Source: Shewanella sp. UCD-KL21 | Lineage (GTDB): Bacteria; Pseudomonadota; Gammaproteobacteria; Enterobacterales; Shewanellaceae | Direction: 5' to 3' | Assembly: GCF_001957135.1 (NCBI RefSeq) | Contig: NZ_MPHK01000007.1 | Location: 62,001-126,000 of the forward strand | DNA: 64,000 nt | Shown: piece after piece, positions 1 to 64,000 of the stretch | Layout of the letters: the number at the start of each line of letters is the position of its first letter | How positions within the stretch are numbered: position 1 is the first letter of the stretch | Notes under the pieces: model-generated | Databases searched by the model: none | Told to the model about the DNA's origin: nothing | What the model saw: only the letters and a program-made list of their open reading frames with translations | Translations under genes and position numbers: made by a program

Positions 1-381
1 ACGACGCTCGAATCTAAATACCCTATCGATAACAAAACCGGTGATCACTAACACAGAAATGCTGCCCAGCACTAAGGTGAACATCAAACTAATCCCAAAC
101 TCTGCAAACATAGGAGCATAATGGATTGATGCGATAACGGGAGGAATAAAAAACAGCAGTAACTCACCAATTAACCACATTGCCCCCACTGCCACAAACC
201 GCTCGGGTAACCACTTAAATGCCAGCAGAATGTACAAGCAAATTAAGCCAATCACACTGCTTGGTATTGGCAACGCTAGCAGCTCAACCAAAGATTGGGC
301 GCCAAAAGCTAGTCCACACAAGAAAGCCACTTGCAGCAACGCATAAGTAATTTGTTTAAGGTAAAGCACGGAGGAGGTCAT
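1..381 (-). CDS. CidA/LrgA family holin-like membrane protein (partial, runs off the left edge)
   Basis: The reverse strand is open from an ATG at 381 to the window edge, giving 127 residues beginning MTSSVLYLKQITYALLQVAF. I see four hydrophobic segments (about residues 10-30, 35-52, 63-82 and 90-115). The pattern A-L-P-I-P-S-S-V-I-G-L in the second segment is typical of CidA/LrgA proteins, whose signature is P-x-P-x-x-x-x-G. Family members are small inner-membrane proteins linked to export of murein hydrolases and to overflow metabolism; they normally work with a CidB/LrgB partner, which would lie outside the window. The start is supported by its position next to the divergent LysR gene. The C terminus is missing only because of the edge. 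Confidence 0.75.
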   Translation of the reverse strand, partial: MTSSVLYLKQITYALLQVAFLCGLAFGAQSLVELLALPIPSSVIGLICLYILLAFKWLPERFVAVGAMWLIGELLLFFIPPVIASIHYAPMFAEFGISLMFTLVLGSISVLVITGFVIDRVFRFERR

Positions 382-432
382 AATACATCTGGTTGAATTG
401 GTTTCGATGTGGCTATTTTACCCTTGCAATAA

Positions 433-450
433 AAATAATGAATATTATTT
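433..450. promoter_or_regulatory. Candidate LysR operator in the cidA/lysR divergent intergenic
   Basis: A perfect 7-bp inverted repeat, AAATAAT-N4-ATTATTT, lies about 30 bp before the LysR start and 50 bp before the divergent CidA-like start. LysR proteins usually bind A/T-rich interrupted dyads in such divergent promoters. Operator function is inferred from position and symmetry only. Confidence 0.35.
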
Positions 451-480
451 ACCAACTGAATAACTACAGCTTATGTAATG

Positions 481-1377
481 ATGGATCTTAAAACCCTGCA
501 ATATTTTGTCGACATCGTAAACTGTGGTGGCTTTAATCGCGCTGCAGAAAAAATCCATATTAGCCAACCTGCGCTATCAAAATCCATCACACTGTTAGAA
601 GCCGAACTTGAGCTTACGCTACTCACCCGTGGAAAACGCGGCACAGCCGTAACCCTCACCAGCTATGGCCAACTGGTATATGACTATGCGCAAAAGTTAC
701 TCAGCACCAAACAAGCCCTTTTTGATGAAATAGCCTTACTGAAAGGGCTCAATAAAGGGGAGTTAAAGTTAGGCTTAGCGCCACTGGGCAGCGCCGAGCT
801 ATTTGCGCCAATTATTGCCAAATATCAGCAACGCTACCCGCACATTAATAACCAGCTGTTAGTCCGCGGCGGGGTACAACAAACCTTAGCATTAAAAAAT
901 GGCGAAATAGAGCTAGCAACAGGTATTATCGAGCTTAATCAGGAGTTTGAAGGGATAGCAATTCATACTGAGCCTATGGTCGTGGTGCTGCCAAGTCAGC
1001 ACCCGCTGGCAAGGCTGCCGCAAATTTCAATCAAAGCACTGGATAACTGCGAGCATATCTTATTTGAAGCTGAGTTTTCGCTGCATGAGATGGTCATTAA
1101 TGCTTATCAACAGGCCGGTATCAGCATAGAAAGCCCCACCTTAGTGAATCAACCTGAGTTTGGCATTGCGCTGGTGGCTGCTGGTACGGGGATAATGTTA
1201 TTACCTAAGTTTATTGCCGAGCGTTATCAACTAGAAGGTGTGGTGCAGCGTGAACTTATTGATACCGATTTAAGCTGGAAAATGAATTTATTTTGGAGTA
1301 AAGGCAAGCCATTATCTTTTGCCGCAATGGCCATGATTGAACTGGTTAAAGAGCACCTCAAGCAGCTAGCGCTATAA
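481..1377 (+). CDS. LysR-family transcriptional regulator
   Basis: A protein of 298 residues, the usual LysR length. The N-terminal winged HTH covers about residues 3-60, with F-N-R-A-A-E-K-I-H-I-S-Q-P-A-L-S-K-S as the recognition helix region. A substrate-binding effector domain follows from about residue 90 to the end. There are two adjacent ATG codons (478 and 481); the second gives the classic M-D-L-K-T-L start, and neither has a strong ribosome site. The gene is divergent from the CidA/LrgA-like gene with 96 bp between them, the arrangement of CidR-type regulators that control cidAB/lrgAB in response to acetate. Control of the neighbour is inferred; the effector is unknown. Confidence 0.85.
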   Translation: MDLKTLQYFVDIVNCGGFNRAAEKIHISQPALSKSITLLEAELELTLLTRGKRGTAVTLTSYGQLVYDYAQKLLSTKQALFDEIALLKGLNKGELKLGLAPLGSAELFAPIIAKYQQRYPHINNQLLVRGGVQQTLALKNGEIELATGIIELNQEFEGIAIHTEPMVVVLPSQHPLARLPQISIKALDNCEHILFEAEFSLHEMVINAYQQAGISIESPTLVNQPEFGIALVAAGTGIMLLPKFIAERYQLEGVVQRELIDTDLSWKMNLFWSKGKPLSFAAMAMIELVKEHLKQLAL

Positions 1378-1564
1378 ACGCTCAAGTCGAATCACTTTAG
1401 ATGACATGTCTCGCTATCAAAAAACACGAAAGTGATAATAAAGTGGATCGATTCTAAAGACATTTTTGGACAAACGTTTGCCAGTGATTTTACTAAATGA
1501 GCTTTTAACGGATGTTCTGAGGTATTGGAAAATCTCTAGCCAGTTGGCCAAATTCACTCATCCA

Positions 1565-2452
1565 CTACAACATAACCTTTTTATGGAAATAGACTCCATT
1601 GCCCCATTCTAACTGATAGCAGGGAATTGACAGGTTTTGACACTGTTTAGCTACGGTGGTTCTGTATACAGTCGGAAATTGCTCACCAAGCACAACCGCT
1701 TTTAGAGCTTCGGATATATCAATAAATAGTCCTTCCCCAGCGGTATAATCGACAGTAGAGAGCATGACGATCCTATATTCGTGTTCATCAACATAGTCTT
1801 GATCTTTAGTGAATAGCAATCGTTGGGAGTCTACTTCAAAGTATTCATTTATCAGAGGTGTAAGGTCTGGTTCTAGAATACGCTCATCATACTTAAAATT
1901 TGACTCATAAATATCTTTAGATGTAATAGCCTCTAAAAGGTTTGAGCTAGCTACTGCCCCATTTTGATCTAAATACTCAATGTCACCATGAAAGAGTTGA
2001 AAGTCTGATACAGAAAACTCTCTCAACTTCTCTGTAAGAATGCTTTTATCTATCGCTAAGCAAATTCCTTTATGACTTTCTCCATATTGGGACCACATGC
2101 GTGGTTTAGTACAACCTAGTTTAATCTGATTTGGTGTTTGATGATGTTTACAAAATGACAGAAACCCCGCACTTTCCAGCTTATCATTGATAGTTGTGCG
2201 TAAGCGTTTAATGTTTTTCTTTTCTATAGTACGTTGTGACTCGTCCCCTCGAGGTATGATACCAGTGATTTCACTAAGCCTTCTTCGATAATCCTGTGGA
2301 TCATTTGTCGAACGAAATCCTCCGAACCTTAGAGTACTATTTTCTAATATATGCTCAATGGCAGTTTCTTTTTTTGTATAGTGAAATACTAGCTCAGGAT
2401 TGTTTAGAAACCTCTCTGCTTCTATGTTCTCATCCGACTTCAATCGCCCCAT
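1565..2452 (-). CDS. DUF2971 domain protein
   Basis: A 295-residue protein with DUF2971 hallmarks: an N-terminal V-F-H-Y-T-K segment (about residues 22-28), then L-R-F-G-G-F-R-S-T-N-D-P in the first quarter, then F-L-S-F-C-K-H and M-W-S-Q-Y-G-E-S-H-K-G-I-C-L in the middle. The biochemical function of the family is not established; members are scattered and often found in variable or defence-rich loci. The ATG at 2452 is preceded by AGGTGA five bases upstream, so I prefer it to the GTG nine bases earlier. The gene is isolated, looks more A+T-rich than its neighbours, and sits beside a repeat-rich non-coding stretch. Both points suggest an accessory gene. No membrane segment or signal peptide is visible. 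Confidence 0.7.
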   Translation of the reverse strand: MGRLKSDENIEAERFLNNPELVFHYTKKETAIEHILENSTLRFGGFRSTNDPQDYRRRLSEITGIIPRGDESQRTIEKKNIKRLRTTINDKLESAGFLSFCKHHQTPNQIKLGCTKPRMWSQYGESHKGICLAIDKSILTEKLREFSVSDFQLFHGDIEYLDQNGAVASSNLLEAITSKDIYESNFKYDERILEPDLTPLINEYFEVDSQRLLFTKDQDYVDEHEYRIVMLSTVDYTAGEGLFIDISEALKAVVLGEQFPTVYRTTVAKQCQNLSIPCYQLEWGNGVYFHKKVML

Positions 2453-2566
2453 TAGTGTCACCTATATCACTGCTATTTTTATATTGATAACAGATTACAT
2501 GCATAAGAGAAATGAGGTCAAATTGTTCTGGTTCACATCCTCTTTGATCAAGGGCTAAACTAAAAT

Positions 2567-2664
2567 GGGCATTAACGTGTTACGACCACTAACTTTATAC
2601 TTCATTAAAATTGGCTCAGTTACAGCAGGCCATAACTTCAATCTAACCAATTGCCTGCCGCAGG
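2567..2664 (+). repeat. 98-bp direct repeat, copy A
   Basis: By eye this aligns without gaps to 3178-3275, with about three quarters of positions identical. The last 28 bases are nearly invariant and end in the palindrome GCCTG-CCG-CAGG(C). Copies are about 610 bp apart in the same orientation. It could be part of a dispersed genomic repeat family or of a decayed mobile element. Confidence 0.55.
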
Positions 2665-2723
2665 CTTTTGTGCAAGCACGACTGTTACACGCTACAAGTT
2701 CATCCCTGAAAGCTCGGCCATGG

Positions 2724-2740
2724 CGTCCATGTCATGGACG
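2724..2740. repeat. Perfect palindrome CGTCCATG-T-CATGGACG
   Basis: 8-bp arms around a single base. It shares the CATGGA core with the palindromes at 2901-2922 and 2924-2957, which suggests a common REP-like family. Confidence 0.5.
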
Positions 2741-2900
2741 GTCACAGCCGCGCTTACACCGGAATTTTCACCTCTTCGATTTAGCCTTATATATTGCAAC
2801 AAGTAAAAGCCAAATATCAAAAGCTAAACAATCTATAAATCTAAGAAAGTAAAAGGCTAAAAGGCTCAATTTGAATTGAGGTCATCGAGAAAAGGCCGTG

Positions 2901-2922
2901 AGCTTGGCATGGATGCCAAGCT
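2901..2922. repeat. Perfect palindrome with 10-bp arms
   Basis: AGCTTGGCAT-GG-ATGCCAAGCT. It lies immediately next to the second palindrome at 2924-2957, forming a tandem pair of cruciform-capable units. Confidence 0.55.
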
Positions 2923-2923
2923 A

Positions 2924-2957
2924 GCTTTCGTTAGGCCATGGATGGCCTATCGGAAGC
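2924..2957. repeat. Palindrome with 16-bp arms (two mismatches)
   Basis: Arms 2924-2939 and 2942-2957 flank GG; the inner 8 bp on each side (TAGGCCAT / ATGGCCTA) pair perfectly. It has the same GG centre as the 2901-2922 palindrome. Confidence 0.55.
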
Positions 2958-3177
2958 GTTAGGTTTTTTCGACAATGACCGAAGTTAGCAACAAACGAAG
3001 TCAGAAGCTGGATCAATCCCCATCGAAAATCATGCGCTTTTCAGCATTTTTCGTTAGGGGCGGCAGGGCCTAATTCTTTAACAAGGAGTATAGAGGGTAT
3101 TGCTGTTGATACCCTTTTGGTCTGGTGTGGGCGAAGCGCCACGACTTTGATTTGTTCAAAATGGCCAACTAGATTTG

Positions 3178-3275
3178 GGGCATAAATGCGTTACAGCCAC
3201 AAACCTTATACTTCGTTTGTATTGGGGTGTTTACGGTAATACTTCACTTCAATTTAACCAATTGCCTGCCGCAGG
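3178..3275 (+). repeat. 98-bp direct repeat, copy B
   Basis: Partner of 2567-2664, of equal length and with the same conserved 3' block. The final base differs so that the terminal palindrome is shortened in this copy. Confidence 0.55.
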
Positions 3276-3613
3276 TGCTGTATAGAATATACGAATGTCG
3301 CGATCACATGGTCAATGATGTTCCAGACATCATAATGACATTTCCCATATCCCTATCGGTCAGATGTGAAAGGGCGACCTTATGTGCAGATACAACTGCG
3401 AGACGCTGCACTCTTTGTATAAATAAAGCGCCCATCTCGATGCTTTATCATCGATCGTTTTTACATAATGAAGCGCACATAAAACTAAGACAAAAAGTGA
3501 AAAATAAAATCAGCCGTCACAATTAAGGTTAAGCAACTGGTTTTTTATTGATGTTAAGATAACAAGATAGTTCCCAAAAAAAATATACAGCCCATTAATG
3601 TTAAGGACAACTA

Positions 3614-4759
3614 ATGACCGTTTGTGTAAACACCGCTAAATTACTCTGTTTTTTATTATTACTAACTAGTCAAAGCTATGGCTATGCTTCCTCGTTACTA
3701 GACATTACTGCGCCTAAAAAAGTCACTAGTACAACTCCCTCAATAGCAAAATTAATCAAAGACACCATAGATGATTCACCACAGCCATTTAGTGGCAGCG
3801 TCATTTTACTAGAAAATGGTAAGCCACTGCTCAAGTTACAAAAAGGCAAAGGCATTAGCCAAGATTCTAGCTTTGTTATGGCATCTCTTTCTAAACAAAT
3901 TACCGCCACTTTGATTTTGCAAGCTGTCGATGCTGGTCAGCTCGACTTAAAGGGTTCACTGAATACTTATCTTTTTGATGAGGCAGCCCTTAATCAACCC
4001 AAGCAGCGCAACAGCATTGAGTCGAGCTCAAACGAAAATACTGATTTTGCTCCTAAACGATATGACGAAAGAATTACCATACATCACCTCCTGAATCACA
4101 CCTCTGGAGTTGACAAGTTAGGCCAGCCCAATAAATTTGAACCAGGCAGTCAATTTCAATACTCTAACTTGGGTTATTCTGTTTTAGGGCAACTACTCGA
4201 ACAGGTAAACCAACAATCATTTGCTCAACAGATTGAGCAGTTTTCACAAAATAATGAGCTAGACGAGCTTTATGCAGAAGTGGGCAGTATTGATAGTATT
4301 CGACGAAAAGTGACTTCACTGGCTGTCGGATTAAATGAATCAGATGTTCTTACAGCTTCAGACCTAGTGATTGACGAAGCGCTTCTGCCTGCTGGAGGCT
4401 TAATTGCATCCACAGAAGCTTTTGCTTCATTTCAGCATAAATTACATTCTGGTAAGTTTATCAGCCCCAAAAGCTATAAGCTTATGACACAGTCTCATAC
4501 TAAAATTAAATTTTTATGGCCGGACATGAGTTATGGCTACGGGCTTAGGATCAATAAAGAAGATGGCATTTTAGAGTACAGCCATACTGGCTACTTATCG
4601 GGTTACATGTCTATGTCACTCCACTACCCAGAATATAATGTAGATTTGGTCATGTTAGAAAACATATCCTTAAATCTAAATGATCTCAGCCGCGTCTTCG
4701 AGCTTCACACCCAGATACGACAAGCGATTCGTCGGAGTTTATCCAGCAACAAACGATAA
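3614..4759 (+). CDS. Secreted serine hydrolase, beta-lactamase/class C family
   Basis: A 381-residue protein with an N-terminal signal peptide (hydrophobic stretch about 8-20, cleavage near Y-A-S at 24-27). The family's catalytic signature is present: S91-L-S-K94 (SxxK nucleophile motif), Y183-S-N185 (YxN) and H324-T-G326 (standing for KTG). L-L-N-H-T-S-G at 159-165 is typical of the Beta-lactamase Pfam family, which includes D,D-peptidases, esterases and class C-like enzymes. The HTG form is more common in esterase/peptidase relatives than in true cephalosporinases, so antibiotic resistance should not be assumed. The ATG follows AAGGA at a seven-base distance. It is a single gene ending at a strong hairpin. 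Confidence 0.85.
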   Translation: MTVCVNTAKLLCFLLLLTSQSYGYASSLLDITAPKKVTSTTPSIAKLIKDTIDDSPQPFSGSVILLENGKPLLKLQKGKGISQDSSFVMASLSKQITATLILQAVDAGQLDLKGSLNTYLFDEAALNQPKQRNSIESSSNENTDFAPKRYDERITIHHLLNHTSGVDKLGQPNKFEPGSQFQYSNLGYSVLGQLLEQVNQQSFAQQIEQFSQNNELDELYAEVGSIDSIRRKVTSLAVGLNESDVLTASDLVIDEALLPAGGLIASTEAFASFQHKLHSGKFISPKSYKLMTQSHTKIKFLWPDMSYGYGLRINKEDGILEYSHTGYLSGYMSMSLHYPEYNVDLVMLENISLNLNDLSRVFELHTQIRQAIRRSLSSNKR

Positions 4760-4820
4760 CGCCTCTGTAAACATTAACTCCCCGATAAATAAAGTGAAAC
4801 GCTCAAAATTAACTCATCAA

Positions 4821-4857
4821 GATTAACCAGCCAAGTAGCATGGCTGGTTAATCTTTT
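4821..4857 (+). terminator. Rho-independent terminator after the serine hydrolase
   Basis: Perfect 13-bp stem, GATTAACCAGCCA and its complement, with a 7-base loop followed by TTTT. It sits between convergent genes (hydrolase and kynureninase-like gene) and may serve both. Confidence 0.7.
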
Positions 4858-4944
4858 AAGCAGACAAACTAAGCAAACCAGTGCAGCAAAAGCTAAGCAA
4901 AAAACTTTAGTAACAGAAATTTAGTAAAAAAGTTTAGTAAAAAA

Positions 4945-6132
4945 CTAGCTCAAGCTTTTAGCCAAGTCCTCAATCGCATTGAGCGCATTAGCTAACTGCG
5001 CATTTGATAAGTATGGCGCAGGGCCAAAGCGTAACTGATTGCCGCGACTGTCACATAAAATGCCTTTCTTCCCCAGCTCCACAACCCATTGATTGGCTTT
5101 GGCGGTGGTTAAAGACAAAAAACCGGCATTATCAATGATGTTATGTGACGGCAAAGCTAAAACGTCACGGCTTAAGCCCATAGTTTCAATCCCTTGCCAT
5201 AAAGCGCTAATTTGTTGCAGACTTATCGCCCTAAGCTTGATGTCAGTAAGCTTATGTTGCTCAAAAAAATCAAACACTTCAGCGGCGCGGTAATGGCTGA
5301 CAGGATCATAAGTCGAGCCTGCAAAAGCGCTTTGACCTGGGCCATAACCCACTTTGCCCGGTACATGATCAAGTACCTCAAATTCAGCATACCAGCCAGT
5401 GATAATCGGGCTGCCCTGATAATCTGCAGGAATACGCAGCATGCAATTGCCCTCACCTGCCTGACAGTATTTGTAGCCACCAGCCACGATAAATGCCGAG
5501 GTGAGCTGCCAAGCATCGAGATTAAATGGCACTACATTAAGGGCATGATAGGCATCAACCAAACAAGGGATGTTTAAATCTTGTGCCGCTTTTGCCACCA
5601 AGCCAACGTCGTTAAATATCTCACTGGTGCCAAAAAATACTGCTGATAACATGACGGCATCGGTATCGCTATCAAGCTTGTTGATGATGCGCTCAGCTAA
5701 AGTGTCACTTGGTTGCACCTCAACCACTTCAATATCAACATTGATGTCTTGTAAACGGCTCAGCTGACGCCTCAAGGAGTGAAATTCACCATCTGTGGTG
5801 ACAATCTTAATCGGGCGTTTAAGGGGCTGTTTAAAGCATTGCAAGTCGGACAAAAAGCGTAAAATCAGTTCATGGGTTGAAGCGCCTAAGGCAATTTGCG
5901 CTTGGGGCTCACCCAATAAACCACGGTAAAAGTCACGCACGCGGTCGGCTTTTTCAAAGGCTAATGACCATTTTTCATCTATGTGTTTTGCGGCATCATC
6001 AAAGCACTTTACTAAGCCCTGCTTGGCTACATCAGGCCAAGCTTGATGAGAGTGGCCCGACAATAAAATACGCTCGCTAACCTTAAAGCTTTGATAGTGA
6101 GTTTGTAGTGTTAGCGCCAAATCCTGATCCAT
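4945..6132 (-). CDS. kynU: Kynureninase-like PLP enzyme (aminotransferase class V fold)
   Basis: A 395-residue fold-type I PLP protein. D193-A-Y-H196 binds the pyridine ring, and K221 in G-G-Y-K-Y-C is the expected Schiff-base lysine; the following Q-A-G-E-G-N segment also fits kynureninases. Kynureninase cleaves kynurenine (or 3-hydroxykynurenine) to anthranilate and alanine. Oddly, the N-terminal Y-L-D-G-N-S-L-G block of classical KynU is replaced by R-I-L-L-S-G-H-S-H-Q, so this belongs to the kynureninase/PvdN-like branch. It lies 164 bp downstream of kynA on the same strand, which supports a role in tryptophan breakdown. No kynurenine formamidase is in the window. The start has GGAGAG six bases upstream. 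Confidence 0.75.
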   Translation of the reverse strand: MDQDLALTLQTHYQSFKVSERILLSGHSHQAWPDVAKQGLVKCFDDAAKHIDEKWSLAFEKADRVRDFYRGLLGEPQAQIALGASTHELILRFLSDLQCFKQPLKRPIKIVTTDGEFHSLRRQLSRLQDINVDIEVVEVQPSDTLAERIINKLDSDTDAVMLSAVFFGTSEIFNDVGLVAKAAQDLNIPCLVDAYHALNVVPFNLDAWQLTSAFIVAGGYKYCQAGEGNCMLRIPADYQGSPIITGWYAEFEVLDHVPGKVGYGPGQSAFAGSTYDPVSHYRAAEVFDFFEQHKLTDIKLRAISLQQISALWQGIETMGLSRDVLALPSHNIIDNAGFLSLTTAKANQWVVELGKKGILCDSRGNQLRFGPAPYLSNAQLANALNAIEDLAKSLS

Positions 6133-6296
6133 GCTTGCTCTCCAAAACCGATTATTGTTATTCGTATTCTTGTGTTATTTGTAACTGATACTATTACTAA
6201 TATTGCTACTGATACCGAGACTGATATTGTAGCCCGTACTCATACTCGAATTTTGCTAGCAGGGTTGTAAATATAGCAGTAAACCCGTTATCAAAT

Positions 6297-7142
6297 TTAC
6301 AGATGGGTGCGTAGCTCAAACAGCTCAGGAAAAAAGCTAATATCCAAGGCTTTTTTCAAGAAGCCCACCCCAGATGAGCCGCCCGTCCCCATTTTATTGC
6401 CAATTATGCGCTGCACCGTATACATATGCTTAAAGCGCCACTGCTGAAAACTGTCTTCGATATCAATTAACTTTTCGGCGAGTTCATACAGCTGAAAATG
6501 CTCGTCGGCATTTTGGTAGACGTTTAGCCACGCATTTAACACTGAATCATTACGCTCATAGGGCTGGCTAAAATCACGATTTAACTGCAATGCTTCAATG
6601 CTTAGGCCACGCTCATGCAATACTTTTAAAGTGACATCATACAAACTAGGCGCTTCGAGAATTTGTGTTAACTCTTGATGCACCACAGGATCGCTTTCAT
6701 GTACTTTAAGTAAAGCGGCGTTCTTGTTACCCAATAAAAACTCTAGCTTGCGATAACCATAAGACTGAAATCCCGATGAGTGGCCTAAGGCATCACGAAA
6801 TTTAAGGTAATCCACAGGGGTCAGTGTTGAGAGGATATTCCACGACTGAGTTAACTGGTTAAAAATCTGTTTTACCCGAGAAATTACTTTAAAGGCATGG
6901 CCAAAATCGCCCTGCTGGATATTGGTAATCGCCACACTGAGTTCATGCCCTGCGAGCTTGAGCCACAATTCACTGGATTGATGGATCACAATAAACAACA
7001 TCTCATCATGTTGATCTGATAATGGCTGCTGCGCCGACAACACCTGATTTAACTGTAGATAATCGCCATAGGACATATCATCTTTAAAGTCGGTGTGGAT
7101 ATCCTCTTCCATCGCTCGATAGTTACTGTGGGGACAACTCAT
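6297..7142 (-). CDS. kynA: Tryptophan 2,3-dioxygenase
   Basis: A 281-residue cytosolic haem dioxygenase that opens the tryptophan indole ring to N-formylkynurenine. The conserved Y-G-D-Y-L-Q-L-N-Q is at 25-33; the distal-side H54-Q-S-S-E-L-W is present, and the proximal haem ligand is H239 in W-R-F-K-H-M-Y-T-V. The C-terminal M-G-T-G-G-S-S-G-V-G-F-L block, which contacts the substrate amino-carboxylate, is intact. Length matches bacterial TDO. AGGAG lies eight bases before the ATG. It is probably the first gene of a kynA-kynU unit; its promoter would lie in the shared intergenic 7143-7553, opposite a divergent oxidoreductase pair. Confidence 0.93.
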   Translation of the reverse strand: MSCPHSNYRAMEEDIHTDFKDDMSYGDYLQLNQVLSAQQPLSDQHDEMLFIVIHQSSELWLKLAGHELSVAITNIQQGDFGHAFKVISRVKQIFNQLTQSWNILSTLTPVDYLKFRDALGHSSGFQSYGYRKLEFLLGNKNAALLKVHESDPVVHQELTQILEAPSLYDVTLKVLHERGLSIEALQLNRDFSQPYERNDSVLNAWLNVYQNADEHFQLYELAEKLIDIEDSFQQWRFKHMYTVQRIIGNKMGTGGSSGVGFLKKALDISFFPELFELRTHL

Positions 7143-7553
7143 GTTTATCGCTCCTGTTATTATTTTTATGCTTCAAAAAACGATTTATTTAATCACGAAC
7201 ACTCACTCAAGTCAGTGAGGAGCCAATATTAACGCCGCTGTTGACTGTACGTTTGAGTTAACACTGGCGTTACAAGTGGCGACAACAAAACTGACAGTTC
7301 AACCGATAACGAAACCAACAGCCATAGTCCAAAAGCCAGTTAATTGATCAAACACACAGAGATGATTAACTGAATCAATTTTGACAAAGCACACAAAACA
7401 CGCATATCTTTACAGTATAAAGTTTACACCGTAAGGATTAGCTTTTTACTTTGCCTTACTCGTTCAAGCCTTATCTGTTCAAAGGGACACAAGGGATTAA
7501 TACCGCAAGCTGATATAAAACAGATTGATACAAACCATGGAGCTGAAACCACA
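7143..7553. other. Divergent regulatory intergenic between kynA and the flavoprotein pair
   Basis: 411 bp without a credible gene. It must hold promoters in both directions. Two TTTACA hexamers in direct orientation (7410-7415 and 7423-7428) could be a regulator site; I could not assign a regulator. Confidence 0.4.
7381..7409 (+). promoter_or_regulatory. Candidate sigma-70 promoter for the 7554 gene
   Basis: A consensus TTGACA at 7381-7386, followed after 17 bases by ATATCT (or after 18 by TATCTT). It lies about 145 bp before the start codon of the CrtI-like gene. Confidence 0.35.
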
Positions 7554-9113
7554 ATGACTGATTTTGATGCAATTGTAATTGGAGCAGGGAATGCAGGCTT
7601 AACCGCTGCAACCACCTTGCAAAGAGGCGGAGCAAAAACATTATTGCTAGAACGCCATAATATTCCTGGAGGTTGTGCCACCTCTTTTGTGCGCGGTAAT
7701 TTTGAATTTGAAGTGGCTCTGCACCAACTTAGCGGCATGGGCACTGAGCAAAATCCGTTTATCATGCGTCAAATCTTCACTGAACTGGGCATCATGGATC
7801 AACTTGATGTGGTTGAAGAGCGCGAGCTATATCGCTTTGTGATGCCATCAGCTAACGGCGCTAAGCCTGAAATTGATATTACTTTGCCTGCACATTGGAA
7901 AGCGCTGCGTAAAACACTAGCGAGCCACTACCCAGAAGAAGCAGACAATATTGGCCAGTTTTTAGATTTATGTGAAGGCCTTGCCATGGAATGCTTTATG
8001 GTCATGCCAAAAGTAAGGCATTCCAATGATGAAGCCCTATTAAAAGCCAGTTGCCCGCTATTTGTAAAATACGGTTTAAAGCCAGCTAAAGAGATACTCG
8101 ATGGCATACTGACGAATAAAGATCTCAAAGCCGTTATCGCCGCCTACTGGTGCTATCTGGGTTTACCGCCAAAAGACTTTCCATTTCGCGACTTAGCAGT
8201 GATGTTATATGCCTACGCATCATTCAAACCTTGTCATATTAAAGGCGGCTCACAAGCTATTTCTAGCGCCTTATTGGAATCATTTCTTAATGCGGGGGGT
8301 GAGGTTCGTTTTAACTGCGGCGCTGACAAAATTATCACTGAAAATAACCAAGTAGTTGGGGTTAAAACTGAGCACAATGAGATATTTACCTGTAAGCAAG
8401 TTATCTCCAATACCAGCCCATTGCACACCTTCAATGAACTGCTGGATATCCCAACCCCGAAACAAGCCGCTTTTGATATGAAGTCGCGCCGTATTGGCAC
8501 CTCTGCTTTTGTGCTTTATCTAGGATTAGATTGCTCCCCTAGTGATATTGGCGTGACTGCGGCATCCAACTTTATTATTGATGATCGAGACGAAGAAGTG
8601 GCTCATCAGATCATGCAATCGTTAACGCCGCCAAAACACACCATGATGACCTGCTATAACCATGATGACCCAAGTTTTGCCCCGCAAGGTAAGTCGGCAT
8701 TATCTTTACTTTGTTTGCAATATGGTGAGCCTTGGCAAGCACTCAGCCCTGAAGATTATGCTCGCACCAAATACGAGTTTGCAGAAAAGCTACTTGATCA
8801 CGCCGAGCGAGTATTCCCGAATATTCGTGAGCATATTGAAGAAGTAGAAGTGGCCACGCCATTAACCATGATGCGTTACTTAAATACGCCCCATGGGGCG
8901 ATTTATGGTTTCCAGCAAAATACCCAAGATGCCAATATATTTCGTCGCCGCGTCAGTGAAGTAGCCGGTCTCAACTTAGCAGGTTGCTGGAATGGCATGG
9001 GCGGCTTCCAGCCAACCTATATGGTCGGTCAAAGCACCGCCAAAGAAGTACTCAAGCAATTATCAAAGCCTAAAGCAGCCTCACAACCACAACAGGAGTT
9101 ATCACATGCCTAA
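7554..9113 (+). CDS. FAD-dependent CrtI/retinol-saturase-like oxidoreductase
   Basis: A 519-residue flavoprotein. The N-terminal Rossmann dinucleotide fold is marked by G-A-G-N-A-G at 9-14, with an acidic residue (E33, in L-L-L-E-R) ending beta-2. The G-G-C-A-T-S motif near 40 and the C-terminal N-L-A-G-C-W-N-G-M-G-G-F-Q-P block are typical of phytoene desaturase, carotenoid isomerase and retinol 13,14-reductase relatives. The substrate is unknown; no other carotenoid genes are nearby, so phytoene is unlikely. Its stop overlaps the next gene's start by 8 bp, so the two are translationally coupled. That suggests the downstream ferredoxin-type reductase supplies or accepts its electrons. Confidence 0.8.
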   Translation: MTDFDAIVIGAGNAGLTAATTLQRGGAKTLLLERHNIPGGCATSFVRGNFEFEVALHQLSGMGTEQNPFIMRQIFTELGIMDQLDVVEERELYRFVMPSANGAKPEIDITLPAHWKALRKTLASHYPEEADNIGQFLDLCEGLAMECFMVMPKVRHSNDEALLKASCPLFVKYGLKPAKEILDGILTNKDLKAVIAAYWCYLGLPPKDFPFRDLAVMLYAYASFKPCHIKGGSQAISSALLESFLNAGGEVRFNCGADKIITENNQVVGVKTEHNEIFTCKQVISNTSPLHTFNELLDIPTPKQAAFDMKSRRIGTSAFVLYLGLDCSPSDIGVTAASNFIIDDRDEEVAHQIMQSLTPPKHTMMTCYNHDDPSFAPQGKSALSLLCLQYGEPWQALSPEDYARTKYEFAEKLLDHAERVFPNIREHIEEVEVATPLTMMRYLNTPHGAIYGFQQNTQDANIFRRRVSEVAGLNLAGCWNGMGGFQPTYMVGQSTAKEVLKQLSKPKAASQPQQELSHA

Positions 9114-10323
9114 TTCAGTCATCGAAAAAGAGAAGCGCCCCGTGGTGAATATTTTGCATGCGGTCGACGGTTACAATGAAGCGCTAGCTCAGCAAAAAAC
9201 CTTGTATCAAACAGGCACCGACTTTAACGAACAAAAAGGCAATGTGGCGCAAACTATCGCGCGGTTACACCCTAAAAGATTGCAGCTCACTGTCAGTGAG
9301 GTGATTGTCGATACCCCAAGCACAGTCACCTTGCGCTTAACTTCAAACACCCAAACCCTGCCGCCATTTCAGGCTGGCCAATATATTAATTTATTTGTCG
9401 ATATTAACGGCACTAAAACCGCTAGACCCTACGCCATTTCGTCAGCGCCGCAGCAGCGAGATTATTATGATTTAACCATCAAACGGGTTGAAGGCGGCTT
9501 TGTGTCTAACTATTTATTAGACCAAGTGAAAACGGGCGATAGCTTTGAAAGCACAGGCCCCATGGGCACCTTTTACCATAACCCGCTATTTCACGGTGAT
9601 GACTTAGTCTTCATTGCGGGCGGTTCGGGCATCGCTCCTGCCAGAAGCATGATCAAAGACATTGTTGCCAACACCTTAGTTGAGCGCAAGAAAAACCAAA
9701 AGTTACATCTTATCTATACCAGCAGTTATCAATCTGATGTGATTTTTGATGAAGAGTTAAAGCAACTTGAAACCGAGCATGATTTTCTGCGCATCAGTTG
9801 GATTATTACCCGCCCTAACGAGCAATACCAAGGGATGACAGGACGGATTAATCTTGAGCGGCTGACACAATTGTTAGGGGATGACGCTGAAAAATTACAA
9901 CAGAAGATGTTCTATGTATGCGGCCCCACCAGCTTTCATGACCACTGCGCTGAGCAATTAAGGCTACTTAACGTCAAAGCCAGACGAGTACGAATAGAAT
10001 GTAATGGCCCGCCTAAAAACCCACAAAACTTAGCGGGATGGCCGAGCAATGTTAACGCCTCAGATGTGATTAAGGTGACGATTAAAGGCCAAGGTAGTTT
10101 TGAAGCCAGAGTGGATGAGCCATTACTCAACAGCATGGAGCGTCATGGCTTTAGCGCCGAAAATGCCTGCCGCTCAGGTGAATGCAGCTTATGTCGAGTG
10201 AAGGTGTTAAACGGCGCGGTATTTAACCCCGCGGAAGCAAAACTGCGCTCAACCGATGAAGCGTATGGCTGGTGTCACTCCTGTGTGGCTTTTCCCTTAA
10301 GCGACATTGAAATTATGATTTAA
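9106..10323 (+). CDS. Flavin/[2Fe-2S] NAD(P)H oxidoreductase (Hcr-like domain order)
   Basis: I chose the ATG at 9106 because AGGAG stands seven bases before it and the longer frame runs deep into the preceding gene. The resulting 405-residue protein has an FAD-binding barrel with R-P-Y-A-I-S-S-A-P, an NAD-binding domain with I-A-G-G-S-G-I-A-P-A-R-S, and a C-terminal plant-type ferredoxin domain with C355-x4-C360-x2-C363 and C393. The FAD-NAD-Fe/S order resembles Hcr and fatty-acid desaturase reductases. It should carry electrons from NAD(P)H to an acceptor, plausibly the coupled CrtI-like flavoprotein. The roughly 60-residue N-terminal extension is not part of a domain I recognise. Confidence 0.85.
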   Translation: MPNSVIEKEKRPVVNILHAVDGYNEALAQQKTLYQTGTDFNEQKGNVAQTIARLHPKRLQLTVSEVIVDTPSTVTLRLTSNTQTLPPFQAGQYINLFVDINGTKTARPYAISSAPQQRDYYDLTIKRVEGGFVSNYLLDQVKTGDSFESTGPMGTFYHNPLFHGDDLVFIAGGSGIAPARSMIKDIVANTLVERKKNQKLHLIYTSSYQSDVIFDEELKQLETEHDFLRISWIITRPNEQYQGMTGRINLERLTQLLGDDAEKLQQKMFYVCGPTSFHDHCAEQLRLLNVKARRVRIECNGPPKNPQNLAGWPSNVNASDVIKVTIKGQGSFEARVDEPLLNSMERHGFSAENACRSGECSLCRVKVLNGAVFNPAEAKLRSTDEAYGWCHSCVAFPLSDIEIMI

Positions 10324-10945
10324 GCTTGAAATAAACCGAACTGGCGTCAGCTAAATATTGTTTTAAGTTAACACCTTGCGGTAACTGAATATGGCCTTCG
10401 GTCATCAGTGCCGCCATACCATGGACCATAGCCCAAGCGCCAATTGCTTGGGCTTTTACTTTTGAGCTATCTTCACTTTGCAAGGCAAAGGCGGAGCGAA
10501 GTAAATTAAAAGGTCGCCTTAGTTGCGCATTTTCACTACGGGGGTCAGTCGGTGAACTTGGCTGTGATGCAGGCGCTTTTACTCCTGAGGTATCAACTTG
10601 ACCTAACATCAAACGGTATAGTTGTGGATTCGCCATAGCAAACTCTAAGTAGCTAACCCCATAAGCCAATACCAACTCACCCGCTACCGCAGCATCATTT
10701 TTATCTAGATGCGCCGTGCAGGTTTCCATCGCATCAGCCATAAGTACAAAACCCGATTCAATGACACTGCTTAGTAATTGATTTTTGTTCTTAAAATGCG
10801 CATAAGGTGCCATATGAGAAACCCCCACTTCAGCCGCTATCGCCCGCAGTGACAAGGCATTAGTACCATCGCGTTGCAAGATAGTATTCGCAGCAGTAAT
10901 CAAAGACGCCTTTAAGTCGCCGTGATGATATTGTTTATCACTCAT
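10313..10945 (-). CDS. TetR-family transcriptional regulator
   Basis: A 210-residue protein beginning M-S-D-K-Q-Y-H-H-G-D-L. The TetR HTH spans about residues 10-55, with L-S-L-R-A-I-A-A-E-V-G-V-S-H-M-A-P-Y-A-H-F as the helix-turn-helix. The C-terminal ligand domain, with a P-Q-L-Y-R-L-M-L motif, fits the WHG subgroup. An in-frame GTG nine bases upstream is less likely as the start. The 3' end overlaps the end of the convergent reductase gene by 11 bp. Regulation of the oxidoreductase pair or the kyn genes is a reasonable guess from position, with no direct support. Confidence 0.85.
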   Translation of the reverse strand: MSDKQYHHGDLKASLITAANTILQRDGTNALSLRAIAAEVGVSHMAPYAHFKNKNQLLSSVIESGFVLMADAMETCTAHLDKNDAAVAGELVLAYGVSYLEFAMANPQLYRLMLGQVDTSGVKAPASQPSSPTDPRSENAQLRRPFNLLRSAFALQSEDSSKVKAQAIGAWAMVHGMAALMTEGHIQLPQGVNLKQYLADASSVYFKLKS

Positions 10946-11316
10946 AAAACTCACACACCTTAAGCCTAATTTGGTTAATTATTATAATGAGGGCAACGTG
11001 AGAAATCATTAGAAATATATAATAAATCCAATATCTTGCTTTAAATTAGATGACGAGTTTAACAATAATGCTTGTTCCCAATAGCCAAAAAGCCTATTTA
11101 ACGATTAGCGCGACTGTCACACAATAGTTTTTATTCCCCGCTCAACAAGCCGCAGCCCCTTGTTTGAGATCGCAAATCCGCCAAACAACACAGGCTCTTT
11201 GAAATCAAGGGCTTTGAAATAACGACAATGTTATAAATTGATTTAAAATAACACCTTAGCCTAAGACTTATAGTGCATTAGGCTTGTCATGCCGTTTTAT
11301 TGCTCAATCGTTAAGG
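10946..11316. other. Intergenic between tetR and the HD-GYP gene
   Basis: 371 bp with no credible gene. It contains the TetR promoter and two hairpins. The one at 11258-11284 (AGCCTAA / TTAGGCT) lies just past the stop of the HD-GYP gene and may be its weak terminator; an imperfect one lies at 11141-11168. Confidence 0.4.
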
Positions 11317-12408
11317 TTAATCATCATCCTGAAAACGATCAGCGATTTTAATAAACTCTCCTTGAAGAGCATTAAAGGCATCCGTTATTTGTGGGTCAAA
11401 ATGAACTCCGCGGCCTTCTTTGATGATGGTTGTTGCCTTTTCATGGGTAAAAGGCGGCTTGTAAACCCGGCGACTAATAAGCGCATCATAACAATCGGCA
11501 ATGGCCATAATCCGTGCGGATAAGGGGATATCTTCTCCAGCTAAACCTTCTGGATAGCCGCTGCCATCCCAACGTTCATGGTGGCTATAAGCTATCTCTT
11601 TGGCGATGCTCAAGTAGCTTGAAGTGCCGTATTCGATTTCAGCATTTTCCATTGCCAACTTGCCATATTCGGCATGTTTTTTCATCTCAACCCATTCACC
11701 ATCATCAAGCTTACCAGGCTTTAGTAATACCGCATCGGGCACTCCGACCTTACCAATATCATGTAACGGAGCAGACTTAAATAATAGGTCAATGTAAGCA
11801 TCATCAATACTCGTAGAATAGGGTGAGTTTTCTCTTAAATATTCCGCTAATGCTTTAACGTAATATTGAGTGCGACGAATATGTTTGCCCGTTTCGTTAT
11901 CTCGAGTTTCCGCTAACGATGCCATACAATAAATAGCGACATCTTGAGTTCGAGAAATTTCAGCCGTTCGTTCAATCACTTTTTCTTCTAAATCATGATT
12001 TTGCTCTGTCAGTGCTCTATTTGCCGACGTTAAGGCTAAATGGGTTTTAACCCTCGCTCGTATAATAGGAAGGCTAAAAGGTTTGGTTATGTAATCTGCA
12101 GCGCCCAACTCAAAGCCTAAAATCTCTTCTTCTACTTCAGCCTTTACCGTCATAAAAATTAGCGGTACATTGGCAGTATCAGGGTTACTTTTTAACTTTT
12201 TACACACTTCATAGCCATCTAATCCAGGCATTAAAATATCCAGCAAGACCAAGTCAGGCATAAAACCTTTGGCAATGCGCTCAAGCGCCTGCTCACCATT
12301 TTTAGCAACCGAGACTTGATATTCACTCCCCAAAAAATCGACCAATACGCTAATGTAGAATGTTTCATCATCAACAATTAATATTTTATCTTTAAGGTAC
12401 TGTGACAT
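11317..12408 (-). CDS. Response regulator with HD-GYP domain (RpfG-like c-di-GMP phosphodiesterase)
   Basis: A 363-residue protein. It has an N-terminal receiver domain (about 8-125) with acidic pair D13-D14, phospho-acceptor D57 and K109; a short coiled linker at 130-155; then an HD-GYP domain with H216-D217-I-G-K and G284-Y285-P286. All diagnostic residues are intact, so hydrolysis of cyclic di-GMP is likely. Its start overlaps the end of the upstream hybrid-kinase gene by 17 bp, so translation is coupled and the kinase is the probable phosphodonor. If the kinase is defective (see its entry), this enzyme may be uncoupled from its signal. Confidence 0.9.
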   Translation of the reverse strand: MSQYLKDKILIVDDETFYISVLVDFLGSEYQVSVAKNGEQALERIAKGFMPDLVLLDILMPGLDGYEVCKKLKSNPDTANVPLIFMTVKAEVEEEILGFELGAADYITKPFSLPIIRARVKTHLALTSANRALTEQNHDLEEKVIERTAEISRTQDVAIYCMASLAETRDNETGKHIRRTQYYVKALAEYLRENSPYSTSIDDAYIDLLFKSAPLHDIGKVGVPDAVLLKPGKLDDGEWVEMKKHAEYGKLAMENAEIEYGTSSYLSIAKEIAYSHHERWDGSGYPEGLAGEDIPLSARIMAIADCYDALISRRVYKPPFTHEKATTIIKEGRGVHFDPQITDAFNALQGEFIKIADRFQDDD

Positions 12409-15400
12409 TTTCTGTTTCCTGTTCTGATTGTGCTATGACTTGGGCAATTATTTCTCTGGCATTATCAAATTCAAACTCATTGACCTGTTTGGTAAGTTGT
12501 TCAATCAGGTGGTTATCTATCTCACCATCTAGGGCTAATATTTTTTCTTTCGCTTGTGGGTTTCCTGCGGCTAACAACTCATCAAGCGGTGATAAAAGCG
12601 TGCTTAAATTGGCTGATACTTTGAACGGCGGTGGTTTTATATCGGTATTATTACTGAGGGATTTATTAATCCATTGGCATTGCTCAAGCCCTGCTAGTAA
12701 TAAGGAAAAACTATCTACAAAAGCTTGCCATTCAGGGGCCTCAAAAGGAGATGGATGGCTATGCAGTTGGCTTTCTAAGTTTGCCGATACTTGCTCTAAT
12801 TGCTTAGCGCCTATGTTGCCAGCAACACCTCTTAGAGTATGAATCGCACGTATGGTTGATTTTAAATCACCAGCTTCTTGATAGCCCAGCAACAACTGCA
12901 ACTGATCTTTGTGGCGTTGATAAAACTCACCAATAAGTTGTGCATACAACTGTTGATTTCCCCCTAAACGCTTAATCCCCCATTGCACATCGACCCCTTC
13001 TATTGCAGCAAGCGCCATATTTTGCGGCTGAGTATTAATTTGGCTTTGCTTATGGGTAAGGTAGGGACTAAGCGCTAAATACAGCTGGTCGGGTTCAACT
13101 GGTTTAGGCAGGTGAGCGTTCATCCCAACTTGTAAGCACTTATCGCGATCCCCTTTCATCGCATGGGCGGTCATGGCAATTATCGGTAGCTGATTTTTAT
13201 CAAAACGGCTGCGGATGATTTCGGTGGCTTCGAAACCATCCATAATCGGCATTTGTACATCCATCAACACAACATCGAATGTCTGCTCATCAATCATATC
13301 TACAGCTTGCTTACCATTGTCTGCCACCGCCGAGGTTAACCCCATACGCTGTAAAAATTCAGTCGCGACCTGTTGATTAATGTGCTGATCTTCCACCAAT
13401 AATACATGCCCCTCTAGCTGCTCAATGGTATTATTTGCTGTTACTTGCGCCGTTGGCTGCGAGGGGTCAAAGATTTTCATCAAGGTGTCAAATAGTACCG
13501 ATGCATTGAGCGGTTTAATTAAAAATGCATCCAGCAAATCATTTTCAACTTCTTGCATCACATCTTCTCGTCCGTAAGCTGTAACTAAGATAATTGACGG
13601 TTGCTTACGCAGCGGTAAATATTTAATGCTGCGGCTGGCTTCAAGACCATTCATTTTTGGCATTTTCCAGTCCATTAACACCAACTGATATGGAGTCTCA
13701 TCTTCCATATTGTTGATCACACTGAGCATTTCAATGGCTTGTGCGCCATTGGCTGCTACATCAACGTCAAACGAAAATGACTCCAAAAGCTCTTTGTGAA
13801 TTTGTCTGGCATTGTCATTATCATCGACCACAAGCACTTTCATCCCTTTCAGGGAGGCGCATTCGGTAATGGCAGATTTTCGACTAGAAGTATTGTTCGC
13901 CAATGAAAAACTGAGTCTAAAACTAAAGGTGCTACCTTGATCTGGTTGGCTGGTGGCAGAAATATCACCTTGCATTAATTCCACTAATTGCTTGCTGATG
14001 CTCAAGCCTAAGCCTGTACCACCATGAAGCCGAGTAATGCTGCCATCAGCTTGAGTAAAGGCATTAAAAATACTGTTTAACTTTGCTGGCTCAATCCCTG
14101 TGTCTTTTACTGAGAATTCGATGGATACCTGCTCGTCTGTTTGCGATAGCATTTGAGTACGCAGCAATACCTCGCCTTTTTCGGTAAACTTAATCGCATT
14201 TTGAGTTAGGTTGATGAGTACTTGCTCAATCCGTAACGCATCACCAATGATTGTTTCAGGTATTTTAGGGTCTAACTCAAACAGTAACTCAATGCCTTTC
14301 TCGGCTGCTTTTATCCCCAATAGATTGGCAATATTGGTAAAGACTTCATGTAAGGGGAACTCATTCTGTTCAATTTCGAGTTTACCGGCCTCTACTTTTG
14401 AAAAATCGAGTATGTCATTGATTATCCCCAGTAGACTTAAAGAGGCCCGCCTGATTTTTTCAGAATAATCCTGTTGTTTATTATTCAGTTCTGTACCTTG
14501 CAATAAATGCGTCATACCAATGATGGCATTCATAGGGGTGCGAATTTCATGGGACATATTGGCAAGAAACTGACTTTTAAAAGCGCTCGCCTGTAATGCA
14601 TCACGCTTTGCCTCCTCAAGCTTTATACTACTTTGTTTTAATTTAAGCCGTGCTTTATTAAGTTTTCTATTCCAAACAAGGGTATACACTATCATTGGCA
14701 GCAATATGCCACAGGTAATTAAGATAGCCCGCCAAATCTGATAATGATTGTCCTGATGTTCAAACTGCACAGAAAACCACTTATTTTCGATCGCTTGCTG
14801 TTGCTGAGGGCCAATTCTCGCAATAGCAAGATTGACAATTTCCAACAATTCAGGCCAATCTTTGCGAATACCGATTGATTGTTTAAAGGTATAAGGCGTG
14901 GTGGCGGTCACTTTTACATTACGAATACCGAGTTCTTCTAATGTCCAAGATGAGGCATTTAAATTGCCAATATAACCATCTATCTCACCAGCGCTCAGGG
15001 CAATCAGTGCCTCTTTATTGGATGAAAATGGTACTAAATTAAATTGCGGATAATCGATCTTCAAGGTCTCTTCGATGGCATAACCTTTAACCACACCGAC
15101 TTGCTTATTATCAAGGTCATCAAGACTGGTTACAAAACGGGTATCTTGATGAACTAACACCATATATGGACTTTCCAAATAAGGGGTCGAAAACAGCATC
15201 ACCTCGCGCCGCTCAGGAGTGGGGGTTACTGCAGGTAAAATATCTAACTCTCCAGCGGAAAATTCTGCCAACACTTGGGGCCAGGGCTTGTTAACTGGGG
15301 GAGTAAACTCTGCACCAATTAAATGTGTCAATGTGGACATCACATCAGCTGAAATTCCAGAATAAACGCCCTTATCATCAATAAATTCAAAAGGCGGCCA

Positions 15401-16324
15401 GCTGTTATCGACGCCTAATCGCCAAATTGGGTTAGCCTCCAACCATGCATGCTGTTTTTGAGTAAAAATAAGTGGGCTGCTAAATTGGCTTTCTTGATTG
15501 ATCCAATCGGTATGTATCTGCTGCCTTTTTGACACACTCATCGAGTCGAGGGCTTTATTGATAATACCAACCAAGGGCTGCCACTCGGGATCTTTATAAA
15601 TGGCAAACCTTTGATGGGCTGGGGCAAACAGAGGATCGCCACTAAAGGTTAAATTAGTTAGCTGTAAACTATCCATAAGCCAAGTAACAACCGCTTGATT
15701 ACCAATATACGCATCTACAGTACCGAAAGAGACCGCTTTCAATGCCTCTTCAGTTGTAGAAAAGGTCACTAGATTAATTTCGGGGTGTTTATTGCTAATT
15801 TCATCGACTAAATAAAAGCCTTTCTCTAATGCTAATGTCTTGCCATACAATTCACTCAGTTTGGCATAACCCTGGGAACCGGCTTTAGAAACAATGACCT
15901 TAACAGCACTAAAATAAGGCGAACTAAACCACAGGTTTTTGGCACGGTCTGGATTTTTTACTAACGTTGCCCCGACTTTTAAATTACCAGAGCGAACCGA
16001 AGTTAACATATCTTGAAAACTGCCAAACACCCGCGGGACAAAACTCACCCCTAACTGCTTTTCAAACAGGGTTAAATAGTCATGTAAAATTCCCGAATGA
16101 TCACCATTAGGGCTGATAAAATCCACTGCAGGCCAACGACCATCGACACCAATAGGAATAACAGGGTTAGCAGCAAGCCATGCTTTTTCTTCTTCAGTTA
16201 GAGAAATCGTTGGCAGTGTCACTGATAACGGTTCGGCTAAATTTTGATACTCCCAATGAAAACCACTCCACTTTGCTGAAATAGCATCTTTTTTTATTGT
16301 TATCAATTTGCTGTATGCCTGCAT
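12392..16324 (-). CDS. EvgS/BvgS-like hybrid sensor histidine kinase, main part (downstream of a frameshift)
   Basis: A 1310-residue open frame. Domains: a periplasmic SBP_bac_3 domain (about 48-275), a second one (290-518), a transmembrane helix (530-552), HisKA with H592, a HATPase domain, receiver 1 (D885), receiver 2 (D1022) and an HPt domain with H1162. The M at 16324 is internal: the preceding 290-residue frame supplies the signal peptide and another SBP domain, and merging the frames at the A7 run (16289-16295) gives one long kinase with three sensor domains. The G1 ATP-lid motif reads D741-T-G-I-E-P instead of D-T-G-I-G-I-E-P, consistent with loss of one 6-bp repeat. Kinase activity may therefore be lost. 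It is coupled to the HD-GYP regulator downstream. Confidence 0.85.
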   Translation of the reverse strand: MQAYSKLITIKKDAISAKWSGFHWEYQNLAEPLSVTLPTISLTEEEKAWLAANPVIPIGVDGRWPAVDFISPNGDHSGILHDYLTLFEKQLGVSFVPRVFGSFQDMLTSVRSGNLKVGATLVKNPDRAKNLWFSSPYFSAVKVIVSKAGSQGYAKLSELYGKTLALEKGFYLVDEISNKHPEINLVTFSTTEEALKAVSFGTVDAYIGNQAVVTWLMDSLQLTNLTFSGDPLFAPAHQRFAIYKDPEWQPLVGIINKALDSMSVSKRQQIHTDWINQESQFSSPLIFTQKQHAWLEANPIWRLGVDNSWPPFEFIDDKGVYSGISADVMSTLTHLIGAEFTPPVNKPWPQVLAEFSAGELDILPAVTPTPERREVMLFSTPYLESPYMVLVHQDTRFVTSLDDLDNKQVGVVKGYAIEETLKIDYPQFNLVPFSSNKEALIALSAGEIDGYIGNLNASSWTLEELGIRNVKVTATTPYTFKQSIGIRKDWPELLEIVNLAIARIGPQQQQAIENKWFSVQFEHQDNHYQIWRAILITCGILLPMIVYTLVWNRKLNKARLKLKQSSIKLEEAKRDALQASAFKSQFLANMSHEIRTPMNAIIGMTHLLQGTELNNKQQDYSEKIRRASLSLLGIINDILDFSKVEAGKLEIEQNEFPLHEVFTNIANLLGIKAAEKGIELLFELDPKIPETIIGDALRIEQVLINLTQNAIKFTEKGEVLLRTQMLSQTDEQVSIEFSVKDTGIEPAKLNSIFNAFTQADGSITRLHGGTGLGLSISKQLVELMQGDISATSQPDQGSTFSFRLSFSLANNTSSRKSAITECASLKGMKVLVVDDNDNARQIHKELLESFSFDVDVAANGAQAIEMLSVINNMEDETPYQLVLMDWKMPKMNGLEASRSIKYLPLRKQPSIILVTAYGREDVMQEVENDLLDAFLIKPLNASVLFDTLMKIFDPSQPTAQVTANNTIEQLEGHVLLVEDQHINQQVATEFLQRMGLTSAVADNGKQAVDMIDEQTFDVVLMDVQMPIMDGFEATEIIRSRFDKNQLPIIAMTAHAMKGDRDKCLQVGMNAHLPKPVEPDQLYLALSPYLTHKQSQINTQPQNMALAAIEGVDVQWGIKRLGGNQQLYAQLIGEFYQRHKDQLQLLLGYQEAGDLKSTIRAIHTLRGVAGNIGAKQLEQVSANLESQLHSHPSPFEAPEWQAFVDSFSLLLAGLEQCQWINKSLSNNTDIKPPPFKVSANLSTLLSPLDELLAAGNPQAKEKILALDGEIDNHLIEQLTKQVNEFEFDNAREIIAQVIAQSEQETENVTVP

Positions 16325-17066
16325 CTATTGATTTCAATAATTGGAAATTCCCCTTATTTACCGCGGCGCGATAAGGGTGGGAATATAACGCGGATTCAAT
16401 GGGTTTAAATTTAGTTGTTGAAGGGGTTTGCTTTAAATACGTATCAAGATAAAGCGGCTGGCAGATAAACAAGCTTATTTCGCCATTAATTGCAGCATCA
16501 AATAATGCTTGATAACCTTTGAAAGTCCTGATGTCGGCATTGGGAAAATATTGCTTTAGCCAATTGTGATGGAAGCTGTTGTGGGTAACACCAATAGAGT
16601 AGTTAGCTATTTGCTTAATAAACTCAACATCTTGCTCTTGGGCGTTAGCAAATAAAAAATATTCACTATGTAACAGTGGCGCAGAAAAAGACATGCTTTT
16701 AGCGCGTTTTTCATTTTGAAATACCCCAGCCAGCAAATCGACTTTATTTTGCGCTAACCAAGTTTGCCCTTCTGCATTGGTACCTGGTACAAACTCGACA
16801 GCTTGGCCTGTGGTTTGCGACCATGTACGCCAATAATCAATTAGAATACCATCAGCTTGGCCTTTATCATTAAGGTACTGCAACGGAGTGCTATCAGTAC
16901 GGTAAGCAATACGCACAACTTGAGCATCATTAGCTGTTGGTTTTGCTGACACCGTGGCGTGACTGAACAAAGGACAAAAAATCCCGAGCAATAGACAAGC
17001 TAACCTCAATTGCATTGCAAAGTGGCTTACTAAAAGCAGATGAGGCATCCTTGTGAAGCGACTCAT
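16194..17066 (-). CDS. N-terminal part of the same hybrid kinase: signal peptide plus SBP_bac_3 sensor, then frameshift
   Basis: The start at 17066 has GGGAG seven bases upstream. A signal peptide or anchor (about 18-37) precedes a periplasmic amino-acid-binding-like domain (V-V-R-I-A-Y-R-T-D-S-T-P at about 49-60, onward). The domain reads normally to I-Q-Q-I-D-N-N-K-K and then turns into unrelated sequence ending at 16194. Removing one A from the seven-A run at 16289-16295 joins it to K-D-A-I-S-A-K-W-S in the downstream frame, which continues into the next sensor domain. Explanations are a real +1 mutation, transcriptional slippage on A7, or a sequencing error. Alone this product would be a free periplasmic binding domain with a foreign 37-residue tail. 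Confidence 0.75.
   Translation of the reverse strand: MSRFTRMPHLLLVSHFAMQLRLACLLLGIFCPLFSHATVSAKPTANDAQVVRIAYRTDSTPLQYLNDKGQADGILIDYWRTWSQTTGQAVEFVPGTNAEGQTWLAQNKVDLLAGVFQNEKRAKSMSFSAPLLHSEYFLFANAQEQDVEFIKQIANYSIGVTHNSFHHNWLKQYFPNADIRTFKGYQALFDAAINGEISLFICQPLYLDTYLKQTPSTTKFKPIESALYSHPYRAAVNKGNFQLLKSIDAGIQQIDNNKKRCYFSKVEWFSLGVSKFSRTVISDTANDFSN
16289..16295 (-). other. Frameshift point: run of seven A (minus strand)
   Basis: Frame 1 reads AAT-AAA-AAA-AGA and frame 2 reads ATA-AAA-AAA-GAT. With six A the two parts of the kinase fuse in frame. Runs of this length are common sites of indel, polymerase slippage and base-calling error. Confidence 0.75.
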
Positions 17067-17442
17067 GCTAACTCCCTGTATGAGCTTAAAATATTAAATC
17101 CCTGATGTGCTTACCTGCACTAAATTAATCTTAGCACTCAAATGGCCTGATGCAATTTAGACGCTTTTAAAGCACCTAATTAACCGCTACGGGCGATAAA
17201 ACGGCTCGCCTAATATTATCAAGCGCTTCACGGCAATAAATTTTCATCTGTAACACCATTTTGCCTTTGCAGCCTGAGATAACTATTTGGACAAAAACAT
17301 TCTTAGCTAAAATGCCATTAAAAATAAGTCTTGGTAAACTGTAATTTGATGCCGTACCCCCTAAAAAATAAGCGAACAAACATCGCAAAAATCGACTCTG
17401 TGACCACAAATATACAAGGTTAAATGCATTTGAGCGTTAGGA
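17067..17442. other. Intergenic upstream of the hybrid kinase, no credible gene
   Basis: It contains the kinase promoter on the minus strand. A 77-codon minus-strand frame (17176-17409) lacks a ribosome site and resembles nothing I know. Confidence 0.4.
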
Positions 17443-17508
17443 TTTTCAAGCTATGATACTCGCCGCATTAAACGCCTTGTATTGAATTAAACCAAGTAGA
17501 ACAGCCCC
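17443..17508 (+). repeat. Diverged copy of the trmH leader (copy 1)
   Basis: 66 bp matching 17971-18037: TTTCAAGCTAT, then ATTAAACGCCTTGT, then CCAAGTAGAACAGCCCC are shared, with substitutions between. In copy 2 the block ends exactly at the trmH ATG. Here it is followed by an open frame without a start. Confidence 0.75.
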
Positions 17509-17566
17509 CTCACAACCCAATCAGTGGGCTAAAATAAATAGCAGCCGCACAGATCTGAACGCCGCT

Positions 17567-17815
17567 ATGGGCACCTCGTGGCCAGCAGCCCAAATTGGCT
17601 TGGCCTATCGAGCAGGCTTAGAAAAAAGATCAACTGAATTAGTGACCTTACTCAATCACTTTAAAATTGAAAACCAGCAATCTGTGGTCATGCTGGCAAA
17701 ATTACAGTCTGGTCAAACTGCTGAAGATATTGCCAATGAGTGGATTGAGTCTCATCAAAATACGATTTTAGAGTGGCTTACAGGGTTTAATTTACCTCAA
17801 AAAGATAAACAATAA
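17567..17815 (+). pseudogene. Remnant of a glycine betaine/choline-type ABC substrate-binding protein (C-terminal ~80 residues)
   Basis: The 82 residues (M-G-T-S-W-P-A-A-Q-I-G-L-A-Y at the start; A-E-D-I-A-N-E-W-I-E-S-H-Q at 53-65; I-L-E-W-L-T-G near the end) look like the last lobe of OpuAC/ProX-type binding proteins, where an A-x-x-W-x-x-x-N/H-Q-x-x-x-x-x-W ending is common. The same frame stays open upstream to a TGA at about 17472 without another start, so the N-terminal two thirds are missing. It lies between the two trmH-leader copies and ends before a good terminator. The family assignment is moderately uncertain; a real small protein cannot be excluded. Confidence 0.5.
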
Positions 17816-17847
17816 ATAACGCTAAACAGCGTTTTACCCAGCCACTA

Positions 17848-17875
17848 AAAAAGCGATCCTAACGGCTCGCTTTTT
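17848..17875 (+). terminator. Rho-independent terminator after the ABC-protein remnant
   Basis: AAAAAGCGA and TCGCTTTTT arms (9 bp, perfect) around a 10-base loop, ending in a T run. Confidence 0.75.
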
Positions 17876-17970
17876 ATTGCTTCAAGCAGTGAAGATAGAT
17901 CCAAAGCTCAGACTCAAATCAAGGTATTTGTAAATCATGACTCAAACGAGTGACAGTGTTAGCCTGAGTC

Positions 17971-18037
17971 GTTTCAAGCTATAATGCGCTTCACATTAAA
18001 CGCCTTGTTATTAAATAGAGCCAAGTAGAACAGCCCC
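17971..18037 (+). repeat. trmH leader (copy 2 of the duplicated leader)
   Basis: 67 bp directly before the trmH start, matching 17443-17508 with one indel. It includes GCTATAATGC, which could be the trmH -10 element. Confidence 0.7.
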
Positions 18038-18739
18038 ATGAGCCCAGAACGTTTAGCCCGAATAAATCAGATGCTTGATAATCGCCAAGTCGACCTCACG
18101 GTTTGTCTCGATAAAGTCCATAAATCGCAAAATATTGCAGCCGTGGTTCGCACCGCTGATAGCGTTGGCATCCATCAAATTCATGCGGTTATGCCCGATA
18201 ACAGCCTTTGGGTTTCAGGCAATACCGCATCGGGCAGTCAGCAGTGGGTTAATACCGTCAATCACCGCAGTTTTGATGATGCAAAGCAGGTATTTAAAGC
18301 GCAAAAAATGCAAGTGCTTGCCACCACATTTTCAGATACGGCAGTGGATTTTCGCGAAATAGATTATACCCAACCAACGGCTATCATCATGGGTAATGAA
18401 CGCGATGGTGTTAGCGCTGAAGCCATCGCCGCAGCCGATCAACATATCATCATCCCCATGATTGGCATGGTGCAATCACTGAATGTATCAGTAGCTGCTG
18501 CGCTGGTAATGTACGAAGCCCAGCGTCAACGCCAACAGGCTAATATGTACGGTAGCCGCCAGCTGGATCACAGCTACTGCCAAACCATGTTATTTGAACA
18601 AGGTCACCCAATATTCGCCAAGGCCTGCCGTAGAAAAAACATCCCTTATCCTGCCATCGACCTGCAAGGGCAAATTGATGCCAGCGATGAATGGTGGCAG
18701 CGCATGCGCGCACCAGATCCACAAGCTGAGCTCGGTTAA
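18038..18739 (+). CDS. trmH: tRNA (guanosine(18)-2'-O)-methyltransferase
   Basis: A 233-residue SPOUT-class enzyme that methylates the ribose of G18 in the tRNA D-loop using S-adenosylmethionine. The three SPOUT motifs are intact: N-I-A-A-V-V-R-T-A-D (about 32-41, catalytic Arg), M-G-N-E-R-D-G-V-S (about 118-126) and I-P-M-I-G-M-V-Q-S-L-N-V-S-V-A-A-A-L (about 140-157, the trefoil knot). Length and end-to-end similarity match E. coli TrmH, including the C-terminal extension with D-E-W-W. The ATG has only a weak ribosome site (AAGTAG). Single gene. Confidence 0.95.
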   Translation: MSPERLARINQMLDNRQVDLTVCLDKVHKSQNIAAVVRTADSVGIHQIHAVMPDNSLWVSGNTASGSQQWVNTVNHRSFDDAKQVFKAQKMQVLATTFSDTAVDFREIDYTQPTAIIMGNERDGVSAEAIAAADQHIIIPMIGMVQSLNVSVAAALVMYEAQRQRQQANMYGSRQLDHSYCQTMLFEQGHPIFAKACRRKNIPYPAIDLQGQIDASDEWWQRMRAPDPQAELG

Positions 18740-18781
18740 CATTCACCTTTGCTGACATTAAACAAGATAAGAATATCCCCC

Positions 18782-18810
18782 CAACACTGAGGCCTAGGGT
18801 CTCAGTGTTG
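18782..18810 (+). terminator. Hairpin after trmH
   Basis: CAACACTGAG and CTCAGTGTTG arms (10 bp, perfect) with a 9-base loop. There is no T run after it, so termination is less certain. Confidence 0.45.
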
Positions 18811-18943
18811 TCAGCTCCCCTTACTCAATAAACATCCTCTAGCGGCTCTTTGATAAATAAAACCTCAGTTGTGAGCCACTTAACCGCTAACAGCGTCTAT
18901 GCTTATTATTGTAAATAAAAATTACTCACATAAGGAAATAGCC

Positions 18944-19702
18944 ATGGGGATAACTGCTATGAATCATTCAAGGGTAAAATTAACTGGAGTTGCCTTAGCA
19001 ACACTAGTTGCGCTATGTGGTTGTCAATCAACCTCCTCTGTCATCAGCGCTAAAAAAGACCTCGATATCAGCGTGACACAAAACACTGGCAGGTGCGTGA
19101 CTGATAATAATGCCAATATCGGCTCACTCAGTGTATTTGCAGCCAATACCCTATCAGGCTATATCGTTGATAATAAATTTGACCAATATGCTAAAGCCCG
19201 TATTCAGCAATACCAAACCGACATTGTCATCAAAGATATATACCAAAGCGAAGATGACAGCTGGAGTCAACTTTGTGTCAGCACCCAATTAGATATGACC
19301 TTTACCGATAAAGCAAATGCCAGCAAAACATTAACGCTACCTCTATATTTGTCGTTAGATAAAGGCAGCCCTGTACTTGAGATCCACAGCAATAAAACCG
19401 ATATAGAGTCAGTAAAAGCCAGTGTCTTTCAAGATAATGCTCGCCCAGGTAAGGCGACGCTGGTGATGAAATGGGTCACCCAATGGCGAGAAGATAATCA
19501 AGGTAAAGAGCAGCAGCTTTGGAACGGCGAGCTGTTATCGTTTACCTTTGACGATAACGGCCAAATAAGTGTAGATGGTCAATCAGGCCAGCCCTATGTC
19601 ACCTTCCCTATGCCATCGTATTCTATGGTCAGTAATCAGCCATCACAGTCGGTGCAAAAGTTAACCTTCACGCTAACCGTGGTGAATGACCAAGCAGAAT
19701 AA
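18944..19702 (+). CDS. Predicted outer-membrane or periplasmic lipoprotein, unknown function
   Basis: From the ATG at 18944 (AAGGA at a good distance), 252 residues begin with a lipoprotein signal ending L-V-A-L-C-G-C27, so the mature protein would start at Cys27. An upstream in-frame ATG at 18899 would add 15 polar residues and spoil the signal, so I reject it. The mature part is soluble and beta-rich, with two further Cys near the middle of the chain. No family recognised. It is monocistronic between trmH and the Usp gene. Confidence 0.7.
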   Translation: MGITAMNHSRVKLTGVALATLVALCGCQSTSSVISAKKDLDISVTQNTGRCVTDNNANIGSLSVFAANTLSGYIVDNKFDQYAKARIQQYQTDIVIKDIYQSEDDSWSQLCVSTQLDMTFTDKANASKTLTLPLYLSLDKGSPVLEIHSNKTDIESVKASVFQDNARPGKATLVMKWVTQWREDNQGKEQQLWNGELLSFTFDDNGQISVDGQSGQPYVTFPMPSYSMVSNQPSQSVQKLTFTLTVVNDQAE

Positions 19703-19940
19703 ACGCCCAATGGACTCTGGCTAAAGCCTTTAAATACGTAGCGCCTTTAGTCAGAGCCATTAGCAATCACGCCCCAAAAAAGACTTACCTTCCATACATT
19801 CCAGATGATCAATTCAATAAGCCAAGATTTCAGCTTCACCCCCTAAACTACAGCTAACGTTTTTGCGGCTTAAACGGTGACATACAACAGCGAAAATTCA
19901 GCCAACTGCTATATTAATATTAAGCATAAGAGGGATGAAA

Positions 19941-20807
19941 ATGAGTAAATTATTTATTATTTCGCAGCAGGAACAGCAGCAAAAAAATACGCTAACAGAT
20001 GGGCTTAGGCTTGCTAAACAGTTGCAATTAGCGCCTGAAGTGATGTTCTACCGCGATGAGTCAGTCGCGAATGAAGCCGGAGTTGCTGACATTAGCATTG
20101 GTCCTGATGAACAGCTTGCTACTGATGAGCAGCTTGCTACGGATAACAACGCCGAGCTAAAGCAGCAAATGAGTGATATTAACGCTGATGACATAAGGTT
20201 TACACCATGCTGGAATAAGCAATCGGTGGACTATATTTGTGAGCATATCACCGCCAACAAATACGCTATGCTGCTTAAATCAATACATGAATCAGCCAGT
20301 TTTCGCCCGCTAGATTGCCAACTAATTCGCCATACACAAGTGCCGTTAATGCTATTGAGTAACAACCCCCTGCATAAGGCAAATTCAATTTTAATGGCGA
20401 TAGACTTGGGGGCGAGCGATCCAGCAAAACAAGCACTGAACCAAGCCATCATTAGCCAAGCGCAGCAACTAGCTCAGGCAACAGCGAGTGAATTACACCT
20501 TGGTTATGTGGTACATGTGCCACAAATTCTGCGCGATATAGACATCATTAATACCCACAATTTAATCAAAGAGGCTTACCAGCAACATGACAATCAAATA
20601 AAATCCATCGGCCTAGATATGGAGCATGTGCATATTTTGTGTGGTAAAGCAGACCTATGCCTATTTGAATTAAGCTGTCGCCTAAAGGCACAGTACCTTG
20701 TCATCGGCAACCGCCAACGACAAGGCATATTGAGGTTTTTAGCCGGTAATACTGCCGAGAATATAATTAAGCGACTTCGCAGTAACGTGCTGATAGTGCC
20801 GTGTTGA
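19941..20807 (+). CDS. UspE-like universal stress protein
   Basis: 288 residues from the second of two close ATGs; GAGGG lies six bases before 19941, favouring it over 19935. The C-terminal half (about 150-288) is a good UspA domain: S-I-L-M-A-I-D at its start and G-N-R-Q-R-Q-G-I-L-R-F-L-A-G-N-T-A-E at the end, an ATP-binding-type G-2x-G-9x-G(S/T) variant. The N-terminal half is a degenerate second Usp unit, as in tandem UspE. It carries an exact internal duplication of D-E-Q-L-A-T (20106-20141). Its role would be a general stress response; no specific partner is apparent. Confidence 0.75.
   Translation: MSKLFIISQQEQQQKNTLTDGLRLAKQLQLAPEVMFYRDESVANEAGVADISIGPDEQLATDEQLATDNNAELKQQMSDINADDIRFTPCWNKQSVDYICEHITANKYAMLLKSIHESASFRPLDCQLIRHTQVPLMLLSNNPLHKANSILMAIDLGASDPAKQALNQAIISQAQQLAQATASELHLGYVVHVPQILRDIDIINTHNLIKEAYQQHDNQIKSIGLDMEHVHILCGKADLCLFELSCRLKAQYLVIGNRQRQGILRFLAGNTAENIIKRLRSNVLIVPC
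20106..20141 (+). repeat. 18-bp tandem duplication inside the Usp gene
   Basis: Two units encoding D-E-Q-L-A-T, differing by two bases. In frame, so probably tolerated; it lies in the linker between the Usp halves. Confidence 0.7.
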
Positions 20808-20818
20808 TAGTGCCGTGT
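20791..20818 (+). repeat. 14-bp tandem duplication across the Usp stop codon
   Basis: TGATAGTGCCGTGT occurs twice in a row. The first copy encodes the last codons and the second supplies the TGA stop at 20805-20807. Confidence 0.75.
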
Positions 20819-20838
20819 TGATATTCCTTGTTGATTTT

Positions 20839-20858
20839 AGTCACTCATTTTAGTGACT
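20839..20858. terminator. Hairpin between convergent Usp and amidohydrolase genes
   Basis: AGTCACT and AGTGACT arms with a 6-base loop. It has no strong T run. A bidirectional terminator is possible. Confidence 0.35.
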
Positions 20859-20879
20859 GTTGTTCATTACCCGTTTTCA

Positions 20880-22442
20880 CTATTGGCTTTGGTTTCTCAC
20901 CGCTTGCCCAGGTTTGACCTCTTTAAGCACTTTTGAGTCTTTGACAATAATCGTGCCATTAACTAACACATAAGGGATACCAGTAGAGGGCAAACCTGCT
21001 TCTATCATGGTTGAATTATCAGTCACTGTACTAGGGTCAAAAATGGTAATATCCGCATCTGCATTCACTTGAATACGGCCTTTATGTGCCATTGAAGTCA
21101 CGCCATTATCCTGTAGATATTTGGCCGGCATATAGCTCATTTTTGACACTGCAGTCATTAACGGCATGATGTTCTCTTCACGCACTAAACGTAGCACTTT
21201 TGCATGAGTACCTGCAGCGCGAGGATGACCTTGATTACCTTTATAAGGGGTATCAAAATCAACCGCCATTTCCCCGGTGCTTTTTACCACTAGCGGCATG
21301 GCATCACTGCCCACATGCACCGCGGGATGAGTTAGCGCATTAATCATGCCTTGTTTTGCAATGCCGCCAAAAATAACCGATGCACTAGGATCGCTCGCCA
21401 TCAGTGCTTCATAGCGCGCTTTAGTTAACGGCTTCATGGTGGCAACTTCAATAATATCTTCGTAACTGCGGCCCATATTAGTGCCATAATTGTCTGGCAC
21501 TAAATAGTCAGCACCGACAACCGTTGCACCTTGGAAGTATGGATAAACTTCAGCTGCAACATGTAAGCCCGCTTTTTGTGCATCTAACACCATGGCCAAG
21601 GCTTTTGGGGTTTCATTTAAAGACTGCTGATGAATATGCTGTATTAACAGGCCACCACCATAAATCCCCACACTGGCGATCATTTCTTGGAAACCTAAAA
21701 TTCCTGTTGTCGCTGGTTTTTGGCTAGAGAAGCGACCATGCAGAAAGGTCGACACGCCATAATCACTGGCAATTTTTTGCCAGGAAATAGTTTCTTCTGA
21801 AGTGGTGCCTTTTGACATATAGCCCACAGGAACACCTATCCCTAATGCCCCTTGCTTCATGCCTTCTTCAACCAAGGTATTAATCTGCTGAATTTGCTCT
21901 GAGTTAGGTAAAAAAGTGGTCATATGCATCCCTGCATGTGAATGCTGTTGCTGGTATTGATCAAACAGATCATTTACCAGTGTGCCGGTATCAGAAGCAT
22001 ATTTAGGGTTAGCAATTTTTTCACGAATGCCAGCTGGCGATACCGTTGCCCCATAATTGGTCATCGAACGGCCTTCAAGATTTTTATAATACATATCGAC
22101 CGGATATGCGCCCACTTCAAGCTCAAGAGGAGTAGTTACTCCATCACGCAAATGTAGCTTTTGCCCAAAAGGGATATTGGCAACATGGGAGTGAGTATCA
22201 ATAAAGCCCGGTGCGACAACCAAGCCTTTAGCATTAATCGCCTCCTTACCTTCGAGATTATCTGTGGTTATTTTAGCAATCTTGCCATCTTTTATACCGA
22301 TATTAGCGACTTGGTCATACCCGGTTTCAGGGTCCATAACACGGCCATCATTAATCACCACATCAAAGCTCTGAGCTTGAACACCAGCGCCGATAAATGT
22401 CATAACGATAATCAGTGGTTTGACACTATTTGAGAATTTCAT
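20880..22442 (-). CDS. Exported amidohydrolase, N-acyl-D-amino-acid deacylase family
   Basis: A 520-residue protein with a signal peptide (about 1-23, ending G-V-Q-A-Q). The mature part is an amidohydrolase TIM-barrel enzyme: D-V-V-I-N-D-G-R-V-M-D-P at 27-38, the metal motif D82-T-H84-S-H86, and the C-terminal K-G-R-I-Q-V-N-A-D-A-D-I-T-I-F-D-P strand block typical of D-aminoacylases and dihydroorotase-like enzymes. The D-aminoacylase subgroup releases D-amino acids from N-acyl or peptide-type substrates. Export suggests action on periplasmic or environmental substrates. GAGG lies seven bases before the ATG. Single gene; exact substrate unknown. Confidence 0.82.
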   Translation of the reverse strand: MKFSNSVKPLIIVMTFIGAGVQAQSFDVVINDGRVMDPETGYDQVANIGIKDGKIAKITTDNLEGKEAINAKGLVVAPGFIDTHSHVANIPFGQKLHLRDGVTTPLELEVGAYPVDMYYKNLEGRSMTNYGATVSPAGIREKIANPKYASDTGTLVNDLFDQYQQQHSHAGMHMTTFLPNSEQIQQINTLVEEGMKQGALGIGVPVGYMSKGTTSEETISWQKIASDYGVSTFLHGRFSSQKPATTGILGFQEMIASVGIYGGGLLIQHIHQQSLNETPKALAMVLDAQKAGLHVAAEVYPYFQGATVVGADYLVPDNYGTNMGRSYEDIIEVATMKPLTKARYEALMASDPSASVIFGGIAKQGMINALTHPAVHVGSDAMPLVVKSTGEMAVDFDTPYKGNQGHPRAAGTHAKVLRLVREENIMPLMTAVSKMSYMPAKYLQDNGVTSMAHKGRIQVNADADITIFDPSTVTDNSTMIEAGLPSTGIPYVLVNGTIIVKDSKVLKEVKPGQAVRNQSQ

Positions 22443-22699
22443 CTTGTTGCCTCATTAATTTTAATTAAGACGTAAAAGGCTTATTGGATCGGTTCAAGCT
22501 CAGCATATTTTAAAAAGCACTGTCGATTGATAGTTGAATTGTAGATGATAATTTTCAAAGCACGATATCGATAGTAGAGGATCAGCTCCCCAGCAAGATG
22601 TAAACAGCCAACTTATTAGCTATGTATGCTTTCAATCATTGAATAATGGCCACAAACTCACTAGGATCAACTCATCAGATCGCAAACAAGAATTTACCT

Positions 22700-23311
22700 A
22701 TGACCACCGAGCTTTATTTCATCTACGACTCACATTGCCCTTGGAGCTACGCCGCAACACCTTTGGTGAATGCATTACAAGAAGCCTACCCAGAAATGAA
22801 TGTAAACTTATTACATTGCGCCAATTTCATCGGCAAAGACAGTGCTGGCGAAGAGCAAATGGAAGCGGCAGCAAGAATGAGTGGACTTAAGTTTGGCAGA
22901 GATCATATTCGTTATGCCAATAGCCCTAAAAACTCAATCAAAACCGCTAACCTAATGGGATGGTTGCAAAGCAAGCAAGCGAACAAACAACTGCCCGTAC
23001 TTAATGCGATTCAAAGAGCACACTTTATCGAAGGTAACCCGCTTGATACTAAGCATGATTTCAATGCTATCGTTGAAAAGTTTAAGCTGTCGCCATCAAA
23101 TAAAGTCTTTAAAGATGAGCTGAGTATGGACGCTGAATATGTACTTGAAGGCATTGCCGAAATCCAACAGGCCATTGGTACTAACAGTTTTCCAGCATTA
23201 GTGATGACTGTAGGTGATAACGCCATATTTATCGACCACTCAAAATACATCAGCAGCCCGCATACGGTAGTGGCTGGCGTAGAAAAAGAAATCGCGGCAT
23301 TTAAAAAGTAA
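22700..23311 (+). CDS. DsbA-family (FrnE-like) thioredoxin-fold protein with CPWS active-site variant
   Basis: 203 residues from the ATG at 22700, which matches the family's usual start (M-T-T-E-L-Y-F-I-Y-D). The longer frame from 22646 adds 18 unlikely residues. The thioredoxin fold with helical insertion of DsbA/FrnE proteins is evident. The active site is C13-P-W-S16, so only one redox Cys remains where DsbA has C-x-x-C. A cis-Pro segment (F-P-A-L-V-M) lies near 163-168. There is no signal peptide, so it is cytoplasmic. It may act as a glutathione-dependent or monothiol enzyme rather than a disulfide oxidase. Confidence 0.8.
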   Translation: MTTELYFIYDSHCPWSYAATPLVNALQEAYPEMNVNLLHCANFIGKDSAGEEQMEAAARMSGLKFGRDHIRYANSPKNSIKTANLMGWLQSKQANKQLPVLNAIQRAHFIEGNPLDTKHDFNAIVEKFKLSPSNKVFKDELSMDAEYVLEGIAEIQQAIGTNSFPALVMTVGDNAIFIDHSKYISSPHTVVAGVEKEIAAFKK

Positions 23312-23346
23312 AATAAAGACTGAATTTTAGCAGTGTAAACTGACTT

Positions 23347-23374
23347 AAAACCACGGCATTGTCCGTGGTTTTTT
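23347..23374 (+). terminator. Rho-independent terminator after the DsbA-family gene
   Basis: AAAACCACGG and CCGTGGTTTT arms with a 6-base loop and a following T run. Confidence 0.85.
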
Positions 23375-23528
23375 ATTGAAATTAAATAGTTATGACTGAA
23401 TATAAATCCTAATACCGTAACCAAGGTTTACACTCATCCCATTAACTCTTTTAAAGGCTCAGCCAATTCAGCGCTGATGTTCTGTTAGAATGCTGCCCAT
23501 AATAACCATATGTATTTATTGGGGTTCC

Positions 23529-24581
23529 ATGAAAGAATTTATCATCATTGGCGCGGGTCAGTCAGGCCTGGCTATGGCATATAACTTATCGAGCAATAAT
23601 AAAGACTATCTCATTCTCGATGCCAATGAATATATTGGCGCCCCATGGCTCAAGCGCTGGGACTCTTTAACCCTATTTACTCCCACTGAATATAACCATC
23701 TACCGGGCATGAAGTTTCCATTTCCCAAAGGTTATTACCCTAATAAATATGAAGTGGCAGACTACTTAAAAAGTTATGTTGATAAGTTCTCGATACCGAT
23801 TGAGTTTAACCAAAAGGTCAGCTCTATTAAAAAAGTGAATGGTATTTTTGACATAACCACTGCCAACAAAAGCTATAAAGCCAAACAAGTCATCATTGCC
23901 ACGGGTCCATTTCATACCCCTTACACCCCAGCATGTCATGCAGATATTGCCAAAGATGTTGTTCAGCTGCACAGTGAAAACTATAAAAGCCCAGCTCAGC
24001 TGCAACAAGGTGATTGTTTGGTGGTTGGCGCAGGTGATTCTGGGGTGCAAATATTATCTGAAATTGCCGATACCGGCCGCAAAGTGCATTTTTCTGGTAC
24101 CGATAAAATCAAAGCTATTCCGCAAACCTTTTTAGGTAAAACCTTGTGGTGGTGGTTCAGCAAAATCGGCTTTTTATCGGTTAACCGTTTTAGCAAAGTT
24201 GGCAAGTGGCTCAGTAATGGCGTGCAACCTGTCATTGGCACTGACGTAAAATCACTACTCGCAAAAGACAATGTCATCCATATGGGCAGAACCTTGTCAG
24301 CCGATGAAAGCAGTATTACATTTCAAAAAGGCAGCGTGACTAGCATCAGAAATATTATTTGGGCGACAGGCTTTAAACCCAACTTTTTTTGGATTGACGG
24401 TATCTCATTTGATGAAATGAACTACCCCAGCAATTATCGCGGTGTCAGTAATGATATTGAGGGCTTATATTTTATTGGCTTGCCGTGGCTTTATACCCGA
24501 GGCTCTGCCACCCTAGGCGGCGTTTACAAGGATGCGCAGTACTTAATGAATTACATCTCTGAAAACGTTAAAGCAGCTTAA
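23529..24581 (+). CDS. CzcO/FMO-like NAD(P)/FAD-dependent oxidoreductase
   Basis: 350 residues from the ATG at 23529; the frame's earlier ATG at 23490 adds 13 residues before the obvious beta-1 strand and is rejected. Two dinucleotide-binding motifs are clear: G-A-G-Q-S-G at 8-13 for FAD and G-A-G-D-S-G near 163 for NAD(P). I-W-A-T-G-F-K-P-N near 282 is the ATG-type motif of flavin monooxygenases. The family contains flavin-containing monooxygenases and the CzcO group; substrate unknown. It is a single gene ending in a strong bidirectional terminator. Confidence 0.82.
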   Translation: MKEFIIIGAGQSGLAMAYNLSSNNKDYLILDANEYIGAPWLKRWDSLTLFTPTEYNHLPGMKFPFPKGYYPNKYEVADYLKSYVDKFSIPIEFNQKVSSIKKVNGIFDITTANKSYKAKQVIIATGPFHTPYTPACHADIAKDVVQLHSENYKSPAQLQQGDCLVVGAGDSGVQILSEIADTGRKVHFSGTDKIKAIPQTFLGKTLWWWFSKIGFLSVNRFSKVGKWLSNGVQPVIGTDVKSLLAKDNVIHMGRTLSADESSITFQKGSVTSIRNIIWATGFKPNFFWIDGISFDEMNYPSNYRGVSNDIEGLYFIGLPWLYTRGSATLGGVYKDAQYLMNYISENVKAA

Positions 24582-24633
24582 AAGCACCTATCAAGAACGA
24601 GCAATTAACTTTAATGGCTTGCTCCCTAAAACA

Positions 24634-24667
24634 AAAAACGGAATGGGTAGTCGCTCATTCCGTTTTT
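24634..24667. terminator. Bidirectional rho-independent terminator
   Basis: AAAAACGGAATG and CATTCCGTTTTT arms (12 bp, perfect) with a 10-base loop. T-rich on both strands, between convergent genes. Confidence 0.85.
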
Positions 24668-24711
24668 ATTTTTAAGTAAAGTCGCTTTAAAATTCAATAT
24701 CTTCTATTTAA

Positions 24712-25353
24712 CTAACTGATACTTTGCACTTGAGAAGCTAACAACCAAATGGCTAAGGCAAAAAATATCAGCCCCATAAACTTATTTTGATAAGTTCTAA
24801 ACTTGTCATTTTTAAGTAGCGGCTTACCTAAACGGCCCACTAAAGCCACCAGCAGTAAATTAAAAGCGAGCCCCATCACGTTCAGGATCAGCCCAAGAGT
24901 CAACATCTGCTCACCTGAACTAGCACTTAGCTGGGTTGAAACAAACTGCGGCAAAAATAACACAAAAAATATCAGCGCCTTGGGGTTAAGCAGGTTACTC
25001 ATTACCGCGCGGCGATAAAGTAATTTGGCTAAGTTATTTTGCTGCTCAATTTCAGGGGCATCTGCTGCGCTGCTGCGCATACAATCCCAGCCCATTTTGA
25101 GTAAATAAGCGCCGCCTAGCACCCGCAGCACTTCTAATGCCATCGGATTCATTGCCACTAACGCCGACACGCCCATCGCCGCCAACAAGGTTAAAATAAG
25201 CCCAGAGGTCGCATTACCAAAGCTTGCGTACACGCCCACCTTGCGACCATAGCTCAAACTCGAACTGGCGATCAGCAGCATGTCAGGCCCAGGAATTAAC
25301 AATAAAGCGATCACAGTGGTTAAATAAACAGGAAGTAAAGCCAGATCAATCAT
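24712..25353 (-). CDS. LysE/RhtB-family amino-acid exporter
   Basis: 213 residues from the ATG at 25353 (M-I-D-L-A-L-L-P-V-Y-L-T-T-V), the family's standard start. The 18 residues added by the longer frame are polar and atypical. Six hydrophobic helices and the signature L-L-I-P-G-P-D-M-L-L near 20, plus N-L-L-N-P-K-A-L-I-F-F near 121, are typical of RhtB/LysE proteins, which expel amino acids such as homoserine, threonine or lysine. The substrate cannot be told. Single gene. Confidence 0.88.
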   Translation of the reverse strand: MIDLALLPVYLTTVIALLLIPGPDMLLIASSSLSYGRKVGVYASFGNATSGLILTLLAAMGVSALVAMNPMALEVLRVLGGAYLLKMGWDCMRSSAADAPEIEQQNNLAKLLYRRAVMSNLLNPKALIFFVLFLPQFVSTQLSASSGEQMLTLGLILNVMGLAFNLLLVALVGRLGKPLLKNDKFRTYQNKFMGLIFFALAIWLLASQVQSIS

Positions 25354-25561
25354 GATAAATACAAAATTAGTGATAAAACAGGCGCGGATTCTACAGTTAT
25401 CCAACATGAATAAAAGTCATCTTGTGTTTAAATGAGAGGTTGGATTGGCAGAGTTTGTTTACAGCTGATTTTAGAGGCAAATGTTAAAGGCTGATTTTAG
25501 AGACTGAGTTAAGCTAAAGTTAGCGTAAGCTGAACTGAAACAAGCTAAATAGAATTAGCTG

Positions 25562-25640
25562 CTATTGCTGAGCGGCTGCATAGCCCATCAGTTTAGGGAT
25601 GAATCCACATGATACTTGTCACGGCTTATCTCTAAATAAA
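25562..25640 (-). pseudogene. Decayed duplicate of the 3' end of the polysaccharide deacetylase gene
   Basis: At a constant 120-bp offset this repeats the end of the neighbouring gene. The 22 bases at 25562-25583 are identical to 25682-25703 and encode the same terminal Y-A-A-A-Q-Q-stop; similarity then fades upstream (V-D-S-S-L-N versus V-D-S-Y-L-N). One base is missing in the duplicate, which breaks the frame. It is non-functional by itself. Confidence 0.75.
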
Positions 25641-25681
25641 GCTAAAGCTTAAAACGCCCTAAATTTAAATAGCATTAATAA

Positions 25682-26527
25682 CTATTGCTGAGCGGCTGCA
25701 TAGTTCATCAAATTAAGGTATGAATCCACATAAAACTTATCTCTGTTGGCTGCTAAATAAGCCAATAGTTCAGCATGAGCTTTGGATGATACCGATAGGT
25801 AATCACCGCCGACGCCATGAAAAACCAGGTTAATAAGTAAGGTGTCTGCAGAGGCATTGTTAATATAAGCAATTAACTCTTTACCGGTTTCGCCCCTTGG
25901 GTAAATGATGGGGTTGAAGCGTGGATCAATACCGTGACCTTTAATCGCGGTAAATAGGTGGTTTACTTTACTAAGATATTCTTGGCCTGCTGCTTCATCA
26001 TCTAAGCCTAAAGCGCTGCCCACAACTAAATCACCACAAGGGACGGTATAGGTGCGCTCAGTTTTACCATCAATAGCATTTAAAACAGCATTAGCAGCGC
26101 TAAGTTCCTCAATCATCTGCGTGACACTGTACTTATCAAGGTCTTGCTCAGCCTTAACCCAGCCCCGATTAGGCAGCGAGGCGCGGCAAGGATGGTGCAT
26201 GCTATGGTTACCCAGTTCATGACCTTGTTTAACTGCGGCTTGCCACTCACTCTTTCGCCGCACTAATACCGAAGACGTGGAAATAACATAAAAAGAGCCC
26301 TTAAAATGATGCTTATTCAGTGCTGGCAACACCTTGTCTAAATGGCTATTTAGGGCATCATCATAGGACAAACTTACCGCTAATTTACCGCCGCCAGGCC
26401 ATGTAAAATTTTGAGATTGAGTCTCCGCTGCCGACGCTGAAAAACAGGCCAATGCGAGTAAGACCATTGACCATAAAATCTGTAATATATATTTATTGAT
26501 CGTCAATTTAGCGCTCATAAAAGTCAT
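25682..26527 (-). CDS. Exported polysaccharide deacetylase (NodB/CE4 family)
   Basis: A 281-residue protein with an N-terminal signal segment (about 12-34, A-S-A-A). The NodB fold motifs are present: S-L-S-Y-D56-D57 (motif 1) and G-H-E-L-G-N-H108-S-M-H-H112 (motif 2), giving the metal triad D57/H108/H112. CE4 enzymes remove N- or O-acetyl groups from polymers such as peptidoglycan or poly-N-acetylglucosamine. Two close ATG codons (26527, 26518) are both possible starts. Downstream on the same strand lies a decayed copy of its own 3' end. Confidence 0.85.
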   Translation of the reverse strand: MTFMSAKLTINKYILQILWSMVLLALACFSASAAETQSQNFTWPGGGKLAVSLSYDDALNSHLDKVLPALNKHHFKGSFYVISTSSVLVRRKSEWQAAVKQGHELGNHSMHHPCRASLPNRGWVKAEQDLDKYSVTQMIEELSAANAVLNAIDGKTERTYTVPCGDLVVGSALGLDDEAAGQEYLSKVNHLFTAIKGHGIDPRFNPIIYPRGETGKELIAYINNASADTLLINLVFHGVGGDYLSVSSKAHAELLAYLAANRDKFYVDSYLNLMNYAAAQQ

Positions 26528-26624
26528 TCCAGCCCAGCTTTTTATAAAACCAAATATAAAACAAGCTATAAACTAACATATACATCAGCCTATTATGCAT
26601 ACTCTGACTTTCACTGAGCCGTTA

Positions 26625-27065
26625 TTATTTCGAAATAACAATGCGTGGATCTGTGCCTTCATCACAGCCTTCAAGCATGACTAAATAATCAAAGCTTTCG
26701 CCAACTTCAAGCTCTTCTTTCACTTTGCATTTGGCCTTACCATTTTTAAAATTTTTACCGCATTGATCTTTCAGTGGTGAGTTTTTAGTAAATTTTAATT
26801 TAAATTTACTAAAAATATCATCTGCCATTTCCCAAGTAATAAAATCACCTCGCTTGGCACAGATACACGCTTCAACCCCTTCACATTGGCCTTGCTCACA
26901 CCCGCTACCTTCATTAGGTGTAACCGTGACAGCGCACTCACTGGCAACCAAACTAATAGTTTGATCTTCAGCAAGACTTTGTCGTGAAAACATCCCCAAT
27001 ATACCTATGAGTGTAACTAAGGTTAATGCTCGAACTGTGAGTAATGGTTTTATAGTAATATTCAT
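26625..27065 (-). CDS. Small Cys-rich exported protein, unknown function
   Basis: 146 residues with a clear signal peptide (hydrophobic about 13-26, cleavage near S-L-A-E at 30-33). The mature part has eight or more Cys, including G-C-E-Q-G-Q-C-E-G-V-E-A-C-I-C, so several disulfides or metal binding are possible. AAGGAAG stands before the ATG. It starts 24 bp after the stop of the ToxR/CadC-like TPR regulator and is probably co-transcribed with it, perhaps as a periplasmic partner or effector. No family recognised. Confidence 0.7.
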   Translation of the reverse strand: MNITIKPLLTVRALTLVTLIGILGMFSRQSLAEDQTISLVASECAVTVTPNEGSGCEQGQCEGVEACICAKRGDFITWEMADDIFSKFKLKFTKNSPLKDQCGKNFKNGKAKCKVKEELEVGESFDYLVMLEGCDEGTDPRIVISK

Positions 27066-27089
27066 TGCTTTCTTCCTTGTTTTATTGCG

Positions 27090-29501
27090 TTATGGCATCG
27101 CCATGTTGACGTAAACACCTTGAAACTGAACATCTCTAGCCAGCAATTTTTTCGAATAGCCTAATTTAAGGGCATTATCGATATACTGAATAGCCAGTTG
27201 TTTTTCATCACAATTCACCGCCGCGATGGCCATGTCATAAAAAAGGTATGGATCGGGGCTATCTTGTAATTGCGTTGAAGTTATTTTTTGCAATGCCGGT
27301 TCACACTCACCAAGCTCTGATTGATACCGAGCAAACATTGCCTGCATAACATGGTCGTTGGGGTTAACGACAAATTGCTCACGGGCTAATTTATAGGCTT
27401 GTTGATAGCTTTGAAGGGCTTGAGTGGCATCACCAGAAAACTTTTCTGCATCAGCTAAATTAGCCCACAACACAGGATCGTTCGGACTCAGCTTAATCGC
27501 CTTGCGATAACTTTGGGCCGCATCAGTGAACTCATATCTAAAAAAGAGTGCTGTCCCAAGGTTTGAGTAAGTTAACGCATTGGGTGCTAAAGATAATGCG
27601 GTTTGCCACGCCTTAGTGGCCTTTTCTAATTCATCATCAAGAAAGTAAGCGCCGCCCAAACTGCTGTAGCCATTGGCATAATCAGGCTTTAACAGGGTCA
27701 CTTTAAGGTACTGCTCTTTAGCATTTTTATATTGACCATTGTTAAAGTAATAATTGCCAAAGCGCTGATAATTTTTCCAGTATCCCGGCTCTAATTGAAT
27801 CGCATTAGCAAATAAATCCACCGCTTTATCATTGTTACCCAGTTGAGTCTGGCTGTCGGCTGCACCAATAATTGCTTCAATATTTTTAGGGTTTAGGGTT
27901 AATGCCTCGTCAAAAAACGCAATAGATTGTGCATAACGGCCACTTAAGCGCTCTAGGTTACCTAAGGCAACTAAGCCTTCTTCTTTTAAATTAGACACCT
28001 GAGTCAATGCATTACAAATTTGCTGGGCAGATTCAAACGTCGCAAGCTTTTTATTTATCTGATATTGATTTAGATAGGTTTGACATAAACCCGCGCTGGC
28101 TAAAGTAAATTCACCATCAAATGCCAACGCTTTCATAAAGTGAAACTCCGCTTGGGCTAATGTGGCCAGAGTGGGAGCTTTAAACAGCTCGCTTTTACCT
28201 TGTATATAACTGTCATAAGCTTTGAAGTCATCGGTGCTGATCAGCTCCTGACTGTCTAATTCACTCGACTGTGCAATCAGTGATAATGCATTAAAAAGCT
28301 CACGATATATTTGTTTTTGCACCAACAATATATTGCCGACATCGCCTTTAACAACCGACGACCATACCTGTAAATATGTTTTAATATCAGTAATATGCAA
28401 TATAATTGAAAATTCACCTGCATTTTCAGTAATGGCGCCATCCACCAAATATCGCACCCCGAGTTTTTCGGCATAGGTGGATAGTTTGCTGTTTTGGGGA
28501 ATTTCATTTACTGCCCGCTGAGACATTAAATTAAAAGCACTTTGCTTGCTTAAGGCGCTAATAACTTCGCCTTGAAAGGTGGATTCAAAATAATGTGGTA
28601 ATTGGCTTTGCTCACCAAACACAAAAGGGATAACCGCAATAAGATTATCTTGAATAGGTAGGCTGGTTTTCAGCGCAGCGACCTTGGGTTTTTCATTATA
28701 AATAGAGTCAATTAAATGCAGCGATAAAAAACCACCTAAAATGGACAATGCGCCAATAAAGAAAAAATCAAACGCCAACTGCTTGTAAAACACCTTTTTC
28801 TTCGGATGATTTCTATCAGCTTTAAATAAGTCTTTTTTGACCTTAATATCCTGAAACCATGTGTAAATAAGTAATATTGGAAAACCGACAACCAGTACTA
28901 AAACAACAATTTTAATGCCCCAATCAGGCACATTAAAAATCGGAAAAATAATGGCAATAATTTGAATAATGAGCCAAGTCATAATCGAAAAAGCCACACT
29001 AACACGAAATAAATTAGAGTTTTTTAATAAGGCAATATTCAAGTGCCATTGCGGTGTATGCGAACTTTTTTCAGTGGCGGATTTTGACAACGGCGCTTTT
29101 AACGCCGCACGCTTTCGGTTAAGCGCCTCCTCATCAAGGGGAGCGACTGTCGCGATTAATCTATAGCCCTTTCGGGTAATGGTTTGGATAAAAACAGGGG
29201 ACTCTTTGTGATCATCTAAGGCGTGGCGAATTTCGCTAATTACATGGCTTAAATTTCTACGCTTTCGATTAAGTTTCCCCCAACCAAAAGCGAGCAATCG
29301 CTGACTTGAAAGCAACTGCTCGGGGTGTGAACATAAATATAATAAGATTTCAAAAGCTTTAGGAGGTAAGTGACGACGTTCCCCATGAATAATCACTTCA
29401 CCATCTTCAGGTAATACCACAATGTCGTTTAACACAAAACCTTGACGTAAGTTAGGGTCTATTCCTTCCGTATCGCTCTGATTTCTGCCCTTTGAGTCCA
29501 T
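27090..29501 (-). CDS. Membrane-anchored ToxR/CadC-type winged-helix regulator with C-terminal TPR domain
   Basis: 803 residues. The N-terminal OmpR-type winged helix covers about 22-118, with L-P-P-K-A-F-E-I-L-L-Y-L and the wing I-T-R-K-G-Y-R-L-I-A. Three transmembrane helices follow at about 165-188, 195-215 and 242-263. A beta-rich region starting I-A-V-I-P-F-V-F then leads into many tetratricopeptide repeats from about 430 to 760 (the A-x-x-x-Y-x-K-A pattern recurs). The arrangement is that of one-component regulators that bind DNA from the membrane, with the TPR part outside. The ligand is unknown. It probably forms an operon with the Cys-rich exported protein downstream. Confidence 0.85.
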   Translation of the reverse strand: MDSKGRNQSDTEGIDPNLRQGFVLNDIVVLPEDGEVIIHGERRHLPPKAFEILLYLCSHPEQLLSSQRLLAFGWGKLNRKRRNLSHVISEIRHALDDHKESPVFIQTITRKGYRLIATVAPLDEEALNRKRAALKAPLSKSATEKSSHTPQWHLNIALLKNSNLFRVSVAFSIMTWLIIQIIAIIFPIFNVPDWGIKIVVLVLVVGFPILLIYTWFQDIKVKKDLFKADRNHPKKKVFYKQLAFDFFFIGALSILGGFLSLHLIDSIYNEKPKVAALKTSLPIQDNLIAVIPFVFGEQSQLPHYFESTFQGEVISALSKQSAFNLMSQRAVNEIPQNSKLSTYAEKLGVRYLVDGAITENAGEFSIILHITDIKTYLQVWSSVVKGDVGNILLVQKQIYRELFNALSLIAQSSELDSQELISTDDFKAYDSYIQGKSELFKAPTLATLAQAEFHFMKALAFDGEFTLASAGLCQTYLNQYQINKKLATFESAQQICNALTQVSNLKEEGLVALGNLERLSGRYAQSIAFFDEALTLNPKNIEAIIGAADSQTQLGNNDKAVDLFANAIQLEPGYWKNYQRFGNYYFNNGQYKNAKEQYLKVTLLKPDYANGYSSLGGAYFLDDELEKATKAWQTALSLAPNALTYSNLGTALFFRYEFTDAAQSYRKAIKLSPNDPVLWANLADAEKFSGDATQALQSYQQAYKLAREQFVVNPNDHVMQAMFARYQSELGECEPALQKITSTQLQDSPDPYLFYDMAIAAVNCDEKQLAIQYIDNALKLGYSKKLLARDVQFQGVYVNMAMP

Positions 29502-29912
29502 AAAAAGTTGAGCCTTATAGATTCTAATGTTCGCCTGAGAATGCGGAAACTATCACTCTGAAATGGGGAGAAACTGCATATTTAACTGAATGATCAGTCT
29601 AGGTAGGATTTTTCTATTGCGCAAACCATAGCAAACGCCCTGCTGTTATGGATTTTAAAACCCTCTAATGGCTTTAACCCTGCTATATCAGGCTATGTAG
29701 CGATATTCGAACTAAGAGTCATATTTTACATTCACCGTTAGCGACTGAAATTACATACATTAGTAGTACATGATTCCAGACTGTTATATGCACTTTAGTT
29801 GTACGCTTGTCATTGTTTAAAGCTAAAATTTTAGCACTCATTGATAACAGCATATTAATACAGTGGGCAACCGGCACCTATCGACCCAATGATTGCCCCC
29901 TAAGCCAAAAAT
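29502..29912. other. Intergenic upstream of the TPR regulator, no gene seen
   Basis: About 410 bp with the regulator's promoter on the minus strand. No RNA gene, repeat or open frame that I can support. Confidence 0.4.
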
Positions 29913-29943
29913 AAAAAGCGCCAGTGATAACTAGCGCTTTTTT
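29913..29943 (-). terminator. Rho-independent terminator after the large secreted repeat protein
   Basis: AAAAAGCGC and GCGCTTTTT arms with a 12-base loop; T-rich on both strands, 18 bp past the stop codon. Confidence 0.8.
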
Positions 29944-29960
29944 GGGGGAACTCCTTTAAA

Positions 29961-32444
29961 TTAGTCTTCATTCAACTGTACGGTGACGTTAGCAACATCA
30001 TTTGCCTCGTTACCTTCATTATCTTTAACCACCACCTCAACGAGATCGGCAAGGTTACTGGCATAAGGGGTAACGTCGCTGGTGTCATATTTAAATACAT
30101 TTTCAGCGGCGTCATTTTCAGTGGCAAGTAGGTGTACATCGAACTGACATTCATAGTAATCGTTAGCTAAAATGATTTGTGTACCATCAGTGCTACAACT
30201 GCTGTTACTCACCTCAAAAGAGTTCGAGTTAATTGCCGTACCGGAATCAGGGACGGTCTGATCACTAATATTGACTTCTTCCAAGGTAACGCTTTCAAAT
30301 GTCGAATTATTATCAATTCTGACGAAGATGGTGAAGTCAATCTTCAGATCCATTGTGATACTCGGATCGACATTGTTAAAGTTAACATTGGCCGAATCAT
30401 CGTTGGAACGCACTGAGTTACTTTCGTTATCAATCGCGGTTACATAGGCAGTATTAGTCAATGGGCTAGATGCTGGCTCACCGGTAACCGTGGCTGCGAT
30501 AGTACACACATAATCAGTGTCGTAAGTCACCACTGTGGTAGTGAAATTACACAGATCATTAGTGACAGTGACTCGAGTCCCATCTAAGACCGGATCTACT
30601 AGGCTTTGTAGGGTAATTGATTCACCAGAAGGTGAAGTATTGTCAATAGTAAAGCGATAGATTACGTCACCGCCAGGCTCATCCACATAAGCATCATCAC
30701 TGTAGGCACTGTCAGGATCACCTGCGACCTTAACTTGTTTAACTAGAGTCAATGCTGGCGCAACATCAGCAATCATCACTTGTTCAAAGTCCGTTGCTGT
30801 GGCTTCATCCGCCTCGTTATCGAAACCTTTTACTTCGATATCATTACGCACTGTCCTTGGTTCGCCACTAACATCACGTGTAAAGGTACAGGTAAAGCTA
30901 TCTCCAGAGTCACCTTTCTTAGCTAACACCTTAGGCCAGCCATCATCACAGCTATTGCCTGTGATGTCTGCTACGAGGTCTAAGTCAGCACTGCCGACCG
31001 TATCGACCAAGCTGCTTAAGGTTACTGCATCCACTAGGCTTTCATTACTGATGATCAGCTTATAGGTCACTGCGCCACCGGGCTCAGGAATATAATCAAC
31101 ACCACTACAACGACCATCAGCATCAATCGTACCGCTCATACAGGTATAACCTGGTCCAGCGATGGCAAACTTCTCAATAGCCAACACTGGCGCGACATTT
31201 TTAACGGCAACTTGTACTTCACTAGAACAGGTACCATCGACCATAGCGCCGCTTAAAGGCTCAATACATTGACCAATGTTATCGGCATTGTTGTCCTCGG
31301 CAATCACCTTAACAACATCACGATAAAATTCATTCGATTGATCATTGGGCAGATCTTCATCATCAATTCGCACCACAATGTCACACTCAAAGGCCAACGT
31401 CGCCGCATTTAACACCTTAGGTAAACTCACATCATCACAGGTGTAGTTAGCAGGAGAGTTTTCATCCCAAGTGCCAAGTAGTGTCACATTGCCTTGGGTG
31501 ACATCGCTACCACTATTTAGATCAAAGCTATACAGATTAGCGTCTGCATCGGTAGTCGACCACACATAATCAGCTAAGGCTGTGACATTGAGATCAGCTT
31601 CAGGGGTTTGTGTTTCAACTCTGATGGTATAGGTATAAATTCCGCTAGGCTCAAAAGCCTCACCTGAAATGGGACTTTTAAGGGTTTTGCTCACCAAAGG
31701 TGGATTAGGTTGGATAAAGATATTAAGCGGAATGTCACCACAATTACATTTAGAGGTAGTATTGGGCTCTTGACCCGGATTATCACCGTTTGCAGCACAA
31801 TTGTGTCTTTCTTGATTATCCCACGCAGCACAGTAGACAAAATCGACCTGAGTATCATCACCCGCTTCACACAGCATGGTAAAAGTCGCATCCACTAAGG
31901 TGTATTCATCGTTAACTAACGGGCCTTTAGCTATATCACCACAGACATCACCATCTAGATCTTGTGCAACCAATACACCAGAGTCAATATCTGGTGCAAA
32001 TTCGTTTTTAGGGATAACAATGCTACAAGCTGAATCATCCTGCTGTATAACCTGTGGCGATTGTTGATTCAAAGGTAAGAAAAAGGTGGTATCCCAACGC
32101 TCATTGGCATTGGTTCTGACTCGTAAATCAGCCGTCACCATCATAGTGTCACCTTTAGTACAGCTAAAGTTACCTTCACTATCGGGTCCATTACCATCTA
32201 CCGCTTTTACTGTCACAGTGGTTATTTCAACATCATTTGCAGTACAGTTGAGCGAAGCCCCAAGGACATCTTTAAGACCCTTACCGCCAGTGGCAAAATA
32301 AGCATCTGCCATACATGAATTAGGGCTATTAGCCGGCCCTTCATAAATGGGGTTTGCCTCAAGGGTACTAACAGAAACTAAAGAGGTAACCCCCAATAGC
32401 ATAGCTAGCCCCATCGCAAACCAATTAAATTTAATTCGTCTCAT
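29961..32444 (-). CDS. Large secreted protein with DUF11-like beta-sandwich repeats
   Basis: 827 residues from the ATG at 32444 (GGTGAT upstream); the GTG at 32456 is a weaker start. A signal peptide (about 8-31, ending L-E-A-N) is followed by a Cys-rich N-terminal domain. Repeated modules of roughly 120-130 residues follow, seen in the recurring pattern E-P-G-G-x-V-x-Y-x-x-x-I-x-N-x-S then V-T-L-x-S-L-V-D (near 450-490 and 600-640). This resembles DUF11-type surface adhesin/filament modules. No anchor or autotransporter barrel is visible at the C terminus, so it may be released or polymerise. The VpsR-like activator upstream may control it. Confidence 0.7.
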   Translation of the reverse strand: MRRIKFNWFAMGLAMLLGVTSLVSVSTLEANPIYEGPANSPNSCMADAYFATGGKGLKDVLGASLNCTANDVEITTVTVKAVDGNGPDSEGNFSCTKGDTMMVTADLRVRTNANERWDTTFFLPLNQQSPQVIQQDDSACSIVIPKNEFAPDIDSGVLVAQDLDGDVCGDIAKGPLVNDEYTLVDATFTMLCEAGDDTQVDFVYCAAWDNQERHNCAANGDNPGQEPNTTSKCNCGDIPLNIFIQPNPPLVSKTLKSPISGEAFEPSGIYTYTIRVETQTPEADLNVTALADYVWSTTDADANLYSFDLNSGSDVTQGNVTLLGTWDENSPANYTCDDVSLPKVLNAATLAFECDIVVRIDDEDLPNDQSNEFYRDVVKVIAEDNNADNIGQCIEPLSGAMVDGTCSSEVQVAVKNVAPVLAIEKFAIAGPGYTCMSGTIDADGRCSGVDYIPEPGGAVTYKLIISNESLVDAVTLSSLVDTVGSADLDLVADITGNSCDDGWPKVLAKKGDSGDSFTCTFTRDVSGEPRTVRNDIEVKGFDNEADEATATDFEQVMIADVAPALTLVKQVKVAGDPDSAYSDDAYVDEPGGDVIYRFTIDNTSPSGESITLQSLVDPVLDGTRVTVTNDLCNFTTTVVTYDTDYVCTIAATVTGEPASSPLTNTAYVTAIDNESNSVRSNDDSANVNFNNVDPSITMDLKIDFTIFVRIDNNSTFESVTLEEVNISDQTVPDSGTAINSNSFEVSNSSCSTDGTQIILANDYYECQFDVHLLATENDAAENVFKYDTSDVTPYASNLADLVEVVVKDNEGNEANDVANVTVQLNED

Positions 32445-32489
32445 AATAATCACCACTTTGTTATTTAATCTCTAACTAAAATGATTGAT

Positions 32490-32506
32490 ACAGCACTATG
32501 TGCTGT
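32490..32506 (-). promoter_or_regulatory. Palindrome upstream of the secreted repeat-protein gene
   Basis: ACAGCAC-TAT-GTGCTGT, 7-bp perfect arms, 46 bp before the start codon. It could be an operator or a leader hairpin. Confidence 0.35.
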
Positions 32507-32543
32507 CGCTATTAATATCAATCGACCTTTACCTTGTGAGCAG

Positions 32544-32556
32544 CAATGTGACATTG
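32544..32556 (-). promoter_or_regulatory. Second palindrome upstream of the secreted repeat-protein gene
   Basis: CAATGT-G-ACATTG, perfect 6-bp arms, about 100 bp before the start. Position is compatible with an activator site. Confidence 0.3.
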
Positions 32557-32912
32557 TTTTATATGAAAACAACAAGCGCTCTCAGGCCTGAAAAATCCGC
32601 GTTCTAAACACTAGCCTCTAACAAAGCAGTATTTAAGCCAACTTACTAAGCTATTGAAATATTTTGATAAAATGTTTTTACTTGGGTATTTAAACGCTAA
32701 GGTGTTACATAAGTGAAACAGTGCTTTTGCCTGATAAATTTAGGGCGTTGTAAATAAGGGAATATTTAGCGAGTGCGTTTATAAAAGTAACTCTAATGGT
32801 GTCCAAGCTGTTACTGTCGACATGACTTTGCATACAACATATTGATGAGTAGTAAATTGACTAACAAGCGCGAACATAACTTAAAACATCGTCTCAAGTT
32901 GAGGTGTTAAAT

Positions 32913-34310
32913 CTACAGTTTGATTTGGCACTTTTTGATTAAGCGATATAAGGTGGTGCGGGATATTTTCAATTCTCTTGCCGCCGCAGACATGTTGTGA
33001 TTATTGCGTTTGATAGCATCAAGTAGTAGCTCGGTATCAATATCGACTCTGTGTTGGGCTAAATTAACTTTACCGCTATTATCTTGATGAATGACTGCGG
33101 CCTGTAACCCTAAGTCGGCATCGGTTAACTGCTGATTATTTGCCATAATAATGGCGCGGCGGATGCGATTTTTTAGCTCTCTGACATTACCTGGCCATTC
33201 ATATCCGCACATCACCTCTAGAGCTCTAGCAGTCAGAGCAGATATTTGCTGACTCGGACTGTATTGATGTAGATATTTAGCTGCCAGTAAGGGGATATCC
33301 TCTTTGTGCTCCCTAAGGCTAGGTACATGAAGATGTAAAATATTAACCCTATGGTATAAATCCTCTCTAAAACGCCCCTCTTCCACCGCTGTATCTAGAT
33401 TGATATGCGAAGCAAGTATGATGCGGCAATTGATATTGATAATCTCACTACCGCCAACACGCTCAATGATGTGCTCATCAAGGAATTGCAACAGGTGAAC
33501 TTGCGATTCTAACGACAAATCGCCTATTTCATCGAGAAACAAACTGCCATTATGGGCTCTTTCGATATGGCCAATATATTGCTTGTCGGCGCCAGTGAAG
33601 GCCCCTTTCTCATGGCCAAATAACTCTGAATTTATCAAACTAGCAGATAAGGCACCACAATTGATGGTAATAAATGGGCCATTATGACGGCTTGATTGAC
33701 GATGAATTAAATGGGCACAAAGACCTTTCCCCGTGCCGGTTTCTCCACTAATAAGTACAGCTTCATCTGCCTGAGCTATTTTCGAAATTTTACTTTTCAG
33801 TTGCTTAATGATTGTTGATTCACCGAGAATTTCATCACTTGTATTAGCTGTGAGTTCAGCAGCTTGGTGCATTGTTTTCAACTGCGCCATACCATAGGCG
33901 TGACCTAAAGTATGTTGCAACCGCTCCCAGTCAATTGGAAGGTGATGATAATCGCTAAAGTAACGACTAAGGCAATTGGTGAGCTTAACATCGGCAATAC
34001 TGGTATCGGTTAAGATTGCGATCCAGAGCAGATCATCCTGACAATCATTTAATTGATTAATGCTACTGAGCACTTTTTTTATCTGTTTTTTAGAAATCAA
34101 TGCGATAGCAATTTTAATGTCATACTGATTAAGTATGTTTAGCGCACAGCTTGGTTTGTCAGCATGAATACAGTGCCAACCAAATGGTTTAAGTTCACGT
34201 TCGGCTTCAAACTCCTTATTGGTAAAGTTCAGCACCAATAACTCCCTTATTGGCGGCGGGCTACACTTAAATTTTTTCACTGTATTAGCACCCGGGGTAG
34301 TGTTGCACAA
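32913..34310 (-). CDS. VpsR-like sigma-54-type transcriptional activator
   Basis: Up to 465 residues. The N-terminal third (about 22-145) looks like a degenerate receiver domain of the VpsR type without a clear phospho-acceptor Asp. An AAA+ domain follows with Walker A G189-E-T-G-T-G-K-G196, G-A-F-T-G-A at 236-241 and Walker B S-L-F-L-D-E-I-G-D. A C-terminal Fis-type HTH (N-H-N-M-S-A-A-A-R-E-L-K-I-S-R-T-T-L-Y-R) ends the protein. VpsR in Vibrio binds cyclic di-GMP and drives matrix genes; a similar role is plausible next to a secreted repeat protein. No ATG is available: the frame opens with TTG at 34310 or GTG at 34280, and neither has a good ribosome site, so the start is uncertain. Confidence 0.82.
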   Translation of the reverse strand: MCNTTPGANTVKKFKCSPPPIRELLVLNFTNKEFEAERELKPFGWHCIHADKPSCALNILNQYDIKIAIALISKKQIKKVLSSINQLNDCQDDLLWIAILTDTSIADVKLTNCLSRYFSDYHHLPIDWERLQHTLGHAYGMAQLKTMHQAAELTANTSDEILGESTIIKQLKSKISKIAQADEAVLISGETGTGKGLCAHLIHRQSSRHNGPFITINCGALSASLINSELFGHEKGAFTGADKQYIGHIERAHNGSLFLDEIGDLSLESQVHLLQFLDEHIIERVGGSEIININCRIILASHINLDTAVEEGRFREDLYHRVNILHLHVPSLREHKEDIPLLAAKYLHQYSPSQQISALTARALEVMCGYEWPGNVRELKNRIRRAIIMANNQQLTDADLGLQAAVIHQDNSGKVNLAQHRVDIDTELLLDAIKRNNHNMSAAARELKISRTTLYRLIKKCQIKL

Positions 34311-37116
<2,806 letters not shown>

Positions 37117-37174
37117 GTCGTTAGGCAGGTATGCATGCAATTTAACACTAACAAAGTGTTGAGATTCAAAAGCA

Positions 37175-37202
37175 AAAAAGCGAATCAATCGATTCGCTTT
37201 TT
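37175..37202 (+). terminator. Rho-independent terminator after katG
   Basis: AAAAAGCGAATC and GATTCGCTTTTT arms (12 bp, perfect) with a 4-base loop. Confidence 0.85.
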
Positions 37203-37263
37203 AATGCTTCTTGCTAATAAGTTACTTTATTAACTCAAGCTACTGATTTAAAAATTAATCAGC

Positions 37264-37512
37264 TTACTTGTAAAAGGCTTCAATAGTGCCTTTCACTGTC
37301 ATCATCAGCGGTTGACCGCGACGGTCTAACGCTTTGTGAGATGGCACTTTAACCCAACCTTCACTGATGCAATATTCTTCAACGTCAAAACGCTCTTTAC
37401 CGTTAACGGTAATACCAATGTCGTGATCGAAAATGGCAGCCACATGATGTGGGCTACGTGGGTTAACGGAAAGGCGATCAGGTAAAGCAAGTTTCTCAGT
37501 TGAATCAGTCAT
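37264..37512 (-). CDS. DUF3297 family protein
   Basis: A small 82-residue soluble protein with the family pattern L-P-D-R-L-S-V-N-P-R-S-P-H-H at 10-23, then F-D-H-D-I-G-I-T-V-N-G and V-K-G-T-I-E-A-F-Y near the end. DUF3297 proteins are short, widespread in proteobacteria and of unknown function. Single gene convergent with katG. Confidence 0.85.
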   Translation of the reverse strand: MTDSTEKLALPDRLSVNPRSPHHVAAIFDHDIGITVNGKERFDVEEYCISEGWVKVPSHKALDRRGQPLMMTVKGTIEAFYK

Positions 37513-37829
37513 GGTCTGCTATCTGTAGTAATAAATATATGCGCTATTGTAGGCAATAGCGCCGTTTTGCTCAAGCGCAGCTGTCGTAAATGTGAGAATA
37601 CTCCACAGAGTCAATTAAGATTAGTAAACTTGAGTAGCTTGATTCGTTGCACTGAAAATAATTCAAGCTCCCCCCCCAGCAATTCAATAGTTACATTACA
37701 ACCGCGCACCAGATACCAAACAAGTCAATCACAAGTAACCATTTGTATCTACACAACTAACAAGATATTCTAGCTGACTTAGCTAGGTCAAATATGACTC
37801 ATGGATACTGTAGTAAAAAGGATTTTTGA
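37513..37829. other. 317-bp intergenic before the FG-GAP-type lipoprotein
   Basis: Divergent promoters for the DUF3297 gene and the lipoprotein are expected here. A 68-codon frame at 37567-37773 has no ribosome site and looks non-coding. Confidence 0.4.
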
Positions 37830-40592
37830 ATGTTAATAAAAACAATGATGCTCTCTGTCATTTTACTTCTTGCAGGGTGTGGAGGAGGTAATGACTCAGA
37901 CAATAGTTCTGATTTAAATAATAAACCAACAACACCAACGATAACCAATGAAATTCAAGGACGCTGGCTTCTAAAGATCCCTGATAGCAAATGCATTGAG
38001 ACATATAGCTTCAATAGCGACCTTTCATCGCAAATTATATCCAGTGAGCAAATTACCACCGCCAGTTACCAATTCAAAAATCAAATAAATGCTGGAGAAA
38101 AGCATCCCCTCACTATTAATATAATTTCTTCAAACTCATTACCCGACTGCGAAGGCAATATACAAAATATTTCTGAAGGACAATTATCCATTTTTGTCAG
38201 TTTTAACGACGAATACCAAATGCAGTGGTTTGAAACTGCCGACGAAAACGAAGTATTAGCTACATTTATAAAAGAGCCTCAAATTACTTTTAAGCAACTA
38301 CCTGAAGCTATAAATTATGGCGATAAGCTCAAGGTTGAAATCGAAATATTGCCTGATGTTGGGGTAGCACCTGAACTCGTGTATGGCCCAACAGGAATGT
38401 CGATTTCAGATGATGGTTTCCTCATTTGGGAGGCTCAGTCAATTGCTTTTTCATCCAGCCAAGATATTAATTTTGCCCTGACTATTGCTGATTATGGAGT
38501 CATTAAGCACTCTTCAATAAATCAAACATCTGATGCTTCCTTTAACGCTTATTCTGGCATTTCTGCTACAGGACAAAAGGGGGACATCTCAGTAGCTCAC
38601 TTTCAATCATCACAAGAGAAACAAATTTTATTATTAACTCATACTAAGCAGATTTTACTATTAGGTAAGCAAGGGGAAGAGTATGTCCAACAGTGGAGCT
38701 ACCCGTATAATTTCGAAGCCTTAAAAGTCACACACTATGATTTCGATAATAATGGTTTTAATCATATAATTGCAATGAAGAACAATAAAATCATATCCAT
38801 TAACCCAGAAAACAATGAAGTGGATGTTCTCGTAGAAATAGATAAATTTGAGCAATCTAATACAATTAGAAACAAAAAATTTGTCGATTTTTCAATTGCT
38901 GATATTAACGAGGATGGTAATGCTGATATTGTTTTAATCACCGCATGTAGAGACTGTGGCAATAATCCTAATCATGACCTTTGGGTGTGGAATACCAAGT
39001 CAAAATCAATAGATGCCCTATATGATCTTCAAACCCAACCATCGCAAGTTTTCATAGATAAAATTATCAATTTAAATTCAAAACAAATTATATTAGATGA
39101 TGGTTCAGTATTTGATAATGAACTGAATAAATTAAATTGGCAGCACTCTAATACCGAAGAAACACTATTTACATTAGCTGATATTGATAATGATAAAGTG
39201 CTAGAGTTTGTTCATTTCAACAAACAAAACCAATCTATTGAAATTCTCAAATATGGCAATAGCTCTCCAACTGCTAGCTTGATACTAGCAGAACCAGTAT
39301 GTAGCCTACATGCAGCTACCCTCAATACTGATAGCCCTAAAAGTCTTATTACTGGCCCATGCAATGCATACGGCGGTAAGTTAAATGCATATTCTAGCCA
39401 AAGTTTAGAGCTAGAATGGAACCTGTTTGCTAGCAACACAGTTAATATCATTACCGCTGATATTGAAGGTAACGGGTTTATTGAATTGATACGTTCTGGC
39501 TATTCGACCATCAGTACCATTGAATTCAAACCTGACCCAAAAGGCGCTTGGTTATCCAGCTTTTCAACCCCAGCAAAGAACTACCACACAGCAGGAAACT
39601 TAAAGGTAGATAATGGAGAAGCAAAAACATTTTTTTATATGCCTCTTCACAATTGGGATCTGGTCAGCATTGCAGAAAATGGAAAGATAGAAACAAACAA
39701 TCTTTACCAATATGAAAACGGGATTACTGGGTCAATTTATGCACTTGATATATTTGATGCTAATTTAGACGGTATTAACGAGGTCATTATTAACACTCAG
39801 TCTGATTACGGTCATACCATTTTTTCACAAGAACTAACATCAGGAGTGTTACTTTGGGAGAAAAAACTCAGCCCTAATGCATCACAAAACTCATATATAG
39901 CAACGATTAAACTTGAAAATTCTGACATTAATAGCGATGGTTTTTCTGATTTAATCGTTGTGAATAGTTACCAAGTTTATATAGAAGATTTAGTCAATCA
40001 AACAGTGCTTTGGAATTATCAGCCGACAGATATATTAACAATCATAGACGCTAACTTTTCTAGAAACGAACAAGAGCAATTAGTTGCTGTTATCTCATCA
40101 ATAAAACGAGATGCTAATAACCATGTAATTAATACTGTGGAGCAATTTGAATATTCAAATGGTGTTTTCTCACCAATAAACTCAACAACACTTTCTTGTG
40201 AAAAAATACAACTCATTAAGCAAGCTACTAAAATTGCTTGTGTAACCCCTCATGGTTCGCCATATGGTAACAGGACTGAAATATTAATACTTGATACCAC
40301 TTTAACTCAAATAAGCTCCTATTTGATTGATGGTGAGGTGACAAATATTTTACAACCAACTGGTTCAGATAATTTGCTAATTAGTAGCTGTGATAGTGGG
40401 GAAAGCGGTTTAACTAGTAACCCTAATTGCACGCTTTCAATGAGAGCTGCTATTGGAGGAGAAATAATATGGCAAACTCCAGCTTTAGATGCTGCTATAA
40501 CAACTGACTCCATTCAATATACGCCAGCAACACAAACCACTCGCGCTCATCTTAGCTTTGCCACTAACAACGCTATGTATATTGTAAAATAA
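37830..40592 (+). CDS. Large lipoprotein with FG-GAP/VCBS-like repeats
   Basis: 920 residues. A lipoprotein signal ends L-L-L-A-G-C17-G-G-G, so the protein is lipid-anchored. A short Asn/Asp/Thr linker precedes a beta-rich N-terminal region. From about 350 the chain has recurring D-x-D/N-x-D/N-G motifs (A-D-I-N-E-D-G-N-A-D-I; A-D-I-D-N-D-K-V; D-A-N-L-D-G-I-N-E-V; D-I-N-S-D-G-F-S-D-L), the calcium-binding loops of integrin-like FG-GAP beta-propeller blades. AAAGGA precedes the ATG. The gene is clearly more A+T-rich than its neighbours, pointing to recent acquisition. The likely place is the cell surface; binding partner unknown. Confidence 0.75.
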   Translation: MLIKTMMLSVILLLAGCGGGNDSDNSSDLNNKPTTPTITNEIQGRWLLKIPDSKCIETYSFNSDLSSQIISSEQITTASYQFKNQINAGEKHPLTINIISSNSLPDCEGNIQNISEGQLSIFVSFNDEYQMQWFETADENEVLATFIKEPQITFKQLPEAINYGDKLKVEIEILPDVGVAPELVYGPTGMSISDDGFLIWEAQSIAFSSSQDINFALTIADYGVIKHSSINQTSDASFNAYSGISATGQKGDISVAHFQSSQEKQILLLTHTKQILLLGKQGEEYVQQWSYPYNFEALKVTHYDFDNNGFNHIIAMKNNKIISINPENNEVDVLVEIDKFEQSNTIRNKKFVDFSIADINEDGNADIVLITACRDCGNNPNHDLWVWNTKSKSIDALYDLQTQPSQVFIDKIINLNSKQIILDDGSVFDNELNKLNWQHSNTEETLFTLADIDNDKVLEFVHFNKQNQSIEILKYGNSSPTASLILAEPVCSLHAATLNTDSPKSLITGPCNAYGGKLNAYSSQSLELEWNLFASNTVNIITADIEGNGFIELIRSGYSTISTIEFKPDPKGAWLSSFSTPAKNYHTAGNLKVDNGEAKTFFYMPLHNWDLVSIAENGKIETNNLYQYENGITGSIYALDIFDANLDGINEVIINTQSDYGHTIFSQELTSGVLLWEKKLSPNASQNSYIATIKLENSDINSDGFSDLIVVNSYQVYIEDLVNQTVLWNYQPTDILTIIDANFSRNEQEQLVAVISSIKRDANNHVINTVEQFEYSNGVFSPINSTTLSCEKIQLIKQATKIACVTPHGSPYGNRTEILILDTTLTQISSYLIDGEVTNILQPTGSDNLLISSCDSGESGLTSNPNCTLSMRAAIGGEIIWQTPALDAAITTDSIQYTPATQTTRAHLSFATNNAMYIVK

Positions 40593-41035
40593 GCAAAAAA
40601 TAAAGTGTCCCCCTCTTTATAAACTAGACAGAGATCAAAGTGAACCTCATCAGGTTCGCTTTGATGCTTACAGACTGATTTACCACTTTTCTCTCTATAA
40701 AAATTGTGATTTCCGAAACAATAAAAATTATCAAAAAATATCATTAACTGATAAAGCCAACAAACTAAAAGCTCCCCCATAGCAACCAAAAACGATTTAA
40801 GCTATTGTAGTACAAATAGGTGATAACTCTGTGATAGCCGCTGTAAACGTTAGTAATGCAGTGTGAGTTAAGCGTCTGTAAATAAGCTTTTTGAAGTGAT
40901 TATTTAAGATTTAAAGCGGTGATTACAACCGCTATTAAAGCCGGTATTTGGCAATCACTATCTGTGTCACCTATTTCAATTTACAAGTTATGCAGTTTTT
41001 AACGTATTAAATTTACACGTATTTAAGGTTTAACC
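40593..41035. other. 443-bp intergenic before the MATE gene
   Basis: It contains the hairpin at 40634-40665 and the MATE promoter; otherwise A+T-rich without features I can name. Confidence 0.4.
40634..40665 (+). terminator. Long hairpin after the FG-GAP lipoprotein gene
   Basis: ATCAAAGTGAACCT and AGGTTCGCTTTGAT arms (14 bp with one G-U pair) around a CATC loop. There is no T run after it, so the terminator call is tentative. Confidence 0.45.
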
Positions 41036-42409
41036 GTGCCCTCTCAGTCCTATGTAAAAAACAACCTTTCCCTTGCTTGGCCATTAGCATTAAACGGATT
41101 GCTGATGCAGTCGATGCTGATGATAGATACCTTATTAGTATCGCCTTTAGGTGAAATCCCCTTAGCGGCGATGGGCATCGCCACTGCAATTGTGGCTGCA
41201 ATTCTGGGTATTCAAATGGCATTGGCTAATGGAACCCAATTAGTATTAAGCCGCGCAGTTGGCTCTGGCAATAAGCAAACATTATCAAAAGCATTTTGGT
41301 CTGGGCTAATGATTAACTGCTCGGTCGGCTTGCTTTTTTGGATCTTATTAACCCTGTTTGATCGCCCTTTAATTGGCCTGCTGACAGATAATCTGCAGCT
41401 ACAACAAGAAATTGCCAGTTACTTAGTTATTTCAAAATACATCATCCTTTACACCGCGCTAACCCAAGTGATGATAGCCCTGTTTAATGGCTTAGGTCGC
41501 ACTAAAATCCCTTTCAAAGGTTACCTTATTGAGCTGCCTATCAATGCTGTGCTTTCATATTTACTGATCCACGGTTATGCCTTTAGCGACACTATGGTTA
41601 TCAATGCCATGGGCGTTCAAGGCGCTGCCCTTGGTAGCATTATTGCCATAAGCGTGCGGCTTATGTATCTGGGCTCATATATGAAATACAGCCCTGACAT
41701 TGAGATCACGCTGCCTGATAAAAACACCTCTATGAGCCGCAATATTCGGCTGCATTTTATTGAGATTTTTCCCGTTGCTGCCAATGTAACCATGCTGATG
41801 ATGGGAGTGACTGTATATCAGTTGCTGTACTCACAGCTTGATATTAATGCTTATGTTGCCATCACCTTGGTGATGCCTTGGATTAAAGCAGGAACCCAAT
41901 TTATTGCAGCTTGGTCACACTCATCAGCCATTACCATTAGCCAAGCTATTGGTTCTAATAAGATGGATGATTTAAGTAAAAACGTTGATACCAGTATCGA
42001 TATTGCCGTGGTTATTTCAGTGATATGCGCAATGTTTTTTGGGGTGTTCAGCATTTTTATTGCCGATATTTACCCGCATTTAGATGCCGCCACCTATCAG
42101 GCATTAGCCGTCATTGCGCCGCTATACATCTTTTTGCCCATCGTGCGTGGTTACAATACCGTTCATGGCAATATATTACGTGCGGTAGGTAAAACCACAG
42201 CGGTGTTCAAAATTAACTTTACTGGCCAATGGGTCATTTCAATCCCCTTATGTGCGCTGATCATTTTAGTCTTTGATGGGTCAATTTTCTGGGCCTTTGC
42301 AATTCAGCCATTTGAAGAAGTCGTTAAAGCCCTGCCGTTTAGGCAACTCGCCAGAAAGTCGCTAAAAGAGTTCGACCATAAAAAAGCCCAAGCATTGATG
42401 TATGACTAA
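41036..42409 (+). CDS. MATE-family multidrug/metabolite exporter
   Basis: A 457-residue membrane protein with about twelve hydrophobic helices in two similar halves. The opening S-L-A-W-P-L-A-L-N-G-L-L-M-Q and I-D-T-L-L-V-S-P-L-G motifs are typical of MATE transporters, which use Na+ or H+ gradients to expel cationic compounds. The frame starts with GTG at 41036, with AAGG about eight bases upstream; no ATG is available before the first helix. Single gene; substrate unknown. Confidence 0.88.
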   Translation: MPSQSYVKNNLSLAWPLALNGLLMQSMLMIDTLLVSPLGEIPLAAMGIATAIVAAILGIQMALANGTQLVLSRAVGSGNKQTLSKAFWSGLMINCSVGLLFWILLTLFDRPLIGLLTDNLQLQQEIASYLVISKYIILYTALTQVMIALFNGLGRTKIPFKGYLIELPINAVLSYLLIHGYAFSDTMVINAMGVQGAALGSIIAISVRLMYLGSYMKYSPDIEITLPDKNTSMSRNIRLHFIEIFPVAANVTMLMMGVTVYQLLYSQLDINAYVAITLVMPWIKAGTQFIAAWSHSSAITISQAIGSNKMDDLSKNVDTSIDIAVVISVICAMFFGVFSIFIADIYPHLDAATYQALAVIAPLYIFLPIVRGYNTVHGNILRAVGKTTAVFKINFTGQWVISIPLCALIILVFDGSIFWAFAIQPFEEVVKALPFRQLARKSLKEFDHKKAQALMYD

Positions 42410-42608
42410 AACCTATGTCTAGAAAGTGCAGTTATAGTCAGTGATAAGTAGAGAATTGATACACTCAGCAGGTATAGATTTTTTCAGGCGCTATTAAGCT
42501 AGGCAGATTTATTGCCTTTACCCACTAATCCACCATTTTATGATCTCGGCCAAATTACCAAATGCTAATACTTGCTAGTATCGCGGCAAATTTTACTGAG
42601 TAATAAAT

Positions 42609-43754
42609 ATGCAATTAGATTTAAATGGTATGACGCCAAAACAGTTTCTTGAACAGTATTGGCAAAAGAAACCACTGGTGATCCGTCAAGGCTTTAAACA
42701 CTTTGAAGACTTACTTTCACCAGAAGAAATGGCAGGCCTTGCTTGCGAAGACGTGGTTGAGTCGCGCCGCGTATTTAAAGCAAACGATGAATGGCAAGCT
42801 GAGTTTGGCCCATTTGAATCCTATGAAGAGCTCGGTGAAACTGACTGGACCTTAATTGTCCAAGCCCTTAATAACTGGGTGCCAGAAGCTGAAGAACTGC
42901 TCAAATGTTTTGATTTTATCCCACGCTGGCGCTTAGATGATGTGATGGTCAGCTATGCGACTCCAGGTGGCGGAGTTGGACCTCATATCGACCTCTATGA
43001 CGTATTTATCTGCCAAGGTTCTGGTCGACGTCGCTGGAGAGTGGGCGATCTTGGGCCGCACAAAGAGTTTGCCGCTCACCCAGCATTACTGCACACCGAA
43101 GCATTTGAGCCTATCATTGATGTTGAATTACTGCCTGGCGATATCTTATATCTACCGCCTGGTTACCCGCATGATGGCGTCACCCTTGAGCCATCAATGA
43201 GCTTTTCAGTGGGTTACCGCACCGCATCAGCCAAAGATATGGTTAGCGCTATGGCCGATCACATCATTGATAAAGATTTATGCAATGAGCAGATTGCCGA
43301 TCCTGACCGCGCCCTAAGTGAGCATTCAGGTATTGTGAACAACAGCGATCTTGAGCGGATTAAACAACAATTGTTTGCCACCCTTGATGACAAGTTAGTC
43401 AGCGAGTTTAGTGGCCGTTACCTAACACAATCTAAGTGTGAACTTGATTTACCTGACGAAAGTTTAGGGTTTCAAAGCTTAGATGTAACCGAGCAGCTTA
43501 AGCAACAACCTTTAATTAAACTCGGCGGCCTACGTACTTTGTACTTTGAAGCAAGTGTGGCTGACGGTGTGCTGTATATTAATGGCGAGCAACTGCAATT
43601 AGCTGCGGGCAACCAAGCCTTAATCGCACTGCTATGTGATACCCAAGAGCTTAGTGCACAAGACCTAAGCCCATGGTTAAACGATAACCAAGTGGTTGAG
43701 CAATTAACCGCTTGGGTTAATGCTGGTTACTGGTATTTTGACGACATCGACTAG
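42609..43754 (+). CDS. roxA: Ribosomal protein uL16 3-hydroxylase (JmjC oxygenase)
   Basis: A 381-residue cupin-fold 2-oxoglutarate/Fe(II) oxygenase of the YcfD/RoxA type, which hydroxylates an arginine of ribosomal protein L16. The iron ligands H126-x-D128 (G-P-H-I-D-L-Y-D-V-F) and H188 (G-Y-P-H-D-G) are intact. The C-terminal dimerisation and winged-helix parts are present, and length fits the family. Only a weak ribosome site (GAG) precedes the ATG. It is a single gene ending in a strong terminator. Confidence 0.92.
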   Translation: MQLDLNGMTPKQFLEQYWQKKPLVIRQGFKHFEDLLSPEEMAGLACEDVVESRRVFKANDEWQAEFGPFESYEELGETDWTLIVQALNNWVPEAEELLKCFDFIPRWRLDDVMVSYATPGGGVGPHIDLYDVFICQGSGRRRWRVGDLGPHKEFAAHPALLHTEAFEPIIDVELLPGDILYLPPGYPHDGVTLEPSMSFSVGYRTASAKDMVSAMADHIIDKDLCNEQIADPDRALSEHSGIVNNSDLERIKQQLFATLDDKLVSEFSGRYLTQSKCELDLPDESLGFQSLDVTEQLKQQPLIKLGGLRTLYFEASVADGVLYINGEQLQLAAGNQALIALLCDTQELSAQDLSPWLNDNQVVEQLTAWVNAGYWYFDDID

Positions 43755-43836
43755 CTCAGATTAGCTCAGATAAGCTGCAGTTGATGACTTTAAATGAGTG
43801 CTCAACTGAAGAAACGGTCTTTATCAAGCAATCAAC

Positions 43837-43875
43837 AAAAATGGTTCAGCGACATCAGTCACTGAACCATTTTTT
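43837..43875 (+). terminator. Rho-independent terminator after roxA
   Basis: AAAAATGGTTCAG and CTGAACCATTTTT arms (13 bp, perfect) with a 12-base loop and T run. Confidence 0.88.
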
Positions 43876-44064
43876 CTTTGAGATGAACAAGGAACAAGTA
43901 ACGACCCCTTCGCACCATTACCCCTAAAACCGATAGCCACTCAGCCTAGACCGAGCTTTATTGAATGAGATCAATTTGATACCGAGTTAATAACTGTGAA
44001 TTGCGTCAGATTCAGCTTTGCAGTTTGATGATAAGCTGCGGCGGTAATTTACTATGGAATTGAT

Positions 44065-44565
44065 ATGCTTAGCCTGTTACGTCACCGACTCACGTTTGCT
44101 TTTACGCTGCTCACTCTGTTGAGTCAGTTAGTATTTGCTAACGGTGAATTGATGGTGCCAAAGGCCCATGCAGATATAAAACCGCTGCAACACACTCATA
44201 CTGCAAACACCCAGGCTCATACAACAAGCCCACAATCTCATACAGCAAGCACACAAGCTAAGATGCCAGAAACTCAGGCAGATACTCGTCCAGAACCCCA
44301 GCAAAAGACACAAGCAAAGCACACAGTAACTGACTCAGGCATTAACACCAATAGCAGCTCCAATAGCAGCCCTGCTGATCATTGTGACACTAAACATGAC
44401 TGTCAGTCAGATTGCGACAACTGCCTATTCATCACATTAACAGGTACGCTACAGCTCTTTGCCCCTTGGGCAGTGAATTCTCCATCAGATCAAGCTATAG
44501 CAACCCCAATGCCCTATTTTCACTCGATATATACCCAGCAAAATTTAAGACCACCTATCGGCTAA
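44065..44565 (+). CDS. Exported His/Thr/Gln-rich protein with a Cys-His cluster, putative metal handling
   Basis: 166 residues. A signal peptide or anchor is at 9-25 (ending V-F-A-N). A low-complexity region rich in His, Thr, Gln and Ala follows, with repeats of T-Q-A-x-x-x-x-P-Q-S-H-T type (40-95). Then comes a metal-ligand cluster, H-C-D-T-K-H-D-C-Q-S-D-C-D-N-C (about 106-120), a hydrophobic stretch and the ending L-R-P-P-I-G. The ending recalls small periplasmic proteins such as CzcI/DUF2946 that sit before metal-resistance genes, but I cannot place it in a family. It lies 107 bp before the Cys-repeat protein and may be co-transcribed. Metal binding is inferred from composition. Confidence 0.65.
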   Translation: MLSLLRHRLTFAFTLLTLLSQLVFANGELMVPKAHADIKPLQHTHTANTQAHTTSPQSHTASTQAKMPETQADTRPEPQQKTQAKHTVTDSGINTNSSSNSSPADHCDTKHDCQSDCDNCLFITLTGTLQLFAPWAVNSPSDQAIATPMPYFHSIYTQQNLRPPIG

Positions 44566-44672
44566 TCATTCGTCATAATCGCAAATTTAAGCTTGTACTA
44601 TTGTAACCATCGTCTGCCATACAATGACTTTTCACTGATGCGCAAACGACACTATTTCGATGGAATTATTTA

Positions 44673-45338
44673 ATGAAAAACGTTATCTATTTATTTCTCA
44701 GTCTCTTTTTGATCAGCTCAAGCGTGCAACTTGCTAATGCAGGCCAACACAACCTTGGGCAACACCAGCACCAGCACCAGCACCAAAAATACCAATGCCC
44801 AATGCACCCTGAGGTGAAAGGCGATAATGGTGATACTTGCCCAAAATGTGGCATGAACCTAGAACAAATCAAAGGCGATCATTGTCCAAATAAAGCTAAA
44901 TGCGACAACTGCCCAAATAAAGGCAAATGCGATAACTGCCCGAACAAAGGCAAATGTGAAAACTGCCCAAATAAAGGTAAATGTGACAACTGCCCAAATA
45001 AAGGCAAGTGTGAAAACTGCCCGAACAAAGGCAAATGTGATAACTGCCCGAACAAAGGCAAGTGTGATAACTGCCCGAACAAAGGCAAATGTGATAACTG
45101 CCCAAATAAAGGCAAATGTGACAACTGCCCAAACAAAGGCAAATGCGAAAACTGCGCTGACAAATGTAACTGTAAATGCTGCTCTAAAAAAGGCCACAAC
45201 AAGCATGCTGCGGTTAAACATACCCATGCTTGCCCAATGAATGCTGATATCACTGGCGTTGCTGGCGATACCTGCCCAAATTGTGGCATGGATTTAATGC
45301 CGATTGAAGCCAATGCAAAGGCCCACGCACATCACTAA
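44673..45338 (+). CDS. Exported metallothionein-like protein: ten 9-residue Cys repeats between two heavy-metal-binding motifs
   Basis: 221 residues. A signal peptide (about 5-23, cleavage after A-N-A) is followed by a His/Gln run (H-Q-H-Q-H-Q-H-Q). Next is a first heavy-metal-binding motif, Y-Q-C-P-M-H-P-E-V then D-T-C-P-K-C-G-M. Ten tandem copies of C-P-N-K-G-K-C-(D/E)-N follow (about 71-160), then C-A-D-K-C-N-C-K-C-C, and a second motif H-A-C-P-M-N-A-D then D-T-C-P-N-C-G-M-D-L. About 31 of 221 residues are Cys. The C-P-M-H-P...C-P-x-C-G-M motif is known from the N termini of copper ATPases and Cus-type proteins. The repeat section resembles no family I know. Likely role: binding or buffering soft metals (copper, zinc, cadmium) in the periplasm. 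Confidence 0.8.
   Translation: MKNVIYLFLSLFLISSSVQLANAGQHNLGQHQHQHQHQKYQCPMHPEVKGDNGDTCPKCGMNLEQIKGDHCPNKAKCDNCPNKGKCDNCPNKGKCENCPNKGKCDNCPNKGKCENCPNKGKCDNCPNKGKCDNCPNKGKCDNCPNKGKCDNCPNKGKCENCADKCNCKCCSKKGHNKHAAVKHTHACPMNADITGVAGDTCPNCGMDLMPIEANAKAHAHH
44883..45152 (+). repeat. 27-bp tandem repeat, ten in-frame copies
   Basis: The units encode C-P-N-K-G-K-C-D/E-N and differ only at a few synonymous or D/E positions, so the array is young or kept uniform. Because the unit length is a multiple of three, the repeat makes long false open frames on both strands. There are no spacers, so it is not a CRISPR array. Confidence 0.95.
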
Positions 45339-45836
45339 AGGCGATTAAAGCTAGTGGTTTAATTAGACACTAAAGCAACACAGTTCAACGACCTTATACT
45401 GATAATGCTAGTTAGTGTAAGGTCGTTATAAGGTCCTGCTAATACAAAATGATTAGATAACAAACGAGCTTACAAATTCGCAGACAATAATCTGTTACTA
45501 TCATTTGCGAATAAGCCGACTAACTAATGCCCCCTTTTAGACTTTAACTAACTCGCTAATAACTCAGCCTAAACAGTAATTTTTAACTTGCTTGGATTTA
45601 TCCTTCTCAACATCTATATCACTTTTTTAGATTAAAATAATCGATTTTATTCGCCCATATCTTTTGAAAGTTTCACTATACTCATTTTTTGACCTAATAG
45701 TTATGCCTAATTTTTAACCACCAAGATACCAAAGTCATCATCACAAGAACTTGGCGGTTTAATTAGGAGTTGTGATTTAGCACACAGACAAATATGCATC
45801 AAAATTGAAGCTGCATTAACTTTAAGGAAGATAAAA
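45339..45836. other. 498-bp intergenic before the exported katG
   Basis: It contains a probable terminator at 45387-45427 and the katG promoter, with AAGGAAG just before the start. No gene seen. Confidence 0.4.
45387..45427 (+). terminator. Hairpin after the Cys-repeat protein gene
   Basis: AACGACCTTA and TAAGGTCGTT arms (10 bp, perfect) with extra inner pairing. No T run follows. Confidence 0.45.
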
Positions 45837-48116
45837 ATGAAACCACGACTACCGAAAAAAACAGCGCTTGCTGGCTTTATAAGCATGTTGTTGATATCAA
45901 CTTCAGCATGCGCCAGTGAGCAATCTACCGCAGAAATGACTAAACCTAAAGGCGCTGTGGGAACAGGTTCAGCACTAACAAACCAAGCAAAAACTAACCA
46001 ATTTTGGTGGCCAGATCAGCTTAATTTGTCTCCTCTTCGTGATCACGATAGTCGCTCAAATCCTTATGGCGAAGACTTTAATTATGCTACAGCATTTAAC
46101 AGCCTCGACCTTGCCCAAGTTAAACGTGATATTGATGCGCTACTGACTAGCTCTCAAGATTGGTGGCCTGCTGATTTTGGTAACTACGGCCCCTTCTTTA
46201 TCCGCATGACATGGCACAGTGCAGGAACATATCGCACCCTCGATGGTCGCGGCGGCGCAGGCGGTGGCCAACAACGATTTGAACCACTCAACAGTTGGCC
46301 AGACAATGGCAACCTAGACAAAGCCCGCCGCTTACTTTGGCCCGTTAAAATGAAATACGGCGAAGCACTTTCATGGTCTGATTTGATGGTATTAGCCGGT
46401 AATGTCTCATTGGAAAACATGGGCTTTAAAACCTATGGTTTTGCAGGTGGACGTGCAGATGATTGGGAGCCAGACATGGTCTACTGGGGGCCTGAAGTAG
46501 AAATGTTGGCAAGCGATCGTGAAGACAGTAAAGGCAAGTTGCAACGCCCTCTTGGCGCTACTCACATGGGCTTGATCTATGTAAACCCTGAAGGTCCTAA
46601 AGGGGTACCGGATCCATTAGGTTCAGCTAAAAATATTCGGGTAGCCTTTCAGCGCATGGCAATGAACGATGAAGAAACCCTTGCCCTTATCGCTGGTGGC
46701 CACACCTTCGGTAAAATGCACGGTGCGCACAAACCTAAAGATTGTGTCGGCAAAGAACCCGCTGCAGCAGGCATTGAAGAGCAAGGCCTTGGTTGGAAAA
46801 ACAAGTGTGGCAAAGGTCACTCAGAAGATACTGTCACCAGTGGTTTAGAAGGCGCATGGACTCAAGCACCAACTAAGTGGACATCTCTATATCTCAGCAA
46901 TTTACTTAACTTTGACTGGCAGCAAACTCGCAGCCCTGCAGGTGCTATCCAATGGATCCCAACGGATGAGTCATTACACAAAGCCGTTCCCGATGCACAT
47001 ATAGAAGGCAAATTTAACCCACCAGTCATGACCACCGCTGACTTAGCGTTAAAGTACGATCCTGAATACCGCAAAATTGCAGAACGCTTTTTAGCGGATC
47101 CTGAAGAGTATCGTTTAGCCTTCGCCAAAGCGTGGTACAAACTGACCCACAGAGATATGGGACCTTCACGTAACTTCCTTGGCAGTGAAGTACCTAAAGA
47201 CACCCTAATTTGGCAAGATCCCATAGCTGCCGAAACCATGTCTAATATCGATGCTGATGACATCAAAGATTTGAAAGAAAAAATCTTAGATACCGACTTA
47301 AGCGTATCCGAATTAGTCCGTGTTGCTTGGGCCTCTGCAGCCAGCTACCGTGATGCAGACATGCGCGGTGGTGCCAACGGTGCACGTATTGCTTTATCGC
47401 CTCAAAAAGATTGGCAAGTCAATAACCCGGCTGAAACCGCTAAAGTCATTAATGTTCTCAAAGCAATTCAAGCCGACTTTAACGACAGCCTATTGAGTAA
47501 AAGCCAAGTTTCACTGGCCGATTTAATTGTTTTAGCTGGTAGCGCTGCAATTGAAAAAGCAGCCAAAGATGGCGGTTACAATGTCAGTGTGCCATTCACC
47601 CCTGGTCGTGGTGATGCCAGCCAAGCAATGACAGATGAAAACTCATTTAAATTACTTGAGCTTTCTGCCGATGGTTTTAGAAACTACTTTGACAGCGAAT
47701 CAAGCTATAAGTCGCCAGTTGACATGTTAGTTGATAAAGCCGATCAGCTAGACCTAAACGTGCCTGAAATGACGGTATTGGTGGGTGGGTTGCGGGCACT
47801 GAATGCAAACTACCAAGGCGCCAAGCATGGAGTATTAACCAACTCGCCAGGTAAGTTAAATAATGACTTTTTCGTTAACTTACTCGACATGTCTACCGTT
47901 TGGAAAAAATCATCAACTGCGGGTGTTTATGAAGGGTTTGATCGCCAATCAGGTAACAAGAAATGGTCTGCCACCTCTGTCGATTTAATCTTTGGTTCTA
48001 ACTCAGAACTTCGTGCTGTGGCTGAAGTGTATGCCTTTGACACTTCTAAGCAAAAGTTTATTGATGACTTTGTTGCCGCTTGGGTCAAGGTAATGAACCT
48101 AGATCGTTTAAATTAA
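45837..48116 (+). CDS. Catalase-peroxidase with signal peptide (periplasmic KatG/KatP type)
   Basis: A 759-residue second KatG paralogue. It differs from the cytosolic copy by an N-terminal extension of about 35 residues, with a basic start (M-K-P-R-L-P-K-K), a hydrophobic core (about 9-22) and a cleavage site near S-A-C-A-S at 23-27. This resembles exported KatP-type enzymes. Catalytic residues are complete: R123, W126, H127, proximal H289 and the W126-Y248-M274 adduct. It should remove peroxide in the periplasm, including that arriving from outside or formed by copper chemistry. It follows the metal-binding gene pair but has its own leader and terminator. AAGGAAG precedes the ATG. Confidence 0.94.
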
Positions 48117-48549
48117 CTCAGCTAAAAGCGCTGACAATGTAACATTGCGGCGCTTTTTCATATAACAACAGAAGTAAACAGTAATCGCTCTAATAGCTTA
48201 TAACTGTTTATAAAATAAAAAAGCACCAACTTAAGCCCCGATTAAAGCTTAGCTTTAACGAGTAAGCCTATTTAAAAGCCCACAGAGTTAATCTCCGGCA
48301 CGCTCTAAACATTAAACCCGCGCGCATAAATAACACAAATAAAACATCAAACCAACAACACGAAAACATTAGTTCAACCCTTAGGCAGATATACATTTAA
48401 TACGTAAAATTAATAACTTATTTTACAAATTTACATAATTATGACTCATAATCTCAGTGCTCAAGCCGATATAACTAACAATTACAATTAGGGACAACCC
48501 AAACCTATAGTCACACTTTCAGTTTGCCAGTGTGTAGGAGCCAATATTT
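48117..48549. other. 433-bp intergenic before the chemotaxis receptor
   Basis: It holds the katG terminator and the receptor promoter with TAGGAG before the start. Nothing else seen. Confidence 0.4.
48124..48158 (+). terminator. Rho-independent terminator after the exported katG
   Basis: Outer arms AAAAGCGC / GCGCTTTTT with an inner CAATGT / ACATTG pairing, ending in a T run. Confidence 0.78.
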
Positions 48550-50457
48550 ATGAGTTTTCTATCGACATTATCCATTCGAAATAAATTAATCACAGCCATG
48601 TTACTGGCGGTAATAGCATCAACCAGCATCGTGGCCTATGTCGGGCAAACCAGTGCCAAAAACGTACTATCAACACGATTAGAACAATCGGACATGCCTA
48701 ACCTATTACAACGTATCCGTAACGCTATTGATGGTGAAATTAACCAAATGAAGGTAATAACCCAATCAATCACTTCAAATAGCATGATCAAAATGTGGCT
48801 CGATCAAGGCGCAAGTGTTGAAGGGGAGCAATATCTCATCCAATACTTGGCGCAACTAGCAAGTGATAATGACTTTAGCAATGCCTCATTTACTGATTAC
48901 AACCAGCAAAAACACTGGAATAAAAACGGTTTTTTGCGAGTACTCAAGCCGGATCATGATACGTGGTTTTTTAAATTAAAAAACAGTGGTGAAACTGAGT
49001 CGACTAGCATCTATAAAGATAGTAAAGGATCCACTGATATTTACATTAACTACCAAAAACCCAATGGTTTCGGCATTGCTGGGGTATCTAAGCCGTTTAA
49101 TGAAATGGTCGATTACCTCAACAGCTTTCAAATAGAACAATCTGGCTTTGTTTATCTCGTCGATGGTAACGGCGTTATCAAGGTACATCCAAGTATTGAT
49201 TACAAGTCTAAACAAACCATTGCCGATATATATCCTTCAATTAATAGCAGTCAGCTGATTAACGAGAAAAATTATGCTTTTACCATGGTGGATAAACAGC
49301 TAATTGCTTCAAGTTACATTGCAAGTTTAGACTGGTACGTCATTGCACAAGTCCCCATGGAAGAGTTATACGCCGGTCTAGATACCTCTCGCAATAACAT
49401 CATCATCACCTTTGTGGCAATTGCTGCATTATTCACAATTATCAGTATTTATTTAGCTAACAGTTTAGTGCGCCCGATTAATCAACTGGCCGATACGTTC
49501 AAAGAGCTCGGTGAAGGCGAAGGTGATTTAACCCAACGTCTCACTGAAAATGGCAACGAAGAAATGCGCCGTTTAGCACAAGGTTTTAATGCGTTTATCG
49601 GCAAATTAAATAATGTTATCCAAGAGCTTGCTGCAACCACCTTGGATGTTAATGGTGCATCGCAGCAAGTCTATACTGATGCGCAAAACTCCAAAAAACT
49701 CACTGATGTTCAACGTGATGGAGCTCACCAAGTCTCAGTTGCAATTAACGAAATGGGCAGCACCATTGCTGAAATAGCCAATAATGCTTCAGTTGCCGCC
49801 CAGTCAACTACCGAAGCCACTCAAAAAGCACAGCGGGCACAAACAGTAGTAGAAGAGTCAAACTCAACCATTAATGAAATGGCCAATAATATGGAAAGTG
49901 TGTCGACCAATATTGTGACTTTAGCAGAAAAAAGCGATGCGATTTCAAGCGTGCTAGATGTTATTAGGGCGATATCAGAGCAAACTAATTTATTGGCATT
50001 AAACGCAGCTATTGAAGCGGCACGCGCAGGTGAGCAAGGTCGAGGCTTTGCGGTGGTTGCCGATGAAGTGCGTAACCTTGCTAAGCGCACTAGTGATTCT
50101 ACCGATGAAATTCACCTTATGATTACTGAATTACAAAATGGCGCGAATGCTGCGGTATCATCGGTTCAAGAAGGTCGTGAGCAAGCTAAACTAGGTGTTC
50201 AAGCGTCACAAAGAACCTATCAAGCTCTTGAAGACATCGCCGAAAATGTGATGCAAATTTCAGAACTTAATATACAAATTGCCGCTGCCACAGAAGAGCA
50301 GTCTGCGGTGATCAATGAGATCAACCAGCATGTGGTAAATATTAGTGACAGCAGTGACAGCAGTGCCCAAGCTTCGGCCAGTATCGAAAGCTCTAGCGAG
50401 GCACTAAAGTCAATAGCAAATGATTTAGATGGCTTAGTAAAACGCTTTAAACTCTAG
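48550..50457 (+). CDS. Methyl-accepting chemotaxis protein with periplasmic Cache domain
   Basis: 635 residues. TM1 at about 13-31, a periplasmic double-Cache-like sensor domain at 40-275 ([19 protein letters not shown] and W-Y-V-I-A-Q-V-P are typical), TM2 at about 281-305, HAMP at 302-356, and the MCP signalling domain with the conserved tip [21 protein letters not shown]. Ligands of such receptors are often amino acids or organic acids; this one is unknown. There is no CheB/R-binding pentapeptide at the C terminus. Good TAGGAG ribosome site. Single gene. Confidence 0.93.
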
Positions 50458-50544
50458 TTAGTAAGGGCGATTGAATATCATGACAACGGGATAATACATC
50501 ACAGCTAAGCGGTATCATTGAAACCCCTCCCAAATTTAAAACGT

Positions 50545-50578
50545 AAAAAGCCAAACTTTTAAAAAGTTTGGCTTTTTT
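50545..50578 (+). terminator. Rho-independent terminator after the chemotaxis receptor
   Basis: AAAAAGCCAAACTTTT and its complement, nearly loopless with a T run. It may also serve the convergent OYE gene. Confidence 0.88.
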
Positions 50579-50617
50579 GTTCCTACATTATGCTGGCTAT
50601 GCTTAAATCAATTACGC

Positions 50618-51730
50618 TTAAAAACCCGCAATCGTTGCTTTTCTCTGTTTATTTACAATACAAAAATTACCCCGTTTGGTGCGGCATTTTGAGCAGGTTT
50701 CACACAGGGCTTGAGCTCTATCGCCTGTCTGCCAGCGCTTCACTAAATCAGGCTCTGACAATAATGGTCTTGATAGGGCAAAGTATTGAATATTGGTATT
50801 CGCGGCAATGGTTTCTATGGCATCAATGTCCGTTAAACCGCCTACAGTAATAACCGGTACGTTCACTTCCCGACTTATTACATCACCATATTGATGAAAA
50901 TACCCCTGTGGCTGAATGGTATGCCCCTCAAACGACTCACCAATCATGTCACTGGCTTTGCCGTGAATATTGCCAGAAATGATAATGGCATCAACGCCAA
51001 TGGCTGCAAGCTTTTTACAAATAACACGGGTTTCAGCAAAGGTTAAGCCACCTTCAAAAAAATCACAGGCGGTTAACTTCACTAAGATCGGGTAATCATC
51101 ACCCACCAGCTTTCTGGTTTCCGTATAGATTTCAACTAAAAAGCGCAGGCGGTTTTCTAGGCTACCACCGTATTGGTCATCCCTTTGATTGTAATAAGGG
51201 CTTAAAAACTGATTGATCAAATAGCTGTGGGCAGCATGAATTTCAACCCCATCAAAACCAGACTGTTTTGCCCGTAAACTTGCTTTCGCAAATGCCTGTA
51301 CTATGTAATCTATCTCGGCAGTGGTCATGGCTTTGCCTAAGGTCTTGGTGCCACGTTCACAAACATCACTCGGGGCAAAAATCACCCTTTCGCCTACATT
51401 GTAAGTGGTTTTGGTGCCACCATAGGCCAGCTGCATGGCAATTTTTGCGCCGTTGCGGTGAACTAAATCCGTTAGCTGTTTGTATTCCTCGATAAAGGAG
51501 TCGTCGTACATGCCCATCATGCCCGCATTAGGTTTCTCTTCTGCGACGATATTGGCATAACCTGTAATGATCAGGCCGACTTCACCTTGAGCAAGCTCTT
51601 TGTATATGGCGTATAACTTATCTGTCATATGGCCATCTTCAGTTGCCATATTTTCCCAAGTGGCACTGCGGATAAACCGGTTCTTTAACTGCATGCGGCC
51701 GATGTGGGTTTCAGTGTACAAAGTGCTCAA
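50618..51730 (-). CDS. Old Yellow Enzyme family NADH:flavin oxidoreductase
   Basis: I choose the TTG at 51730 as the start: AGAGGAT lies seven bases upstream and the protein then begins at the family's usual point (L-S-T-L-Y-T). The ATG at 51754 adds eight odd residues and has no ribosome site. The 370-residue TIM-barrel flavoprotein binds FMN; F-D-G-V-E-I-H-A-A-H-S-Y-L-I-N-Q-F-L-S-P with Y-G-G-S-L-E-N-R is the OYE active-site block. It would reduce activated alkenes or similar electrophiles. The C terminus carries a Cys-rich segment (C-E-T-C-S-K-C then C) that could hold a metal site, as in 2,4-dienoyl-CoA reductase-like relatives but shortened. Confidence 0.85.
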   Translation of the reverse strand: MSTLYTETHIGRMQLKNRFIRSATWENMATEDGHMTDKLYAIYKELAQGEVGLIITGYANIVAEEKPNAGMMGMYDDSFIEEYKQLTDLVHRNGAKIAMQLAYGGTKTTYNVGERVIFAPSDVCERGTKTLGKAMTTAEIDYIVQAFAKASLRAKQSGFDGVEIHAAHSYLINQFLSPYYNQRDDQYGGSLENRLRFLVEIYTETRKLVGDDYPILVKLTACDFFEGGLTFAETRVICKKLAAIGVDAIIISGNIHGKASDMIGESFEGHTIQPQGYFHQYGDVISREVNVPVITVGGLTDIDAIETIAANTNIQYFALSRPLLSEPDLVKRWQTGDRAQALCETCSKCRTKRGNFCIVNKQRKATIAGF

Positions 51731-52144
51731 GTTACATCCTCTAAAAAGCGTCATCGATTAAACGGCGGCATTATAAAGGGCGCTGTTCAACAATCAAACA
51801 ACTGCAAGTCAGAAGTGAGAGCTAGCTATATAGTCCAAAAGAGGTAATTTACAGGGGCTATTGACTAAGAATACCCGCAAGGGAGCGGCTGGTGTACTAC
51901 ATGAGATTGATCTAAAGCATTTTTTATGAAAAGCGCTATGAATAATGGCGCGTTGCCTTAGTATTCAACATAGCAAACTAAATAGTCAATTAAGCTAAAG
52001 CAGCCATCTTTGCGAGTAATAAAGCGAACAACAAGTACGTGGTAAAGTGTTAACTATTTAAAAAGGCTAGGCAGTAACTACCTAGCCTCTAAAGCTTTAG
52101 CTAACCTCAAAAGTTTTAGCTAGCATCAAAACGTTTCACTAGCA
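51731..52144. other. 414-bp intergenic between the OYE and porin-like genes
   Basis: It holds the OYE promoter and the terminator of the porin-like gene. No other features seen. Confidence 0.4.
52060..52087 (-). terminator. Rho-independent terminator of the porin-like gene
   Basis: GGCTAGG and CCTAGCC arms with a 9-base loop, followed by a run of T on the minus strand. Confidence 0.8.
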
Positions 52145-53185
52145 TTAAAAGACAAAGTTCAGCGTCAGGCTTAATAACTCCACATCGGAGCTTTCACCCC
52201 AAATAATTGGCGGAGCGGCAAATTGCGCTCGGTTTATTGGATTATCCCCCAAAATGGACTGGTACTCAGCATTGAGTGAAATAGATGAAGTCACATCATA
52301 GCGAAGCCCTACAGTCACCCCTTGACTCTCTCTAAGGTCACGGCTCTCAGCATAAACCACATAAGGGGTAAAATCATCGATTGCATAACCAACACTGGCG
52401 TACCAATTACTTTGCAGCTCATCATGTTCAAATTCAGCCATAAACTGCCAAGCATCTAAACTGTATTCCGCCCCCAAAGTAAATACACTTAATTGATCAG
52501 CAGTTGGGGCTGGGCGTAAAGTATATTTAGACCGTAAATATCCAGTATGGATACGATAATTAAACCCCACTAAATCGACATATATTCCCGCGGTATAGTC
52601 AGAATCAAATTGCATCAATACCGGCCCTAAATTCACCTCAGTTAAACGGCCGAAACCGTAATAAGGTGAAACGGTAATTGATATTTCATCAGATAGTTCA
52701 TATTGCCAAGCCAGCGAAAAACCATCGTATGAGGTGGTGCCTAAAATCGAGTCGTAAATCTCACCCGGCGGCCTTGCCCACGCATAAGCTTGGCCAACAA
52801 AATAAAACTCAGAGACTAAAAACAATGGCAGACGTAAGCGGCCAGCCCTTACTTTAAAGTCGCTAAATTCATAACTTAGGTAGGCCCATTCTAATTCAGG
52901 TTCGCTCCATTTATCTTGGGTGCGCTTAACCACTTGAGCTGATGCATCAAAGCCCTCAAACACATCTAAATCAAGTTGTATTCCAAATAACGTCTCACAG
53001 TCATAACAGGTTTCGTCTGTTATTTCCCGGTTAATAAATAATGGAGCTTTATTGTCTGATTTACTGATAGATGTTGAACCAAAACCACTGATGGAAAAGT
53101 TGTCAGTCAGCTCTATCGCAGCTTGTGCATTGGTTGCCATGCCAAGGGTTAATAGTAAAATTATGTATTTTCGGTTTAATAACAT
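52145..53185 (-). CDS. Porin-like outer-membrane beta-barrel protein
   Basis: 346 residues with a signal peptide (about 6-22, N-A-Q-A-A) and alternating hydrophobic/polar strands throughout, ending in an aromatic residue (L-N-F-V-F), the outer-membrane insertion signal. One C-x-x-C pair lies near 59-62 (C-Y-D-C). It follows the PstS-like gene on the same strand after two bases, so the two form an operon. It probably provides an outer-membrane path for, or contributes to sensing of, the same solute. No specific porin family recognised. Confidence 0.75.
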   Translation of the reverse strand: MLLNRKYIILLLTLGMATNAQAAIELTDNFSISGFGSTSISKSDNKAPLFINREITDETCYDCETLFGIQLDLDVFEGFDASAQVVKRTQDKWSEPELEWAYLSYEFSDFKVRAGRLRLPLFLVSEFYFVGQAYAWARPPGEIYDSILGTTSYDGFSLAWQYELSDEISITVSPYYGFGRLTEVNLGPVLMQFDSDYTAGIYVDLVGFNYRIHTGYLRSKYTLRPAPTADQLSVFTLGAEYSLDAWQFMAEFEHDELQSNWYASVGYAIDDFTPYVVYAESRDLRESQGVTVGLRYDVTSSISLNAEYQSILGDNPINRAQFAAPPIIWGESSDVELLSLTLNFVF

Positions 53186-53187
53186 GG

Positions 53188-53715
53188 CTACTCTCCTTGT
53201 GGCACTGTGATTAAGATATTAACTTCTTCAGGCACCGACTCTATCGGAGCATATGCAATACCATTAGGATTGTCGTTCAGCCATTTGAGGATCTTCTTTA
53301 TATCATCACTGTCTAACTCTTCTGGTGGCGAGCCTTTGCCGGAGAAAGCCAACCCGGCCCAATAACCATTCATTTGTGAGACAGATTTACCCAGCAACAT
53401 GCTATAAAACTCTTCGCGGTGCATGGAGGTTTCAGGTAGATCAACTAAGACAATTTTAAAGCTACCTCCGACTTTTTTAGACTTACCTCGATATAACATT
53501 CTCGCCTTACTTTTACTTAAAGGCGGCATGTCATCATTAAGGCTAAAAATAGCGAATTCGACCTCAGAGTTTTGGCTAGTGTCAGCCTCTAAAGCCCAAG
53601 TTGATGGAGATAAAATTAATGCAGTAAGAAAGATGAGTCGCCTTGTGAAAAATTTACTCAAAAAAAAGTGCTTCAGGTTCAATAAAAAGGCTTTGTGGTT
53701 TAATCCATTAATCAT
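53188..53715 (-). CDS. PstS-like small periplasmic binding protein
   Basis: 175 residues from the ATG at 53715 (AAGG eight bases upstream). The longer frame from 53811 lacks a ribosome site and adds an unlikely hydrophobic start. The protein begins with a signal peptide (about 25-41, T-W-A-L-E-A). The mature part resembles the compact phosphate-binding-protein-like fold seen in small PstS relatives (L-S-K-S-K-A-R-M-L-Y-R-G-K then the C-terminal N-P-N-G-I-A-Y). It is shorter than true PstS, so a sensing rather than transport role is likely. It is in an operon with the porin-like gene and divergent from a hybrid kinase 143 bp away. Confidence 0.65.
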   Translation of the reverse strand: MINGLNHKAFLLNLKHFFLSKFFTRRLIFLTALILSPSTWALEADTSQNSEVEFAIFSLNDDMPPLSKSKARMLYRGKSKKVGGSFKIVLVDLPETSMHREEFYSMLLGKSVSQMNGYWAGLAFSGKGSPPEELDSDDIKKILKWLNDNPNGIAYAPIESVPEEVNILITVPQGE

Positions 53716-53858
53716 ATAAAAACCTTCATTCCTAGATAGTTTTTGTACTATGCTAAATATAGTTAAGAGTTTTACTAAGCTAAACTTAGCCAAGAACCCT
53801 ACGATATACAACTTTATAGCTAACTTTTTTATGGCTAATTTTTACTCAAGGAGCTGAG

Positions 53859-56531
53859 ATGAATTTATTGAATCGTATTTCAATAAAAGCAAGGATGTTG
53901 GCACTAGTCTTGTTACCATTGGTTTTTGCAGGTTTTTTATCAGCGTTAGAAATCCAAAAACAAACTGATAATGTGCAAGCTTTAAACAGCCTTAACAACA
54001 AAGTGACCTTTTTAGAGTTATTTTCCCAGCTTAATCGGCAAATTACTCAAGCGCAAGACGCGCTCAGCGGCCAAGATGAGCCCTTTGTATTATCCCAATT
54101 CACATCTATTACTGAGCAACTGTCTGCGTTATTACCCACAAGCTTTAGCGCGCAACACAGTGAAGATATTCAAGCATGGTTTAACAGCACTGAAGAAGCC
54201 TTAGCTGAATCGCCATCCCTTACCAAAGAGGATTTATTTGATTGGTCAATTTGGATGCATGAATTACAAAATCAAGGGCTGATGACGCTAGAAAAAGATA
54301 AGCTTGATGTACCAGAAAAAATTAACCAGAACTTGACGATTCTATTTCAATTGCAATGGCTATCACTGTGGTCTGCAGAAGAAAAATGGCTAGTGGAGCA
54401 GCTGATGACGAATCGAAACGACGAAGATCTGCTGAGTCAATTGAATATGAGCGCCGAAAGACAACAACTGTATGTCGATCGCTTTATTAATATTAGTGCC
54501 AGGCCTGAGCAAGTTGATCTGTTATTAACCACCTTTTCAGATCAAGCATTCCAACAAAGCTATCAGCTGCGCAGCCAAATTCTGCAAGGGAATGAAATTG
54601 TCGATAATACAGGTGCTAACTTGGAGGTGTTTAATCAGCGTTTGAACTTAATTCAATATGTTGTCACGACCTTTTCAGAGCAATTATCCACCAATATCCA
54701 CTCTGAAATAGCAAAGTCTAAACAGCTTATTATTATGTTCTGTGTTGCATTGCTAATATCGCTGGTTACCATTGGCACCATTGGCGCAAACCTATACAGC
54801 CGTATTCTAAAGTATCTGCATCATGTGATTAAAACCATGTCAAAAATTGAAAAAACACATGATTACTCAAATAAGATAAACGAAAATGGTAAAGATGAAT
54901 TAAGCTACTTCTCTAAAAAACTCAATAACCTAATCCATGAACGCTTTTTAAATGATGCCAAAATCTTGCAAGCAAAATCAGATGCAGAAAGAGCTAACCA
55001 AGCCAAAAGTTCTTTTTTGGCCAATATGTCCCATGAGATTAGAACACCGTTAAATGGCATTATTGGTATGTCGGAGATTATGTCAGGTACAAGATTAACG
55101 CCTTTGCAAAATGAGTACCTGCAAACCATAGAAACATCCTCACATACCTTATTATTATTGATTAACGATATTCTCGATCTTTCTAAAATTGAGTCAGGTA
55201 ACCTGTCTATTGCTTACAACGACACCAATATTACCGAGGTCATCTATGACACCCTCACTATGGTGTTAGCTAAAGTCGTTGGAAAACAACTCGACCTTAA
55301 AATTGAAATTCCAGAACATATACCTCACCTAGTATCACTTGACGAGCATCGAATGCGCCAAGTACTGATGAACCTTCTGTCAAATGCAGTTAAATTTACC
55401 AATGAGGGGTTTATTAAAGTCGCTGTGAGCTGCGATTACGACGAAGCTGACTATGCCAATATGCAAATTAAAATATACGATAGCGGCATTGGTATTAAAG
55501 AAGAAAATCAACAACAAATCTTTTCACCTTTTATCCAAGAAGATGGCACCATCACTCGTGAATTTGGTGGTACAGGGCTTGGGCTGGCAATTTGTAAACA
55601 GCTAGTGGGGTTAATGGGCGGCGATATAAAAGTCAGCTCAGAAAAAGGGAAAGGCAGTTGTTTCAGCGTTGAACTTAAAGCCCGCATCATTGCCAAAGAG
55701 CAGCCTAAAAATGGTGAGTTTAAACACCTGACTACGGCAATTATTGCCAGTAATAATGATATTATTGATGCTATTGATGGTGCCTGTAATAAACATGAAT
55801 TTAGCATAAATTACCGTTACCCATCACCGTTCGACTTGTTACAGGATAAGCAAAAATTTGATCTGTTATTTATTGATAATGCCTCAATGAACCGAGAAGC
55901 TTTAAAAGCATTACCCGAATTACTAATGCAGCAAGATAGCTTTTCCATTGCCATTAATAGCCCCTCTGAGCAGCGAACATTAGATAACATCGACGCCTCT
56001 ATCACCTTGCCTCTGCTTGGCAGACGCTTTAGCGATGCGATTCGTAACGGAATTGAAAGTCGCACTCTGCGTAATAAAGTCACCCCAGCTGAAACAAACG
56101 CCGCCAATGATGGTATTGATAAGCAAGAAAAACCACGCACCATTCACGGCATGATTTTGATTGTCGAAGATAACCTCGTTAATCAAAAGGTCGCCTCAGT
56201 GCTAGTCAAGCAAGCGGGCTATAACTTCGTGATTGCTAATAATGGACTTGAGGCGTTTGATTTTATTAGTGATGGCAAAATATTTGATGCAATCTTAATG
56301 GATTGTATGATGCCCATTATGGATGGTTTTACTGCCACCCAAAAAATCAGAGAGTGGGAGCAAGTCAATCCATCAGTGCAACGACTGCCAATAATTGCAC
56401 TGACCGCCAGTGTACTGGATCAAGATATTGAGAAATGTTATGAATCAGGAATGGATGACTATTTAGCAAAACCATTTGAAAAGCATATTCTTATTGAGAA
56501 AATAAAACAGGTCACTAAACTTGCTAGTTAG
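53859..56531 (+). CDS. Hybrid sensor histidine kinase divergent from a binding-protein/porin operon
   Basis: 890 residues. TM1 at about 13-30; a helical periplasmic domain at 31-288; TM2 at about 289-311; HAMP; a HisKA domain with H392 (N-M-S-H-E-I-R-T-P); a HATPase with N-L-L-S-N-A-V-K-F and intact D-S-G-I-G-I and G-T-G-L-G-L boxes; a degenerate middle receiver-like region; and a C-terminal receiver with phospho-acceptor D815 (I-L-M-D-C-M-M-P). AAGGAG is six bases before the ATG. There is no HPt domain or output, so it must pass phosphate to a partner elsewhere. Context suggests it senses the ligand of the PstS-like protein. Confidence 0.9.
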
Positions 56532-56748
56532 CAGTAAGCATATTGGCAGTGATTGAATTGAGGCTAACACTAATAAGCGGATTGTTTAATTGGCTGATTG
56601 TATGAAAGCTTGATTGGCTACTCATAGAAATGCCTGATTGCCTGATTGTATAAATGCCTGATTATCTTAAGATGCAGCCCAATGCCAAAAATCAATCACT
56701 AATGGCTATCAACTACCTCCACATTGACCATTTTTGCTGCAATATTTT

Positions 56749-56786
56749 CTTTTGTTTTTTTCTTTTGTTTTTTTCTTTTGTTTTTT
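56749..56786 (+). repeat. Three tandem copies of a T-rich 13-bp unit
   Basis: CTTTTGTTTTTTT repeated three times (last copy one base short). It is a minisatellite prone to length change. Confidence 0.85.
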
Positions 56787-56793
56787 ATCTGGT

Positions 56794-56830
56794 GATAAAT
56801 GTATCGACCTTTCAGGCCGACACATTTATC
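56794..56830. terminator. Hairpin downstream of the RND permease gene
   Basis: GATAAATGTATCG and CGACACATTTATC arms (13 bp, one mismatch that becomes a G-U pair in minus-strand RNA) with an 11-base loop. It sits beyond the stop of the RND gene but lacks a T run on that strand. Confidence 0.4.
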
Positions 56831-56916
56831 AGGCTTTAAGCGTCACCAGCAGAGCATTTCATCACTGGCAACGCTATGTTTTTGCGATTAAAATCGCCAT
56901 TAAGTTATAACCCGAG

Positions 56917-59900
56917 CTATACCTTAACTTTAGCAGCGCCAAAGCTATCATCAAACTCTTGCTCTAAGCTGGCTACATCCACTTTATTGCCTTTTAAGCG
57001 TTCAACCACAAGGTAGTTAACTGGCACCAAAATCAAGGTAATAAAGGTAGCAAAGATAATCCCGAAGCCCAGTGATATCGCCATTGGAATTAAGAACTGC
57101 GCCTGAGTCGACTTTTCTAACAATAGCGGCATTAAACCAATAAAGGTGGTTAAGCTGGTGAGCATAACCGGTCTAAAGCGTTTTGCTCCCGCTGTGATTA
57201 CAGCCTCGGCTAATGCCATACCACTAGCACGTTTTTTGTTAATAAAGTCCACCAGCACTAAGGAGTCGTTTACCACCACACCCACCAGCGCTAGCATGCC
57301 TAAGATACTGAAAATAGTCAGTGGCGAGCCCATTAACCAATGACCCAGCACCGCACCAATTAGCCCAAAAGGGATCACGCTCATCACAATTAATGGCTGA
57401 ATGTAAGACTTAAACGGAATGGCCAGTAGGCTATAAATCATAAACAACACAAAGATTAAGCCCCATTGCAGTGAACCAAAGCTGTCTCGCTGCTCACGGG
57501 CTTCACCTTCAAGTGAGTGCCTAACCCCTGGGTATTGCTGCACTAAACCATCAAGAAACACTTTAAGATCGGCTTGTAATACCGTCATATTGGTGTTGTC
57601 TTTATCCACATCAGCGGTAACATTTAGCACCCGATAACGGTCAATGCGTTTAATGCTCGATGGACTCTTACCTGAGGTCATTTTCGCCACATGCCCAAGC
57701 GGGACTTGCGCGCCCTGACTGGTGGTGATCAGTACCTTTTTAAGATCATCCAATGACTGACGCTCATCTAGCGGCAACCGTAGCATGACCCGCACATCAT
57801 CACGGCCACGTTGAATACGTTGTACTTCAGAGCCAAAATAGAAACTTCTTACTTGGCTTGATACTTCCTGACGAGTCAGCCCTAGCGCTTTACCTTGCTC
57901 GGTTAATTCAATTAACAGTTCTTCTTTACCGTTAGATAAACTATCGGCGATATCAAACACGGTCGGGTAGGTTTTTAAATGCTCCTTTACCTGATCGGCT
58001 ATTTCACGCAAGGTTTCAAGAGAATTGGCGCTGAGCTGCACATCAATAGGATCAGAACTTCGGCCAATTTCAGCGCGGTAAGTCACTGACTCAGCGCCGG
58101 GAATTTCGCCGACGCTTTTACGCCATTCGGTTAATAACTGCCTAGAGCTAATATCTGATTCACGCTTTTCTGCTGGGGTGATTTCAAAACGCACGCCGCC
58201 GGCATTTGAAGTACCACCTCGACCACCTGTGGTCGCCAAAATATTGATAATGACACTCTCACCATCTTCATCAGTATACTTTTCTTGTAGCGCCTCAGCT
58301 TTGGCAGCAATCGTAATAATATGCGCATTGGTCACCTCAAATGGGGTACCAGCAGGCATGGTTAAGTTAAGTCGCACTGTTTCACTTGGGATACGTGGGA
58401 AGAAAGTAAACTTAGTCCACCCCGTTGCTAACAATGCCGCTATCACCAAAAGTACCCCGAGAAATAAACTCAAGGTGGCCGTTTTATGTTTTAGCGCAAT
58501 ACGTAAAAACGGTTGATAAAATTGAATGATTGCTCGCTCAAAACCATCGGCAAACTTTTGCTGAAAAATCTCAAATTTATTAAAGTTGTCCTTCTCGTGA
58601 CGCAACTTAATATTTTTAAGATGAGCGGGCAGCACAAATTTAGATTCGATTAATGAGAATAACAATACCGGAATAACCACTATGGCAATTTGGCCAAATA
58701 TCGCCCCGCGGGTGCCTTCGATAAACAACATAGGTAAAAACGCGGTAATGGTAGTTAAGATCCCAAAAGTCACTGGCGCAGCTACTTCTTGGGTACCAAG
58801 AATCGCCGCTTGCTCGCCATTGGGGGCGGTCTTAAGGTGGGTATAGATATTCTCGCCGGTGACAATGGCGTCATCGACCACAATCCCCAATACCAAAATA
58901 AAACCAAACAGGCTGATAACGTTTAACGACACACCAAAAAAGGGCATAAAGATAAACGCCCCCATAAAGGAAACCGGAATACCAATAAACACCCATATGG
59001 CAATTGAAGGACGCAAAAATAGCGTCAGTAGTAGCAAGACTAATATGCCGCCTTGCAGCGCACTGCCTGTTAGTGTCGCAATACGGTTTTTAACGATTTC
59101 AGAGTCGTCATCCCAATAGCTAAGGCCATAGCCTTCTGGCAGTGTTGCCTGACGAGAATCGATATAGCCTTTCACTTTATCAGCCACATCAATCGCGCTT
59201 TGCTGACCAATGCGATACACATCGATAAATGCTGCCTGCTGGCCGTTAAAGCGAGTTCTTACTGGGGTTTCTTCAAAGCCATCAACCACATTGGCAATAT
59301 CGCCTAAACGAATAATGGTGCCGTCAGCGGCAGATTTAATGACAATATTGGCAAACTCATCTTTGTAATAAGCTTGGCCTTTAGAGCGCAGTAAAATATC
59401 GCCACCTTGGGTTTTTAAATTACCCGCCGAGATATCGGTACTAGAAGCATTAATCGCTCTTGATACTTCGCTAAGGGTTAAGTTGTATTGGCGTAATTTG
59501 TTTTGTGATAAGGCTAACGACACTTCATAGTTTCGTACCCCACTTAAATCCAGCTGGGTTACCCCATCAAGGCGCAGCAATTCATCACGCACCACTTCAG
59601 CAAACTCAATGGTTTCTTTTTCGCTATATTTGCCAGTTACCGTTACTGCAATCACTTCACGCTTGCGCTGAGCAAGGGCTATGACTGGCTTTTCGGCATC
59701 AACTGGGAAGGTATTAATGGCATCGACGCGGCTTTTAATGTCTGCGAGCATTTCGCGGGGGTCATAACCACTGTCAACTTCAATGGTGACCTGGGATGAC
59801 GACTCTGAAGAACTAGAAGTGATTTTTTCTATGCCTTCTAGATCTTGCACCGCCTCTTCAATACGAATTGTTAGCCCTTTTTCAACATCTTCAGGGGTCG

Positions 59901-60057
59901 CACCACGAAGCGATACTCTAATTGAGATCCTTTCTGACTCAACCGTCGGAAACACTTCAAGGGGGATCTGGGTTGACAGTGAACCTAAACCCAATACCAG
60001 CAGCAACAACATTAATAAATTGGCTGCTACGTGGTTTTTTGCAAACCAAGCAATCAT
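56917..60057 (-). CDS. RND efflux permease (AcrB/MexF-type superfamily)
   Basis: 1046 residues, the standard length. There are twelve membrane helices: TM1 at 11-30, a large periplasmic loop, TM2-6 from about 335, a second loop, and TM8-12 near the C terminus. The proton-relay pair D395-D396 in TM4 (G-I-V-V-D-D-A-I-V) marks drug/solute-proton antiport. The sequence is closer to general HAE-type pumps than to copper-type CusA, which would have Met relays. Its start overlaps the adaptor's stop by 4 bp (ATGA). It is the last gene of an outer-membrane factor, adaptor, permease operon. Substrate unknown. Confidence 0.93.
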   Translation of the reverse strand: MIAWFAKNHVAANLLMLLLLVLGLGSLSTQIPLEVFPTVESERISIRVSLRGATPEDVEKGLTIRIEEAVQDLEGIEKITSSSSESSSQVTIEVDSGYDPREMLADIKSRVDAINTFPVDAEKPVIALAQRKREVIAVTVTGKYSEKETIEFAEVVRDELLRLDGVTQLDLSGVRNYEVSLALSQNKLRQYNLTLSEVSRAINASSTDISAGNLKTQGGDILLRSKGQAYYKDEFANIVIKSAADGTIIRLGDIANVVDGFEETPVRTRFNGQQAAFIDVYRIGQQSAIDVADKVKGYIDSRQATLPEGYGLSYWDDDSEIVKNRIATLTGSALQGGILVLLLLTLFLRPSIAIWVFIGIPVSFMGAFIFMPFFGVSLNVISLFGFILVLGIVVDDAIVTGENIYTHLKTAPNGEQAAILGTQEVAAPVTFGILTTITAFLPMLFIEGTRGAIFGQIAIVVIPVLLFSLIESKFVLPAHLKNIKLRHEKDNFNKFEIFQQKFADGFERAIIQFYQPFLRIALKHKTATLSLFLGVLLVIAALLATGWTKFTFFPRIPSETVRLNLTMPAGTPFEVTNAHIITIAAKAEALQEKYTDEDGESVIINILATTGGRGGTSNAGGVRFEITPAEKRESDISSRQLLTEWRKSVGEIPGAESVTYRAEIGRSSDPIDVQLSANSLETLREIADQVKEHLKTYPTVFDIADSLSNGKEELLIELTEQGKALGLTRQEVSSQVRSFYFGSEVQRIQRGRDDVRVMLRLPLDERQSLDDLKKVLITTSQGAQVPLGHVAKMTSGKSPSSIKRIDRYRVLNVTADVDKDNTNMTVLQADLKVFLDGLVQQYPGVRHSLEGEAREQRDSFGSLQWGLIFVLFMIYSLLAIPFKSYIQPLIVMSVIPFGLIGAVLGHWLMGSPLTIFSILGMLALVGVVVNDSLVLVDFINKKRASGMALAEAVITAGAKRFRPVMLTSLTTFIGLMPLLLEKSTQAQFLIPMAISLGFGIIFATFITLILVPVNYLVVERLKGNKVDVASLEQEFDDSFGAAKVKV

Positions 60058-61313
60058 AGCTGTGGCTCCTCTTTAGTGGCAGCTTTAGCCTTACGCGCCT
60101 CATCAGGGTGACACTTATTCAGCCCACCTGCACGCTTGCCTTGTTTTGCCTCAGCGTTTGTCGCTGCTGTTGTCGCAGCGCCCACCACAGTGACAGGAGT
60201 GCCAGAGCTCACTTGACCAAGGGAGGTAACAACCAATTCATCACCGCTTTTTAAGCCTGATCTTATGACGGAGTCTTGGCTGTTTTGCCATCTTGTGCTG
60301 ACTTCTCGGCGCAATAACATGCCATCGTTAACCACATACACATAAGTGCCTTGATAAATGGCTTTGGTCGGAATAACCAGCACTTGGCTAAGCTTTTTAC
60401 CAGCAATATTAGCCGTCAGGTATTGGCCTATTTTAAGCGGCATCTGCTGATTGGTTTGATAATCAAATGGGTCATCAATTTGCGCCACTACATAAAGCTG
60501 CTGTGAGTTGCTATCAATAGCACCTTCGGTACGAATTAACTGCCCTTCCCATTTTTGCAGACCAATTAAGTCAGACTCAAAACTCACTTTAGCCACCACA
60601 GACTTACCTTGCTCGGGTAATTCAACTAACGCTAAATCGCTGTTATTAATAGGTAAGCGTATTTCCACATAATCGGTGGCGTAAATCGTTGCCAGCTGGG
60701 CATTGGTCGATACCACCCGGCCTACATCAACATGTTTTTCTAAAATTCGCCCAGAAAACGGTGCAACAACTTGGGTACGTTCTAAGGCCAAATTGGCTTG
60801 TTCAAGTTTCGCTTGGTTAGATAGCATTGCCGCTCGCGCTGCAGCTAATTGCGGCTCACGTAATACCAGTGCGGTCGGCTCACGGCCATTACTCAGGCGC
60901 TGCCAATCAGCTAAGGCTTGATTGGTGCGTGCTTGTTCTTCTAATAATTGTTGTCTTGCCAACATTAACCCAGCTTCAGCAATTTTTACTTCAGCTTGAT
61001 AATCTCTATCATCAAGTTGAACCAATACTTCGCCTTTTTCGAAAAAGCCACCTTCACGAAAGTTAGGGCTAATTGATAGAATTTGCCCTGACGCTTGCGT
61101 GACTAACGAGCTTTGGGTGCGCGGTTTTACCACCCCAAAACTGCTCACCTGAATTTGATAATTCTGCGGCGTTAGCCGCTGAGTTTCAACCGACATAGCT
61201 GCTACGGCCATGGGTTTGCCACGCTTAGTACTTGGCGGGTTTGAGCTGATCACAAAGATAACGGCAACAGCAACAGCAACAATGCCAACGGGGATAAGGT
61301 ATTTCTTATTCAT
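60054..61313 (-). CDS. RND efflux periplasmic adaptor (membrane fusion protein)
   Basis: 419 residues from the ATG at 61313 (GAAGAAGAA upstream). The frame's earlier ATG at 61355 overlaps the previous gene and is rejected. An N-terminal anchor (about 5-19) is followed by the lipoyl half-motifs (L-V-Q-L-D-D-R-D-Y and V-V-A-P-F-S-G-R-I), a short helical hairpin between them, then beta-barrel and membrane-proximal domains: the HlyD/AcrA layout. It links permease and outer-membrane channel. It lies four bases after the outer-membrane factor gene and overlaps the permease gene by 4 bp. A charged C-terminal tail is slightly unusual. Confidence 0.92.
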   Translation of the reverse strand: MNKKYLIPVGIVAVAVAVIFVISSNPPSTKRGKPMAVAAMSVETQRLTPQNYQIQVSSFGVVKPRTQSSLVTQASGQILSISPNFREGGFFEKGEVLVQLDDRDYQAEVKIAEAGLMLARQQLLEEQARTNQALADWQRLSNGREPTALVLREPQLAAARAAMLSNQAKLEQANLALERTQVVAPFSGRILEKHVDVGRVVSTNAQLATIYATDYVEIRLPINNSDLALVELPEQGKSVVAKVSFESDLIGLQKWEGQLIRTEGAIDSNSQQLYVVAQIDDPFDYQTNQQMPLKIGQYLTANIAGKKLSQVLVIPTKAIYQGTYVYVVNDGMLLRREVSTRWQNSQDSVIRSGLKSGDELVVTSLGQVSSGTPVTVVGAATTAATNAEAKQGKRAGGLNKCHPDEARKAKAATKEEPQL

Positions 61314-61317
61314 GATA

Positions 61318-62700
61318 TTATTCTTCTTCTGTAACACTGGCATCAAGGTCACCACCTAACGCAAGGTGTAAACCAATACGGTTAGCAATGATTTGGTTTT
61401 TTAAGCTAATGACCGAACTTTGGGCCACAAAGGCGCGATTTTGGGCATCCAATACCGTGGTATAGCTAACAAGGCCACTTTGGTATTGCTCAAAAGATAA
61501 GGTTTCGGCTTGCAGCGCATTGTCTTGGGCTTTTAAGGTAGAGCGATATTGCTGCTGCAAACTAGCGTCAAGGTCAAGGTTGTTTTCAACCTGCTCAAAG
61601 GCACTAAACAAAGTATTTAAATACTGCTGCTCTTGCTGCTTTAATTTAAGTTTTTGCTGCTCGGTTTGTGATTTTAAGCGACCGGCGTTAAAAATCGGTG
61701 CACTCAGGCCTGCAAACACCGACCATGAGCTGTAATCGCCACTTAATAAGTTAGCAATATCATTGCTCGCGGTGCCAATATCAGCCCCTAAACGCAGTGC
61801 GGGGTAACGCTGCTTTTGAGTAAAGGCCACCAGTGCATCTTGCGCTAGCAGTTGATACCAAGCGGCTTGTAGTTGTGGCTTACGTTTAACGAGCTCACTG
61901 GGCACGCCAATTTTTATCCCTTGGGGCAGTAATGGCAGCTGTTCATCAACCAATAATTTACCCGCAGGATAACCGCCTAATAGTCGTTCTAAGGTTCTAA
62001 TGTCTTTATTGCGCTGACTGCGCTGTGCTAACAGGTTTGAGTTTTCACTGTGAAACTCATTTTGCGTTAAATACACATCTAGCGCGGTGTTTAACCCTTG
62101 CAGGTACCCCGACTCAATGATGTCAAAATTAAGTTTGGCATTTTCAGTGCGGCGCTCAAATAGCTTAACCAGTTCTGTTGAGGTCACGACCTTGTAGTAG
62201 GCAATCACCACATCAGCAACCAGTGCATCCCTTGCTTGCTGATAATTGGCCTCAGCGGTGAGTAAATTCAGTTTTGATGCTTTGGCGCTGTCTGATAATT
62301 TGCCCCAAATATCCAGCTCATAACTGAGGTCAAGGCTAAGACTGTTGGAGCTTGATGAGGTATCACTGTCGCCACGGCGGGCACTGTTGGCCGCTAGATT
62401 TAACTCAGGCCAAAAGCTTGAATCGCTGATGTTAAGTTGCTGCTTTTTTACCTCAACCTCTAATGCCAACTGGATCAATTGCTGATTAGTGTTTAGGCCG
62501 ATACTGATAAGTTCTAATAGCTGATCAGTGGCGATTGGGCTAACCCAGCTTTGATTGTCTTGCAATGATTTGGCATCGGTATGCCAAGATGCGGGGAGCT
62601 CTGGTTTGACCAAGGGCTCATCAACATAAGATGAACTGCTGCAAGCAGATAAAATGAATAGCGAAGTTGCAACCGCCACTAGCGTATAGCGTGTTTTCAT
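61318..62700 (-). CDS. RND outer-membrane factor, NodT-family lipoprotein
   Basis: 460 residues from the ATG at 62700, which gives a clean lipoprotein signal ending L-S-A-C20-S. The alternative ATG five codons earlier is less likely. TolC-like: two repeats of coiled helices and strands, with S-Y-E-L-D-I-W-G-K in the first repeat, the NodT/OprM signature, and P-I-F-N-A-G-R-L near the second. It is the outer-membrane channel of the tripartite pump and the first gene of the operon. Confidence 0.92.
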   Translation of the reverse strand: MKTRYTLVAVATSLFILSACSSSSYVDEPLVKPELPASWHTDAKSLQDNQSWVSPIATDQLLELISIGLNTNQQLIQLALEVEVKKQQLNISDSSFWPELNLAANSARRGDSDTSSSSNSLSLDLSYELDIWGKLSDSAKASKLNLLTAEANYQQARDALVADVVIAYYKVVTSTELVKLFERRTENAKLNFDIIESGYLQGLNTALDVYLTQNEFHSENSNLLAQRSQRNKDIRTLERLLGGYPAGKLLVDEQLPLLPQGIKIGVPSELVKRKPQLQAAWYQLLAQDALVAFTQKQRYPALRLGADIGTASNDIANLLSGDYSSWSVFAGLSAPIFNAGRLKSQTEQQKLKLKQQEQQYLNTLFSAFEQVENNLDLDASLQQQYRSTLKAQDNALQAETLSFEQYQSGLVSYTTVLDAQNRAFVAQSSVISLKNQIIANRIGLHLALGGDLDASVTEEE

Positions 62701-62930
62701 TAACTGGAAATCCATTTTCGATTATTATTATTTAATATGATTTAATATTATTTAGATGTTACGTGATTGATTTTAATTAGATCACTTTATAAAGAAAACC
62801 GCCAAAGGGTAACTTTGCACAGCTTTACATAGGTTATGTGAGGAAAAGCAATAGATAGCAGCTAGGGGCGAGTATGTCGGCGGCAGTGTCAGGCATTAAA
62901 GCTGACGTTTCAGCCAAAGTGGGCAATTAA

Positions 62931-62958
62931 GCAGGCTTATTAAATGTAACAAGCCTGC
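62931..62958. terminator. Hairpin downstream of the TonB-dependent receptor gene
   Basis: GCAGGCTT and AAGCCTGC arms with a 12-base loop, 10 bp past the receptor stop. The T run is on the plus-strand side, so strand use is uncertain. Confidence 0.5.
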
Positions 62959-62967
62959 CGATTTTTA

Positions 62968-64000
62968 TTAAAAATTGTAATCAAGTTTTACCCAAGCGGT
63001 TCGACCCGGCTCATTAACTTGAAATAACGGTGAACTACCTGGAATGTCATTACCCGCTCCAGAGCGACTAACATGTTCGGCATAGGTAATATCAAATAAG
63101 TTCTCAATACCAAAACTCACTAAAATATCATCATGCTTCCAAGCACCATTGATGGCCAATGTGCCAAAACCACTGCTTTCAGCCAGATCTTGCCCTGAGA
63201 TATTACCTTGACCAATTGCGACTCTATCTTGCGCCGCAACCATCCGCCAAAATAACCCAGCAGTCCAATTTTCAGCTTCATAATTCACTGAAATACGCCC
63301 CTCTAAAGGCGATATTTGCCCTAGCGGTGTATTGTCAGTGTCATTCTCACCATGGCTATAACTGACGGTTGTTTGCGCCGACCATTGCTCAGTAAATGGA
63401 TATAGCAGGCCTAACTCGCCGCCCCAAATCGTTGCATCAATATTGTAAGCCGTTGTCTTGGCAGTATTGGCATCAATTAAGATGTAGTCTGCCACTTTGC
63501 CGTAATAAAACGCCGTGGATATTTCAATATCGCCTTGATAAATCCAGCCAACATCAAGCTGGGTGGTTTTTTCAGCATCTAAATCGAATGCTTTAAGTGA
63601 CAAGTCATTATTGTCTGCCTTCATGAACTCCCAATAGTCAGGAATACGTTGGGCATGGCCGCCGCCAATATAATACTGGCTTTTATCAGTCTCAAACTCG
63701 TAGCGAACAAAGCCACTGAATAAGTCATCATCACGGCTGCCTTGCTGGGCCACATATAAAGTGGTTTGCCACTGTTCCATTCTTAGGCCTGTCAAGATTT
63801 TACCTTGGTTAAGCTGATAACTTGATTCAACAAATAAGCCGCTATTGATATAAGCCATGTTCTGCATAAAGGGTTTTGCTAATAAATCATCTAGGCCATT
63901 ATCTTCGGCTTGATTGATGCTGCGACCTTTGTGTTCACTGTCCATGTAGTCAAGCCCGACAATGGTTTCCCATTTTTCATTGGCTGAAATATCAAACCAT
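62968..64000 (-). CDS. TonB-dependent receptor, probable copper type (OprC/NosA-like), 5' end beyond the window
   Basis: The reverse frame is open from the stop at 62968 to the window edge (344 residues, C-terminal half of the receptor). The ATG at 63945 is internal, since upstream codons (W-E-T-I-V-G-L-D-Y-M) read as receptor sequence. The barrel strands end with I-E-N-L-F-D-I-T-Y-A-E-H and V-N-E-P-G-R-T-A-W-V-K-L-D-Y-N-F, a C terminus matching the TonB-copper receptor group. These import or bind copper through the outer membrane. Copper specificity is inferred from that ending only; the plug domain and metal ligands are outside the window. Confidence 0.78.
   Translation of the reverse strand, partial: WFDISANEKWETIVGLDYMDSEHKGRSINQAEDNGLDDLLAKPFMQNMAYINSGLFVESSYQLNQGKILTGLRMEQWQTTLYVAQQGSRDDDLFSGFVRYEFETDKSQYYIGGGHAQRIPDYWEFMKADNNDLSLKAFDLDAEKTTQLDVGWIYQGDIEISTAFYYGKVADYILIDANTAKTTAYNIDATIWGGELGLLYPFTEQWSAQTTVSYSHGENDTDNTPLGQISPLEGRISVNYEAENWTAGLFWRMVAAQDRVAIGQGNISGQDLAESSGFGTLAINGAWKHDDILVSFGIENLFDITYAEHVSRSGAGNDIPGSSPLFQVNEPGRTAWVKLDYNF

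Follow-up and report, generated by a model that had tools for sequence, protein, structure and literature searches.

An exported-type Shewanella protein with ten cysteine repeats between two heavy metal binding domains: a Cys-expanded variant of a cus-operon protein family

What kind of protein carries ten cysteine repeats behind a signal-peptide-like start, and which metal, if any, would it handle? The question is raised by a gene of Shewanella sp. UCD-KL21 (assembly GCF_001957135.1, contig NZ_MPHK01000007.1, positions 62,001–126,000, forward strand; this stretch of 64,000 nt is the window, and its numbering is used unless a locus is named). A first-pass annotation had described an exported, metallothionein-like protein here, and ORF, repeat and Pfam analysis confirmed its coordinates, Cys count, repeat count and motif order. 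The reading frame runs on the forward strand from an ATG at 44673 to a stop codon ending at 45338 and encodes 221 amino acids (31 Cys, 14 His and 32 Lys; ~24.0 kDa and pI 8.65, computed from the sequence). Residues 1–23 (44673..44741) end in ANA and resemble a Sec-type signal peptide, as judged by eye. The first heavy metal binding domain (HMBD) comprises residues 39–65 (44787..44867, the best PF19335 stretch) with the motif CPMHP...CPKCGM, whose CPM is encoded at 44796. It is followed by ten tandem units of CPNK(G/A)KC(D/E)N (44883..45152), a short Cys-rich block (45153..45191, CADKCNCKCCSKK) and the core of a second HMBD, residues 187–206 (45231..45290), with the motif CPMN...CPNCGM. The two stretches together place the protein in Pfam PF19335 (E 2.4e-14; 53.4 bits against a cut-off of 23.6).

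The ten units are contiguous and 27 bp long. The first reads CPNKAKCDN and the other nine CPNKGKC(D/E)N. Tandem Repeats Finder reports a period of 27, 10.0 copies, 89% matches and a score of 379, the highest among its 12 rows for the window. Among the units, variation occurs in seven of the nine codon columns, always at the third base except for a single GCT (Ala) in unit 1. Over the 45 pairs of units, which are not independent of each other, 115 base differences are synonymous and 38 non-synonymous; by the codon table, 21 of the latter are D/E exchanges and 17 stem from the Ala unit. Since the differences between units lie almost entirely in third positions, the repeat peptide is conserved. 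The repeat frame is plainly read and constrained, with silent drift while the peptide is kept; this is a plain pattern rather than the outcome of a fitted neutral model. In a single-sequence AlphaFold2 model with a mean pLDDT of 46.8, residues 2–16 are helical, and the pLDDT is ~70 in the HMBDs and ~35 in the array. The low values in the array are compatible with folding upon metal binding and constitute weak evidence. Other short tandem repeats of the window, with 13-base units, are located at 56745–56786 and 4888–4944.

Bacterial metallothioneins such as SmtA/BmtA and MymT are cytosolic and short, and CusF is a β-barrel with a Met/His/Trp site. The likeness to SmtA/BmtA and MymT lies in a Cys-rich, Lys-rich array without a predicted fold of its own, an analogy of presumed working; the window protein differs in being of the exported type, repetitive and flanked by HMBDs. 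No metallothionein model appears among the Pfam and NCBIfam matches at E values up to 1. The term metallothionein-like used in the first-pass annotation is therefore retained as an analogy and dropped as a statement of membership. Likewise, the Pfam matches contain no profile of the Csp four-helix bundle, and no CusF profile is present among the Pfam and NCBIfam matches of the HMBD-array protein and its neighbour. A review (PMC7558416) covers Csp1, which is exported, the cytosolic Csp3, metallothioneins and CusF. According to its available text, Csp1 is an exported protein with many Cys that stores copper in Gram-negative bacteria, as the window protein is read here, but it carries a Tat signal and is a rigid four-helix bundle, whereas the window protein has a Sec-like start and no Csp profile. 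CusF is there described as a small copper protein of the periplasm whose gene accompanies those of CusBA, a likeness to the HMBD family described below.

Homology searches identified the family to which the protein belongs. Comparison genomes, one per species, are designated by G numbers; G000 is the genome of the window and G048 is S. electrodiphila DSM 24955. The repeat block alone matched four of 129 genomes of the genus, including the window's own, at E values up to 0.001, and missed arrays of 14- and 15-residue units. A weak repeat-only match in G033 (G033:C2:1207985-1208212, E 4.4e-4) was dropped, as no ATG-initiated ORF of at least 50 aa with more than five Cys was found there. With the full protein, matches at E up to 0.001 were obtained in 145 of 152 genomes of the taxonomic family, many of them to HMBDs of other proteins. 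At the order level 24 of 394 genomes matched at E up to 1e-8, every one with the same HMBD-protein family. At the phylum level 20 of 398 matched at E up to 1e-6; five belong to the HMBD-protein family and the other fifteen matches sit in open frames of 194–869 residues. A pattern scan of named-genome contigs gave 388 matches, with S. electrodiphila DSM 24955 as the sole relative. A match on a Sinorhizobium sojae plasmid (E 2e-9) proved to be an artefact: the matching frame is Arg-rich and lies opposite an ORF of 435 aa. The window protein is 66% identical to its relative in G048, 61% to those in G114 and G084, 56% in G058 and 54% in G067. These identities and a tree of the HMBD ends relate it to the family over both ends, including the N-terminus. 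The protein is a Cys-expanded form of a common Shewanella HMBD protein, not a metallothionein standing by itself, a relation that the first-pass annotation could not see.

For comparison, 73 places were fetched, mostly best-scoring matches and hence not a random sample. They yielded 70 small HMBD proteins, one per genome, two of which (G007 and G011) come from another genus of Shewanellaceae. No small HMBD protein came from G006, from G047 or from a second G033 site, and a fragment at a contig end of G050 was left out. A CopL-like ORF, recognized by position and a C-terminal PP(I/S), precedes the hmbd gene in 68 of the 70 (all except G138 and G011). In 64, hmbd is followed by a cusB-sized ORF (370 aa or longer). 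Among the remaining six, G050 and G138 are cut by a contig end, G076 has a split cusB, and G000, G048 and G067 contain a standalone copL-hmbd cassette apart from cusBA, the only such cassettes among the 70. Between hmbd and cusA of G076 (L083 2068-3498), cusB appears to be broken across reading frames. The operon form is copL-hmbd-cusB-cusA, and several loci adjoin a tetrahaem cytochrome gene, which we take to be cymA. On the megaplasmid of S. oneidensis MR-1 the order is a hypothetical protein (CopL-like), a heavy metal-binding domain-containing protein of 86 aa (WP_011074443.1), an RND adaptor and CusA/CzcA. WP_011074443.1 and its chromosomal counterpart SO_4596 share with the window protein the signal-peptide-like start, the HMBD and the upstream CopL-like gene; they lie in a cus operon with CusBA, whereas the window protein is standalone. 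Plain family members have one to three HMBDs, at most eight other Cys in 63 of 70 cases and no array, in contrast to the window protein. SO_4596 is tabulated as 'Copper-transporting ATPase domain-containing protein' in the available part of PMC4112983.

In the window, the upstream gene (44065..44565, forward strand) encodes 166 aa with a signal-peptide-like start and the C-terminus RPPIG, and is separated from the hmbd gene by 107 bases. Its match to NF033807 (CopL_fam) has E 2.3e-7 and a score of 31.5 bits, short of the curated cut-off at 40 bits, and the protein is therefore termed CopL-like rather than CopL. Of six CopL-like proteins from the window and other loci, four match NF033807 with an E value of 0.001 or less, and none of these attains the cut-off: besides the window protein, the copies of G129, the MR-1 plasmid and G079 score 22.6–28.2 bits. 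The two further copies have no match at that E value. The CopL-like neighbour and the usual copL-hmbd-cusB-cusA setting, both beyond what the first-pass annotation saw, point to copper or silver.

The downstream neighbour had been mentioned as possibly relevant. An exported catalase-peroxidase gene (katG) begins 498 bases downstream of hmbd on the same strand, an arrangement that would suit an HMBD-array protein acting with KatG against oxidative stress. However, katG is not beside the cassette or the cus operon in any of the eight comparison genomes searched; it lies elsewhere in seven (54–57% identity) and has no match in G047. The cassettes of G048 and G067 are flanked by other genes. Synteny in these genomes does not support such a partnership, which is extremely improbable. 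The window itself has two katG genes ~9 kb apart (34942-37116 and 45837-48116), the second with a signal-peptide-like start, whose proteins are 55% identical. On the other side, a roxA-like gene precedes the cassette both in the window and in G048. Within 1.5 kb of the corresponding roxA-like gene in G047, G058, G084, G114 and G129, neither copL nor hmbd was seen.

The cus operon of the window genome is on another contig (G000:C24, L036), so cusBA is not directly downstream of the cassette. This operon consists of a CopL-like gene, a CusB of 703 aa and CusA; it lacks a small HMBD gene, as do the cus operons of G048, G067 and G047. Its CusB (L036 8167-10278) contains seven tandem HMBD stretches, as though CusB had taken on HMBDs in place of the small HMBD gene. 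CusA scores 1324 bits against E. coli CusA structures and 502 against ZneA. The three methionines M573, M623 and M672, which we take to be the Cu(I)/Ag(I) relay triad of CusA, are Met in the aligned sequence. By these features the G000 pump is classed as the Cu(I)/Ag(I) type. Since it is nearer to CusA and keeps the Met triad, the HMBD family works beside a Cu(I)/Ag(I) pump.

Taken with this context, the protein is probably a periplasmic buffer of Cu(I) and/or Ag(I), descended from the small HMBD protein of the copL-hmbd-cusB-cusA operon. It would be exported to the periplasm by the Sec pathway. Tandem duplication of a Cys-bearing linker between the two HMBDs would have produced the array of CxxC pairs, which would capture many monovalent soft-metal ions, Cu(I) or Ag(I), in the fashion of metallothioneins. 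The HMBD ends may retain the exchange or docking role of the parent protein and exchange metal with the Cus system. The two HMBDs, the ten constrained Cys repeats, the CopL-like neighbour, the operon family and the CusA type count for buffering of Cu(I)/Ag(I). The sub-threshold CopL match and the position of the cassette away from the pump count against it, as do the etrA data and a site missing at the cusBA-side copL (both below). A general soft-metal or Zn/Cd sponge of the same build, serving physiologically for Zn, Cd or Hg instead of Cu or Ag, is unlikely: the CopL-like partner and the pump of CusA type that accompanies the operon form of the family speak against it. In its favour, thiolate arrays bind many soft metals, as established in metallothioneins, the HMBD is named merely 'heavy metal binding domain', and the standalone cassette has no link to a CusA gene.

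Comparison of the 70 relatives shows where the ligands accumulate. Outside the HMBDs, 63 proteins have 0–8 Cys and the other seven have 15, 20, 21, 22, 25, 30 and 41. The array units are 9 residues long in the window protein (a period scan reads its best period as 18, two 9-residue units), 14 in G114, G084 and G058, 15 in G079, 18 in G067 and ~21 and irregular in G048. All seven arrays keep their Cys. In G144 (L043 5853-6554) a 19-residue His-rich tandem array occupies the same linker position. The linker between the HMBDs is thus a site where ligand-rich repeats grow, and plain linkers such as CDSCPNKESCPNK are the likely starting material of the arrays. Near-neutral tandem expansion, in which slippage lengthens the linker and the resulting array contributes little, would fit an array confined to just seven of 70 proteins and units that vary in length and sequence between genomes, so that arrays turn over. 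It is extremely unlikely in view of the third-position pattern among the window units and the Cys kept in all seven arrays. The occurrence of 15–41 Cys in seven of 70 proteins, in five kinds of unit, argues for selection on Cys content.

The region upstream of copL contains a putative CRP/FNR-like site, TGTGA-N6-TCA (43995..44008, forward strand), and 23 bases past it an extended -10 element (TGA-TAAGCT, 44029..44037, hexamer at 44032). The site is present in 50 of 68 copL upstream regions, compared with a mean of 0.7 and a maximum of 5 in 60 shuffles, and no other 5+3 pattern with this gap is as common; 18 regions have no counterpart. In 49 of the 50 site-bearing regions TANNNT preceded by TG follows 21–24 bases after the site (200 shuffled tails: mean 7.6, maximum 15). 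The regions are related (48 distinct 45-mers), and the counts do not represent independent events. We presume this spacing to be the geometry of a class-II CRP/FNR promoter, to which the predicted site and -10 element of the window copL conform. A regulator of the CRP/FNR family would accordingly be expected, on this prediction, to control copL-hmbd. None of the nine regions upstream of copL that were scanned contained a simple CueR-like, MerR-like or CusR-like operator pattern, and the CRP/FNR-like site was not found at the cusBA-side copL of G000, G048, G067 and G047. In the available part of PMC3078092, a predicted EtrA site at S. oneidensis pckA has the same form as the copL site, and SO4596–4598 are up in an etrA mutant, which the authors class among stress effects. 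Because these genes rise in the mutant, plain activation by EtrA does not fit; CRP is an alternative regulator. Through this promoter pattern, a CRP/FNR-family site is linked to a copper/silver operon in a genus that serves as a model of metal respiration. In some operons a second short, exported-looking ORF with Cys, perhaps a further CopL-like protein, lies upstream of copL (L041 5053-5466; L043 8116-8634; L042 5217-5576).

Regulation might also be the role of the gene pair itself. The CopL-like and HMBD proteins would then act mainly in copper sensing or signalling, with the array as a sensor or a ligand sink that sets the threshold of other genes. Xanthomonas CopL is described, in the part of PMC10312155 available, as required for cop gene activation at high copper, a role that favours such a pair, and the cassette occurs without the pump in three genomes. 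On the other hand, neither protein has a DNA-binding or signalling domain among its Pfam and NCBIfam matches, and an array of 25 Cys would seem to exceed the need of a sensor. A sensing pair is distinctly improbable.

Disulfide formation after Sec export is the main threat to the proposed buffering of Cu(I)/Ag(I). Expression at low oxygen would ease this problem. If the periplasmic CxxC pairs were oxidised instead, the array would be a thiol buffer in a disulfide-bonded or redox protein rather than a metal site; export into an oxidising compartment and the regularity of the pairs agree with that. The HMBDs at both ends, the CopL/Cus context and the His-rich array of G144, which at the same place suggests selection on metal ligands, make it very unlikely. 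The locus opens to experiment the general question of what keeps a Cys array reduced or metal-loaded once the Sec pathway has exported it.

The feature is real and well bounded; it is a Cys-expanded variant of a known metal-binding protein family, and we infer its function. Its exported, modular, Cys-repeat and probably metal-binding nature, as proposed in the first-pass annotation, is supported by sequence and gene context. The further suggestion that an exported repeat protein of this type is not a known kind agrees with literature searches, whose reach excluded most subscription papers. In the titles and abstract starts covered, no bacterial exported Cys-repeat protein of such build was recognized, and searches for exported, periplasmic, secreted or extracytoplasmic metallothioneins gave a fungal case alone. 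Multi-domain metallothioneins of snails and mushrooms also grow by repeating metal-binding units, according to the available text of PMC7084494 and PMC12508003. They are eukaryotic and built from metallothionein domains, whereas the window protein is bacterial and its array derives from the linker of a non-metallothionein; within the sources available they are the nearest analogy. If metal is bound as read here, the window protein would represent a kind absent from the literature searched, an exported metallothionein-like protein, and its metallothionein-like array would have arisen within a non-metallothionein protein. As plain, intermediate and expanded forms exist in one genus, a gain in capacity can be tested repeat by repeat.

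It is possible, and suggested only tentatively, that separate lineages each made an exported metallothionein from the inter-HMBD linker of a Cus-operon protein, using different units. The thiolate array would buffer periplasmic Cu(I)/Ag(I), and CRP/FNR-type control would supply the thiols in the places and at the times at which the periplasm oxidises least. If this is true, changes in array length would let evolution adjust copper capacity rapidly. On the tree of the HMBD ends (115 columns, poorly resolved) the array needs two changes, and in all 200 bootstrap trees a single change is too few; the well-supported branches force a single change, so a single origin is not firmly excluded. On the CusA tree labelled by genome three changes are needed, and the supported branches force all three; these may correspond to one gain and two losses. 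The histories of CusA and the cassette need not agree. The three genomes with a standalone cassette (G000, G048 and G067) form one clade in the HMBD-end tree with 100/100 support. The two histories may differ, since G000 joins G047 in the CusA tree and G048 and G067 in the HMBD tree.
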